Virus record (IMG/VR): IMGVR_UViG_3300046376_000044 | Coordinates: 1-37,393 of that record | Length of the DNA stretch: 37,393 nt | From: a virus | Direction: 5' to 3' (one strand) | In this document: positions 1-37,393 of the stretch, piece by piece | How the letters are laid out: each line of letters begins with the position of its first letter | Numbering within the stretch: position 1 is the stretch's first letter | The notes under the pieces: model-generated | The model's input: only the letters and a program-made list of their open reading frames with translations | Told to the model about the DNA's origin: nothing | Database searches by the model: none | Translations under genes and position numbers: made by a program

Positions 1-79
1 CCTTTTTGGGTTGGAATTTCGGGTCGCAGTAGATCTGCACCAGAAGGGTGATGACGGCGACCCAGACGACGAGCGGCAT
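1..79 (-). CDS. Small membrane protein, C-terminus cut by window edge
   Basis: The visible 26 residues start MPLVVWVAVITLLVQIY, a short hydrophobic stretch followed by a polar CDPKF segment. The ATG (79-77) overlaps the TGA of the preceding gene (81-79) as TGATG, which is typical of translational coupling. It is the most distal visible gene of the leftward operon of exported and membrane proteins. The 3' end lies outside the window, so length and family are unknown. A single-pass membrane peptide is the most that can be said. Confidence 0.5.
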   Translation of the reverse strand, partial: MPLVVWVAVITLLVQIYCDPKFQPKK

Positions 80-741
80 CAGATGCCGCCGTCGTTGGCC
101 TTGGGAGCCGGTTTCGATCCGCCGAACGGCTGCGAAGGCTGCGGAGGTTGTGCGCCGCCGTAGGGCTGCGACGGGGACGAGCTGCCGTAGGGCTGCGACG
201 GACCCTGTGAAAGCATCGTCACGCATTTGCGGAACGACTCCGCCACCTCGCGGCTGCCGCTCATGTTGATCGCCCACGGCTTTTCGCTGCCCTGCTGGAA
301 GCCCAGCGTCATCGAATTGGCGTTGGCAAAAAGATCGATGAACGATTTGATGAAATCGTCCTTGATCGGCCACTGAACGAAGCTGCCGCTGTATGTTTCG
401 GCCGGGTTGCCTAACGCAGTCACGGTCAGCGGCGCGCTGCGGTCGAATTGTAGGAAGATCGGGACGGCGGTATCTTTCGGAATGGCCCAACTGGTTTTGT
501 AGACATCGACAAAGAGGTCGCCGCCCGGTGCGTATTTCACCATGAAGCTGCCGGTCGCACCGTTGGTGTAGTCGATCATCGAGACCATGCCGCACATCGG
601 CTTGCCTCCGGAATTGCTGGGATCGTAATAAGCCTTCCAGTAGCCTGCGGTGCGCAGTACGACCGAATTGCTGGCGCTGGCCGCCAGCGCGGTGGTTGCA
701 GTGGCCGCCAGCAGTGCGGCGGCGAGTAGAGATCGTTTCAT
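79..741 (-). CDS. Exported protein, possibly IalB-like
   Basis: A 220-residue protein with a clear Sec signal peptide (MKRSLLAAALLAATATTALA, cleavage near residue 20). The body (about 21-160) has alternating beta-type segments, including LFVDVYKTSWAIPKD, and looks like the invasion-associated locus B family of small secreted alphaproteobacterial proteins. That match is by pattern only. The C-terminus is a Pro/Ser/Gln/Gly tail with three SQP(Y/F)GG/S-type repeats. The start is supported by ACAGGAG 10-15 bases upstream. It sits in the leftward exported-protein cluster, so a lysogenic-conversion role in the periplasm is plausible but unproven. Confidence 0.6.
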   Translation of the reverse strand: MKRSLLAAALLAATATTALAASASNSVVLRTAGYWKAYYDPSNSGGKPMCGMVSMIDYTNGATGSFMVKYAPGGDLFVDVYKTSWAIPKDTAVPIFLQFDRSAPLTVTALGNPAETYSGSFVQWPIKDDFIKSFIDLFANANSMTLGFQQGSEKPWAINMSGSREVAESFRKCVTMLSQGPSQPYGSSSPSQPYGGAQPPQPSQPFGGSKPAPKANDGGI

Positions 742-778
742 AGTTTCAGTCTTTCTCCTGTTGGTGGTTGGTTGAATT

Positions 779-892
779 TCACTTTGTTCGACGTTGCCAT
801 CGCTCCTGCACGTAGCCGGTGAGGAAGTAGCCAGCGAATGCAGCAGCGACGGAGATCAGGTAGGGGAGCGCAGTAACGACGATGTCGATCAT
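779..892 (-). CDS. 37-residue single-pass membrane peptide
   Basis: MIDIVVTALPYLISVAAAFA begins a single hydrophobic helix (about residues 3-28) followed by a basic tail ending QERWQRRTK, so the C-terminus should face the cytoplasm. The ATG (892-890) overlaps the TGA (891-889) of the superinfection-immunity gene as ATGA, so the two are translationally coupled. The longer frame upstream overlaps that gene and is rejected. The pairing suggests a partner or accessory peptide of the immunity protein. No family is recognised. Confidence 0.6.
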   Translation of the reverse strand: MIDIVVTALPYLISVAAAFAGYFLTGYVQERWQRRTK

Positions 893-1176
893 CCGATCTG
901 GCCATCCGCGTTGCGCCGCACGATTGCCGTTGCCGACCAGATCAGCGCGCCCAGCCAGCCGAGGCCGGTCCAGCCCAAGAACAGGTTGAGCAGGAAGATC
1001 GCCAGCGTGTTGTGGTGACCACGGCATACCGCGATGATCGACGGGAAGAAGTAACCGGCGAGCGTGACGGCGATCAGCAGAAATCCCATCGCGGGATCAC
1101 CGCCGCTGTTCGACGAGGCGAGCGCAGGGGTTGCCGCCAGCACGATTGCGGCAGCAATGGTCGCGATCCGCTTCAT
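889..1176 (-). CDS. Superinfection immunity (Imm) family membrane protein
   Basis: A 95-residue protein with an N-terminal signal or membrane segment (residues 1-20), then GYFFPSIIAVCRGHHNT (41-57) and the LAIFLLNLFLGWT-GLGW motif (58-74). This is the signature of the small inner-membrane superinfection-immunity family related to T4 Imm (Imm_superinfect), which blocks DNA entry of related phages. Two or three membrane helices are visible. The start ATG (1176) overlaps the upstream TGA (1175-1173) as ATGA. Neighbours are all small membrane or exported proteins, which fits a phage exclusion cassette. Family assignment comes from the motif; the biological role here is inferred. Confidence 0.8.
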   Translation of the reverse strand: MKRIATIAAAIVLAATPALASSNSGGDPAMGFLLIAVTLAGYFFPSIIAVCRGHHNTLAIFLLNLFLGWTGLGWLGALIWSATAIVRRNADGQIG

Positions 1177-1472
1177 GCCATGTCTCCCAGCTTGCGGGTG
1201 ATCCAGCCGAGCAGCAGCAGTTGCAGCCAGCCGATACCAGAGACAGCGAACGGACCGATGATGAAAGGCAGCGCGAGTATCACCTTTCGGAGCAGTGGTT
1301 CGTTGGCATACTCGGTGCTGAACAGCATGACCACACCGAGCAGGCCGTAGACCGTGCCGTAGAACAGCAGCAGCGAGCTGAAATGAATTTCGACGCGCAG
1401 CCAGCTTGCGCGTGGCGCTGGCTCCGGGGGTGGCCGGTATCGGTCGTCGGGTCTTGCAGATAAGGCGGTCAT
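1173..1472 (-). CDS. Small membrane protein with SARPDDR N-terminus (paralogue 1)
   Basis: A 99-residue protein: a cytoplasmic polar N-terminus starting MTALSARPDDRYRP, then about three hydrophobic segments (roughly 32-52, 65-82 and 82-92). It is related to the protein at 1788-2099, which begins MTDFSARPEDRFQP and has the same layout, so the two look like a tandem duplication. The ATG is preceded by the leader AGGAGCAACACCAGACC, also used by the genes starting at 2099 and 2894. It overlaps the immunity gene start by ATGA. Function is unknown; a place in the exclusion cassette is inferred from position. Confidence 0.65.
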   Translation of the reverse strand: MTALSARPDDRYRPPPEPAPRASWLRVEIHFSSLLLFYGTVYGLLGVVMLFSTEYANEPLLRKVILALPFIIGPFAVSGIGWLQLLLLGWITRKLGDMA

Positions 1473-1519
1473 TGGTCTGGTGTTGCTCCTGTTGGTTATT
1501 GGGTTTCTGGGAAGGTCGT

Positions 1520-1544
1520 CCCCGGCGAGAACTGCCCGCCGGGG
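1520..1544 (-). other. Perfect 8-bp intergenic hairpin
   Basis: CCCCGGCG (1520-1527) and CGCCGGGG (1537-1544) form a perfect 8-bp stem with a 9-base loop, between the stop of the Cys-rich peptide gene and the start of the gene at 1472. No T-tract follows on the minus strand, so it is more likely an RNA-stability or partial attenuation element than a full terminator. Confidence 0.45.
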
Positions 1545-1552
1545 TCTTTGGT

Positions 1553-1690
1553 TTAGTTGCAGTTGGTGGTGCAAACCCGGCTTGCGCCGAAGCCACTGCA
1601 TGACGTTCTGCAAGTGGTGCCTGCCTTGGCCGGGATGGCGGTCGCGAGGATCGACAGCGCGGCGAATGCAACGATGGTTAGTTTGGTCAT
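1553..1690 (-). CDS. 45-residue exported Cys-rich peptide
   Basis: The signal peptide (MTKLTIVAFAALSILATAIP, cleavage near AKA at 21-23) leaves a mature peptide of about 22 residues with four cysteines in a CxxxC...CxxxC pattern (C27, C31, C40, C44), which suggests two disulfides in the periplasm. The start is chosen for AGGAG 8-9 bases upstream; the longer open frame upstream only reads through the intergenic repeat. The gene lies between two related membrane-protein genes. The family is not recognised by name; such peptides could stabilise or modify envelope complexes. Confidence 0.55.
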   Translation of the reverse strand: MTKLTIVAFAALSILATAIPAKAGTTCRTSCSGFGASRVCTTNCN

Positions 1691-1717
1691 CAAGTTTTTC
1701 TCCTGTTGTGAAGTGCC

Positions 1718-1761
1718 GACATGGCGCTTCGTTCTGCGCACCGTGATGCGCAGTGTCGAAA
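1718..1761 (-). repeat. Intergenic hairpin repeat, copy A
   Basis: One of three copies (also 2138-2181 and 2929-2974) of a roughly 44-base element. It contains CTGCGCA-CCGTGA-TGCGCAG (1734-1753), a 7-bp stem with a 6-base loop, flanked by GACATGGCGCTTC and CGAAA. It lies between the stop codon at 1788 and the ribosome-binding site of the gene starting at 1690. All three copies are between the stop of one leftward gene and the start of the next. Confidence 0.75.
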
Positions 1762-1787
1762 CTTCAGGCAACTTCGGGATTAAAGTT

Positions 1788-2099
1788 TTACGGCCGGGCT
1801 CCGAACCATTTCACCAGCACGAACTGGTCCAGCACGGCGATCAGCAGCATGCGCAGGAAGTCGATGGCCGCGTAGAGCAGCGGTCCGACGATCAACATCA
1901 CGATAACGAACACGATGTCCGATGCCTGCGTTGGCCGTGTTTGCGCCCACATCTGAATCGCCGTGATCACTGCCATCAGCAGGAAATAGAACGCCACGAC
2001 GGCGCGGAAACGAACCGTCACCTTCCATGGCAGCGTGCCCGGCTCGTGGTCGAGCGTTGGCTGGAAGCGGTCTTCCGGTCGTGCAGAAAAGTCAGTCAT
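1788..2099 (-). CDS. Small membrane protein with SARPEDR N-terminus (paralogue 2)
   Basis: A 103-residue protein beginning MTDFSARPEDRFQP, with hydrophobic segments at about 31-52, 62-78 and 80-95. N-terminal motif and layout match the product of 1173-1472, with the middle diverged. The start ATG is preceded by AGGAGCAACACCAGACT, nearly identical to the leaders at 1472 and 2894. The stop at 1790-1788 is followed by hairpin repeat copy A. It is probably an inner-membrane protein; function is unknown. Duplication of both gene and leader suggests diversification, for example of an exclusion specificity, but that is inference. Confidence 0.65.
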   Translation of the reverse strand: MTDFSARPEDRFQPTLDHEPGTLPWKVTVRFRAVVAFYFLLMAVITAIQMWAQTRPTQASDIVFVIVMLIVGPLLYAAIDFLRMLLIAVLDQFVLVKWFGARP

Positions 2100-2137
2100 T
2101 AGTCTGGTGTTGCTCCTTTTAGGTTGTATGAAGATCC

Positions 2138-2181
2138 GACATGGCGCTTCGTTCTGCGCACCGTGATGCGCAGGGGCGAAA
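2138..2181 (-). repeat. Intergenic hairpin repeat, copy B
   Basis: The second copy of the hairpin element, with the same CTGCGCA/TGCGCAG stem (2154-2173) and flanks. It sits between the TGA at 2186-2184 and the start of the gene at 2099. It is almost identical to copy A over the core. Confidence 0.75.
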
Positions 2182-2183
2182 CG

Positions 2184-2894
2184 TCAGAAGAAATTAGGCC
2201 GTCGTTTCGATAGCAGCGGCGGGGCTTCAAAGTTGATGCCGAGCCACTGCCAGCCGTCTTCACCGGAGGCCCCCGGCAACGTCTCGACACCGAGCCGTTG
2301 TTCGTAGAGCCGCATCATCGCAAGTTGCCGCCGGTCGAATGCCGCTCGGTTTTCCTCGTCCATGGGCAGCGTGTTCATTCCCATGTTGTCGAGTGGGAAG
2401 GCCTTCAAGATGAGTCCGGCGACCGGACTGCGGGCATTACGCGCCAGCCGACGCACAATGCCATTGATCTGCGACCAGACGGCCTTGGACTCTTTCGCGC
2501 TCGCAGCTTGGATACGGACGCGGTCGAGCATGAGGATGCTGCCATGGTCCAGCGGTGATTCTCCGTACTTGGATTCGTAGCGGCAGAACGAACTGAACAG
2601 CGCCTCGCCCATTTCGTAGGTGTCGCTGGAGTGGCCATCAGCAACGCAAGCAAAATGGTTCAAGCTAATCCTGTCATTCGGTGTGCTGTCCCACTCTTGG
2701 AACGTACCGTCTGCCACCAGCCGGTTGTCCGCAGATATTTTGAAATGCTGGTCGCGATGTCGGACGTAGTCGCCCGTGTCGTACCAACGCTCTCGCCAAA
2801 ATTGGATCTGCAGGCCATCGACGGTTTTCGACCATGTCGGTTTGCTTCTGTATTTGTACTCCTGATCTGGATGGGTGATCATTTCAGTCTTCAT
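2184..2894 (-). CDS. Hypothetical phage protein, 236 residues
   Basis: A soluble, mixed-charge protein beginning MKTEMITHPDQEYKY. It is rich in Trp and aromatic residues in the N-terminal third (QFWRERWYDTGDYVRHRD) and has no signal peptide or membrane helix. The ATG at 2894 is chosen because it follows the shared AGGAGCAACACCAGACC leader; the longer upstream frame only translates hairpin repeat C. I do not recognise a family. It is cytoplasmic by composition, unlike the exported proteins downstream in the same operon. Confidence 0.6.
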   Translation of the reverse strand: MKTEMITHPDQEYKYRSKPTWSKTVDGLQIQFWRERWYDTGDYVRHRDQHFKISADNRLVADGTFQEWDSTPNDRISLNHFACVADGHSSDTYEMGEALFSSFCRYESKYGESPLDHGSILMLDRVRIQAASAKESKAVWSQINGIVRRLARNARSPVAGLILKAFPLDNMGMNTLPMDEENRAAFDRRQLAMMRLYEQRLGVETLPGASGEDGWQWLGINFEAPPLLSKRRPNFF

Positions 2895-2928
2895 TTGGTC
2901 TGGTGTTGCTCCTGTTGTTGTGAAGATC

Positions 2929-2974
2929 CGAACATGGCGCTTCGGACTGCGCACCGTGATGCGCAGGGGCGAAA
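2929..2974 (-). repeat. Intergenic hairpin repeat, copy C
   Basis: The third copy, slightly diverged (extra A in GAACATGG, CGGACTGCGCA), with the 7-bp stem intact (CTGCGCA...TGCGCAG at about 2947-2966). It lies between the TGA at 2979-2977 and the start at 2894. Retention of the stem while flanks drift suggests the hairpin is the selected part. Confidence 0.7.
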
Positions 2975-2976
2975 GG

Positions 2977-3459
2977 TCAGATTGTGATTTGCTGGTCGCC
3001 GACATAGACCTCGATCTGGCGCGGCGGACCGTCGTCCGTTAAATCGCTGCAATAGGCCTTGATGGCAGGCGCATTGATCTCGGTGCCAGCCAGATAAGTG
3101 AAGCGGGCGACCTTGTTGGCGAAGTCGTATTCCTGCGTCAGCAATCCGGTTTCTATCGTCGGCTGTGCTTCCAGCATGGTACGGAATTTGCCGCCGCCAA
3201 TTACATTATTCCAGCCGATATGCTTTTGCTTGCGATACTGCCATTCCATCTTCGCAGCTTCGAAGCGGGTGAGATTTTCGGCCATAACCGTATAGAGGTG
3301 GTCGGGAGGGATGCGCCTGTCGTTTTGATGCTCCCTCTTGCGGCCCTTGCGATGGGTGATCCCGATACGACCTTGCGTGAACGGATCGGTGTGTTCTGGC
3401 AAGTGGAGCCAGTACACGCTGTGTATCGACTCCAGATCAGACGGTTTCTGCTTCGGCAT
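2977..3459 (-). CDS. GIY-YIG-like nuclease
   Basis: A 160-residue protein. VYWLHLPEHTD (about 15-25) and GRIGIT (30-35) match the GIY and YIG strands of the GIY-YIG fold in divergent form. Further on, EAAKMEWQYR followed by IGWNNVIGGG (about 68-90) matches the catalytic-Glu helix and the RP-x-IGWN-xxGG segment seen in phage GIY-YIG proteins. The family cuts DNA, either as free-standing homing endonucleases or as host- or rival-directed nucleases. The ATG at 3459 overlaps the upstream TGA (TGATG); a GTG one codon upstream (3462) is an alternative start. The fold is assigned by motif. Confidence 0.55.
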   Translation of the reverse strand: MPKQKPSDLESIHSVYWLHLPEHTDPFTQGRIGITHRKGRKREHQNDRRIPPDHLYTVMAENLTRFEAAKMEWQYRKQKHIGWNNVIGGGKFRTMLEAQPTIETGLLTQEYDFANKVARFTYLAGTEINAPAIKAYCSDLTDDGPPRQIEVYVGDQQITI

Positions 3460-3995
3460 CACGCGGCCTTTCTCGCGACCGCTTCGGCGACCGCACTCTC
3501 GATATTGGCGCGGTAGCGGTTGCGGCCTTCCTCGACCGACATCCAGCGCCAGTCATCGCTATCGCCGTTGCGCTTGATGCGCTCGACCGCGAATGACAGC
3601 TTCAGCGACTTGGCCAGCGCCATGAACTTGTCGCCGGGCTCACGAGCCTCGTCCTTCTCGACGCGAGCCTTGACGCGCTTGAGCGCCTTGAGCATCGCCG
3701 TCAGCTTGGCTTCGCCAGCGGAATGGACATCGCGGAATTCGATGTCGGCACCGATGAAGTCTGGTTCGCGGAATTCGCCATCGCTGACAAAGCCGTACAT
3801 GCCGAGACCATCGACCACGAGGCCGAGCATATGCTTAGGACAGCCGTAGCCGAGGAAATTGTCAGCGTCGCTGGGGCAGCCGACCGGGTGATCGTACCGA
3901 TCCTCGCGGCGCGCGACTCGCACCTCGACATATTCGGTGCCGTAGCGGTTGACCCGCTCGATCAGCAGGCCGTATTGGTCGTCGGGTTTCGTCAT
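3459..3995 (-). CDS. Hypothetical phage protein, 178 residues
   Basis: A soluble protein with a compact N-terminal half (VGCPSDADNFLGYGCPKH at about 38-55) and a highly charged, Lys/Arg/Ala-rich helical C-terminal half ending AVARKAA. The start ATG follows CCAAAGGAGAACC, a good ribosome-binding site. It overlaps the downstream GIY-YIG-like gene by one base (TGATG), so they are coupled. I do not recognise a family. Confidence 0.6.
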   Translation of the reverse strand: MTKPDDQYGLLIERVNRYGTEYVEVRVARREDRYDHPVGCPSDADNFLGYGCPKHMLGLVVDGLGMYGFVSDGEFREPDFIGADIEFRDVHSAGEAKLTAMLKALKRVKARVEKDEAREPGDKFMALAKSLKLSFAVERIKRNGDSDDWRWMSVEEGRNRYRANIESAVAEAVARKAA

Positions 3996-4306
3996 TGGTT
4001 CTCCTTTGGGGCGGTGGCGGCCACTCGCTCGTCGATCAGCGGTTTGAAGTGGGCGCAGAATCCAAACCCGAGCTTTACATGCTCGTCGTGAACTTTCTGG
4101 AAGGCCGCTTTGAACACAGGCTCTGGCATATCTTCCAGCGCCGCCGTAATCCCGGCCATCAGCAGGGGCGGCAGTTTGGCGCAGAAACCGTCATAGGCAG
4201 TCGTCAGCACGAAAGCGTAGGCGCGGGGATCAACGTCGTCGGACAGCGCGGGCGATGCCGCGAACATCGCGCTCAATAGCGCGACGGTGGTGAGCAGTTT
4301 TTTCAC
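3992..4306 (-). CDS. Small exported protein, 104 residues
   Basis: The signal peptide MKKLLTTVALLSAMFAASPA is followed by a mature helical domain of about 82 residues with two cysteines (C43 and C84) and no further membrane segment, so a periplasmic location is expected. The start is a GTG (4306) that overlaps the TGA of the gene before it (4305-4303, GTGA) and follows GGAG. Function is unknown. It is the first exported product of the long leftward operon starting at the promoter near 4507-4534. Confidence 0.6.
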   Translation of the reverse strand: MKKLLTTVALLSAMFAASPALSDDVDPRAYAFVLTTAYDGFCAKLPPLLMAGITAALEDMPEPVFKAAFQKVHDEHVKLGFGFCAHFKPLIDERVAATAPKENQ

Positions 4307-4488
4307 GTAACATTCTCCTTCAGTGCGCGCGGGATGCGCTCCTCGATTTCGGTGTCGGTCAGGTCTTTCAGCAGCACGAGGCAAGTGCCTTGGCGGTAGA
4401 CCATGATCGAGCGTTCGCCGTTGAGCTTGCCCTTGTAGTCACGGTGCGTGTGCTTCCAGACGATCTTCAGTTTCTGTTCGCGGGTCAT
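4303..4488 (-). CDS. Small basic hypothetical protein, 61 residues
   Basis: It begins MTREQKLKIVWKHTHRDYKG and ends in an acidic-then-basic helix (DTEIEERIPRALKEN). The ATG at 4488 is supported by GGGGAAGGAAAAGAC just upstream; an earlier in-frame ATG (4518) lies inside the promoter and would not be transcribed. It is the first gene after promoter-operator 1, separated by a leader of about 15-20 bases. No family is recognised. Confidence 0.6.
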   Translation of the reverse strand: MTREQKLKIVWKHTHRDYKGKLNGERSIMVYRQGTCLVLLKDLTDTEIEERIPRALKENVT

Positions 4489-4506
4489 GTCTTTTCCTTC
4501 CCCTCT

Positions 4507-4534
4507 AATATAGGCCATTATGGCCTATGATCAA
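4507..4534 (-). promoter_or_regulatory. Promoter-operator copy 1 (ATAGGCC-N5-GGCCTAT)
   Basis: On the minus strand, a -35 TTGATC (4534-4529), a 16-base spacer and a -10 TATATT (4512-4507). The inverted repeat ATAGGCC (4510-4516) N5 GGCCTAT (4522-4528) fills the spacer and touches the -10, so a bound dimer would block RNA polymerase. It drives the gene at 4488 and probably the whole run down to position 1. Confidence 0.75.
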
Positions 4535-4545
4535 GGGACGCATTC

Positions 4546-4986
4546 TTATTTAGTTTCGGCAAAAGCCTTGCGCGCCTCGACAAGGCCATTGCCCAGCTTC
4601 TCGCCCTTGTTGGCGTCATAGGCGACCTTGGCGGCGACCCACTTGCTGTGGATCAGACGGCCAGCTTCCGGCACAGCCTCGCCGAACTTCTCGGCCCACG
4701 CCTTGGCTTCCGCGCCGTCCGAGTATTCGCTCAAGCCCGAAAACTGCACATGCTCGTTTTCGTCGAGGAACATCGCGCCGCCGAACAGCGAATAGGTCGA
4801 AGCCTTCGGCTTGTTCCAGACTTCACCGGGCCGCTTCGGGTTCGTGGTCTGCGAGACGAAACGAAAACCTTTCTTCGGCTTGTACTCGATCCAGTAACGG
4901 ATCTTGCAGCGCAGCCGGAAACCGTAGGGGTAGTCCTCGACCACGAAGGCGGTTTCGGGCGAGATGTGGCCGGATAAAAGTTTCAC
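4546..4986 (-). CDS. Hypothetical phage protein, 146 residues
   Basis: It starts at a GTG (4986) two bases after the stop of the small gene at 4989. The N-terminal half is beta-rich with basic and aromatic residues (GFRLRCKIRYWIEYKPKKGF at 22-41). The C-terminal half is helical with an Ala/Lys-rich end. The composition recalls small phage or plasmid proteins that bind nucleic acid, but no motif proves this and I do not assign a family. It is the third gene of the unit driven by promoter 2. Confidence 0.6.
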   Translation of the reverse strand: MKLLSGHISPETAFVVEDYPYGFRLRCKIRYWIEYKPKKGFRFVSQTTNPKRPGEVWNKPKASTYSLFGGAMFLDENEHVQFSGLSEYSDGAEAKAWAEKFGEAVPEAGRLIHSKWVAAKVAYDANKGEKLGNGLVEARKAFAETK

Positions 4987-4988
4987 GT

Positions 4989-5153
4989 TCAGACCTTTTC
5001 GACAGAGGTTAAGCGCGTGATGGGGATCATCACGCAGTGACCGTTGAGCGCGATGTAGGCGTCATAGGTCGGGCGATAGTTGAACCAGAGAGGCGCGACG
5101 ATATCGCCGCCGTTACTGGTCCGGATTCGGACGATGGTGCCCTTGGCAATCAT
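4989..5153 (-). CDS. Small hypothetical protein, 54 residues
   Basis: A short beta-rich protein starting MIAKGTIVRIRTSNGGDIVA, reminiscent of a small barrel, with the end MIPITRLTSVEKV. A very strong ribosome-binding site (GGAGGAGG) lies 9-10 bases before the ATG. That site is embedded in the last codons of the 27-residue gene upstream, so expression of the two should be linked. No family is recognised. Confidence 0.55.
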   Translation of the reverse strand: MIAKGTIVRIRTSNGGDIVAPLWFNYRPTYDAYIALNGHCVMIPITRLTSVEKV

Positions 5154-5156
5154 GGC

Positions 5157-5240
5157 TTAGGCCTCCTCCGGGTAGGCAGCGCCCTGAAAGAACGCCTCGA
5201 CTAACCAGTTCAGAACCTTGTTGACCAATTTCAAAAACAC
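5157..5240 (-). CDS. 27-residue amphipathic mini-protein
   Basis: GTG start (5240) with AAGGAGATCCCCC before it, encoding MFLKLVNKVLNWLVEAFFQG plus AAYPEEA. Hydrophobic residues recur every 3-4 positions, giving an amphipathic helix with basic residues at the N-terminus. The codons for PEEA form the GGAGGAGG ribosome-binding site of the next gene. It could be a real membrane-active or toxin-like peptide, or a leader peptide for translational coupling. It is the first gene after promoter 2, with a very short leader. Confidence 0.45.
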   Translation of the reverse strand: MFLKLVNKVLNWLVEAFFQGAAYPEEA

Positions 5241-5264
5241 GGGGGATCTCCTTTCCACTCCCCT

Positions 5265-5293
5265 TATATAGGCCAAAACGGCCTATACGTCAA
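5265..5293 (-). promoter_or_regulatory. Promoter-operator copy 2
   Basis: Minus-strand -35 TTGACG (5293-5288), 17-base spacer, -10 TATATA (5270-5265). The inverted repeat ATAGGCC (5268-5274) N5 GGCCTAT (5280-5286) lies in the spacer. This is a near-consensus sigma-70 promoter. It drives the three small genes from 5240 down to 4546. Confidence 0.8.
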
Positions 5294-5297
5294 GGGA

Positions 5298-5822
5298 TCA
5301 TAGAGGAGATTTTGCGAGGTTCGCCCTGACCTTGGCCAGCAGTTCCGGGTGGCCGTGGCTCAGCACCGCGACCTTCTTGGCCATCTCGGCCAGATAGCCC
5401 TTGGCGAACTCAGGATCGTGTTCAGCGACGTTCGACGAGTTGTCGGCCATGTCGGCCAGCTTGATCGATGCGCCCTCATAGGACGCGCCAGCCAGATGGT
5501 TAACGACGGCGGCCTTGCGAGCGGCCCTGTTGCCGGGTTCCTTGGGGATCTTGGGGTTGGTCACCTCGACCACCAGCGCGGCGACCTTGGGGCTGAATTC
5601 AGCCGCCAGTACCTCCGGGCCGATGTGGGTATCCTCGACCACGTCATGCAGGAAGCCCGCCGCGACCACCTCCGGGCCGAAGCCCAGCGCGGCCAGCGAG
5701 CCTGCGACACGTTCGCAATGGCTGACATAGGGCTCGCCCGACCACTTACGGACGACGCCCGCGTGCGCCATGGCGGCAAACGACAGGGCCTTCTTGACTA
5801 ATTCGTGTTCCAATAACTCCAT
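5298..5822 (-). CDS. MESH1/SpoT-like HD-domain hydrolase, candidate (p)ppGpp hydrolase
   Basis: A 174-residue stand-alone HD protein. H35 (YVSHCERVA), H59-D60 with E63-D64 (LHDVVEDT), and D124 with N128 (KLADMADN) match in order and spacing the metal and alarmone-binding residues of the Rel/SpoT hydrolase domain and its small MESH1-type relatives. These remove the 3'-pyrophosphate from (p)ppGpp (MESH1 also acts on NADPH). There is no synthetase domain. It is the only gene between promoters 3 and 2, so it is a single-gene unit under the shared operator. A general HD nucleotidase role remains possible. In a phage it could relieve growth arrest or counter alarmone-type toxins; this is inference. 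Confidence 0.75.
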   Translation of the reverse strand: MELLEHELVKKALSFAAMAHAGVVRKWSGEPYVSHCERVAGSLAALGFGPEVVAAGFLHDVVEDTHIGPEVLAAEFSPKVAALVVEVTNPKIPKEPGNRAARKAAVVNHLAGASYEGASIKLADMADNSSNVAEHDPEFAKGYLAEMAKKVAVLSHGHPELLAKVRANLAKSPL

Positions 5823-5844
5823 AACTACTTTCCTGACAGCCCCT

Positions 5845-5873
5845 TATATAGGCCGAAATGGCCTATATGTCAA
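5845..5873 (-). promoter_or_regulatory. Promoter-operator copy 3 (consensus -35)
   Basis: Minus-strand -35 TTGACA (5873-5868), 17-base spacer, -10 TATATA (5850-5845), with the inverted repeat at 5848-5854 and 5860-5866. Outer arms CCCCTT (5840-5845) and AAGGGG (5872-5877) extend the dyad. It is the best sigma-70 match of the six and drives the HD hydrolase gene at 5822. Confidence 0.8.
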
Positions 5874-5895
5874 GGGGTTGCGAGGGGCGGGTTCC

Positions 5896-6111
5896 CTAGA
5901 GTTCCGACAGCGCCAGCAGGCGCTCAAGCTGCCGCCCCATGGCGACGTATTGCTGAATCGCCTGCGCCGTGGCGGGCAACTGGCGGGCCTTCTCGATGTC
6001 CTTGAACATCAGGAGCGCATCGCGGACCGCAGCGGCCAGCGGGGCCAGTCCCTTGATCGCGGCGCGGTGTCCGGCGTCATAGCCATCGGTGTACATTTCG
6101 TTGGCGCTCAT
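5896..6111 (-). CDS. Small helical hypothetical protein, 71 residues
   Basis: It begins MSANEMYTDGYDAGHRAAIKG and is almost wholly alpha-helical, with a Leu/Ala-rich second half. The YDAGHRAAI segment resembles small phage helical proteins, but no family is assigned. The ATG at 6111 follows GGAGCGACCA, 7 bases downstream of the GGAG. It is the last gene of the unit driven by promoter 4. Confidence 0.55.
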   Translation of the reverse strand: MSANEMYTDGYDAGHRAAIKGLAPLAAAVRDALLMFKDIEKARQLPATAQAIQQYVAMGRQLERLLALSEL

Positions 6112-6122
6112 TGGTCGCTCCG

Positions 6123-6350
6123 TTAGAGTTGTTTGCCGAGGATCAGCCCGACCGCATGGCGCGAGACATAGGCTGCGCCGCCGTGCGAAAAATCGATCAT
6201 GGTGCTGCCAGCCTCCAGCCACGAGCCGGGGTCCGCCTCGTTGCCGGTGTAGAACACCAGCCGGTGGCCGCCGATGGCGCTGACGCGGCAGAACATGCCG
6301 GACTGCCGGGCATAGGCGCGGGCGCGGTTGGTCTCGATCATGTGTGTCAC
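6123..6350 (-). CDS. Small hypothetical protein, 75 residues
   Basis: It starts at a GTG (6350) after GGAGTAATC; an ATG three codons downstream (6341) is an alternative. The sequence (MFCRVSAIGGHRLVFYTGNE, then a region with IDFSHGGAAY) is mixed beta/alpha and soluble. It lies two bases after the stop of the coiled-coil gene at 6353. No family is recognised. Confidence 0.5.
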   Translation of the reverse strand: MTHMIETNRARAYARQSGMFCRVSAIGGHRLVFYTGNEADPGSWLEAGSTMIDFSHGGAAYVSRHAVGLILGKQL

Positions 6351-6352
6351 GA

Positions 6353-6484
6353 TTACTCCTCCAGCGACGGCGGCGGCTTCAAGAATAGCGCCAGCGTTTC
6401 GGACGTCTGCTGGAGGGCCTCCAGCAGGATGTCCAGATCATCGATCCGCTCGCGGATCTCGTCGGCCTCGTCTTCGATGCTCAT
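6353..6484 (-). CDS. 43-residue acidic coiled-coil protein
   Basis: MSIEDEADEIRERIDDLDIL begins a long acidic helix with heptad-like hydrophobic spacing, ending with KPPPSLEE. The ATG (6484-6482) overlaps the TGA of the upstream gene (6483-6481) as ATGA, and its stop is followed by the GTG of the gene at 6350 with the Shine-Dalgarno inside its last codons. The tight coupling on both sides argues that it is real. Function is unknown. Confidence 0.5.
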   Translation of the reverse strand: MSIEDEADEIRERIDDLDILLEALQQTSETLALFLKPPPSLEE

Positions 6485-6924
6485 GCCTTCTCCGGTCGAT
6501 GCATGTGCCAGCCGGGCGCGTCGGAATAGCCGGGCAGGCGGCGGATCGCGAAGCCACGGATCGCGCGGATGATGACGGCGGCCAGCGACTTCTCGTAATC
6601 CTTGGTCTCGCAGGCCTGATAGTCGAAGCCTTCGCAGGCCTTCAGGATCACCAGCGCGTCGCCGGGCATGCGCCAGCGGCGGAATTTGTAAGAGGCCGAG
6701 TCCTGTCCGGTGGTGCCGGGCAGCTCATCGACGTCGCAGGAAGGGTAGCGGCTGCGCACGCTGCGCTCGTTTTCGTCGAGCAGAATGCGACCGATCTCGG
6801 TGGCGTTGTGGGTTTCGACCTCGACGCACGAGTCCGTCTCGGGGACGACGTAGCGGACCTGTACCGCGATGGCGTAGGACAGCAGGGCGTCGATATGGTC
6901 GTGATCGACGATGTAGGCGGACAC
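6481..6924 (-). CDS. Hypothetical protein, 147 residues
   Basis: GTG start (6924) with AAGGAGAACCTGAA upstream. It opens MSAYIVDHDHIDALLSYAIA and contains RILLDENERSVRSRYPSCDVDELPG in the middle, then an aromatic region and a basic tail. I know the AYIVDHDHIDALL start as a common one among unnamed phage and plasmid proteins, but no function is known to me. Soluble. It is coupled to the 43-residue gene by ATGA. Confidence 0.6.
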   Translation of the reverse strand: MSAYIVDHDHIDALLSYAIAVQVRYVVPETDSCVEVETHNATEIGRILLDENERSVRSRYPSCDVDELPGTTGQDSASYKFRRWRMPGDALVILKACEGFDYQACETKDYEKSLAAVIIRAIRGFAIRRLPGYSDAPGWHMHRPEKA

Positions 6925-6944
6925 TTCAGGTTCTCCTTGGTTGG

Positions 6945-7136
6945 TCAGGCTTCAAGCCATTCGCGGGTGAGTTTGACGTTGTCGGTAGTGACGGGCAGGC
7001 GATTGTACAGGCGACCGCTGACGTACCAGCGCAACTGACGGCCACGGCCGAACGAGCTTCTGGTTGTCACGACGCGCGCGGTGCGCTTGCCCTTCGGGGT
7101 GAAATCGGCGTCGGTCTGGATCACGATCTTGAGCAT
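6945..7136 (-). CDS. Small basic hypothetical protein, 63 residues
   Basis: The ATG at 7136 gives MLKIVIQTDADFTPKGKRTA, a strongly basic, beta-rich sequence ending TREWLEA. The start lies two bases after the TGA of the Cys-containing gene at 7139, with the Shine-Dalgarno GAGGAGACC inside that gene's end. A DNA- or RNA-binding role would suit the charge but nothing proves it. Confidence 0.5.
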   Translation of the reverse strand: MLKIVIQTDADFTPKGKRTARVVTTRSSFGRGRQLRWYVSGRLYNRLPVTTDNVKLTREWLEA

Positions 7137-7138
7137 GT

Positions 7139-7390
7139 TCAGGTCTCCTCGCATTTCCACGCGGCGCAGGGGTAGCGGTTGCCGCCGAGCGTTGAGCCGC
7201 ACACGCCGCAGGGCTGCCACGAAAAATGCTCCTCGCTGCTTTCGTTGCCCGCGACACAGACATGATAACCCTTCCACTTGCGTTCGATGGCTTCCGGGCT
7301 CCAGCCGTTGATATCTTCTTCAGGCAGCTCGCCATTGGCGAGGTACATGATGCAATCGGTGCAGCCCTCAAGTTCGATGATCTCCGACAT
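7139..7390 (-). CDS. Small Cys-rich (zinc-ribbon-like) protein, 83 residues
   Basis: It has CTDC near the N-terminus (about 10-13) and CGVCGSTLGGNRYPC near the C-terminus (about 61-75), plus two further cysteines. The pattern suggests one or two zinc sites. There is no signal peptide. It is the first gene after promoter 4, with GGAAAGGAAAGACCGA as leader and ribosome-binding site. No family is recognised; these small proteins are often inhibitors or adaptors of host enzymes. Confidence 0.55.
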   Translation of the reverse strand: MSEIIELEGCTDCIMYLANGELPEEDINGWSPEAIERKWKGYHVCVAGNESSEEHFSWQPCGVCGSTLGGNRYPCAAWKCEET

Positions 7391-7411
7391 TCGGTCTTTC
7401 CTTTCCCCGTA

Positions 7412-7440
7412 TACATAGGCCGAAACGGCCTATGAGTCAA
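7412..7440 (-). promoter_or_regulatory. Promoter-operator copy 4
   Basis: Minus-strand -35 TTGACT (7440-7435), 17-base spacer, -10 TATGTA (7417-7412), with inverted repeat arms 7415-7421 and 7427-7433. It drives the six-gene run from 7390 down to 5896. Confidence 0.75.
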
Positions 7441-7450
7441 GGGGTCGTCA

Positions 7451-8065
7451 TCAGGCTTCCACCGTCGCGCCTTCAAGCAACCGGGCGCTGACTTGGCAGA
7501 GCATCCCGTTCTCGGCGCGGAACACCGTGCTGGCTCCCTTGCGTCCGCGCAGGCGCGCGAGTTCAACCGTGAAGCGCTGGCACTCCTTGCCGCCCCAGTT
7601 GCCGGGCTTGGCCAGCGTCACCTTGTTGCCGGGCTTCAGCTTCCGCTTCAGCGCCTTGCGCGCAGCATGCGCAGCCGAGTTGGCGCGGTAGTTGCGGGCC
7701 GACGTCAGGCTCGACCATTCCGGCTGCGGGCCAATCGGATCTTGCAGCTCCGAACACTGGGCGATGATCGACATCGGGGCGGGGCAGCCATATGGCCCCA
7801 TCGATTCTTCCATGTCCTTGTAGCCAAAATTGTAGGCGTCCTTGGGCACCGACTTGATCGCGAACACCAGCAACACCCGGATCATGCCGTCCGCGTCGGG
7901 AACGTAGACCTTGCTGTCGGGCTCGTGGAATTGCTTCACGATGAAAACCGCTTCGCGGGTCGCGCTCGACGCCACGATGTTCTTGGCGCTTTCGGCGCTA
8001 AACTCGCCCTTGATCGCGTCAACGGCCTTCTTGCCGACCGGCTTGTGAAAAAACGTCCAACCCAT
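7451..8065 (-). CDS. Hypothetical protein, 204 residues (MGWTFFH start)
   Basis: It starts MGWTFFHKPVGKKAVDAIKG. A predicted alpha/beta N-terminal domain (to about 115) ends with SMGPYGCPAPMSII, followed by a basic linker and a C-terminal domain (KRKLKPGNKVTLAKPGNWG). The MGWT-x-x-H start and the GPYGCP segment recur in a conserved but uncharacterised phage/plasmid family I recall only as a DUF. The ATG sits one base after the stop of the gene at 8067. Confidence 0.6.
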   Translation of the reverse strand: MGWTFFHKPVGKKAVDAIKGEFSAESAKNIVASSATREAVFIVKQFHEPDSKVYVPDADGMIRVLLVFAIKSVPKDAYNFGYKDMEESMGPYGCPAPMSIIAQCSELQDPIGPQPEWSSLTSARNYRANSAAHAARKALKRKLKPGNKVTLAKPGNWGGKECQRFTVELARLRGRKGASTVFRAENGMLCQVSARLLEGATVEA

Positions 8066-8066
8066 T

Positions 8067-8375
8067 TTAGGCCTCCATCACGCCGGGGAACGCGGCGACA
8101 ATCGCCTTCAGCTCCTCGTCCGACTTGCCTTCCGCAATCGCCGCTTCCTGCAGCTTGTACAGTTTCGGGATTGACATCATCGGGATCAGAAACCCGACCA
8201 CCGAGCGCTGAATCCGCGCCTTGATCGCCGCCTCTGCCTGCTTCTTTGCGGCCTTCGCGCCCTTCTTCGGCTTTTCGATTGCCGCGACCGTTCCCTTGCT
8301 CTGGAACAGTAGCTCCGCAAAAACCTTGGCCTCACTCAACGAGGCGAAGCTCTTGCCCGCACAAACGTAACTCAC
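8067..8375 (-). CDS. Small basic helical protein, 102 residues
   Basis: An N-terminal MSYVCAGKSFASLSEAKVFA segment, a Lys/Ala-rich stretch (KPKKGAKAAKKQAEAAIKAR at 35-54) and a helical C-terminus ending PGVMEA. Its opening resembles that of the 8970-9227 product in style (a short strand pair followed by a KxFA helix), but homology is uncertain. GAAAGGAAATGAG places the start. It could bind nucleic acid; function is unknown. Confidence 0.5.
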   Translation of the reverse strand: MSYVCAGKSFASLSEAKVFAELLFQSKGTVAAIEKPKKGAKAAKKQAEAAIKARIQRSVVGFLIPMMSIPKLYKLQEAAIAEGKSDEELKAIVAAFPGVMEA

Positions 8376-8428
8376 TTCATTTCCTTTCTGGGTGCCGCAC
8401 CATGCAGCACCCGGTGAATCGCGCCGGA

Positions 8429-8887
8429 TTAGTCCAACCGGCTGGAGGCGTAGATCGACAGCTTGTCGTCGCCGAGTTCTTCTTTCAGCACCTTGGCCAT
8501 CGCCGAGGCACAGGCTTCCTTACGTTCAACCGACTGGCCGAAGTCCGAGATCCAGATATCGACGCCGCCGCCATAGGCCTTCCGCGCCAGCTTGTTTTTC
8601 TTCAGCCAGTTCGCGAACGGCGAGTTGCCGGGCGAGACGTTGACCCACGCGAAACCGCAAGCGCCTTCCGGGGCATGCCACATCGCTTTGGGCACGCTGT
8701 AGCCGCTGGCGAGGGGATTGGACGGCTCGACCACCATCATGGCGCGAGGCTTGGCCGCTTCACCGGCCGCCTGACCGGCCGCCGAGGCCTTGGCGAACGC
8801 CGCTTCAAACGCGGCATACTTGGCCTTCCGGGCCACCGATTCCGCCGCGATCTTCTCGCGAAGGGAACCGTACTCAGAGACGTACAC
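8429..8887 (-). CDS. Hypothetical protein, 152 residues
   Basis: A GTG start (8887) is chosen because AAAAAGGAGTTCCAGC lies directly upstream; the longer frame reaching 8938 begins inside the promoter. The N-terminal third is an Ala/Lys helix (AKYAAFEAAFAKASAAGQAA), followed by a compact domain with MWHAPEGACGFAWVNVSPGN and VDIWISDFGQS. That second region recurs in unnamed phage and plasmid proteins. Function is unknown. The first gene after promoter 5. Confidence 0.55.
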   Translation of the reverse strand: MYVSEYGSLREKIAAESVARKAKYAAFEAAFAKASAAGQAAGEAAKPRAMMVVEPSNPLASGYSVPKAMWHAPEGACGFAWVNVSPGNSPFANWLKKNKLARKAYGGGVDIWISDFGQSVERKEACASAMAKVLKEELGDDKLSIYASSRLD

Positions 8888-8936
8888 GCTGGAACTCCTT
8901 TTTCCGGGGAACACCGCGTTCCCAACCAACAAAACC

Positions 8937-8965
8937 AATATAGGTCATAACGGCCTATAGGCCCA
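8937..8965 (-). promoter_or_regulatory. Promoter-operator copy 5 (degenerate)
   Basis: Half-sites ATAGGTC (8940-8946) and GGCCTAT (8952-8958) with N5 spacing. The -10 TATATT (8942-8937) is intact, but the -35 position carries TGGGCC instead of TTGAC, and one half-site has a substitution. It is probably a weaker promoter, or an operator retained with little promoter activity. Confidence 0.6.
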
Positions 8966-8969
8966 TAAG

Positions 8970-9227
8970 TCATATTGTCGCAGGGGGCGGCACCTTCTCG
9001 TCGCCGAACAGATCCGCCAGCACGATGTCTTGGCTGTGGGCCGTCAGCTTTCCGGCTGCGCCGTAGGCTTCGATCTTGCCGATGCCGTCGCCGCTCACGG
9101 CGTAGGACGAACCCATCTCGGGATTCTTGCCGACCATCTTCTGAGCGAACGCTCGCGCGCCCTTCAGCGACTTGAACGACCGCGACATGCGGCTGCCGTC
9201 CACGCTCGAATATTTGATCTTGATCAT
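8970..9227 (-). CDS. Small hypothetical protein, 85 residues
   Basis: MIKIKYSSVDGSRMSRSFKS opens a beta hairpin, followed by the helix GARAFAQKMVG and a beta-rich remainder (SSYAVSGDGIGKIEAYGAAG). The GARAFAQKMVG helix resembles the one in the 8067-8375 protein. GGAAAGAGGA is the ribosome-binding site. It is the first leftward gene, divergent from the capsid gene. Function is unknown. Confidence 0.55.
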   Translation of the reverse strand: MIKIKYSSVDGSRMSRSFKSLKGARAFAQKMVGKNPEMGSSYAVSGDGIGKIEAYGAAGKLTAHSQDIVLADLFGDEKVPPPATI

Positions 9228-9256
9228 TCCTCTTTCCTTTCAATTCCTTCGACGCT

Positions 9257-9285
9257 GATATAGGCCAAAACGGCCTATGCGTCAA
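9257..9285 (-). promoter_or_regulatory. Promoter-operator copy 6, in the divergent early/late intergenic region
   Basis: Minus-strand -35 TTGACG (9285-9280), 17-base spacer, -10 TATATC (9262-9257), with arms ATAGGCC (9260-9266) and GGCCTAT (9272-9278). It drives the gene at 9227. The same stretch lies only about 40 bases before the plus-strand capsid gene, so a protein bound here could affect both directions. I see no good plus-strand -35/-10 pair in this gap. Confidence 0.75.
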
Positions 9286-9321
9286 GGAATCGTATCTGCA
9301 TTTTTCGCGGAGGTTCCAGCC

Positions 9322-11427
9322 ATGAAGAAGAACGGCGACGGCGATGGCGATATCGACATCGCGCCAGAGGACGACGAGAGCTTCGACGATTTCATGGAGC
9401 GCTGCATGGACGCGACTGACGGTGACGACTTCACCTGTCAGTTGGCGTGGGACAATCGCGCCGCCAAAGCCGTCGTCCACAAGACCCACGTCTCACCGGG
9501 CCACGGCGTGGAATTCATCCTGTCGGACGCAACGCCGGACCGCATGGGCGACGTGATCGAGGCCGATGGCTGGGATCTGGAAGATTTCAAGAAGAACCCG
9601 GTCGCGCTGTTCAACCACCGCTCCGATTTCCCGATTGGCAAATGGGCCAACCTTCGCATCGTCGATGGAAAACTGCGCGGCCATCTGCAGCTCGCCAAGG
9701 AGGGAACGTCTGAGCGGATCAACGAGATCAGGTCGTTGGTCGAGCAGGACGTCCTGCGCGCGGTCTCGGTTGGCTTCCTGCCGATTCAGTCCGAGCCGCT
9801 GACCAAGGGCAGCGGCGGCTCCCGGTTTCTCAAGTCCCGGCTGGTCGAGACATCGCTGGTCTCGATCCCGGCCAATCCGAATGCACTCGCGGTCGCCAGA
9901 TCGCTCAACATTTCCCGCGACACCGTCGCAATGGTCTTTGCCGGGCAAGGCAATTCAAAAGACCGGAGCGTGGAGCGTCGCGGTTTCAACGGCGGGCAAG
10001 CCGAAAATCCTCCTGTACGAAAGAACAGGATCATGTCTCCCCTCACGAAACGAATTGAAGATACCCAACAGCGGCTGGTCCGCTTGCGCGACGAACTGAC
10101 TGCACATCTGGAATCCGTTGACGACGAGAACGTCACCGACGCCGATCTCGCGACAACGCAGGAGTTCAACAAGAAGATCGCCGATCAGGAAACGGCGCTT
10201 GCCGCGCTGAAGGACTCCGAGTCGAGGCTGGCGAAGACCAGCGGCGATGGCAATGGCGGTAGCACGACCCACACCGTCATCACCAAGACCGGCGAACGTC
10301 GGCCGTTCTCGCTCAAGCCGAAGACGATGGAGCCGATTGAGTTTCTGGTCCGCGCCGGTACGGTCCGCGCGCTGGCCCGCTCGATGGGCATTTCCATCGA
10401 CGAGGCTCGCGTCAAAGCCTACGGCGATGACGAAGCCACCAAGATGGTCTGCGACCTGACCCTCAAGAATGCGGTTTCCCCGGCGATGACCACGGTCACC
10501 GGCTGGGCCGCCGAGCTGGTGCAGCAGATCGTCACCGATCTGATGCCGACCTTGCTGCCGTCTTCGGTCTACCCGTCGCTGTCGGCGATGGGCCTGAAGC
10601 TCTCCTTCGGCCGCAACGGCCGGATCATCATCCCGACCCGCAACGTGACGCCCTCCGTCGCCGGATCGTTCGTCGGTGAAGGCCAGCCGATCCCGGTTCG
10701 CATGGCGGGATTCTCCAGCCAGACGCTCACGCCGAAGAAGATGGCCGTGATCTCGACGTGGACCCGCGAGATGGATGAACACTCCATCCCGGCGATTGAG
10801 GGTCTGCTTCGCGAGGCCATTCAGCAGGACACGGCAATCTCCATCGACACGATTCTGCTCGACGTCAACCCGGCGACGGCCATCCGCCCCGCCGGTATCC
10901 GCAACGGCGTCGCTGGTCTGACGCCCACCGCAGGCGGTGGCTTCAATGCGCTCGTCGGCGATCTCAAGGCACTGACCGGCGCGATCCTGACCGCGACCAA
11001 CGGCAACATCCGCAACATGGTCTGGATCATGAACCCGCAGCAGGCTCTGAGCATTGCGTTCATCCAGCCTCCGGTGCCGGGCGGGCTGTTCCCGTTCGCG
11101 GCGGAAATCAACGCCGGTCGCCTGAACGGTCGTCCGGTGATCCAGTCGGGCACGGTGCCGGTCGGCGTCGTGATCTGCATGGACGCAGCGGACTACGTCT
11201 CGGTGGCGGGCGATGCTCCGCGATTCGAGATTTCGGATCAGGCCACGCTGCACATGGAAGACACCAACCCGTTGCAGCTCGCAGCGGCTGGCACCCCGCC
11301 GGTCGTCGCGGCACCCGCGCAGTCGATGTTCCAGACCGACTCGCTCGCGCTGCGGTTGATCCTGCCGCTGAACTGGACGGTCCGCCGTGCTGGCGTCGTC
11401 TCGTGGGTTGCTGGCGTGACGTGGTGA
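9322..11427 (+). CDS. Prohead protease-major capsid protein fusion (HK97 type)
   Basis: A 701-residue fusion. Residues about 50-195 are an HK97-type (S78/U35) prohead protease, with the catalytic triad likely H99 (LFNHR), S149 (AVSVGF) and E176 (LVETSLVSIPANPNA). A linker (200-237) leads to a coiled-coil scaffold-like delta segment (238-305), then an HK97-fold major capsid domain (about 325-701). The protease cleaves scaffold segments during head maturation; the capsid domain forms the shell. The ATG at 9322 follows GGAGG; an earlier ATG (9277) sits in the operator. Met 238 (10033) could be an internal start for a capsid-only product. Separate protease and capsid genes are more usual. Confidence 0.9.
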   Translation: MKKNGDGDGDIDIAPEDDESFDDFMERCMDATDGDDFTCQLAWDNRAAKAVVHKTHVSPGHGVEFILSDATPDRMGDVIEADGWDLEDFKKNPVALFNHRSDFPIGKWANLRIVDGKLRGHLQLAKEGTSERINEIRSLVEQDVLRAVSVGFLPIQSEPLTKGSGGSRFLKSRLVETSLVSIPANPNALAVARSLNISRDTVAMVFAGQGNSKDRSVERRGFNGGQAENPPVRKNRIMSPLTKRIEDTQQRLVRLRDELTAHLESVDDENVTDADLATTQEFNKKIADQETALAALKDSESRLAKTSGDGNGGSTTHTVITKTGERRPFSLKPKTMEPIEFLVRAGTVRALARSMGISIDEARVKAYGDDEATKMVCDLTLKNAVSPAMTTVTGWAAELVQQIVTDLMPTLLPSSVYPSLSAMGLKLSFGRNGRIIIPTRNVTPSVAGSFVGEGQPIPVRMAGFSSQTLTPKKMAVISTWTREMDEHSIPAIEGLLREAIQQDTAISIDTILLDVNPATAIRPAGIRNGVAGLTPTAGGGFNALVGDLKALTGAILTATNGNIRNMVWIMNPQQALSIAFIQPPVPGGLFPFAAEINAGRLNGRPVIQSGTVPVGVVICMDAADYVSVAGDAPRFEISDQATLHMEDTNPLQLAAAGTPPVVAAPAQSMFQTDSLALRLILPLNWTVRRAGVVSWVAGVTW

Positions 11428-11433
11428 CCAACA

Positions 11434-11463
11434 GCTCCCTGCCTTCGGGCGGGGAGCCTTTTC
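11434..11463 (+). terminator. Terminator-like hairpin after the capsid gene
   Basis: GCTCCCTGCC (11434-11443), TTCG tetraloop (11444-11447) and GGCGGGGAGC (11448-11457) form a 10-bp stem with one G-U pair, followed by CTTTTC. The UUCG loop makes it very stable and the T-run is short. Partial termination or 3'-end protection would give extra capsid mRNA relative to downstream genes. Confidence 0.65.
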
Positions 11464-11483
11464 ATCCCAACAGGAGAACCCAG

Positions 11484-11948
11484 ATGGCAGATGACAAGAG
11501 AGCCGACAATGGCAAGCGCGCCGACGACAGGAAATTTACGGAGCGGTCCGCGCCGGAAGAAATGACCCCCAGTCCGACGCAGGCGCAATTGGACGAAGTC
11601 GCGGGGGGCAAGGAGCGCAAGGCCGAGGCGCGCAAGGCACCGGAAGCGCTGCCGCCGACGCCGACGCAGGCCGAGAACGACGAGGTCAAGGCCAAGATGT
11701 GCGGCATGGAGGTCGAGAAGAAACCCGAAGCCAAGAAAGATGCCAAGGCCGCCGAAGACCTGACGCCAGCCCTGACGCAAGCCGAGAACGATGCTGCCAA
11801 GCTCGCGGCGATGCCGGGCGAAACACCACCCGCGCCATCAGAGGGTAGCAGCGCGGGCGTGACGCAGCATCGCAGACAAGTCGAGGCGAGCCGACCGGGC
11901 GCATACCAGACTCGCTCCAGCGAACCCGTCACGGCGAAGGCGGAATAG
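11484..11948 (+). CDS. Low-complexity protein with three PTQAEND repeats
   Basis: A 154-residue, highly charged, Pro/Ala/Lys/Glu-rich protein, probably disordered. Three copies of a (T/P)PxPTQAENDEVK-like motif lie at about 28-40, 58-70 and 94-106. The C-terminus ends with SRPGAYQTRSSEP. The start follows CAGGAGAACCCAG. Its place between capsid and portal suggests a virion or head-assembly role such as a decoration, scaffold or peptide-ligand protein, but no family is recognised. The repeated motif may be a short binding site for a repeated partner such as capsid subunits. Confidence 0.55.
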   Translation: MADDKRADNGKRADDRKFTERSAPEEMTPSPTQAQLDEVAGGKERKAEARKAPEALPPTPTQAENDEVKAKMCGMEVEKKPEAKKDAKAAEDLTPALTQAENDAAKLAAMPGETPPAPSEGSSAGVTQHRRQVEASRPGAYQTRSSEPVTAKAE

Positions 11949-11954
11949 CGGGCG

Positions 11955-13406
11955 GTGGCAAACTTCCTCTCGCGGATCTTCCGCCCTCTCGTCGCGAAGG
12001 CGGCAGAGGGCGAAGTCCGGCCCGGTCCATACAATCTGCCGGTGACCGGCGGCTGGTTGCCTGCCGGGTCGTCGTGGAATTGGTGGCAGGAAGGCATCAT
12101 CCCAGAAACGCTTGGCGGCATGGACAGCTCGGCGATGGTCGAGGCCTGCTTGTCCGCCTATTCGCAGACCGTGGCGATGTGCCCCGGTGATCATTGGCGT
12201 CTCAACGACAAGGGTGGCCGCGACCGCGTCACGACGTCGTCTCTGTCGCGCGTTCTGCGCAAGCCAAACGCTTACCAGTCGCCGTCCGACTTCATGCTGA
12301 ACCTGACCCGTTCGCTTTATGCGGAAGGCAATGCCTATGCGCTGGCGCTGCGCAACGAGCGCTACGAGATCGACGAATTACACTTGATGGACCCGCGCCA
12401 GAGCTGTCCGCAGATCGCGGTTACTGGCGATGTGTTCTATTATCTCGGCGGCAACAGCGTCATCGACCGACAGGTCAAAGAGCAGTTAATTGTGCCGCAG
12501 CGCGACGTTCTACACGTCCGCCTCAACGCGACGCGACGTCGCTACCCGTTCCCGCTGGTGGGCGACACGCCGCTCGGCGCGGCGCTGCAGGACATCGCGA
12601 TGTCTGACGCGATCACGCGGCAGCAAATCCAGTTCTACATGAACCAAGCGCGGCCGAGCGCCGTGCTGACCACCGACCTGATCCTCGACAAGGATCAGGT
12701 CCAGTTCATCCGCGACCGCTGGGACGAGCAGTCGAAAGGCCTGAAGGCGGGCGGCACGCCGATCCTGACCGGCGGCCTGAAACCGCAGATGCTCGGTTCA
12801 ACCTCCAAGGACGCCGAGCTGGCCGACATCATGAAGATGACCGAGCAGCGCATCGCACTGGCGTTCCGGATACCGCTGCAGATTCTCGGGCTCGGCGGCA
12901 CGCCGTTCGGATCGACCGAGCTGTTGATGCAGTCGTGGATCGCGTCCGGTCTCGGCTTTGCGCTCAACCATATCGAGGACGCTTTCGGCCTGCTGTTCAA
13001 TCTCAAGGGTCAGCCCGACGAATATGTCGAGTTCGACACCAAGGCGCTGTTGCGCAGCGCGTTCAACGTGCGGATCGCGGCGCTGGCGCAGGCGGTGCAG
13101 GGCGGCATCTATTCGCCGAACGAGGCCCGCGCCGAGGAGAGCTTGCCTTCGGTGAAATTCGGCGACGAGCCGCGCGTGCAGCAACAGGTCGTGCCGTTGT
13201 CGGCAGCCGGGGCAATCCCCGCATCACCGGGCGCTCCGGGTGCGCCGCCTCAACCGGGCGTGGCCGCATTGCCGCCGCCGGACAAGCCGGTGAAGACGCC
13301 GCCAGAGGAGAAGCCCATTCCGGCGAAGGACTACAGCGATGTCGTTGCAACCGAACTTCGAAACATCCTCGCACGCGCCGACCATTATGACCGAAGCAAC
13401 GCTTGA
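11955..13406 (+). CDS. Phage portal protein (HK97 family)
   Basis: A 483-residue portal, starting at a GTG six bases after the previous stop. Family features include the N-terminal ...[20 protein letters not shown] segment (around residues 56-75), [15 protein letters not shown] (about 116-130) and [19 protein letters not shown] (about 296-314). The C-terminal tail is Pro-rich and disordered. Portals form the dodecameric DNA-entry vertex and connect to terminase and the neck. The usual upstream neighbour, terminase, is not present; here the portal follows the capsid gene. Confidence 0.9.
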
Positions 13407-14847
13407 CGCACTGCGCGATGCACTCGGTCAGGTCATCTCAAGCCACCGCAGGCAGTGGGAGCGCGAACGTGAACTGATCGAGGCGCAGGCACGGGCATCG
13501 GTGGCGGAGCTGCGGGCACAGGTCGTCGAGCTGCGCAGCGTGCTGGAGAAGATGGTTGGCGAGAAACTGGCCAGCGTGCGCGACGGTGCGCCGGGCGACA
13601 AAGGCGACCGTGGTGAAGCCGGTGAACGCGGTGAGCAGGGCCTGCCCGGCGAGATCGGCAAGCAGGGCGAGATCGGCGAGCGCGGCCTGTCCGGCGAGAA
13701 AGGCGACAAGGGAGACCCCGGCGAGAAGGGTGACAAGGGCGACCCCGGCGAGAAAGGTGATTCCGGCGAGCGCGGCACCGATGGTGCGCCCGGCCGTGAC
13801 GGCGTGGACGGCAAGGATGGCGAGTGCGGTCCGGCTGGTGAGAAGGGCGAGAAAGGCGACAAGGGCGACGCTGGCGAACCCGGTCCGGCGGGAATGCACG
13901 GCAAGGACGGCGAGCCCGGCCCGATAGGTCTCAAGGGTGATCGCGGCGAGCGCGGTGAACGCGGCTTGCAAGGCATTCCCGGTGCAGTCGGCAAGACCGG
14001 CGACGTCGGCCCCCGTGGCGAGCGCGGCGAACAGGGCCTGCCCGGTGTCAGCGTCAGGGGCGACCGTGGTCTGCCCGGCGAGCGCGGTGAGCGTGGCGAG
14101 AAGGGCGACCGTGGCGAGCGCGGCGAACCGGGCCTGACGGTCAAGGGAGATCCCGGCGAGCGCGGTGAACGCGGTGAGAAAGGCGACCGTGGCGAGGCGG
14201 GCCTGTCGATCAAGGGCGAGCGCGGCGAGCGTGGCGAACGCGGACTGCCGGGTGAAATCGGCAAGATGGGATTGCGTGGCGAGCCGGGTTTGCCCGGCGC
14301 ACGCGGTGAGCCCGGTCAACCCGGTGAGCGTGGCGAGCGCGGCCTGACGGGAGCGCTGCCGCGCGTCAAGGTCTGGGAGCCGGGCGTCCATTACGCCAAC
14401 GAGGTGGCGACCGCTGACGGCGCGACCTATCAGGCGGTCCGCGACACGGCGGAGCAGCCGGGCAAAGGCAAGGACTGGGTTTGCCTCGCGCGTGCGGGCA
14501 TGGACGGTCACTCGGTCGAAGTGCGCGGCCTGTTCAGCGACAAGGAAATTTACAGGGCGCTCGACATCGTCGCGCTCAACGGCGGCAGCTTCATCGCCAA
14601 GCGGGATGACCCCGGACCGTGTCCCGGCGCTGGCTGGCAACTGATCGCGAGCCAAGGCAAGCGCGGCGACAAGGGCGAACGTGGCGAGCGTGGGCTGCAG
14701 GGCATTCCCGGCACAACGCCGCTGATCGTCAAGTGGCTGGTTGATCCCGAAAATTTCGTCGCGACGCCGGTTCTGTCGGATGGCCGCGAGGGTGAGCCAC
14801 TGCCGATGCGCGGCTTCTTCGAACAATTCCATCAGGAGATGCGGTGA
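13339..14847 (+). CDS. Collagen-like protein with chitin-binding-type modules, in the head module
   Basis: A 502-residue protein. Residues about 20-80 are a coiled coil (likely trimerisation), 83-338 are near-continuous Gly-X-Y triplets rich in GERGE/GDKGD with small breaks (VSV, LTV, LSI), and 345-387 and 400-440 are two tandem modules with the CBM5/12-like pattern [10 protein letters not shown]...GKGKDW and [13 protein letters not shown]...GAGW. A short second collagen block (440-458) and a terminal domain follow. The ATG at 13339 has AAGGA upstream but overlaps the portal by 68 bases; ATG 13387 is the alternative. Its position between portal and connector suggests a head fibre or neck appendage rather than a tail fibre. 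Confidence 0.7.
13585..14352 (+). repeat. DNA encoding the Gly-X-Y collagen-like tract
   Basis: About 768 bases of imperfect 9- to 18-base repeats built from GGCGAGCGCGGTGAG- and GGCGACAAG-type units, all in frame. Such tracts change length by slippage or recombination in multiples of nine, so repeat number may vary between related phages. Confidence 0.8.
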
Positions 14848-15470
14848 TGGCCGATGTCACGGTCAAGATCCTGACGCCTGCAACCAGCTTTGCGCTGATG
14901 ACGCTGGACGAGCTGAAGACGGCGCTTGCCGCTCCGACCGGCACGCAAGCCAGCGACGACCAATGGCAATGGTTGATTGATGTCAACTCCGCGACGATTT
15001 CGGAATTGTGCAACCGCGTGTTCGCCAAGGAGGAAGTCGAGGAGACGTGGCGCGACGTTCAGAACGGGCAGAGAATCTATCTGTCGCATTACCCGGTTGT
15101 CGCGACCGACATCGAGAGCGTCACCACCAACGGCGGCGACAGGCTCGACTATGAGCTGGAGGAAACGTCCGGCAAGCTGCAGATCTTCACCAACTGGGTA
15201 GAGCCCGTCGTCGTCACCTATACCGGCGGCTTCGACTTGCCGGACGATGCGCCGATGCCGCTGAAGCAGGCGCTGACGCTGCTGGCGGCGACGTGGAAAG
15301 CCCAACTGGCGATGGTGCAAGTGACCGGCGTCCGCATGATCGCGCACAAGGAAGCGCGCGTGATGTTTCACACGCCAGCCACGATCAACCCCGGAGCTGG
15401 CGGCGCGCATCCCGGCATACCACCCGCCGTCGATACGATCCTGTCGCAGTACACGCGGTTCTGGGTCTGA
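14847..15470 (+). CDS. Head-tail connector protein (HK97 gp6-like)
   Basis: A 207-residue protein. The N-terminal helix segment TSFALMTLDELKTAL, DDQWQWLIDVNSATISELCN and the beta-rich middle with VVVTYTGGFDLPDDAPMPLKQA match the adaptor (gp6/gp15-like) proteins that bind under the portal. The ATG (14847) overlaps the preceding TGA as TGATG, and AGGAGATGCGG precedes it. Position directly after the portal region fits. The C-terminal HTPATINPGAGGAHPG is an extension. Confidence 0.7.
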   Translation: MADVTVKILTPATSFALMTLDELKTALAAPTGTQASDDQWQWLIDVNSATISELCNRVFAKEEVEETWRDVQNGQRIYLSHYPVVATDIESVTTNGGDRLDYELEETSGKLQIFTNWVEPVVVTYTGGFDLPDDAPMPLKQALTLLAATWKAQLAMVQVTGVRMIAHKEARVMFHTPATINPGAGGAHPGIPPAVDTILSQYTRFWV

Positions 15471-15473
15471 ACC

Positions 15474-15842
15474 GTGCCGTTCGAAATCAAGGTCGATGCC
15501 GACGCCTGTTTGAAGCAGTTCGATGAGCTGACGAAGAACATCGCAGATCTGCAGACGGAAACCTCGACCACCTTCTTCAATTGGCAGGCCGAGGACATGC
15601 ACCGGCATTTTCCGAAGGTCGAGGGCAGCGGGCTGTCGGTCTCGACCACGATCTATCCCCGCTCGCAATTGACGAGACCCAAAAATCTGACGCCCCGGAA
15701 ATCGGTGCGGCGACGCTCGATCATCGCGGCTGGTCGCGCCGCTCCCGGCGGCACGAAACGGCCGATCCTGCGGCCTGAACTGTTCGACAAATTGAAGGAG
15801 CGAATGATCGACATGGTCAAGGAGGCCTTCACATGGCAGTAG
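15474..15842 (+). CDS. Putative neck protein, 122 residues
   Basis: GTG start four bases after the connector gene. An acidic helical N-terminal half (DADACLKQFDELTKNIADLQ) and a basic C-terminal half (TPRKSVRRRSIIAAGRAAPG). Its location between connector and the next neck gene suggests a head-tail joining role, comparable to HK97 gp10-like proteins. Sequence similarity is not obvious to me. Confidence 0.5.
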   Translation: MPFEIKVDADACLKQFDELTKNIADLQTETSTTFFNWQAEDMHRHFPKVEGSGLSVSTTIYPRSQLTRPKNLTPRKSVRRRSIIAAGRAAPGGTKRPILRPELFDKLKERMIDMVKEAFTWQ

Positions 15843-16201
15843 ATTTTTCGACGCTGGTCTACTTGCCAAACTTCGATATGTTTGCGCGCCCGATCAGTGT
15901 CACGCCGCTGGCGTCGCAGCCGGGATTGCCCGGCTACACCGCGCGCGGCATCTACGACACGCGCCCCATCGACGTGCAGGCCGAAGACGGCTCGATTGTT
16001 TCTGACCAGCAGACCATCCTCGATGTACTCGATGTCGAGTTTGCCGTGGTCCCGAACCAGCTCGACCAGATCGCGATTCCGTATGACCCGGCCAGCAACG
16101 GTCCGGATCTCGGCACCTTCGAAGTCACCCACACCGAGAGCAATGGCGGCGGCGAAACCACGCTGGTGATCCGCAAGGTTCTGGCGGCGAGGCCGTCGTG
16201 A
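15833..16201 (+). CDS. Putative head-tail stopper/neck protein, 122 residues
   Basis: A beta-rich protein (MAVDFSTLVYLPNFDMFARP, then TARGIYDTRPIDVQAEDGSI) with a C-terminal strand pair ending TTLVIRKVLAARPS. The layout (N-terminal VYLPNFDMFARP then a small barrel) resembles stopper or lambda FII-type attachment proteins. The ATG overlaps the previous gene by 10 bases and follows AAGGAGGCC. The neck position supports this; family is by inference. Confidence 0.5.
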   Translation: MAVDFSTLVYLPNFDMFARPISVTPLASQPGLPGYTARGIYDTRPIDVQAEDGSIVSDQQTILDVLDVEFAVVPNQLDQIAIPYDPASNGPDLGTFEVTHTESNGGGETTLVIRKVLAARPS

Positions 16202-16893
16202 CCGTTGCTCCCAAGATTTTTCTTCCGCCTCCGATCACGGATACGCAGAGCTATAGCTGGGTCATCCGCGATATGTTTCTCGACAAGCTGGTGCAGGCTC
16301 CGTTCTTCGCTGGCTATACGGCGCGCAAGAACAAGGCGCTGCAGATCGTAACGAACAGCATCCCGTACATCGGCGTGTATTTCGTCAACGAGGACATGAG
16401 CCCGGACGGAGATCTCAACGCAGGGGAGATCCGCTTCACCCATCATCTGAAGCTCGGCTTCTCGGTCATCGTCATCAACAACGATCCGGTCGCGTGCGAG
16501 GCCAAGCTCGATCAGGCGTTCTGGGCGATCATGAACACGCTGTGGCGTGATCCGTATTTGACCAACCTGATCGACACGCGCGCTTATCCCGGTGGCGTCG
16601 GCAATCCCGACAACGTGCGGATCGAGGGCGTCTCGCGCGGCACGCGGCGGCATGTCTTCGGCAACGCGGGCCTCAACAACGAAACACCCATCGGCGAGAT
16701 GCAGTACGAGGCCACGGTCAAGTACAGCGCCGACTACGCGCCAGTCATCAAAGACGATCTGCTGCAGATCAGCGTGCGGACCGGCGTCAAGGCGGGCGAC
16801 ACGTATGACGAAATGGCCGCGCGTCCGCAGACCGGCGCGGAATATGCGTTCGAACCGCTCGTGACAGTGCAACCACTAGAAGAGAAGGAATAG
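16198..16893 (+). CDS. Putative tail terminator/completion protein, 231 residues
   Basis: GTG start overlapping the previous TGA (GTGA). The sequence has the alternating pattern of tail-completion proteins: an N-terminal helix with LVQAPFFAGYTARKNKALQI, strands IPYIGVYFVNEDMSPDGD and FSVIVINNDP, and a long helix beginning CEAKLDQAFWAIMNTLWRD. Position is immediately before the sheath module. Role inferred: caps the tail and joins it to the head. It is longer than lambda gpU-type terminators. Confidence 0.5.
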   Translation: MTVAPKIFLPPPITDTQSYSWVIRDMFLDKLVQAPFFAGYTARKNKALQIVTNSIPYIGVYFVNEDMSPDGDLNAGEIRFTHHLKLGFSVIVINNDPVACEAKLDQAFWAIMNTLWRDPYLTNLIDTRAYPGGVGNPDNVRIEGVSRGTRRHVFGNAGLNNETPIGEMQYEATVKYSADYAPVIKDDLLQISVRTGVKAGDTYDEMAARPQTGAEYAFEPLVTVQPLEEKE

Positions 16894-16897
16894 CGCC

Positions 16898-17584
16898 ATG
16901 GTCGATGTGAAGACCGAGACCAAGACCAACCACAGCCACAATTCCAAGCCTGTCAATCCGCGCCAAGCCATCCGCGAGGCGCGTCAGCGTCGGCTGCGCG
17001 TTATCACGGCGGGCAAGGCATCAACCATCAAGGTCTACGCCGCCAACGACGTCATGCGGGAAGTGCTGCGCCATCCCGGTAGTGGCACGCGCTTCCGGGA
17101 CACGCTCGAACAGCCGGTGGAGTGGCCGAACGACAGCTTCACCGCGCGCCGCATCGCGGATGGCTCGGTGCGGACCGATGGGCCGGGCTCCGGTGAGCCG
17201 GTGGCCGACAACGAGTCGCTCAACCCGCGCCAGCAGTCGGCCGCGCGCTACGGCAGGAGCGCAATTGGAGAGCGCGTCAATGCGACGTTGCGGCTCGCCT
17301 CTCTCTCCCCGAACACCGCCGTCTCCGGGTCAGAAGACCTCGTGATGGCTTGCATCGGCACCGGATTCACCCCGGACACGGTCATCAGATTTGGTGACTA
17401 CGACGAGCCGACCACATTCGTCTCCGCGACCAAGGTGACGACCGGAGTGAAGCCGTCGCTCTTCGCGCCCGCCGTCGTGCCGGTGCTGGTCCATACCGCG
17501 ACCGACTCTTCGGAGCCGATTAACTTCACCTTCACCGCGACCGCAGAGCAGACGAAGGCACCGAAGCCGAAACCGGCGGCCTGA
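16898..17584 (+). CDS. Virion-associated protein with IPT/TIG-like domain
   Basis: A 228-residue protein. A basic N-terminal region (NPRQAIREARQRRLRVITAG) and a middle section are followed by a C-terminal domain (about 135-205) with the IPT/TIG immunoglobulin-like pattern: GTGFTPDTVIRFGDYDEPTT, FVSATKV, then VVPVLVHT. The tail is a Lys/Pro/Ala linker. Ig-like domains on virions often bind surface sugars. It precedes the tail sheath, so it could be a tail- or neck-surface decoration. Family call by pattern only. Confidence 0.55.
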   Translation: MVDVKTETKTNHSHNSKPVNPRQAIREARQRRLRVITAGKASTIKVYAANDVMREVLRHPGSGTRFRDTLEQPVEWPNDSFTARRIADGSVRTDGPGSGEPVADNESLNPRQQSAARYGRSAIGERVNATLRLASLSPNTAVSGSEDLVMACIGTGFTPDTVIRFGDYDEPTTFVSATKVTTGVKPSLFAPAVVPVLVHTATDSSEPINFTFTATAEQTKAPKPKPAA

Positions 17585-17662
17585 GACCAACCAACCGAAA
17601 AAAGGAAACCCGTGGATCGCAGCGCGCCGAGGGGCGTGGTTGCAAAATAAGGAGTCGTGACC

Positions 17663-19237
17663 ATGCCCATCAGCTTTGCCAACATTCCCGCCGACTGGCG
17701 CTTGCCGCTTTACTGGGTCGAGGTCGATCCGTCGAAGGCCGGTATCTGGACGATCAATCAGCCCGCGTTGCTCGTCGGCATCATGACCGGCGAGGGCGTT
17801 GCGACGCCGGACGTCGCGATTCCGATTGGGACGCAGGCGCAGGCCGACAAGCAATTCGGCCAAGGCTCGCATCTGGCGAATCAGTTCGCCGCGTTTTTCC
17901 GCAACAACTTCGCCAACGAAGTCTGGGGCCTGCCGGTGTCGCAGCCGGGGACCGGGACCGCTGCAAGCGGCACCATCACGGTTTCGGTTGATTCGGGCGG
18001 CCACGAAGCTGGCACCATCGATCTCTACATCGCGGGCCAGCATGTGCCGGTCAACATCGGGGCAACCGACACCGCCAACGACATCCACGTCGCGATCTCG
18101 GCAGCGATCAACGAGAATTTCGATCTGCCGGTGACGTCGGTTGGCAGCCCGACCGAGGTGACACTGACGTGCAACTGGTTTGGCGCGAGCGGCAACGACA
18201 TCACCATGCTCGACAGCTACTACGGTCGCATGGGCAGTCAGGAGCTGCCGACTGGCATCACCATCACCTATGGCTCAATGGGAATGTTGACGGGTGGCGT
18301 CGGTGTGCCGGTGTTCGACACCGCGATCTCCAATCTCGGCGAGCGGATCTTCGAATACGTCGCGATGCCGTTCACCGACTCCACCTCGTTGCTGGCGTGG
18401 GAAACCGAATACGGCTTCACCGACACCGGGCGCTGGGGCTGGATGCGGCAATTGTTCGGTCACGTCTTCTCGGCCAAGCGCGACGACTACCCCAACATGA
18501 TCACCTTCGGCGAGACCCGAAACAGCGGCGTCACCTCGATCATGGGCGTCGAGCTGGCGTCACCTACGCCGGTCTATGAATGGGTCGCGGCCTACACCGC
18601 GAAGGCGCAGCGCGCCCTGATCAATGATCCGGCGCGACCGCTGCAGACCCTTGAACTCACCGGGGTGCTGCCCGCGCCGCTGCACCAGCGCTTCAACCGG
18701 GGTGAGCTGAACTCGATGGCTGGCTCCGGAATCGCGACGCAGGAGACTGATCCCAACAATGTCCCGATGATCCTGCGCGAGACCACGACCTATCAGCTTA
18801 ATCTCTATGGTCAGGGTGACGACGCCTACGAGCTGGTGACGACACTGGCGACGCTGGCTCGCTTGCTGCGCAATCAGAAGCAGGCCATCACGTCGGCCTT
18901 CCCGCGCCACAAGCTGGCCGATGACGGCACCCGCTTCGGTCCCGGTCAGGCCATCGTCACGCCGGGCCTGATCAAGGCGGAGCTGGTCGCCGAGTATCGC
19001 GTCGATATGTTCAACGGGCTGGTCGAGAACATCGCGGCCTTCAAACAGAACCTGATCGTCGAGCGCGACACCAACAATCCGAACCGGGTCAACGTGCTGT
19101 ATCCGCCGGATCTGATCAACCAGCTCCGCGTCTTCGCCGTGCTGGCGCAATTCCGCCTGCAGTACGACCGGGGCGTCGATTCTCTCATCACCAGCGCCGG
19201 TAATGGTGCCCAGATCGCGGCTGGCGGCGGCGCATAA
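17663..19237 (+). CDS. Contractile tail sheath protein (Mu gpL-like)
   Basis: A 524-residue sheath subunit. The start ISFANIPADWRLPLYWVEVD matches the Mu-type sheath opening, and the C-terminal third (FPRHKLADDGTRFGPGQAIV, VDMFNGLVENIAAFKQNLIV) carries conserved sheath sequence. The ATG at 17663 is chosen at 8 bases from AAGGAG; a GTG two codons earlier is the alternative. The sheath contracts to drive the tube through the cell envelope. The next gene is the tube, as in Mu. Confidence 0.9.
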   Translation: MPISFANIPADWRLPLYWVEVDPSKAGIWTINQPALLVGIMTGEGVATPDVAIPIGTQAQADKQFGQGSHLANQFAAFFRNNFANEVWGLPVSQPGTGTAASGTITVSVDSGGHEAGTIDLYIAGQHVPVNIGATDTANDIHVAISAAINENFDLPVTSVGSPTEVTLTCNWFGASGNDITMLDSYYGRMGSQELPTGITITYGSMGMLTGGVGVPVFDTAISNLGERIFEYVAMPFTDSTSLLAWETEYGFTDTGRWGWMRQLFGHVFSAKRDDYPNMITFGETRNSGVTSIMGVELASPTPVYEWVAAYTAKAQRALINDPARPLQTLELTGVLPAPLHQRFNRGELNSMAGSGIATQETDPNNVPMILRETTTYQLNLYGQGDDAYELVTTLATLARLLRNQKQAITSAFPRHKLADDGTRFGPGQAIVTPGLIKAELVAEYRVDMFNGLVENIAAFKQNLIVERDTNNPNRVNVLYPPDLINQLRVFAVLAQFRLQYDRGVDSLITSAGNGAQIAAGGGA

Positions 19238-19273
19238 GTCCTCGTTTCCCCGACTTTCAAACAGGAGTGAACA

Positions 19274-19690
19274 ATGGCCCAGAAATTTGCTGGCATCGCG
19301 TTTCTATTCGTGGCCGGTAACCAGCTTCGGTTGCGCGGCAACTTCACCGTCTCGCCGTCGCCGGTCGAGCGCACCATGATCGCCGGTCAGGACGGCGTTC
19401 ACGGCTATCAGGAGCTGCCGCGTGTGCCCTTCATCGAGGGCGACATTTCGACCACGGCCGACATGCAGCTCGAAAGCCTCGACGGCATGACCGATGTCAA
19501 TGTCGTCGCACAGCTCGCCAACGGCTGGCAGTACAGCCTGATCGGCGCGACGTGCAAGGCAGCGCTTGAGGCCAACTCACGCGACGGTCAAGTGCGCGTG
19601 CGTTGGGAAGGCTTGTGGTGCGAGGAGATCCCGCTTGGCAACGGGCCGACGCTGACCGAGCAGAGCAACATCACGCTTGGTGGCCCGTAG
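19274..19690 (+). CDS. Tail tube protein (Mu gpM-like)
   Basis: A 138-residue protein directly after the sheath. It has GNQLRLRGNFTVSPSP and a central VPFIEGDISTTADMQLESLD segment typical of Mu-type tube proteins. It forms the stacked hexameric inner tube. It starts after AACAGGAGTGAACA. Length and order match the Mu tail module. Confidence 0.85.
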   Translation: MAQKFAGIAFLFVAGNQLRLRGNFTVSPSPVERTMIAGQDGVHGYQELPRVPFIEGDISTTADMQLESLDGMTDVNVVAQLANGWQYSLIGATCKAALEANSRDGQVRVRWEGLWCEEIPLGNGPTLTEQSNITLGGP

Positions 19691-19721
19691 GAAACAGGTG
19701 AAAGGAATCAGGTGAAAGTAA

Positions 19722-20144
19722 ATGAACAAGCAGAACAAGCGTGAAGGCTTCGTCAATAACGCCGAGCCCATCGACGAAGCGCCGACCGGGCCATTGATCG
19801 AGAACGAGCCGCCGGTCGTCCCGGTCCCGCCGGACCCGGAAGAAAAAGAAACGTGGCCGGTCAAGGTCAAGTTGCTGCACAAGAAAGTGCGCAACATGAA
19901 AGGCGAGATGGTCAGCGAGCTGTCGTTCCGCGAGCCGACCGGCGGCGACATCAACCGCTATGGCAACCCGTGCCAAGTCGATCAGTATGGCGACGTCATC
20001 ATCCTCGACCGCAAGATGATCACCATGATGGCGGTGCTGTCGGGCATCCTGCAGCCGTTTTTGGAAGCGATGGACCCACGCGACTACAATTCCTGTGCCT
20101 ACAGGCTGCGCGGTTTTTTTATTCCAGATCCGGCGGCTTGGTAG
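19722..20144 (+). CDS. Tail assembly chaperone, frame-0 product (Mu gp41-like)
   Basis: A 140-residue protein: a Pro/Glu-rich acidic N-terminus, then WPVKVKLLHKKVRNMKGEMV and SFREPTGGDINRYGNP, which match the Phage_TAC family of Mu-like phages. It assists the tape measure in tube assembly. It ends at a TAG just downstream of a 7-T run (20114-20120), where a -1 shift gives a longer form. Confidence 0.8.
   Translation: MNKQNKREGFVNNAEPIDEAPTGPLIENEPPVVPVPPDPEEKETWPVKVKLLHKKVRNMKGEMVSELSFREPTGGDINRYGNPCQVDQYGDVIILDRKMITMMAVLSGILQPFLEAMDPRDYNSCAYRLRGFFIPDPAAW
20114..20120 (+). other. Slippery site for -1 programmed frameshifting
   Basis: Seven T residues in frame as T-TTT-TTT (codons GGT TTT TTT ATT) near the end of the tail chaperone gene. 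Slipping back one base moves ribosomes into an open frame of 62 codons. Position and arrangement match the conserved G/GT-type frameshift of tail chaperones between tube and tape measure. Confidence 0.75.
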
Positions 20145-20308
20145 GCGACGAGCCGGTTCTGGATTGCTACCGGCTGGCCCGCTTCTACCACGTCTCGCCA
20201 ACGATCTTCCTTGAGATGGGAATGACCGAAGTCCGCAAGCATCTGGAGCGGACCATCGATCTCGCGCACATCATCAACCGGGAAAACGCATCAAGCGACG
20301 ATGGCTGA
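20120..20308 (+). CDS. Frameshift extension of the tail chaperone (Mu gp42-like part)
   Basis: After the -1 shift the frame continues YSRSGGLVGDEPVLDCYRLA and ends at the TGA at 20308, overlapping the tape measure start (20301) by 8 bases. The body (CYRLARFYHVSPTIFLEMGM) has the short helical pattern of the T segment of GT-type chaperones. There is no start codon with a ribosome-binding site at its beginning, so it is best read as a fused product of about 195 residues (19722-20120 joined to 20120-20308). Confidence 0.7.
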   Translation, partial: YSRSGGLVGDEPVLDCYRLARFYHVSPTIFLEMGMTEVRKHLERTIDLAHIINRENASSDDG

Positions 20309-22904
20309 TTTCGAAGAGCTAAAACTGACGGTCAACCTCGTCGATAATGCATCGGCGGGGCTTACCAACATCCGCACCCAGCTCACGCAACTGACCCAGA
20401 CAGCGGGTCAGGTGCAGACCGCGTTTGCCGGTGTGGCAACGAATGTACAGCAAGTCGGCAAAGCGGCAGGCGAAGCGGCACCGAAAGTCTCCAGCCAAGA
20501 GAAGGCGCTGAAGGAGCTAAGCCACTCGGCCGAGGAAACCACACGCGGCCTTGTGGGAATGGCGCTCGCCGCGAGGCGAGGGGCCGAGGCGTGGCCTGAG
20601 TTGATACTTGCTACGCGCGAGGCGTGGACCGGCATGAAGAGTGTCGGTGTTGTGATGGGTGAGCTGGGCGCAGCTTCAAGGTTGATGGTTGTCGGACTTG
20701 GTGGCGTTGCCATTGGCATCGCCGCTGTCGGTGCCGCTGTCGTCGCCTACGGCGTTTCAGTGTTCAAGTTTTCGCGCGAGATGTACACGCTCAGCCAGAC
20801 CGCGAAGTCGCTGGGCATGACCTTCGGGTCCGTCAAGGCCCTCACCGAACAGAACGAGGCGTTTGGTATCTCCATTGACAACACGGTCAGCGGGCTTGCC
20901 CGGATGCAGGCAACGATGGCCGATCTCTCTGTGAGCGGCTCGCAGTTGCGGCAGCAAATGATCGGGATGGGAGTCCCGCCGCAGCGCATCGACGAAATTG
21001 TGCGCGAGACCGATGTGATCAAGCGGCGCAACATGGTCATTGATGACCAGATCAAGATTGAGGCTGATCTTCAGAAACGGATGGGGAAGGAGGCTGCGGC
21101 TGAGTGGACCAACCGATATGGGAACTGGTTTGGAGTTGATCCCGGTGCCCGATCTCGCCCACGGCAACAGCCGCAGACTGAAGAAGAAAAAAAGCAGGCT
21201 GAGTACATCGCAGACCAAAGCACAAAGATCGCGGTCGAGTGGGCCAAGGTTCTCGACAGTGTCAGCAAGATCAAAACCGAATTTCTGGCGTGGGGATTGC
21301 CGCACGTTCTTACCATCGTCGAAAAAATTGCCACCGCCTTCGACAAGATTTCGCAAGGGATGGACAAGGCAAAAAAGGACGACCCCGGTCATCAATTCGT
21401 TCCCAACAAATCCATATTCGGGCGAACGCTCAACTGGGATTGGAGCGCCGGTACGGGTGTCAAACCGCCACCAGAGACACCAGCGACACCCAAAGCTGCA
21501 ACGCCAGAAGCCGCTCCTGCAGACCCACCAAAAGGACTTGGACACCTTCGCCGGATTCCGCCGCTGGGTTACCATCCGAGCAGCTATGAGGGTGCCAACG
21601 ACAACCGTTCGCTTCTGCATAACGCCAGCTTTGGCGATGGCTTTGGCGGCAGTGATGTAGGCGGCAGTAGTGGTGAAGGCCGCGCGCAGGCCATCATCAA
21701 GGGTGGCGTGTACGAAGCGCTCATCCAGTTTTACGGTTTTCTGAGGGGCGGCGGCACAGGCGGCGGTGGTGGAGTCCAAAACGCCTCGCTGACGACCGGC
21801 GGTGGCCTCGCTGTCGGTGGTGGTGGTGGCGGAGCTGCGAGCTTCGGTAGTCCGGAATTTCCCAATCTCGGCACCAGCTACGGCGTTGGCGGTCGTCCTC
21901 ACGGCAGTCATGTCGGCGCGGGCAGCGGTGATGGTGCCGGTGAATCGCCTGCCGGTGCGCCCGGCGGTGGTGGCGGTCCCGGTAGAGACGGAAGCTCCAC
22001 GCCGCCAAGCGGAAACCTTGCTGCTCAACGAGCAGGGTTTATGAAGGAATTGAACGACAATCCGAGATTGAAAGCCTTTGCCATCGACGCGATGCAGCAC
22101 GAAGGCGGCATCCAATCCAACATGGAGCAGTTGTTCAACTACGCAGCGATGCGCCACATGACAATAAATCAAGCGCTGCATTCGGGGCAGTACGGTCCCG
22201 TGAAGCGTGGTTTGATCAGTGGAAACATCTCCGAAAAAACCAGACGAGCGGGAGAGGCGGCACTTCAAAGTGTTGGGGCCGGATCGAACATCACCGACTA
22301 CGCTACTGATCAAGGCATGGCCGGTGACCCGAATTTCGCAAAATATATGTCAAACCGTGACTACTGGCACATGCACAAAGTGCAGGGTGCTTGGTTTTCC
22401 GCTCACGGCGAGCGAGGTCGCCAATGGGCGGAACGACAGAGGGCAGCGGACGCAAAGTCCGCTTCGGATACCAGTAAGTCTGTCGCGGCGTCGGCCGCAG
22501 TTCCGGGCGCTGCTGGTGGTCCCGGTCCGGTTGGAGAGCGCTACAGCACGCGGCGACTGCAGGGTGAAGGCGGCGAGGGTCAGGATCAAACCGGCGGTGG
22601 TCAGGGCGGCTCTGACGCCGAAGGCGGCGGAAACCTGAAGCGGATTTATATCAGGCCGCAGCTCGACCGCAGTTCGCTCAACGACGGTCCGCTCGACCGA
22701 TCAGCCCTGAACGACAACAACCGACTCCACTCGACCGGCAAGCTCGACGTCAGTGTGAACGCGCCGCCCGGCACCAAGGTCGCATACAACGGCAACAATC
22801 TACTCAAGAACACCTCGATGCAGCGGCAGACCCAGATGATGCCGACATCGACTGGTCCCAGCGTCGCCGACGCCTCGCAGAGCTACATGAGGGGAGGAAC
22901 CTGA
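20301..22904 (+). CDS. Tape measure protein with cell-wall-hydrolase-like domain
   Basis: An 867-residue protein. The N-terminus (1-60) is a coiled coil, a hydrophobic segment lies near 128-155 (SRLMVVGLGGVAIGIAAVGA), helices continue to about 360, and Gly/Ser-rich linkers follow (about 440-575). Residues about 575-720 form a domain starting GFMKELNDNPRLKAFAIDAM, with E601 in HEGG as a candidate catalytic acid. It resembles the muramidase-like insert seen in many alphaproteobacterial tape measures. It sets tail length and may cut peptidoglycan during DNA entry. The last part (about 720-867) is Gly/Gln/Asn-rich. Confidence 0.85.
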   Translation: MADFEELKLTVNLVDNASAGLTNIRTQLTQLTQTAGQVQTAFAGVATNVQQVGKAAGEAAPKVSSQEKALKELSHSAEETTRGLVGMALAARRGAEAWPELILATREAWTGMKSVGVVMGELGAASRLMVVGLGGVAIGIAAVGAAVVAYGVSVFKFSREMYTLSQTAKSLGMTFGSVKALTEQNEAFGISIDNTVSGLARMQATMADLSVSGSQLRQQMIGMGVPPQRIDEIVRETDVIKRRNMVIDDQIKIEADLQKRMGKEAAAEWTNRYGNWFGVDPGARSRPRQQPQTEEEKKQAEYIADQSTKIAVEWAKVLDSVSKIKTEFLAWGLPHVLTIVEKIATAFDKISQGMDKAKKDDPGHQFVPNKSIFGRTLNWDWSAGTGVKPPPETPATPKAATPEAAPADPPKGLGHLRRIPPLGYHPSSYEGANDNRSLLHNASFGDGFGGSDVGGSSGEGRAQAIIKGGVYEALIQFYGFLRGGGTGGGGGVQNASLTTGGGLAVGGGGGGAASFGSPEFPNLGTSYGVGGRPHGSHVGAGSGDGAGESPAGAPGGGGGPGRDGSSTPPSGNLAAQRAGFMKELNDNPRLKAFAIDAMQHEGGIQSNMEQLFNYAAMRHMTINQALHSGQYGPVKRGLISGNISEKTRRAGEAALQSVGAGSNITDYATDQGMAGDPNFAKYMSNRDYWHMHKVQGAWFSAHGERGRQWAERQRAADAKSASDTSKSVAASAAVPGAAGGPGPVGERYSTRRLQGEGGEGQDQTGGGQGGSDAEGGGNLKRIYIRPQLDRSSLNDGPLDRSALNDNNRLHSTGKLDVSVNAPPGTKVAYNGNNLLKNTSMQRQTQMMPTSTGPSVADASQSYMRGGT

Positions 22905-23551
22905 TGGCGCTTGCTCCATCATCGATTGGTTCGCAGTTTCAGCTTCCCGTTCCCGTCAATAGCGGGCCAGCAACCATTATCGGTTTGTCGTCCGGCATTG
23001 CGTGGCGGCAACATCTTCGCCGCGCGAGCTTTCGCAGTGCGCAGTTTTATGTCGATACCAGCGTGCGCGAATCCGGACGGCGTGTCGTCAATCACGAATT
23101 CCCGAAGAGAAACGCGCCCTATGCCGAAGACATGGGGCGACGCGCCATAGAATTCACGGTGCGGGGCTACTGCATCGTCTTTGGTAGCGAGACGATGTTT
23201 CCGTCCGACGTGCTGAAGAAAAAGAACTACATCCCGGCGCGCGATGCGTTGATTAGGGCGCTGGAGACGGACGGCCCGGCCAATTTGCAATTGCCGCTGC
23301 TCGGCATGCTCAATGTGATGGCCTTACGCTATCGCGTCACCGAAGAGGAAAAATTCGGCGGCTATTGCGTGTTTGACATGACGTTCACCGAATTCGGTCA
23401 GGCACCAGCGACAGGCACTCGGGACAGCGCGGCTGGCGTGGGCCTCGCGGCGACGAATCTTGGCAACGCGGCGCAGACCGCCATCACCAACGGGATCACC
23501 GCCATCAATAGCGGAGCTGCGACGACGACAAGCGGGAGCATCTCCACATGA
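22904..23551 (+). CDS. Mu gpN-like DNA circularisation protein, N-terminal half
   Basis: A 215-residue protein with the DNA_circ_N pattern: WRQHLRRASFRSAQFYVDTS, GRRVVNHEFPKRNAPYAEDM and the following strand-rich region. In Mu, gpN is a tail/baseplate protein. This gene ends after an Ala/Gly/Thr-rich tail where the Mu protein continues. It overlaps the next gene as ATGA, and the next gene supplies the missing C-terminal half. Confidence 0.75.
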   Translation: MALAPSSIGSQFQLPVPVNSGPATIIGLSSGIAWRQHLRRASFRSAQFYVDTSVRESGRRVVNHEFPKRNAPYAEDMGRRAIEFTVRGYCIVFGSETMFPSDVLKKKNYIPARDALIRALETDGPANLQLPLLGMLNVMALRYRVTEEEKFGGYCVFDMTFTEFGQAPATGTRDSAAGVGLAATNLGNAAQTAITNGITAINSGAATTTSGSIST

Positions 23552-24222
23552 TGCAGTCGGGGGACGTTCGCGAAGCCGCCGATATCGTTCGCGTCGCGAC
23601 CAGCATGCTGTTGCAGACATCGAACAACCAGATTGGCCGCGCCGGATCGGATCTTCGTCGTGCGTGCGGTGACATGGCTGCGAATGCCGAGACGTACATC
23701 ACCTATAACCAGATTGCGCCCAAGCTCGCTTACTGTTTCAATCAGGCGCGGCTGACCGGCGCGACGATGGACGAATTCAACCGGATTCAGGAAGCGCTGG
23801 TCGCCGAGACGCCGGTCTCGCTCATCGCCGTCCTGCTGACGCAGGCCTGCATTGCTTTCAGCCTGCAGCAATTGTCGCTGGCCCTGCTGAGCATCACATT
23901 CACCAGCCGTCAGGATGTGGACGCCGTGCTGCCTCAGATCAACGCCGCCTTCGATCTAGCCGAAGAGGCGGCTGCAGACGAGATGGCGCTCGTGACCTAC
24001 CGAACCCTGATCGCGTTGCACGCGGCGACGACGTTCTATCTGTACAACACAGCCCAACCGTTGCCGCAGATGCTCGATTTCCAGTTTGCGGCGATCAGGC
24101 CGACGCTGATCCAGTCTTATCGTCTCTACGCCGATGCGAGCCGCGCCGACGAATTGCGCGACGAGAACAAGGTGGTTCATCCGGCCTTCGCGCCACGGCT
24201 GGGTCGAGGGCTCTCGTTTTAG
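23548..24222 (+). CDS. Mu gpN-like protein, C-terminal half
   Basis: A 224-residue helical protein whose end (SYRLYADASRADELRDENKV, VHPAFAPRLGRGLSF) matches the C-terminal signature of gpN-type proteins. The start is ATG 23548 or 23551, coupled to the N-terminal half through ATGA. The two proteins together total 439 residues, near the size of Mu gpN. The middle is Ala/Leu/Thr-rich helix. Confidence 0.65.
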   Translation: MMQSGDVREAADIVRVATSMLLQTSNNQIGRAGSDLRRACGDMAANAETYITYNQIAPKLAYCFNQARLTGATMDEFNRIQEALVAETPVSLIAVLLTQACIAFSLQQLSLALLSITFTSRQDVDAVLPQINAAFDLAEEAAADEMALVTYRTLIALHAATTFYLYNTAQPLPQMLDFQFAAIRPTLIQSYRLYADASRADELRDENKVVHPAFAPRLGRGLSF

Positions 24223-24225
24223 TCC

Positions 24226-25377
24226 ATGTCGTTCAATCCGGCAGAAGTTGCAGAACTGAACGTCAATGGCGTGAGCTTCCAAGATTGGGAGACTGTCTGG
24301 GTCCAGCATCGCTGGGCAGAGGGCTGGCCGACGTTTCGGTTCACTGCCGCCGAAAATGCGACGATGCCGCTTTCGTGGATCAATCTGCAGTTCAAGCCCG
24401 GCGATGCCTGCACCATTACGCTCGGTGGCCAGCAGGCCATCGACGGAATCATCCTGACGCGGCAGACCGCCTACGACGCAAGCAACCATCAGGTGGAATT
24501 GTCGGGCGCAGGCCGGACGTATGCGGCGTCAACTTCCAGCGTTGACGCCAAGGACGCCAATTTCGACATGAGGACGCTGATTGATGTTGCCGAGAAGGTC
24601 TACGGCAAATTCGGGGTAAGCGTACTGCCAGTCGGAACGGTTGATGCCACGCCGTTCACCAAGTGTCAGGCACAGCCGGGCGAATTGCTGTTCGACTTTG
24701 TTGACAAGCTCGCGCGGCAACGCGGGGCGACACTCGGATCGGACCATCTCGGCAACATGCTGCTGATCGGCGACCACACGGGCACCGTGGTGCAGAATCT
24801 GGTCGAGGGCGAGAACATCATGAAGATGCAGTGCGTCATCTCCAATGAGGTGATGGCGAATATCTACAGCGCTGTTGGGCAGGCCGCCAATGCCGAAACG
24901 CTGTCCCCCGCCCAATCCGCCATGGTGGAAAAACAAGTCACCAGCAACAATTACAGAGGCTACTTCAAATTCCTTCAGACCGTGCTGGAACACCCGTTCA
25001 TGCAGCCGAACGAGGTGGCGAAGCGAGCCGAATACGAGGCGCAATTCCGCGACGGCACACAGATCCGCGCCAACGTCACTGTGCAGGGCTGGCTGCGCGA
25101 TGGCGTCAATCTCTGGCGCTGCGGCGACGACGTTATCGTCAACTCGCCGATGGCGATGCTCAACTTCGTCATGAAAATCCAGACGTTGACATTCCAGCAG
25201 GACAACCAGAGCGGCACGACGACCGTGCTTGAGCTGGTGATGCCGTGGATGCTTTCAGACAAGCCTTTCACGGCAGTGGGTCAGAGCCCGGCCGACATTC
25301 CGCAAGCGCCGCCACCGGCAACCGACGTGCCGAGTACCGGCAGCACGCAAACCGGCAGATCGCCCGGACCCGTGTAA
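24226..25377 (+). CDS. Baseplate hub protein (Mu gp44/gpP-like)
   Basis: A 383-residue protein containing a hub-type N-terminal beta domain (FRFTAAENATMPLSWINLQF, KPGDACTITLGGQQAIDG), a DVAEKVYGKFGVSV segment and a C-terminal domain around GWLRDGVNLWRCGDDVIVNS. The pattern matches the Mu P hub (T4 gp27-like fold). It forms the central trimeric ring under the tube. The tail end is Pro/Thr-rich. The ATG comes four bases after the previous stop. Confidence 0.85.
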   Translation: MSFNPAEVAELNVNGVSFQDWETVWVQHRWAEGWPTFRFTAAENATMPLSWINLQFKPGDACTITLGGQQAIDGIILTRQTAYDASNHQVELSGAGRTYAASTSSVDAKDANFDMRTLIDVAEKVYGKFGVSVLPVGTVDATPFTKCQAQPGELLFDFVDKLARQRGATLGSDHLGNMLLIGDHTGTVVQNLVEGENIMKMQCVISNEVMANIYSAVGQAANAETLSPAQSAMVEKQVTSNNYRGYFKFLQTVLEHPFMQPNEVAKRAEYEAQFRDGTQIRANVTVQGWLRDGVNLWRCGDDVIVNSPMAMLNFVMKIQTLTFQQDNQSGTTTVLELVMPWMLSDKPFTAVGQSPADIPQAPPPATDVPSTGSTQTGRSPGPV

Positions 25378-25396
25378 AACAAAGGAGCCTTCCACC

Positions 25397-26293
25397 ATGC
25401 ATCGCCAGACACCATTGACCGCCGGTTTTGTCGGCTACTCCAGCGGCGGCGCGCGAGCGCTGATCGACACCATCGACGACTCCAAGATGATGCAACAAAT
25501 GAAGGGCTCAATAATGGGCGAGGCCCGTGAAGCCGTCGAGTCGCCGCAGAACTACGGCTTCTCCAGCGTCGTGCGACCGGCGACCAAGGGCAAGGATGGC
25601 CAGATCGAGGATTGTGCCGAAGGCTTCATGTCGTATTTCGGTGGCAACCGCACGTCGAATTTTTGCGCGGTGATGGATGACCGGCGCTATCGGCCGTTGG
25701 GCCTGAAGCCGGGCGAGAACGCGCAGTATGACGATCTTGGCCAGATGACGCTGCTACGGCGCACCGGGCTCTATTTGCTGACGAACGACAATCCGGAAGA
25801 CAACCAGCAGGGCCAGAGCGGCGGCTCGACGCCGGGGCAACTCGACAGCGGTAGCAGCGGTCAAAGTCAACAAACCGAACGCATGGTGTCGCTGCGCCAT
25901 GTCGAGAAGAAGAAGCAGGACCGCCCAAAACGCGGAGGCGGCGGCCAGAGCGGCAGCGGTGGCGGCAGCGGCGGCGGTGCTGGGGCTGGCACGCTCGACG
26001 CGAGCAGCGCCAGCGGCGGCCAGAGCGCGCAGGACTACAAGCACGAGGGCGAGACCGTCAACACCGAGATCCGCGCCACCAAAAAGGACATCCAGATACT
26101 CGACGGCGAGACCGTGGTCGCGAGATACGACAAGGCGTCCGGCACTTGGACATTCACGTCGAAGAACATCACGCTGACCGCCAGCGATCACATGACGCTG
26201 AAGTGCAGCAACGGGCCGTGCGACATCTGGGGCAAGCCGATCAACTTCAACGGCGGCGGTCCCTCGACGCCGCCATTCACGGTGCCGGGATAG
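25397..26293 (+). CDS. Baseplate spike/assembly protein (Mu gp45-like)
   Basis: A 298-residue protein. The N-terminal half has the Mu gp45 pattern (AMDDRRYRPL region and GENAQYDDLGQM...LLRRTGLYLL, about 95-130). A Gly/Ser linker (about 178-205) leads to a C-terminal beta-repeat region (TKKDIQILDGETVVARYDKA, then ITLTASDHMTLKCSNG) that should form the trimeric beta-helix spike. The linker is unusually long and Gly-rich. It pierces the outer membrane. Follows the hub gene, as in Mu. Confidence 0.85.
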   Translation: MHRQTPLTAGFVGYSSGGARALIDTIDDSKMMQQMKGSIMGEAREAVESPQNYGFSSVVRPATKGKDGQIEDCAEGFMSYFGGNRTSNFCAVMDDRRYRPLGLKPGENAQYDDLGQMTLLRRTGLYLLTNDNPEDNQQGQSGGSTPGQLDSGSSGQSQQTERMVSLRHVEKKKQDRPKRGGGGQSGSGGGSGGGAGAGTLDASSASGGQSAQDYKHEGETVNTEIRATKKDIQILDGETVVARYDKASGTWTFTSKNITLTASDHMTLKCSNGPCDIWGKPINFNGGGPSTPPFTVPG

Positions 26294-26297
26294 ACCG

Positions 26298-26804
26298 ATG
26301 CCTGACATCAGGCTCGTCCAGAACTCGGCGGCGTTTCCGGCCTATGTCATCCCCATCGACTGGTCGCTGCTTGGCGACGGCACGCTGGACGATACGCAGG
26401 CGCTGGCGACGGCGGTGATTGTCGCGCTCGGCACTGACCGGCTCGCGGCACCCGACGACATCCTGCCGGACCCGGACTCGACCGACCGCGCCGGATGGTG
26501 GGGCGATCTGGATGCGGCGGAGCTGTTCAACGGCTGGCCGATTGGCACGCGGCTGTGGCTGCTGAAGCGCGCCAAGATCGTCGGGCCGGAAGATCCCGAA
26601 GGCGCGACCGTGTCCCGCGTCGAGGAATACATCAACGAGGCGATCCAGCCCTTTGTCGATCTGAGGATCGCGTCCGGTTTCGACGTGCAGGCAGCGCGCG
26701 TCGGCGTCGAGCGGATCGATGCGCTGGTGACGATTTATCGCGGACCAAAAACGCCGGTCGAGCTGCGCTTCCAAGTCCTGTGGAATGAGATTGAGGGGGC
26801 CTGA
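26298..26804 (+). CDS. Baseplate wedge protein (Mu gp46-like)
   Basis: A 168-residue protein with DRAGWWGDLDAAELFNGWPI (about 54-73) and GTRLWLLKRAK, signature sequence of the Mu gp46 family (related to T4 gp25/W). It nucleates sheath assembly. It begins five bases after the spike gene, and the next gene starts three bases after its stop. Confidence 0.85.
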   Translation: MPDIRLVQNSAAFPAYVIPIDWSLLGDGTLDDTQALATAVIVALGTDRLAAPDDILPDPDSTDRAGWWGDLDAAELFNGWPIGTRLWLLKRAKIVGPEDPEGATVSRVEEYINEAIQPFVDLRIASGFDVQAARVGVERIDALVTIYRGPKTPVELRFQVLWNEIEGA

Positions 26805-26806
26805 CT

Positions 26807-27883
26807 GTGCCATGGTCCACGCCAACACTTAAAGAAGTGCGCGGCCTCGTCCGCGACAACGTCCGCGCGTCGCTGCCCGGAGCCGACGCCAGTGTGCCCA
26901 ATTCGGTGCTGCGTGTGCTGTCAGATGCGCAGGGCGGGTTATGCCATCTGACGCTCCAGTACATCGACTGGCTGGCGCTGCAGCTCTTGCCCGACACCGC
27001 CGAGACCGAATGGCTGGATCGACACGGGCAAATCTGGCTGGTCAATTCTGACGGCACCAAAGGCCGCAAGCGGGCGACGTTCGCGTCCGGCTCTGCGACC
27101 TTCACCGGAGTTCAGGGCAGCATCGTCCCCATCGGAACGCAGCTCACGGGACCGGGGGCAGGCTACGAGACCACGGCGGACGTGACGATTGGCACCGGGC
27201 CGTCCGAGGCTCCCGTTCGCGCGCTCGATCCCGGTAGCGCTGGCAACATGAACACCGGAGACACGCTGTCGCTGTCTGTGGCGATTCCCAACGTCGATGG
27301 CGCGGCCACGGTGGTCGATATGACCGGCGGCGTCGATACCGAGAACGACGACGATCTGCGTGCCCGCATCCTGCATCGCATCCAGAACCCGCCGATGGGC
27401 GGCGCACAGGCCGACTACGTCACATGGGCGCTGGCGGTGCCCGGCGTCACCCGCGCATGGGCGGCAGTCGAGCAGGGCGTCGGCACCATGACGGTCCGCT
27501 TCCTGATGGACGAGCTGCGCGCCAACGACGACGGCTGGCCGACGCCAACAGATGTGCAGGCGGTCGCGACCTATATCGACAAGATGCGTCCTGTCACCGT
27601 GAAGGATTGCTACGTTCTCGCGCCGATCAAGCAGTTCATTGACGTCACCATTGCCAACCTCGTGCCAGACGAGTCCGTGGTTGGAGGTGCGATTGAGGCG
27701 AGCCTGCAGGAGATGCTGCACGAGCTGGCGGCACCGGGCCAGACCATCTACGCGGCTTGGGTCTCCTACGCGATCATGAACGCGACCGGCGTGCAGTCAT
27801 TCAAGCTCGTCACCACCGACGATTACCTGATGCCGTCGCTCGGCCACATGGCGGTGCTTGGCACCGTCCTGTTCGAGTCCTGA
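26807..27883 (+). CDS. Baseplate J-like protein (Mu gp47)
   Basis: A 358-residue protein with the baseplate-J pattern: VRDNVRASLPGADASVPNSV, YIDWLALQLLPDTAETEWLD and RHGQIWLVNS in the first third; GGVDTENDDDLRARILHRIQ and PPMGGAQADYVTWAL in the middle. It forms the baseplate wedge (T4 gp6-like). GTG start (26807). The order gp46-gp47-gp48 is as in Mu. Confidence 0.9.
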   Translation: MPWSTPTLKEVRGLVRDNVRASLPGADASVPNSVLRVLSDAQGGLCHLTLQYIDWLALQLLPDTAETEWLDRHGQIWLVNSDGTKGRKRATFASGSATFTGVQGSIVPIGTQLTGPGAGYETTADVTIGTGPSEAPVRALDPGSAGNMNTGDTLSLSVAIPNVDGAATVVDMTGGVDTENDDDLRARILHRIQNPPMGGAQADYVTWALAVPGVTRAWAAVEQGVGTMTVRFLMDELRANDDGWPTPTDVQAVATYIDKMRPVTVKDCYVLAPIKQFIDVTIANLVPDESVVGGAIEASLQEMLHELAAPGQTIYAAWVSYAIMNATGVQSFKLVTTDDYLMPSLGHMAVLGTVLFES

Positions 27884-27887
27884 TGCG

Positions 27888-28649
27888 ATGACCGACCGTC
27901 ACGTCCGAAGATCCGGCGACGACTACGGCGACGCCTTCCTGTCGCTGTTGCCGCAAGGGCAGGCATGGCCGAAATATCCCGGCACGACGCTCGATCTCGC
28001 CTGTCGCGGCCTCGCCGAATACTGGGGCTATGTCGATGGCCGGGCCGCCGACTTGCTGGAGACCGAGAGCGACCCGCGCAAGACCGTCGAGTTGCTGCCG
28101 GACTGGGAGCGCAATTGGGGACTGCCTGATCCCTGCTACGAGGCTCCGGTTGGCATAGCGGCGCGGCAGCTCGCGCTGGTCATGCGGATGACGATGCAGG
28201 GCGGGCAGTCGCGCGAGTTCTTCATCGAAGTGGCCGCAATGATCGGCTACACGATCACCATCACCGAGTATCGCGTCTTCGTCGTCGGTCTCGATGGCTG
28301 CGGGGATTGTCGCGTCTACGGCGACGGCTCAGACCCGATGTACAATGAGTGGGGCCAGCCGATCAAAAACCCGATAGGCGAGAACGTCGCGCTCGACGAG
28401 CTGTCGGAGTGGCCGAACTACGGCATCGGCCCACCGGAAAACCGCTTCTACTGGACGGTGCATGTCCATCAGGCGTCGCTGAACTGGTTTCGCTGCAGCA
28501 AGAGCGAATGCGGTGTCGATCCACATTTGCGCATCGGCACCGCTGCGGATCTTGAGTGCATCCTCAATCGCTGGAAGCCCGCGCACACGCAAATCATCTT
28601 CGATTATTCCGGACTTTCATCCGGCGGCGATATGGCCGGGACGCCATAA
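27888..28649 (+). CDS. Baseplate/tail protein Mu gp48-like (YmfQ/DUF2313 family)
   Basis: A 253-residue protein with LLPQGQAWP near the N-terminus (about 19-27) and LLPDWERNWGLPDPCYEAPV (about 72-91), both hallmarks of the YmfQ/DUF2313 family. The C-terminal half holds several cysteines (DGCGDCRVYG, CSKSECGVDPH). It links baseplate J to the tail fibres. The ATG (27888) follows the previous stop by a few bases. Confidence 0.8.
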   Translation: MTDRHVRRSGDDYGDAFLSLLPQGQAWPKYPGTTLDLACRGLAEYWGYVDGRAADLLETESDPRKTVELLPDWERNWGLPDPCYEAPVGIAARQLALVMRMTMQGGQSREFFIEVAAMIGYTITITEYRVFVVGLDGCGDCRVYGDGSDPMYNEWGQPIKNPIGENVALDELSEWPNYGIGPPENRFYWTVHVHQASLNWFRCSKSECGVDPHLRIGTAADLECILNRWKPAHTQIIFDYSGLSSGGDMAGTP

Positions 28650-28728
28650 GCGTCGAACCACCTCAACCGTTTTTGTTGGCCTGACACTCGGCGACCCATC
28701 GTTCGCCTTGGAGAGAGGAATCGCGTCG

Positions 28729-30024
28729 ATGCAATACAACCAGCCGTATGGAATTACAGACCCTAACGCGCCCTACATCAATGGCAATCCATCGACCGGC
28801 ACGATGGGCTCGATTCCGCCTGCGGCATCGATTGAGTATCCGCAGCGCGAGATCGTCAACTTCATCACCGACGCCTCGCTGGTGCCTGACAACGCCGATC
28901 TGCATCAGGTCGCGAAGTCGGTGCAATCCGGTCATGTGATCTACGGCATCGATAGTGGCGCGGTGAACCTCGTCTCGATTGCGCTGACGCCTGCGCTGGC
29001 CGCCTATATCGACGGCATGTTCGTCTGGGTGCGCGTCGCGATCACCAACACCGGCCCGGCGGTGTGCAGCATCAATGGACTTGGCGGCCGGAACATCGTG
29101 CGACGCGGCGGTGCGGTGCTGCAAGCGGGCGATTTGCCGGGCGGCTTCATGTCGCTGCTCGTCTACAACGGACCGCACGGGAATTTCGAGCTGTACGGCG
29201 CATCCTACGCGCCACAGACAGGTCAGCCGATCCTTGGTGCGAATAGCAACCTCTACGTCAACGGCACGACCGGCGACGATTCGCTGTATGACGGCACCGC
29301 GCCGACCAACGCCACGCCGCCGCATGGTCCGTTCAAGACCATCCAGCGCGCGATAAACGAAACCTACAAGTACGGTCCTTCGGTCTACACGATGACGATC
29401 AACATCGCTGCGGGCACGTATCCCGAAGCTCTTCATACCGTAGGCGTTATTGGGCCAACCATCATCTTCAACGGCGCTGGCATCACGCAGACCTTCGTCA
29501 CCGGAGCCAACAATGCGCACACCTTTAACGTCTCTACTGCCAACACTTGGATGGTGCAGAACCTGTGCGTCTCGACCGGCACCGGCACCGGGCCGCCATG
29601 CTGTTTCACATCGTCCAGTGGTGCCTCAATCTACACGAACAACTGCGCTTCTGGCTTTTGCATGTATTCGATCTGGGAGGCTTACACTGGCTACGTCTAC
29701 CCCAGCAACCATACCTTCAACGCTGGCAGCTCATGCACCTATGTGGTCGCGGGCTTCTTCAACGGCTTCGTCGGTTTCCAGCAGGACATCGTCTGGACCT
29801 TCTTGGGCACGATGACCGTGAACGGTGCGTTCGCCGCTGTTAGCTCTGGCGGCACCATGTCGGTGCCGGTGCCGCACACGCCCGTCTTCGTCAACCCCAG
29901 CTTCGTGAACGGCATACGGTTTACGTCCGTCGTTAACGGCGTGATCAACACGCAGGGGCTTGGCATCAACTTCTTCCCCGGCACGCAGCCCGGAGGAACT
30001 AACACAGGCGGCCAATACGTCTGA
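28729..30024 (+). CDS. Tail fibre protein with beta-helix-like body
   Basis: A 431-residue protein. The N-terminus (PYGITDPNAPYINGNPSTGT, then GSIPPAASIEYPQREIVNFI) is a baseplate-attachment adaptor typical of alphaproteobacterial phage fibres. The body has NSNLYVNGTTGDDSLYDGTA followed by GPFKTIQRAINE, the start of a pectate-lyase-like right-handed beta-helix, with regular strands after it. Such fibres bind or cut surface polysaccharide. ATG chosen for GAGAGAGGAATCGCG. An 80-base gap precedes it with no gene seen. Confidence 0.75.
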   Translation: MQYNQPYGITDPNAPYINGNPSTGTMGSIPPAASIEYPQREIVNFITDASLVPDNADLHQVAKSVQSGHVIYGIDSGAVNLVSIALTPALAAYIDGMFVWVRVAITNTGPAVCSINGLGGRNIVRRGGAVLQAGDLPGGFMSLLVYNGPHGNFELYGASYAPQTGQPILGANSNLYVNGTTGDDSLYDGTAPTNATPPHGPFKTIQRAINETYKYGPSVYTMTINIAAGTYPEALHTVGVIGPTIIFNGAGITQTFVTGANNAHTFNVSTANTWMVQNLCVSTGTGTGPPCCFTSSSGASIYTNNCASGFCMYSIWEAYTGYVYPSNHTFNAGSSCTYVVAGFFNGFVGFQQDIVWTFLGTMTVNGAFAAVSSGGTMSVPVPHTPVFVNPSFVNGIRFTSVVNGVINTQGLGINFFPGTQPGGTNTGGQYV

Positions 30025-30039
30025 CAAAGGGGATAGAAA

Positions 30040-30639
30040 ATGCCACTCATGTTCAACCCGAAGGACTGGTACTGGTCCGTCGCTGGCGATGCCGCCAACG
30101 TCTACTCGTCGGCGCGCAACATCTACGTGCCGACCAGCGACAGCGATTATGCGACGTGGCAGACCAACACCGGCATCACCACGGCACCAGCAGTCACCAG
30201 TGAGGCCGACATCTGGCCCTACTTTCAGGACTTCATGCCGCTCTATCTGTGGGACTCGGTCGGCAAAACAATGTCGCAACCCGCAGTGGGCGCGTACACA
30301 AAGCAGCAACTGCAGAATTACAACTCCAACTCGCGCATCACCAACGTCGGCAAGGGCATGACGGCGGCGGGCGTTCCGGTCAGGACCGACGACATCTCGC
30401 GCGGCCTGATCACCGACGCGCGCTTTGCCGCGCAGCAAGACCCGAATTGGACAACGAAGTGGTACGGCTCGGATGGCAACTTCTATCCGGTCGATGCGCC
30501 AACGATGATCAATATCGCGAAGCTGGTCAGCGACCACACCAACAGTTGCTACCTCGTCTTTCAACAGACCGCTGACGCGATTACGACCGACGCTGTCACG
30601 GACATTTCGCAGATCGACGCGGCATATTCGGGGCTGTAG
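30040..30639 (+). CDS. Fibre-associated protein, DUF4376-like C-terminus
   Basis: A 199-residue protein. After an N-terminal region (MLFNP-like start MPLMFNPKDWYWSVAGDAAN), the second half (DARFAAQQDPNWTTKWYGSD, NFYPVDAPTMINIAKLVSDH) fits the DUF4376-type pattern found in fibre-assembly and short fibre proteins. It lies between two fibre genes. Role as chaperone or minor fibre component is inferred. Confidence 0.5.
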   Translation: MPLMFNPKDWYWSVAGDAANVYSSARNIYVPTSDSDYATWQTNTGITTAPAVTSEADIWPYFQDFMPLYLWDSVGKTMSQPAVGAYTKQQLQNYNSNSRITNVGKGMTAAGVPVRTDDISRGLITDARFAAQQDPNWTTKWYGSDGNFYPVDAPTMINIAKLVSDHTNSCYLVFQQTADAITTDAVTDISQIDAAYSGL

Positions 30640-30643
30640 AGCG

Positions 30644-30988
30644 ATGGCAACGGTCAACATCACCGTGGCGAACGATGCGGACTTCTTCCGCAGCTTTCTC
30701 TATCAGACGATCAGCGGCGATCCGGTGGACCTGACCGGCGCGGCCTTCGTCATGATGGTGCGAAGGCACGCCAAGGACAATGTCGCCTATCTGTCGCTCT
30801 CCACCGAGACCGGCGAGATCGTCATCACTGATGCGCCGGGCGGCAGCTTCACCGTGCTGATCACGCAGCAGCGGCTCGAAGAGATGACCACCGGATCTTA
30901 CGACCAGTCGCTGGTGATGACGCTCAACGGCGTCAAGCAACAGCTCTGGTCCGGCCAACTCACCATCAATCCCGGACCGTCGCGATGA
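30644..30988 (+). CDS. Small beta-rich tail-fibre-region protein, 114 residues
   Basis: An all-beta sequence ([20 protein letters not shown], then [19 protein letters not shown], and [14 protein letters not shown]). It resembles the small N-terminal beta-sandwich domains of baseplate/fibre adaptors such as BppU. It overlaps the following collagen-like fibre gene by ATGA, so it may be the adaptor for that fibre. Family by fold pattern only. Confidence 0.5.
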
Positions 30989-32562
30989 ACGATCTTTCAA
31001 TCGCCCAAGACTTCAACGTGACCGGCGACGTCGAGATTATTCAGGACACCGCTGCCCTCATCATTTCGCCGGATCAAGGGCCGCCCGGTGCGCGTGGCAA
31101 CTCCGTACTCAACGGCCCGAACGATCCGTTGAACAGTGTCGGTGTCGATGGTGATTTTTACATCAATACCGAGACCGACAAGTTTTTCGGTCCGAAGACG
31201 AACGGCGCATGGCCCGCAGGCCAGTCGCTGGGTGGGCCGATGGGTCCGCAAGGGCCGCAAGGGCCGCAGGGCGCAACGGGTACGCAGGGGCCGAAGGGTG
31301 ACACGGGTCCGCAGGGACCGCAGGGAAACACGGGTGGGCAGGGTCCGGTAGGACCGCAGGGCGCTCCGGGACCGCAGGGGCCGCAGGGTGCCAAGGGCGA
31401 CACCGGCAACACGGGGCCGCAGGGTCCGAAGGGCGACACGGGCGATCAGGGCATTCAGGGGCCGGTGGGGCCTGTGGGGCCAGCAGGCACGGCCTCCGTC
31501 ATCGTCTCCGATACGCCGCCAACGGGTGTGGCGGACTCTGTCCTTTGGTGGGAATCGGACACGGGTCTTTTATATTTTCGCTACAACGACGGCACCTCGA
31601 CGCAATGGGTGATCGCAGCGCCGCAGCCTGACACGACAGGCTTCCTGCAAAAGGCTGGCGACACCATGACGGGGCCGCTCGTGCTGGCCGCCGATCCAAC
31701 TGCGCCGCTGCAGCCCGCGACCAAGCAGTACGTCGATAATAGAGCGGTTCGCTACGACGCCGCGCAGGGACTGACAGCAGCACAGCAGGCGCAGGCGCGC
31801 GTCAATGTCGGCTCCGCTGCTTCATTCAACTGCGGTCGCCTGACCTATGTCAGCGCAACCCAGATCATGTTCGCGCCATACAACGGCGACAGCATTCGGA
31901 TCGCGGGCGTCGCATACCAAATTCCATCTGGCGGCGTGGCCGCCGCGAACACTGGTCTCACCGGCTCGACACGTTACTACGTCTATGCCTTCATCAATGC
32001 GGGCGCGCTGACGCTGGAGCTGTCGGCCACGGGTCATGCCACCGACACCACTGCCGGGAACGTCGGCACCGAAATAAAGAACGGCGACCCGTCGCGAACA
32101 CTGGTTGGTATGGTCTGGTGCCTAGCCGGAACGCCCGGCACGTTCGCCGACACGCCAGTGAACCGCTTCGTCCGCACTTGGTTCAACCGTCAGCGCATGG
32201 CGTTGCGCGGGAACCCAAGCGGCAGCAATGTTGTTCTCGGCACCTCCGCAGCAGAGATTTCATCGGCGATGCGCCTCTTCTGGGTTGGCTGGGCCGATGA
32301 TGTGGTGCAGATCAATGCGAACACGTTTTATTATGGCACCACCGCAGGCTCCATCATCAACTTTACAATCTATTACGATGGGTCCATCGCCGCTCCTAAT
32401 TCTTCAGTGGCAAATTCGACCGGGGGTGGCCAAGTTCTTCCACTGCCGGTTTCGGATGCCCTTACCCTAGCTGAAGGAATGCACTACGCGACCGTGTTTG
32501 GCTCGAACAGCAGCGGATCGGCAAGTGCTTATAACTCATTTCAAACTGGCGTCGTGGGGTAG
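30985..32562 (+). CDS. Collagen-like tail fibre
   Basis: A 525-residue fibre. The N-terminus (1-80) includes [16 protein letters not shown], residues 84-168 are Gly-X-Y of the [12 protein letters not shown] type, then a fibre shaft with [20 protein letters not shown] (about 233-252), and a C-terminal beta domain (from about 275) with an [12 protein letters not shown]-like section. Collagen-like triple helices stiffen trimeric fibres. ATG 30985 overlaps the previous TGA (ATGA). The GPQ style differs from the GER/GDK style of the head-module collagen, so they probably arose separately. Confidence 0.75.
31234..31488 (+). repeat. DNA encoding the GPQGPQ collagen-like tract
   Basis: About 255 bases of in-frame 9-base units of the form GGGCCGCAA/GGTCCGCAG. 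Like the tract in the head module, it should vary in length by multiples of nine. Confidence 0.75.
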
Positions 32563-32566
32563 CGTC

Positions 32567-33307
32567 ATGGCATTCGACTTTCCCAACGCGCCGACAGTCG
32601 GGCAGAAGTATCCGGCGTCGCCTGTCGCAGGCGTGCCGACCTATAACTGGGACGGCGAGAAGTGGACCACGACGAGCAGCGCCGCCACCGGCAGGCAGGC
32701 GATCTACAGCGACGGCTCGGTGCCGATGACCGCCGCGCTGACGCTGGCGGGCGATCCGGTTAATCCGACCGACGCCGCCGACAAGCACTATGTGGATAAC
32801 GCGACACCGCCGCCGTTCCCATCCGGCACGGTGATGCTGTTCTATCAGGCGGCGGCACCGACCGGCTGGACCAAGCTGACGACGCAGAACGACAAGGCGC
32901 TGCGTGTCGTCTCAGGATCGGGCGGCGTGGCTGGCGGCACCAATGCATTCTCGACGGTGATGGCGCAGAGCGTCGTCGGCAATCACACGTCAACGCTCGC
33001 CGAGACGGCGGCTGGCATCACCGCAAGCGCCAACAACACGATCACCGTCTATCTCGCCGGTAATAGCAATTATTTCGCGCCATATTCCACGGCCGGATGG
33101 GCCTTCCCCGGATGGGATGGCCCTAGCGGCTCAGGCCCACAATCGGTTCCTTATATCAACAGCGCGAACACCGTCAGCTACGCAGCCGCAAGTTCTGGCA
33201 CCAACACCATCAGCGTCACCAGCAACAACACCAGTGGCAGCGCGCACAATCACCCGATCACGATGGCGATCCAGTACATCGACGTAATTCTGGCGAGCAA
33301 AAACTGA
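32567..33307 (+). CDS. Tail fibre/tip protein, 246 residues
   Basis: It opens FDFPNAPTVGQKYPASPVAG with YNWDGEKWTT, a motif frequent in alphaproteobacterial phage fibres, followed by LTLAGDPVNPTDAADKHYVD and a C-terminal tip domain (PSGTVMLFYQAAAPTGWTKL to QYIDVILASKN) similar to tail-collar-like tip proteins. The ATG is 32567, after the previous stop. It is the third fibre-like gene, so the phage probably carries several receptor-binding proteins. Confidence 0.65.
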   Translation: MAFDFPNAPTVGQKYPASPVAGVPTYNWDGEKWTTTSSAATGRQAIYSDGSVPMTAALTLAGDPVNPTDAADKHYVDNATPPPFPSGTVMLFYQAAAPTGWTKLTTQNDKALRVVSGSGGVAGGTNAFSTVMAQSVVGNHTSTLAETAAGITASANNTITVYLAGNSNYFAPYSTAGWAFPGWDGPSGSGPQSVPYINSANTVSYAAASSGTNTISVTSNNTSGSAHNHPITMAIQYIDVILASKN

Positions 33308-33621
33308 TGAAAATTCCCCACGCCGATGAAGGCTTGATCTGTCCGCTGCACCAGAAGGACATGAGCGAGGTCTGCCACAAGTGCCCGTGGTGGACGATGG
33401 TGCGCGGCAAGAACCCGCAGACCGAAGAGATGATAGACGACTGGCGCTGCGCGGTCGCGCTGCTGCCGATGCTGCTGGTCGAGAACGCGCAGATGCAGCG
33501 TCAGACTGGTGCTGCGATGGAGACGTTCCGCAACGGCATGGTGGCTGGCGTGATCGAAGCGGTGCATGCCGCCGCCAACAATGCAGGGAGAATAGTCGAT
33601 GCGCGCAACAATCGTCGTTGA
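33307..33621 (+). CDS. Small Cys-containing phage protein, 104 residues
   Basis: The N-terminal CPLHQKDMSEVCHKCPWW region has three cysteines plus His, and a fourth Cys follows (DWRCAVALLPML), suggesting a zinc site. The remainder is helical with QMQRQTGAAMETFRNGM. The ATG overlaps the previous TGA (ATGA). It resembles an unnamed family near phage fibre genes. Function unknown. Confidence 0.55.
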   Translation: MKIPHADEGLICPLHQKDMSEVCHKCPWWTMVRGKNPQTEEMIDDWRCAVALLPMLLVENAQMQRQTGAAMETFRNGMVAGVIEAVHAAANNAGRIVDARNNRR

Positions 33622-33901
33622 CGACAACATCGTGCTTGTGGACGGCAAGCCGCAAACGGTGGACTGCTCGCCGCTGGTCGCGGACGGTATCCACGCGGTG
33701 CAGTGGTACGACAGCGTCGGCGAAGTCGAATACCGAACCGATCTTGAGACCGGCGACCGCGCGCCGAACGCGCGTATCACCGACTTCTCGCCTTATCAGC
33801 CCTATGTCGATCTGTGGCAGGCCGAGACCGCGAAAGCGAATATCCACCCGTCGCTCAACAGCATTCAGCCAATGACCGCTGCGCAAATTCTTGGAGTTTA
33901 A
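33599..33901 (+). CDS. Small fibre-region protein, 100 residues
   Basis: It starts MRATIVVDDNIVLVDGKPQT and includes AVQWYDSVGEVEYRT and PYQPYVDLWQAE. The pattern (a small beta domain then a WQAE helix) is common in unnamed proteins downstream of phage fibres. It overlaps the previous gene by 23 bases. It may be a fibre chaperone; the family name is not known to me. Confidence 0.5.
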   Translation: MRATIVVDDNIVLVDGKPQTVDCSPLVADGIHAVQWYDSVGEVEYRTDLETGDRAPNARITDFSPYQPYVDLWQAETAKANIHPSLNSIQPMTAAQILGV

Positions 33902-33904
33902 TCA

Positions 33905-34249
33905 ATGTCCGCACTCGATCTTATCGCCACCGCGTCAGACGCCACCTTTGCCGGTCGCGTCATGATGATCATGTTCAAGGTGGCGCAGAACGTCGCCAGC
34001 GAAGACCCTGCCACCCCGAACGACACGGAACGCAAAAACTACGCGGGCAAGGTGATCCGGGGCGAGGAGAAGCCGCAGATCGTCGCCGCGCATGTCATCT
34101 CATCGAACCCGTCGATTACCGCGACCATCGAAAGCAATCCCAGCTTGCTGGGGTCGAACGTGCCGGATGGCGACATCGAGTTCGCGCTGGCCTCGATCTG
34201 GGACTCGCGCTCGCTGGCATTTGCGGCGATTGGGCCTGCGGTTGCATGA
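33905..34249 (+). CDS. Small phage protein, 114 residues
   Basis: An N-terminal helical region (MSALDLIATASDATFAGRVM) and a C-terminal half ending IWDSRSLAFAAIGPAVA. Similar proteins occur next to lysis genes in phages of this type; no function is known. The stop overlaps the start of the next gene as ATGA. A short polar-loop region (ASEDPATPNDTERKNYAG) lies in the middle. Confidence 0.5.
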   Translation: MSALDLIATASDATFAGRVMMIMFKVAQNVASEDPATPNDTERKNYAGKVIRGEEKPQIVAAHVISSNPSITATIESNPSLLGSNVPDGDIEFALASIWDSRSLAFAAIGPAVA

Positions 34250-34479
34250 TCGTCGTCGCCGTCTTTCTCGTCGTGCTGCACACGCTCGACGGGCGCGACA
34301 TCATCATCAATCCGGCACAGGTCACCAGCATGCGCGAGGCGCATGACGACGACGCCGACCACAAGGCCTTTACCGGCGGCGTGCGCTGCATGATCAACAC
34401 GACCGATGGCAAGTTCGTCACCGTGATCGAGGAGTGTGAAACCGTCAGGAAAATGGTGGAGGACAAGCATGGCCTATGA
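34246..34479 (+). CDS. FlbD-like small protein, 77 residues
   Basis: HTLDGRDIIINPAQVTSMRE resembles the LxGxxxxxNxxxI pattern of FlbD-like proteins, with the C-terminal GKFVTVIEECETVRKMVED as the second strand-helix unit. The N-terminal MIVVAVFLVVLH is hydrophobic and may be a buried strand rather than a membrane anchor. ATG coupled by ATGA to the previous gene; the end overlaps the amidase gene by 11 bases. Confidence 0.5.
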   Translation: MIVVAVFLVVLHTLDGRDIIINPAQVTSMREAHDDDADHKAFTGGVRCMINTTDGKFVTVIEECETVRKMVEDKHGL

Positions 34480-35122
34480 TCGCATCGTCATCTCTTCCGG
34501 CCACGGCAAATACGTGCGCGGCGCGTCCGGCGTCCTCGATGAGGTGGACGAGGCGCGCAAGGTGGTCGAGCGCGTGGCCGACGAGTTGCGCAGCCGTGGT
34601 GTCGATGTCACGACCTACCATGACGACGTCAGCACGACGCAGAGCGAGAACCTGAATCGCATCGTCGATTTCCACAATTCGAAACAGCGCGATCTCGACG
34701 TGTCGGTGCATTTCAATGCCTACGTCGAAACGGCCTCACCCATGGGCGTTGAGGTGCTGTACGTCACGCAAGGCGCGCTGGCTGGCGAGATGTCGGCGGC
34801 CATCGCCGACGCTGGCGACTTCATCGACCGGGGCGCGAAAAAGCGGACCGATCTGGCGTTTTTGAACGGCACCGAAATGCCGTCGATCCTGATCGAGACA
34901 TGCTTCGTGGATTCGTCGTCCGACGCGGATTTCTACGGGTCGAGCTTCGGCGAGATCTGCGACGCCATCGCCTGCGTACTCGGCGGTGCTGGTGAAGAGG
35001 TGACCGAGCCTCCGCCGGGAGAGACCGGGACGCCGCCCGAAAAACCGCGACCAACCATCCGGCTCGATGTCGAGGTCGTCGGCGACGTCACCATCATCAT
35101 CAACGGCGTGCCGGTCACATAG
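34469..35122 (+). CDS. Endolysin, N-acetylmuramoyl-L-alanine amidase (Amidase_3)
   Basis: A 217-residue enzyme. H12 (ISSGHGK), E28 (DEVDEAR), H81 (VSVHFNA) and E143 (ILIETCFVD) match the zinc ligands and catalytic Glu of the Amidase_3 family. It cuts the amide bond between MurNAc and the stem peptide. There is no signal peptide, so a holin is needed for release; a holin candidate follows at 35134. After residue 170 a Pro-rich linker and a small beta tail are present. The ATG follows GGAGGACAAGC. Confidence 0.85.
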   Translation: MAYDRIVISSGHGKYVRGASGVLDEVDEARKVVERVADELRSRGVDVTTYHDDVSTTQSENLNRIVDFHNSKQRDLDVSVHFNAYVETASPMGVEVLYVTQGALAGEMSAAIADAGDFIDRGAKKRTDLAFLNGTEMPSILIETCFVDSSSDADFYGSSFGEICDAIACVLGGAGEEVTEPPPGETGTPPEKPRPTIRLDVEVVGDVTIIINGVPVT

Positions 35123-35133
35123 GAGGAATCGTC

Positions 35134-35367
35134 ATGAACATTCTGGTCAGCTTTCTGAACCTGATGCTCTACATCGCGATCATCATTTTCATCGCCTACG
35201 TCATCCTGTGGGTGATCCAAGGCTTCATGGGCTGGACGATTGACTCAAACGTCATGAAATTTGGCCGCATCATCGTCGGGCTACTCTGTCTGATCGCCGT
35301 CGTCGTGTGGCTCGCTGGCGTGCTGGGAGGTGGTGTCGGTTTGCCGCACTTTTGGAGCTACCGATAA
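35134..35367 (+). CDS. Holin-like small membrane protein, 77 residues
   Basis: Two strongly hydrophobic segments (about 3-28, LVSFLNLMLYIAIIIFIAYV, and about 45-66, IIVGLLCLIAVVVWLAGVLG) with a short loop between. Size, two-helix layout and position directly after the amidase gene fit a class II holin. ATG chosen for AGGAGGAATCGTC. Holin families are diverse, so this rests on topology and context. Confidence 0.65.
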   Translation: MNILVSFLNLMLYIAIIIFIAYVILWVIQGFMGWTIDSNVMKFGRIIVGLLCLIAVVVWLAGVLGGGVGLPHFWSYR

Positions 35368-35440
35368 CCGAGAGTCGCAGTTCGATCCCTTGCCGCCTGC
35401 AGCTCCGCCGCCGCCATCGATCTGCCGTGGCTGTTGAATC

Positions 35441-35782
35441 ATGAAAATGAAACTGACTGACCTCGACCCGCATTTCCTCAAATGCGCGTCGCCGGGGCAC
35501 TACGACCACGCCGACGAGATCGAGGATCTCAGCGAAGCGGAGGGTCTGATCATGCTGTGCCCAGCCTGCTTCCGGTCGAACAGGGGCGACGTCGGCACGC
35601 ATTCGATCATCCTGTGGCGGCCATCGGTGCCGCGCCACATCGAGCCGGGACCGGGACGCTGGGACTTTGTCGGCACCGGCTATCACGACCTGACGCTGAA
35701 GGCCGGATCGTCGTCGGTGCAGATCACGGGCGGCTGCAAGGCGCACTTTTTCATCCGGGGCGGCAACGTGGATTTTTGCTAA
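35441..35782 (+). CDS. Small Cys-containing protein, DUF6527-like
   Basis: A 113-residue protein: LTDLDPHFLKC near the N-terminus, GLIMLCPACFRSN with a CPxC-like motif in the middle, then HSIILWRPSVPRHI and a C-terminal GRWDFVGTGYHDLTLKAGSS. This layout matches the DUF6527-type family often found beside phage lysis genes. Function is unknown. Its end overlaps the converging minus-strand gene by four bases. The 73 bases before it (35368-35440) show no gene. Confidence 0.6.
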   Translation: MKMKLTDLDPHFLKCASPGHYDHADEIEDLSEAEGLIMLCPACFRSNRGDVGTHSIILWRPSVPRHIEPGPGRWDFVGTGYHDLTLKAGSSSVQITGGCKAHFFIRGGNVDFC

Positions 35783-36063
35783 TTCCGGTTCCCTTTGACG
35801 GGGCGCTGGGCCACCGAAAGGGCGGCTTCCAAGGCCTTGGCGCTGGCCAGATCCGCCTGCCTCATGAGTTCGTCGAGGTCTACCGCTAGGTGGGGACCGG
35901 CGTCCGGGACAACCTCTGTACGGGTCGCTAATCGCCTACGATTCCATGCCCGCCGGGCGGCGGAACCGATGTTGACCCGGCGGCATCGGGGGCAGGAATT
36001 GGTCCGCTTTTGACCCCTTTTCGGGGTCCAGTGCTTTCGGCAGGAGGCGCAAATCAGTTTCAT
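35779..36063 (-). CDS. Zinc-ribbon protein, 94 residues, on the opposite strand
   Basis: MKLICASCRKHWTPKRGQKR followed by TNSCPRCRR gives two CxxC motifs (C5, C8, C24, C27), a textbook zinc ribbon. The C-terminus is an acidic then Ala-rich helix (DLDELMRQADLASAKALEAA). It is the only leftward gene inside the late region. The ATG (36063-36061) shares the palindrome CATG with the rightward gene at 36062. No good ribosome-binding site is visible, and the frame is open further upstream. It could bind DNA. Confidence 0.55.
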   Translation of the reverse strand: MKLICASCRKHWTPKRGQKRTNSCPRCRRVNIGSAARRAWNRRRLATRTEVVPDAGPHLAVDLDELMRQADLASAKALEAALSVAQRPVKGNRN

Positions 36064-36196
36064 GGGACAGATCGGTAAGTCGTTGGCCCAGAAGATCAAA
36101 CTGCAGTGTAGGGGGTGCGAGGAGCGGCGCAAGAAGATTGCGGCGGCGCTGGATCGGCTGTGGAAGCGGCCGAAGCCCAAGCCGCCCTCACGATGA
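36062..36196 (+). CDS. 44-residue CxxC protein
   Basis: MGQIGKSLAQKIKLQCRGCE followed by ERRKKIAAALDRLW is a short amphipathic sequence with a CxxC (C16, C19) and a basic Pro-rich tail. Similar CxxCxxRRxxI proteins occur at the end of phage lysis regions. AGGAGG lies 14 bases upstream, which is a little far. It starts divergently from the zinc-ribbon gene, with the two ATGs sharing CATG. Confidence 0.4.
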   Translation: MGQIGKSLAQKIKLQCRGCEERRKKIAAALDRLWKRPKPKPPSR

Positions 36197-36262
36197 GGTG
36201 TTAGCTGTTGCAGCGCGCCCGGTTTTGCGGTGGAATTCGGTCGTGTTGTTGGAGTTGCGTAA

Positions 36263-36607
36263 ATGGGTATTTGGACGCCATCGATAGTTCCGGCGAGCCA
36301 TGGTGAGGACACCTATCTCGTCATCAACCGCTTTGGCGATCACGGCACCGCCTTCGTCGAGACCGATCTCGACCAGACCGACCTAGAGACCGTCATCACC
36401 GATCTGATCAAGGGTCAGCATTCCGATCCGCAGCGCGTGGTGATGTTCAACACCGAGACCGGATTCGCCAAGGATGTTTCGCGGGAAGTGGCGCAGGAGA
36501 TCCAGCGCCGTCTCGATCTCACCCGCGACGAAACGCCAGCCTGCCTTGAACAGTTTTTGGATCGGTACGTGAGCCCGGATCGTCAGTTAACGCTGCGTCT
36601 GACCTGA
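36263..36607 (+). CDS. Hypothetical protein, 114 residues
   Basis: An acidic soluble protein beginning MGIWTPSIVPASHGEDTYLV and including DLDQTDLETVITDLIKGQHS and EVAQEIQRRLDLTRDETPAC. The ETDLDQTD-x-x-TVI-x-DLI pattern is one I associate with unnamed Bradyrhizobium-type proteins; no function is known. ATG follows TTGGAGTTGCGTAA. It overlaps the next gene by one base (TGATG). It may be phage or host cargo. Confidence 0.55.
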   Translation: MGIWTPSIVPASHGEDTYLVINRFGDHGTAFVETDLDQTDLETVITDLIKGQHSDPQRVVMFNTETGFAKDVSREVAQEIQRRLDLTRDETPACLEQFLDRYVSPDRQLTLRLT

Positions 36608-36927
36608 TGACGGAGGGGCTGACCCTGCGCCGCACCGTGATCGGCGGCGTCCGGCTCGATAACGATTACTGCGTGCATCACGAGGGCCGCAGCGTCGGCC
36701 GCATCCGCGAAGCCACCGAGCGCTATGGCTTTGAGCCGGGCTGGGATTGGGTGATCAACCCGCCCCTGCCAATCCCGACATGGGCGCATGGATCGGAGCC
36801 GACATTCGACAGGGCAAAGGCGGCGTTCAAGAAAGCATGGGCACGGTTCTATGCACAACTGACGCCAAAGGACATCGCGCACTGGCAATACTATCAGGAT
36901 GCCGCCGCCGAACGCTTCAAGGACTGA
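36607..36927 (+). CDS. Hypothetical protein, 106 residues
   Basis: It begins MTEGLTLRRTVIGGVRLDND and has HHEGRSVGRIREATER, WDWVINPPLPIPTWAHGS and a helical end (AKAAFKKAWARFYAQLTPKD). The GRSVGRIR-x-A and AKA-x-F-x-x-AW pattern is common in unnamed Bradyrhizobium-group proteins. The ATG overlaps the previous stop. An intrinsic terminator follows immediately, so it is the last gene of the rightward unit. Confidence 0.6.
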   Translation: MTEGLTLRRTVIGGVRLDNDYCVHHEGRSVGRIREATERYGFEPGWDWVINPPLPIPTWAHGSEPTFDRAKAAFKKAWARFYAQLTPKDIAHWQYYQDAAAERFKD

Positions 36928-36930
36928 TCA

Positions 36931-36955
36931 AGCCGCCCGCCGTGGCGGCTTTTTT
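36931..36955 (+). terminator. Intrinsic terminator closing the rightward unit
   Basis: AGCCGCC (36931-36937), loop CGCCGT (36938-36943), GGCGGCT (36944-36950), then a T-run to 36955. This is a strong rho-independent terminator three bases after the final stop. It separates the rightward genes from the convergent ligase gene. Confidence 0.85.
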
Positions 36956-36964
36956 GTTGCCCGG

Positions 36965-37393
36965 TCAGAACTGGTCCTGCACACGGCTGTAGGCCGGATG
37001 CCTGCGATTCTTGACCTTGACCCAGTGGGTGCAGCGGCCGACGCGATAAGCGCGCTCGCGGTGCTTCGACACCAGTCCCTCCAGCCCCATGCGGCAGGCG
37101 GCTTCGAACAGCTCGGGGCCGATCTCGCCCTGCTCAAACGGCGCGATGAAGATGCCTTCCGCATGTCCGCGCAGCAGCCGCGCCAGATTGGTTTTGCGCA
37201 TCGATAGCGGCAGCTTGCGGTGGTCGTCGCCGTCGCCCGCCAGCATGTCGAAAGCGTAGAGCTGCACCTCGTGGTCATACTTTCGCGACTGCAGCGCATT
37301 GAAGTCGGAGACGCCATCGACCCCAAGCACCACGGCTTCGCCGTCGATCACAAACTGCGATGTGCGGATCTTGCTGGCGGTCTCGACGATCCA
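36965..37393 (-). CDS. ATP-dependent DNA ligase (LigD-type), C-terminal part, cut by window edge
   Basis: The visible 142 residues include QFVIDGEAVVLGVDGVSDFN (nucleotidyltransferase motif III region), DHEVQLYAFDMLAGDGDDHR, the motif IV-type GLEGLVSKHRERAYR and the motif V-type HWVKVKN. It joins DNA nicks using an enzyme-AMP intermediate; the AMP-accepting lysine lies outside the window. It ends at an in-frame TGA after HPAYSRVQDQF with no OB-fold domain, as in some short LigD-like ligases. It may be host flank or a phage gene; the window cannot tell. Confidence 0.8.
   Translation of the reverse strand, partial: WIVETASKIRTSQFVIDGEAVVLGVDGVSDFNALQSRKYDHEVQLYAFDMLAGDGDDHRKLPLSMRKTNLARLLRGHAEGIFIAPFEQGEIGPELFEAACRMGLEGLVSKHRERAYRVGRCTHWVKVKNRRHPAYSRVQDQF

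Follow-up and report, generated by a model that had tools for sequence, protein, structure and literature searches.

A gpN-type tube initiator probably encoded by two overlapping genes in a clade of contractile phages

In a viral DNA stretch of 37,393 nucleotides (IMG/VR record IMGVR_UViG_3300046376_000044; hereafter, the window), two overlapping genes lie, as gpN does in phage Mu, between the tape measure and the gpP gene. By analogy with Mu, Milano and 7-7-1, where it is one chain, the genes probably encode the baseplate centrepiece, or tube initiator, as two subunits that would assemble non-covalently. The split tube initiator is best read as a variant of the known gpN-type tube initiators, the two-gene form being new. 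Proteins of the gpN family form a hexamer at the tube-baseplate junction and are linked to DNA circularisation after entry. No split gpN is described in the titles and abstract openings of the literature matches listed, among them the best 25 of 72, 15 of 28 and 15 of 348.

The gene pair and its neighbours

ORF1 (22904-23551, + strand, as are all features below; 215 aa) and ORF2 (23548-24222, 224 aa) meet at cacATGATGcag, where an ATGA (23548-23551) combines the ORF2 start with the ORF1 stop; a second ATG at 23551, within TGATG, is the other possible ORF2 start. An earlier note on this DNA had proposed a gpN-like protein divided into two ATGA-coupled genes of nearly full combined length, and its coordinates, junction and sum of 439 residues are all exact. 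In fused relatives the frame measures 374 to 566 codons from stop to stop (Mu gpN has 495 aa), which makes 439 a normal full length. Upstream lies an 867-aa gene (20301-22904), a tape measure by position, with profile matches to phrog_2013 'lytic tail protein' (2.3e-6) and phrog_1272 'tape measure' (0.01); downstream lies a 383-aa gpP (gp44)-like baseplate hub (24226-25377; phrog_177, 5.8e-46; PF21683, PF22255). The gene position of the gpN family, after the tape measure and before gpP, holds for the pair.

In profile-profile comparison with 40 fused homologues, ORF1 takes positions 1-187 and ORF2 positions 179-436 of 436, and together they tile the fused gpN (gp43) profile end to end without a gap. 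Chance is excluded because both halves are conserved (alignments of 59 and 60 sequences). Against phrog_184 'baseplate hub', ORF1 covers positions 4-164 of 411 (E 1.2e-35) and ORF2 positions 265-402 (E 1.2e-9); a loss of LysM, considered on account of the unmatched positions 165-264, was discarded, as the model and the profile comparison show nothing missing. The family trait of both domains on one polypeptide is absent, with two ORFs in the window and in its clade, which makes this a two-gene form and not a gpN-type single protein.

Domains of the two proteins

ORF1 is the tube-initiator subunit: the DNA_circ signature ascribed to the first protein is borne out by PF07157 (DNA_circ_N, E 7.2e-21). 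In the AlphaFold2 model, residues 33-166 (23000-23401) fold into a tube-like beta domain, which VIA-align superimposes on Mu gp43 23-141 (Z 13.0) and Milano gp25 7-140 (Z 11.1); the fold matches 9ki1, 8fqc and 9rku and is the DNA_circ_N tube-like N-terminal domain expected of phrog_184. A C-terminal helix follows (residues 176-202; 23429-23509), which the profile comparison aligns to the post-tube segment of the fused homologues.

ORF2, modelled with a pLDDT of 88.5, consists of a helical domain (residues 4-169; 23557-24054) and a strand-helix-helix-strand, LysM-like fold (residues 174-223; 24067-24216), which holds the motif ADELRDENKVVHP and sits where Milano gp25 has its LysM (BW4) domain. 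The gpN C-terminal signature 'ADELRxENxVVHP', which the earlier note had placed in the second protein, indeed lies inside this LysM-like end, and ORF2 as a whole presents the helix-rich C-terminal domain with LysM expected of phrog_184. Its model aligns over residues 1-224 to Milano gp25 166-396 (Z 15.3), over 1-223 to Mu gp43 178-494 (Z 14.9), and to 7-7-1 166-396 (Z 14.4); these three solved members thus reach Z 14.4-15.3 over 221-223 residues, with the next row at 9.0, and while unrelated helical bundles can attain a VIA Z of about 13, for ORF2 the sequence profiles concur with the fold. The models of both proteins are single chains. At the sequence level, no Pfam family scored above the cut-off for ORF2 or for the ORF2-type proteins of phiKM1 and L094 (three scanned), a single-sequence phmmer search with ORF2 found no match among PDB sequences, and the profile A2 found there, besides chance rows, only 9rku (E 0.00019) and 8fqc (0.017). 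Structure matches of ORF2 have gpN-type chains on top, with gp53 absent among the matches listed.

BH1a, known from Pam3, XM1 and E217, is a small protein that fills the hub-wedge gap beside a LysM-free tube initiator. BH1a, set apart here by its description, is a less likely identity for ORF2, given that the chain ends in a LysM-like fold; in most simple baseplates LysM and BH1a are not found together (PMC11915804).

Mu gpN/gp43 (PDB 9ki1) has the same tube-like domain and helix-rich domain with LysM, but on one chain with a flexible interdomain loop (PMC11915804). Milano gp25 (PDB 8fqc), whose segments 7-140 and 166-396 are matched by the ORF1 and ORF2 models, as in 7-7-1 (PDB 9rku), is likewise one chain, of 398 aa, with tube (1-127), helical (141-345) and LysM/BW4 (346-396) domains; its linker (129-139) is poorly seen in the map and is argued to be intact (PMC10811340). 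The R-type pyocin likewise has a tube with a helical lock, and a LysM protein; there tube and helical domain are joined (PA0626, Ripcord) and LysM is separate (PA0627, glue), as it is in T4 gp53 (PMC10811340). ORF2 resembles BW4, gp53 and PA0627 in carrying a LysM fold, here on a chain apart from the tube domain; unlike in the pyocin, it is the tube that is separate, with helical domain and LysM joined, and by gene structure the unbroken tube-helical chain of Ripcord is absent.

The two-gene state among relatives

Relatives, which the earlier note had proposed to check for one gene or two, include both forms, and among 105 sequences examined the two matches fall in two frames in all 98 that have both, a count that takes in the window and its copy L001 and some contigs twice; the state was called unclear in L225, L230, L288 and L293-L296. 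Across 65 unique pairs the genes overlap by 1-4 bases in 45 and by more in 4, lie 0-8 bases apart in 15, and in the widest-spaced pair are separated by 2064 bases; the frame relation is 2, 1 or 0 in 48, 10 and 7 pairs, respectively. Other genes intervene between ORF1 and ORF2 in four contigs (L086, L062, L149, L094; 4 of 212 unique ORF2-type matches), in the order ORF1-P-V-ORF2 in L062 and ORF1-P-ORF2-V in L094. A start codon at each junction is conserved over the clade, and dN/dS between the window and 10 relatives (0.17-0.32 for ORF1, 0.125-0.243 for ORF2) indicates that both genes are under purifying selection. The two genes and their domains are thus conserved as a pair.

These observations bear on two ways in which the cut might be only apparent. 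Some full-length gpN would arise if ribosomes made a programmed -1 frameshift at the junction or read through its stop; the ORF2 frame is open from 23512 in the window, so that 37 bases could serve, and no slippery heptamer was seen by eye in 23512-23548. Nevertheless, with the frame relation varying and genes intervening, such recoding cannot be the general mechanism, the two genes are not in general readable as a single chain, and recoding is very improbable as the explanation. That the split is a recent event, or a sequencing error concealing a read-through frame, as the earlier note had allowed, is more remote still: such a case does exist in L254, whose parts occupy different frames with a wide overlap, L251 and L253 from the same genome being whole, but the clade-wide two-frame state, the varied spacings, the intervening genes, the junction start codons and the selection on both genes speak against it, leaving almost no room for this reading. 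Of the possibilities raised there, assembly of the parts into a complex has the best support, drawn from homology to the one-chain tube initiators.

On the tree, fused and split forms interchange, with 7 changes, and a single split clade is rejected (p-AU 0.00012). Rows with fewer than 100 matched profile positions, rows to which the rule could assign no state (e.g., L238, L241, L263) and L254 were excluded beforehand; of the 265 that passed, 220 split and 45 fused, 159 were kept after removal of those at least 80% identical. The 65-row tree, whose rows were picked after the first tree was seen, omits 12 long-branched rows, including Mu, of the 40 fused ones and uses 37 of 119 split rows (18 of 97 from the window's clade, 19 of 22 from outside). 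The large split clade includes prophages in Bradyrhizobium and other Hyphomicrobiales. At a plasmid locus of Bradyrhizobium ottawaense (L307), ORF1 adjoins transposase genes with no ORF2 match and is probably a remnant.

How tube and wedge lock may be joined without a chain

As modelled on the Mu and Milano structures, ORF1 would form the starting ring of the tail tube, with the ORF2 helical domain lying between the wedges and the LysM 'glue' domain at the ORF2 end; the two proteins, translated from overlapping genes, would then assemble non-covalently. The likeliest contact would be the ORF1 C-terminal helix, the putative counterpart of the segment that comes first after the tube in one-chain initiators, packed on the ORF2 bundle, and upon firing the tube may pull this helix, and perhaps ORF2 too, from the wedges. 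In 63 homologous ORF1 tail segments the helical hydrophobic moment is 0.370 vs 0.302 after shuffling within each segment (reached in 0 of 500 shuffles), in 21 more distant tails 0.305 vs 0.261 (3 of 500), and at a strand-like 160 degrees 26 of 500 shuffles reach the observed value; the tails are amphipathic on average, and 64 of 64 unique tails contain a proline-free stretch of 18 residues. Perhaps, then, this amphipathic helix holds the subunits together. Against such a tether count the distant split members L223 and L291, whose tails are without the proline-free stretch, the weak conservation of the tail sequence, and an uneven model confidence (pLDDT block means of 59-90 over residues 171-215). 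A suggestion that distant split members have short tails was overturned by a recount, in which the tails of the 23 other split members examined have at least 34 residues, the tube end being unplaceable in L228 and L229 and the cut lying later in phiKM1 and L245.

Alternatively, firing may need no mechanical link: ORF2 would stay with the wedges, in the manner of gp53 in T4 or of the pyocin glue, and release would come from wedge rearrangement alone. In keeping with this possibility, the LysM proteins of T4 and R pyocin (gp53 and PA0627) are chains of their own (PMC10811340), and the L062 and L094 gene orders show that ORF2 can be produced away from ORF1; yet ORF2 bears the helical domain, which in the pyocin is extruded with the tube (PMC10811340), and the ORF1 tails keep their amphipathic, proline-free stretch, so the alternative is doubtful, though by no means negligible. 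A model of contractile-tail firing leans on a single chain, from moving tube to wedge lock (PMC10811340), and the Milano paper, citing pyocin work, describes the unbroken chain as critically important in pyocin assembly (PMC10811340). It seems rather likely that this covalent ripcord has been naturally cut in contractile phages of a large clade, that firing proceeds without chain integrity, and that cutting or rejoining occurred several times; on the same reading, either the helix-in-bundle contact or wedge rearrangement alone would plausibly suffice for firing.

The split pairs would thus represent a natural, widespread and repeated experiment with a non-covalent link between tube and wedge lock, and fused and split phages, some within one bacterial genus, make the ripcord idea directly testable. 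ORF2-type genes, with no Pfam family in the three scanned, gain a name. In Komagataeibacter phage phiKM1 (LC644974), PhiKM1_540 and _550 (254 and 189 aa) are consecutive and overlapping, as in the window, and the depositors label both 'DNA circularisation protein N-terminus'; the cut lies about 33 codons further downstream, as extrapolated from the profile, and phiKM1 belongs to a different part of the tree. Its genome came from a nuclease-treated particle fraction of a strain in whose particles electron microscopy shows 104.6 nm tails (PMC8566455), and two genes together with tailed particles indicate that a split-form phage builds tails.

A Mu-like tail module with two tube-initiator genes

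The viral record (37,393 bases) carries a tail module of the Mu-like type, with genes in the order sheath, tube, a tail protein occupying the chaperone slot, tape measure (assigned by position), ORF1, ORF2, gpP-like hub, an ORF without a PHROG match, wedge subunit, baseplate J and second wedge subunit. A seven-T run at 20114-20120 lies inside ORF 19722-20144 (tail protein, phrog_166); a -1 shift there would lead into the frame of ORF 19853-20308, whose end lies at the tape measure start, and the arrangement resembles the programmed frameshifting typical of tail assembly chaperones.

The earlier note described two coupled genes joined by ATGA, the first with a DNA_circ signature, and this description is borne out: ORF1 (22904-23551, + strand) contains DNA_circ_N (PF07157) and overlaps ORF2 (23548-24222, + strand) by ATGA, with a further ATG for ORF2 at 23551. 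ORF1 matches positions 4-164 of phrog_184 and ORF2 positions 265-402. On a profile of 40 fused (one-gene) homologues, ORF1 (21-215) covers 1-187 (E 5e-52) and ORF2 (1-224) covers 179-436 (E 7e-28), with the cut placed after the helix downstream of the tube domain; judged by this coverage, the pair lacks no part of the fused form.

AlphaFold2 models built from alignments of 59 (ORF1) and 60 (ORF2) sequences have pLDDT values of 79.5 and 88.5, and their top Foldseek entries are identical: Mu 9ki1, Milano 8fqc and 7-7-1 9rku. In VIA-align, ORF2 aligns with Milano 166-396 (residues 1-224; Z 15.3, rmsd 3.6, 221 aligned), Mu 178-494 (1-223; Z 14.9, rmsd 3.8, 223 aligned) and 7-7-1 166-396 (1-224; Z 14.4, rmsd 3.7, 221 aligned), the next row being a designed helical filament with Z of only 9.0. 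ORF1 aligns with Mu 23-141 (38-166; Z 13.0, rmsd 3.8, 117 aligned), Milano 7-140 (33-186; Z 11.1, rmsd 4.4, 128 aligned) and 7-7-1 8-128 (36-167; Z 10.5, rmsd 4.1, 116 aligned), followed by tube-type proteins from other baseplates. The ORF2 model ends in strand-helix-helix-strand (174-179, 186-194, 197-207, 218-223), the LysM order, and this end sits where Milano has its LysM domain (346-396); the C-terminal motif ADELRDENKVVHP, noted before in the second protein, is located in this LysM-like end.

Junctions and separate proteins

Among 65 unique pairs, with start codons picked by script, 45 overlap by 1-4 bases and four by more, while gaps of 0-8 bases separate 15 and a gap of 2064 bases separates one; frame relations 2, 1 and 0 occur in 48, 10 and 7 pairs. 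At four loci a frameshift at one junction could not join ORF1 and ORF2, because other genes intervene. With P (the gpP-like hub gene) and V (in L062 the gene after P) named by eye, L094 has ORF1, P, ORF2, V and L062 has ORF1, P, V, ORF2; two ORFs separate the tube-initiator genes in L086 (1257-3354) and L149 (4575-6385). ORF1 and ORF2 are both under purifying selection, with dN/dS for the window versus 10 relatives of 0.17-0.32 (ORF1) and 0.125-0.243 (ORF2); some dS values exceed 1 and are therefore rough.

The ORF2-type gene stands behind gpP in L094 (234-2131) and behind gpP and the next gene in L062 (356-3329). The first intervening ORF of L086 and L149 has a signal-like start and a length of about 480 aa, and that of L149 has a weak pectate lyase-like match (PF12708), below its cut-off; the second encodes 207 aa (L086) or 137 aa (L149).

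Distribution and history of the two-gene form

When relatives were checked for one or two genes, both parts were matched in 98/105 sequences of a first collection, biased to close kin, that includes the window and its copy L001 and counts some contigs twice; two open frames were found in all 98, and the remaining seven match one part only. Draws around Bradyrhizobium stylosanthis BR 446 are less biased: its order yields 25 places in 23/397 genomes (11 split, 12 fused, of which eight are called by both matches and four by frame length alone, and two unclear), and its genus 28 places in 15/265 genomes (20 split, three fused, one called by frame length alone, and five fragments or unclear). Wider draws find DNA_circ_N in 13/385 genomes of the class and 18/398 of the phylum, mostly as long single frames. 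The 212 unique ORF2-type matches, a count that takes in most close kin and misses fused proteins invisible to the ORF2 profile, comprise 173 split and adjacent, 28 fused, four split with intervening genes, six with the upstream part beyond the available sequence and one (L267) that a later look found fused, with a weak first part.

Genome G448 has four DNA_circ_N places, one in two overlapping frames (L254) and three whole (L244, L251, L253). On plasmid pBoOM27 of Bradyrhizobium ottawaense (L307), an ORF1-type gene (5974-6522) lies near transposase genes with no recognizable ORF2 beside it, and is probably what is left of a tail module.

Eight changes of state are seen on a tree of the tube domain with 159 rows (119 of them split and 40 fused); a carefully built tree with 65 rows (37 split, 28 fused), picked after the first tree was seen, has seven (bootstrap range 7-8), the direction of change not being given by the tree. 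Starred branches of the 65-row tree require at least three changes, 0/200 bootstrap trees have one, and a single group of all split rows is rejected (p-AU 0.00012). On the 159-row tree, the window's group is split in 97/97 rows (SH-aLRT 99). The split L245 is sister to the fused phage phiAP1 (100/98), and the split phage phiKM1 is placed near them, its cut extrapolated from the profile to about 33 codons downstream of that in the window's group. The origin of two-gene forms, or their fusion, therefore happened more than once. A recent splitting event, an option in the earlier note, is rejected; ORF1 and ORF2 are a genuine two-gene form, old and recurrent, of an already known baseplate part.

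A phage of the split form, phiKM1, makes tails. In its deposited record two genes overlap, encoding 254 and 189 aa, and each is labelled DNA circularisation protein N-terminus. According to its paper, the host strain, K. maltaceti NBRC 14815, yields particles with 104.6 nm tails (n = 3), all observed phages are myovirus-like, a DNase-treated phage fraction was the source of the genome and infectivity is a PHAST prediction; the passages on these points make no mention of the split (PMC8566455).

Linking the tube and helical domains

In Mu, a tube-like domain starts the tube and a helix-rich domain is embedded between the wedges (PMC11915804); the Milano centrepiece resembles that of Mu, and its authors argue that its linker is intact, because an unbroken chain from tube to helical domain was crucial in the pyocin Ripcord (PMC10811340). 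This chain is cut in the window's group, and the interest of the two-gene form lies in the test it offers for the ripcord idea. A non-covalent solution is plausible, since other phages perform the task with several chains; Pa193 uses baseplate tube gp37, ripcord-1 gp38, ripcord-2 gp39 and helical bundle gp34 (PMC11042391).

We propose that a C-terminal helix of ORF1 would dock on ORF2. Past the tube domain, ORF1 has a tail of 33-92 residues in 65/65 pairs. The mean helical hydrophobic moment of its proline-free part is 0.370 versus 0.302 shuffled (sd 0.011, 0/500; 63 segments), and in more distant split members, of which L223 and L291 lack a segment of sufficient length, 0.305 versus 0.261 (sd 0.016, 3/500; 21 segments, some shared with the 63).
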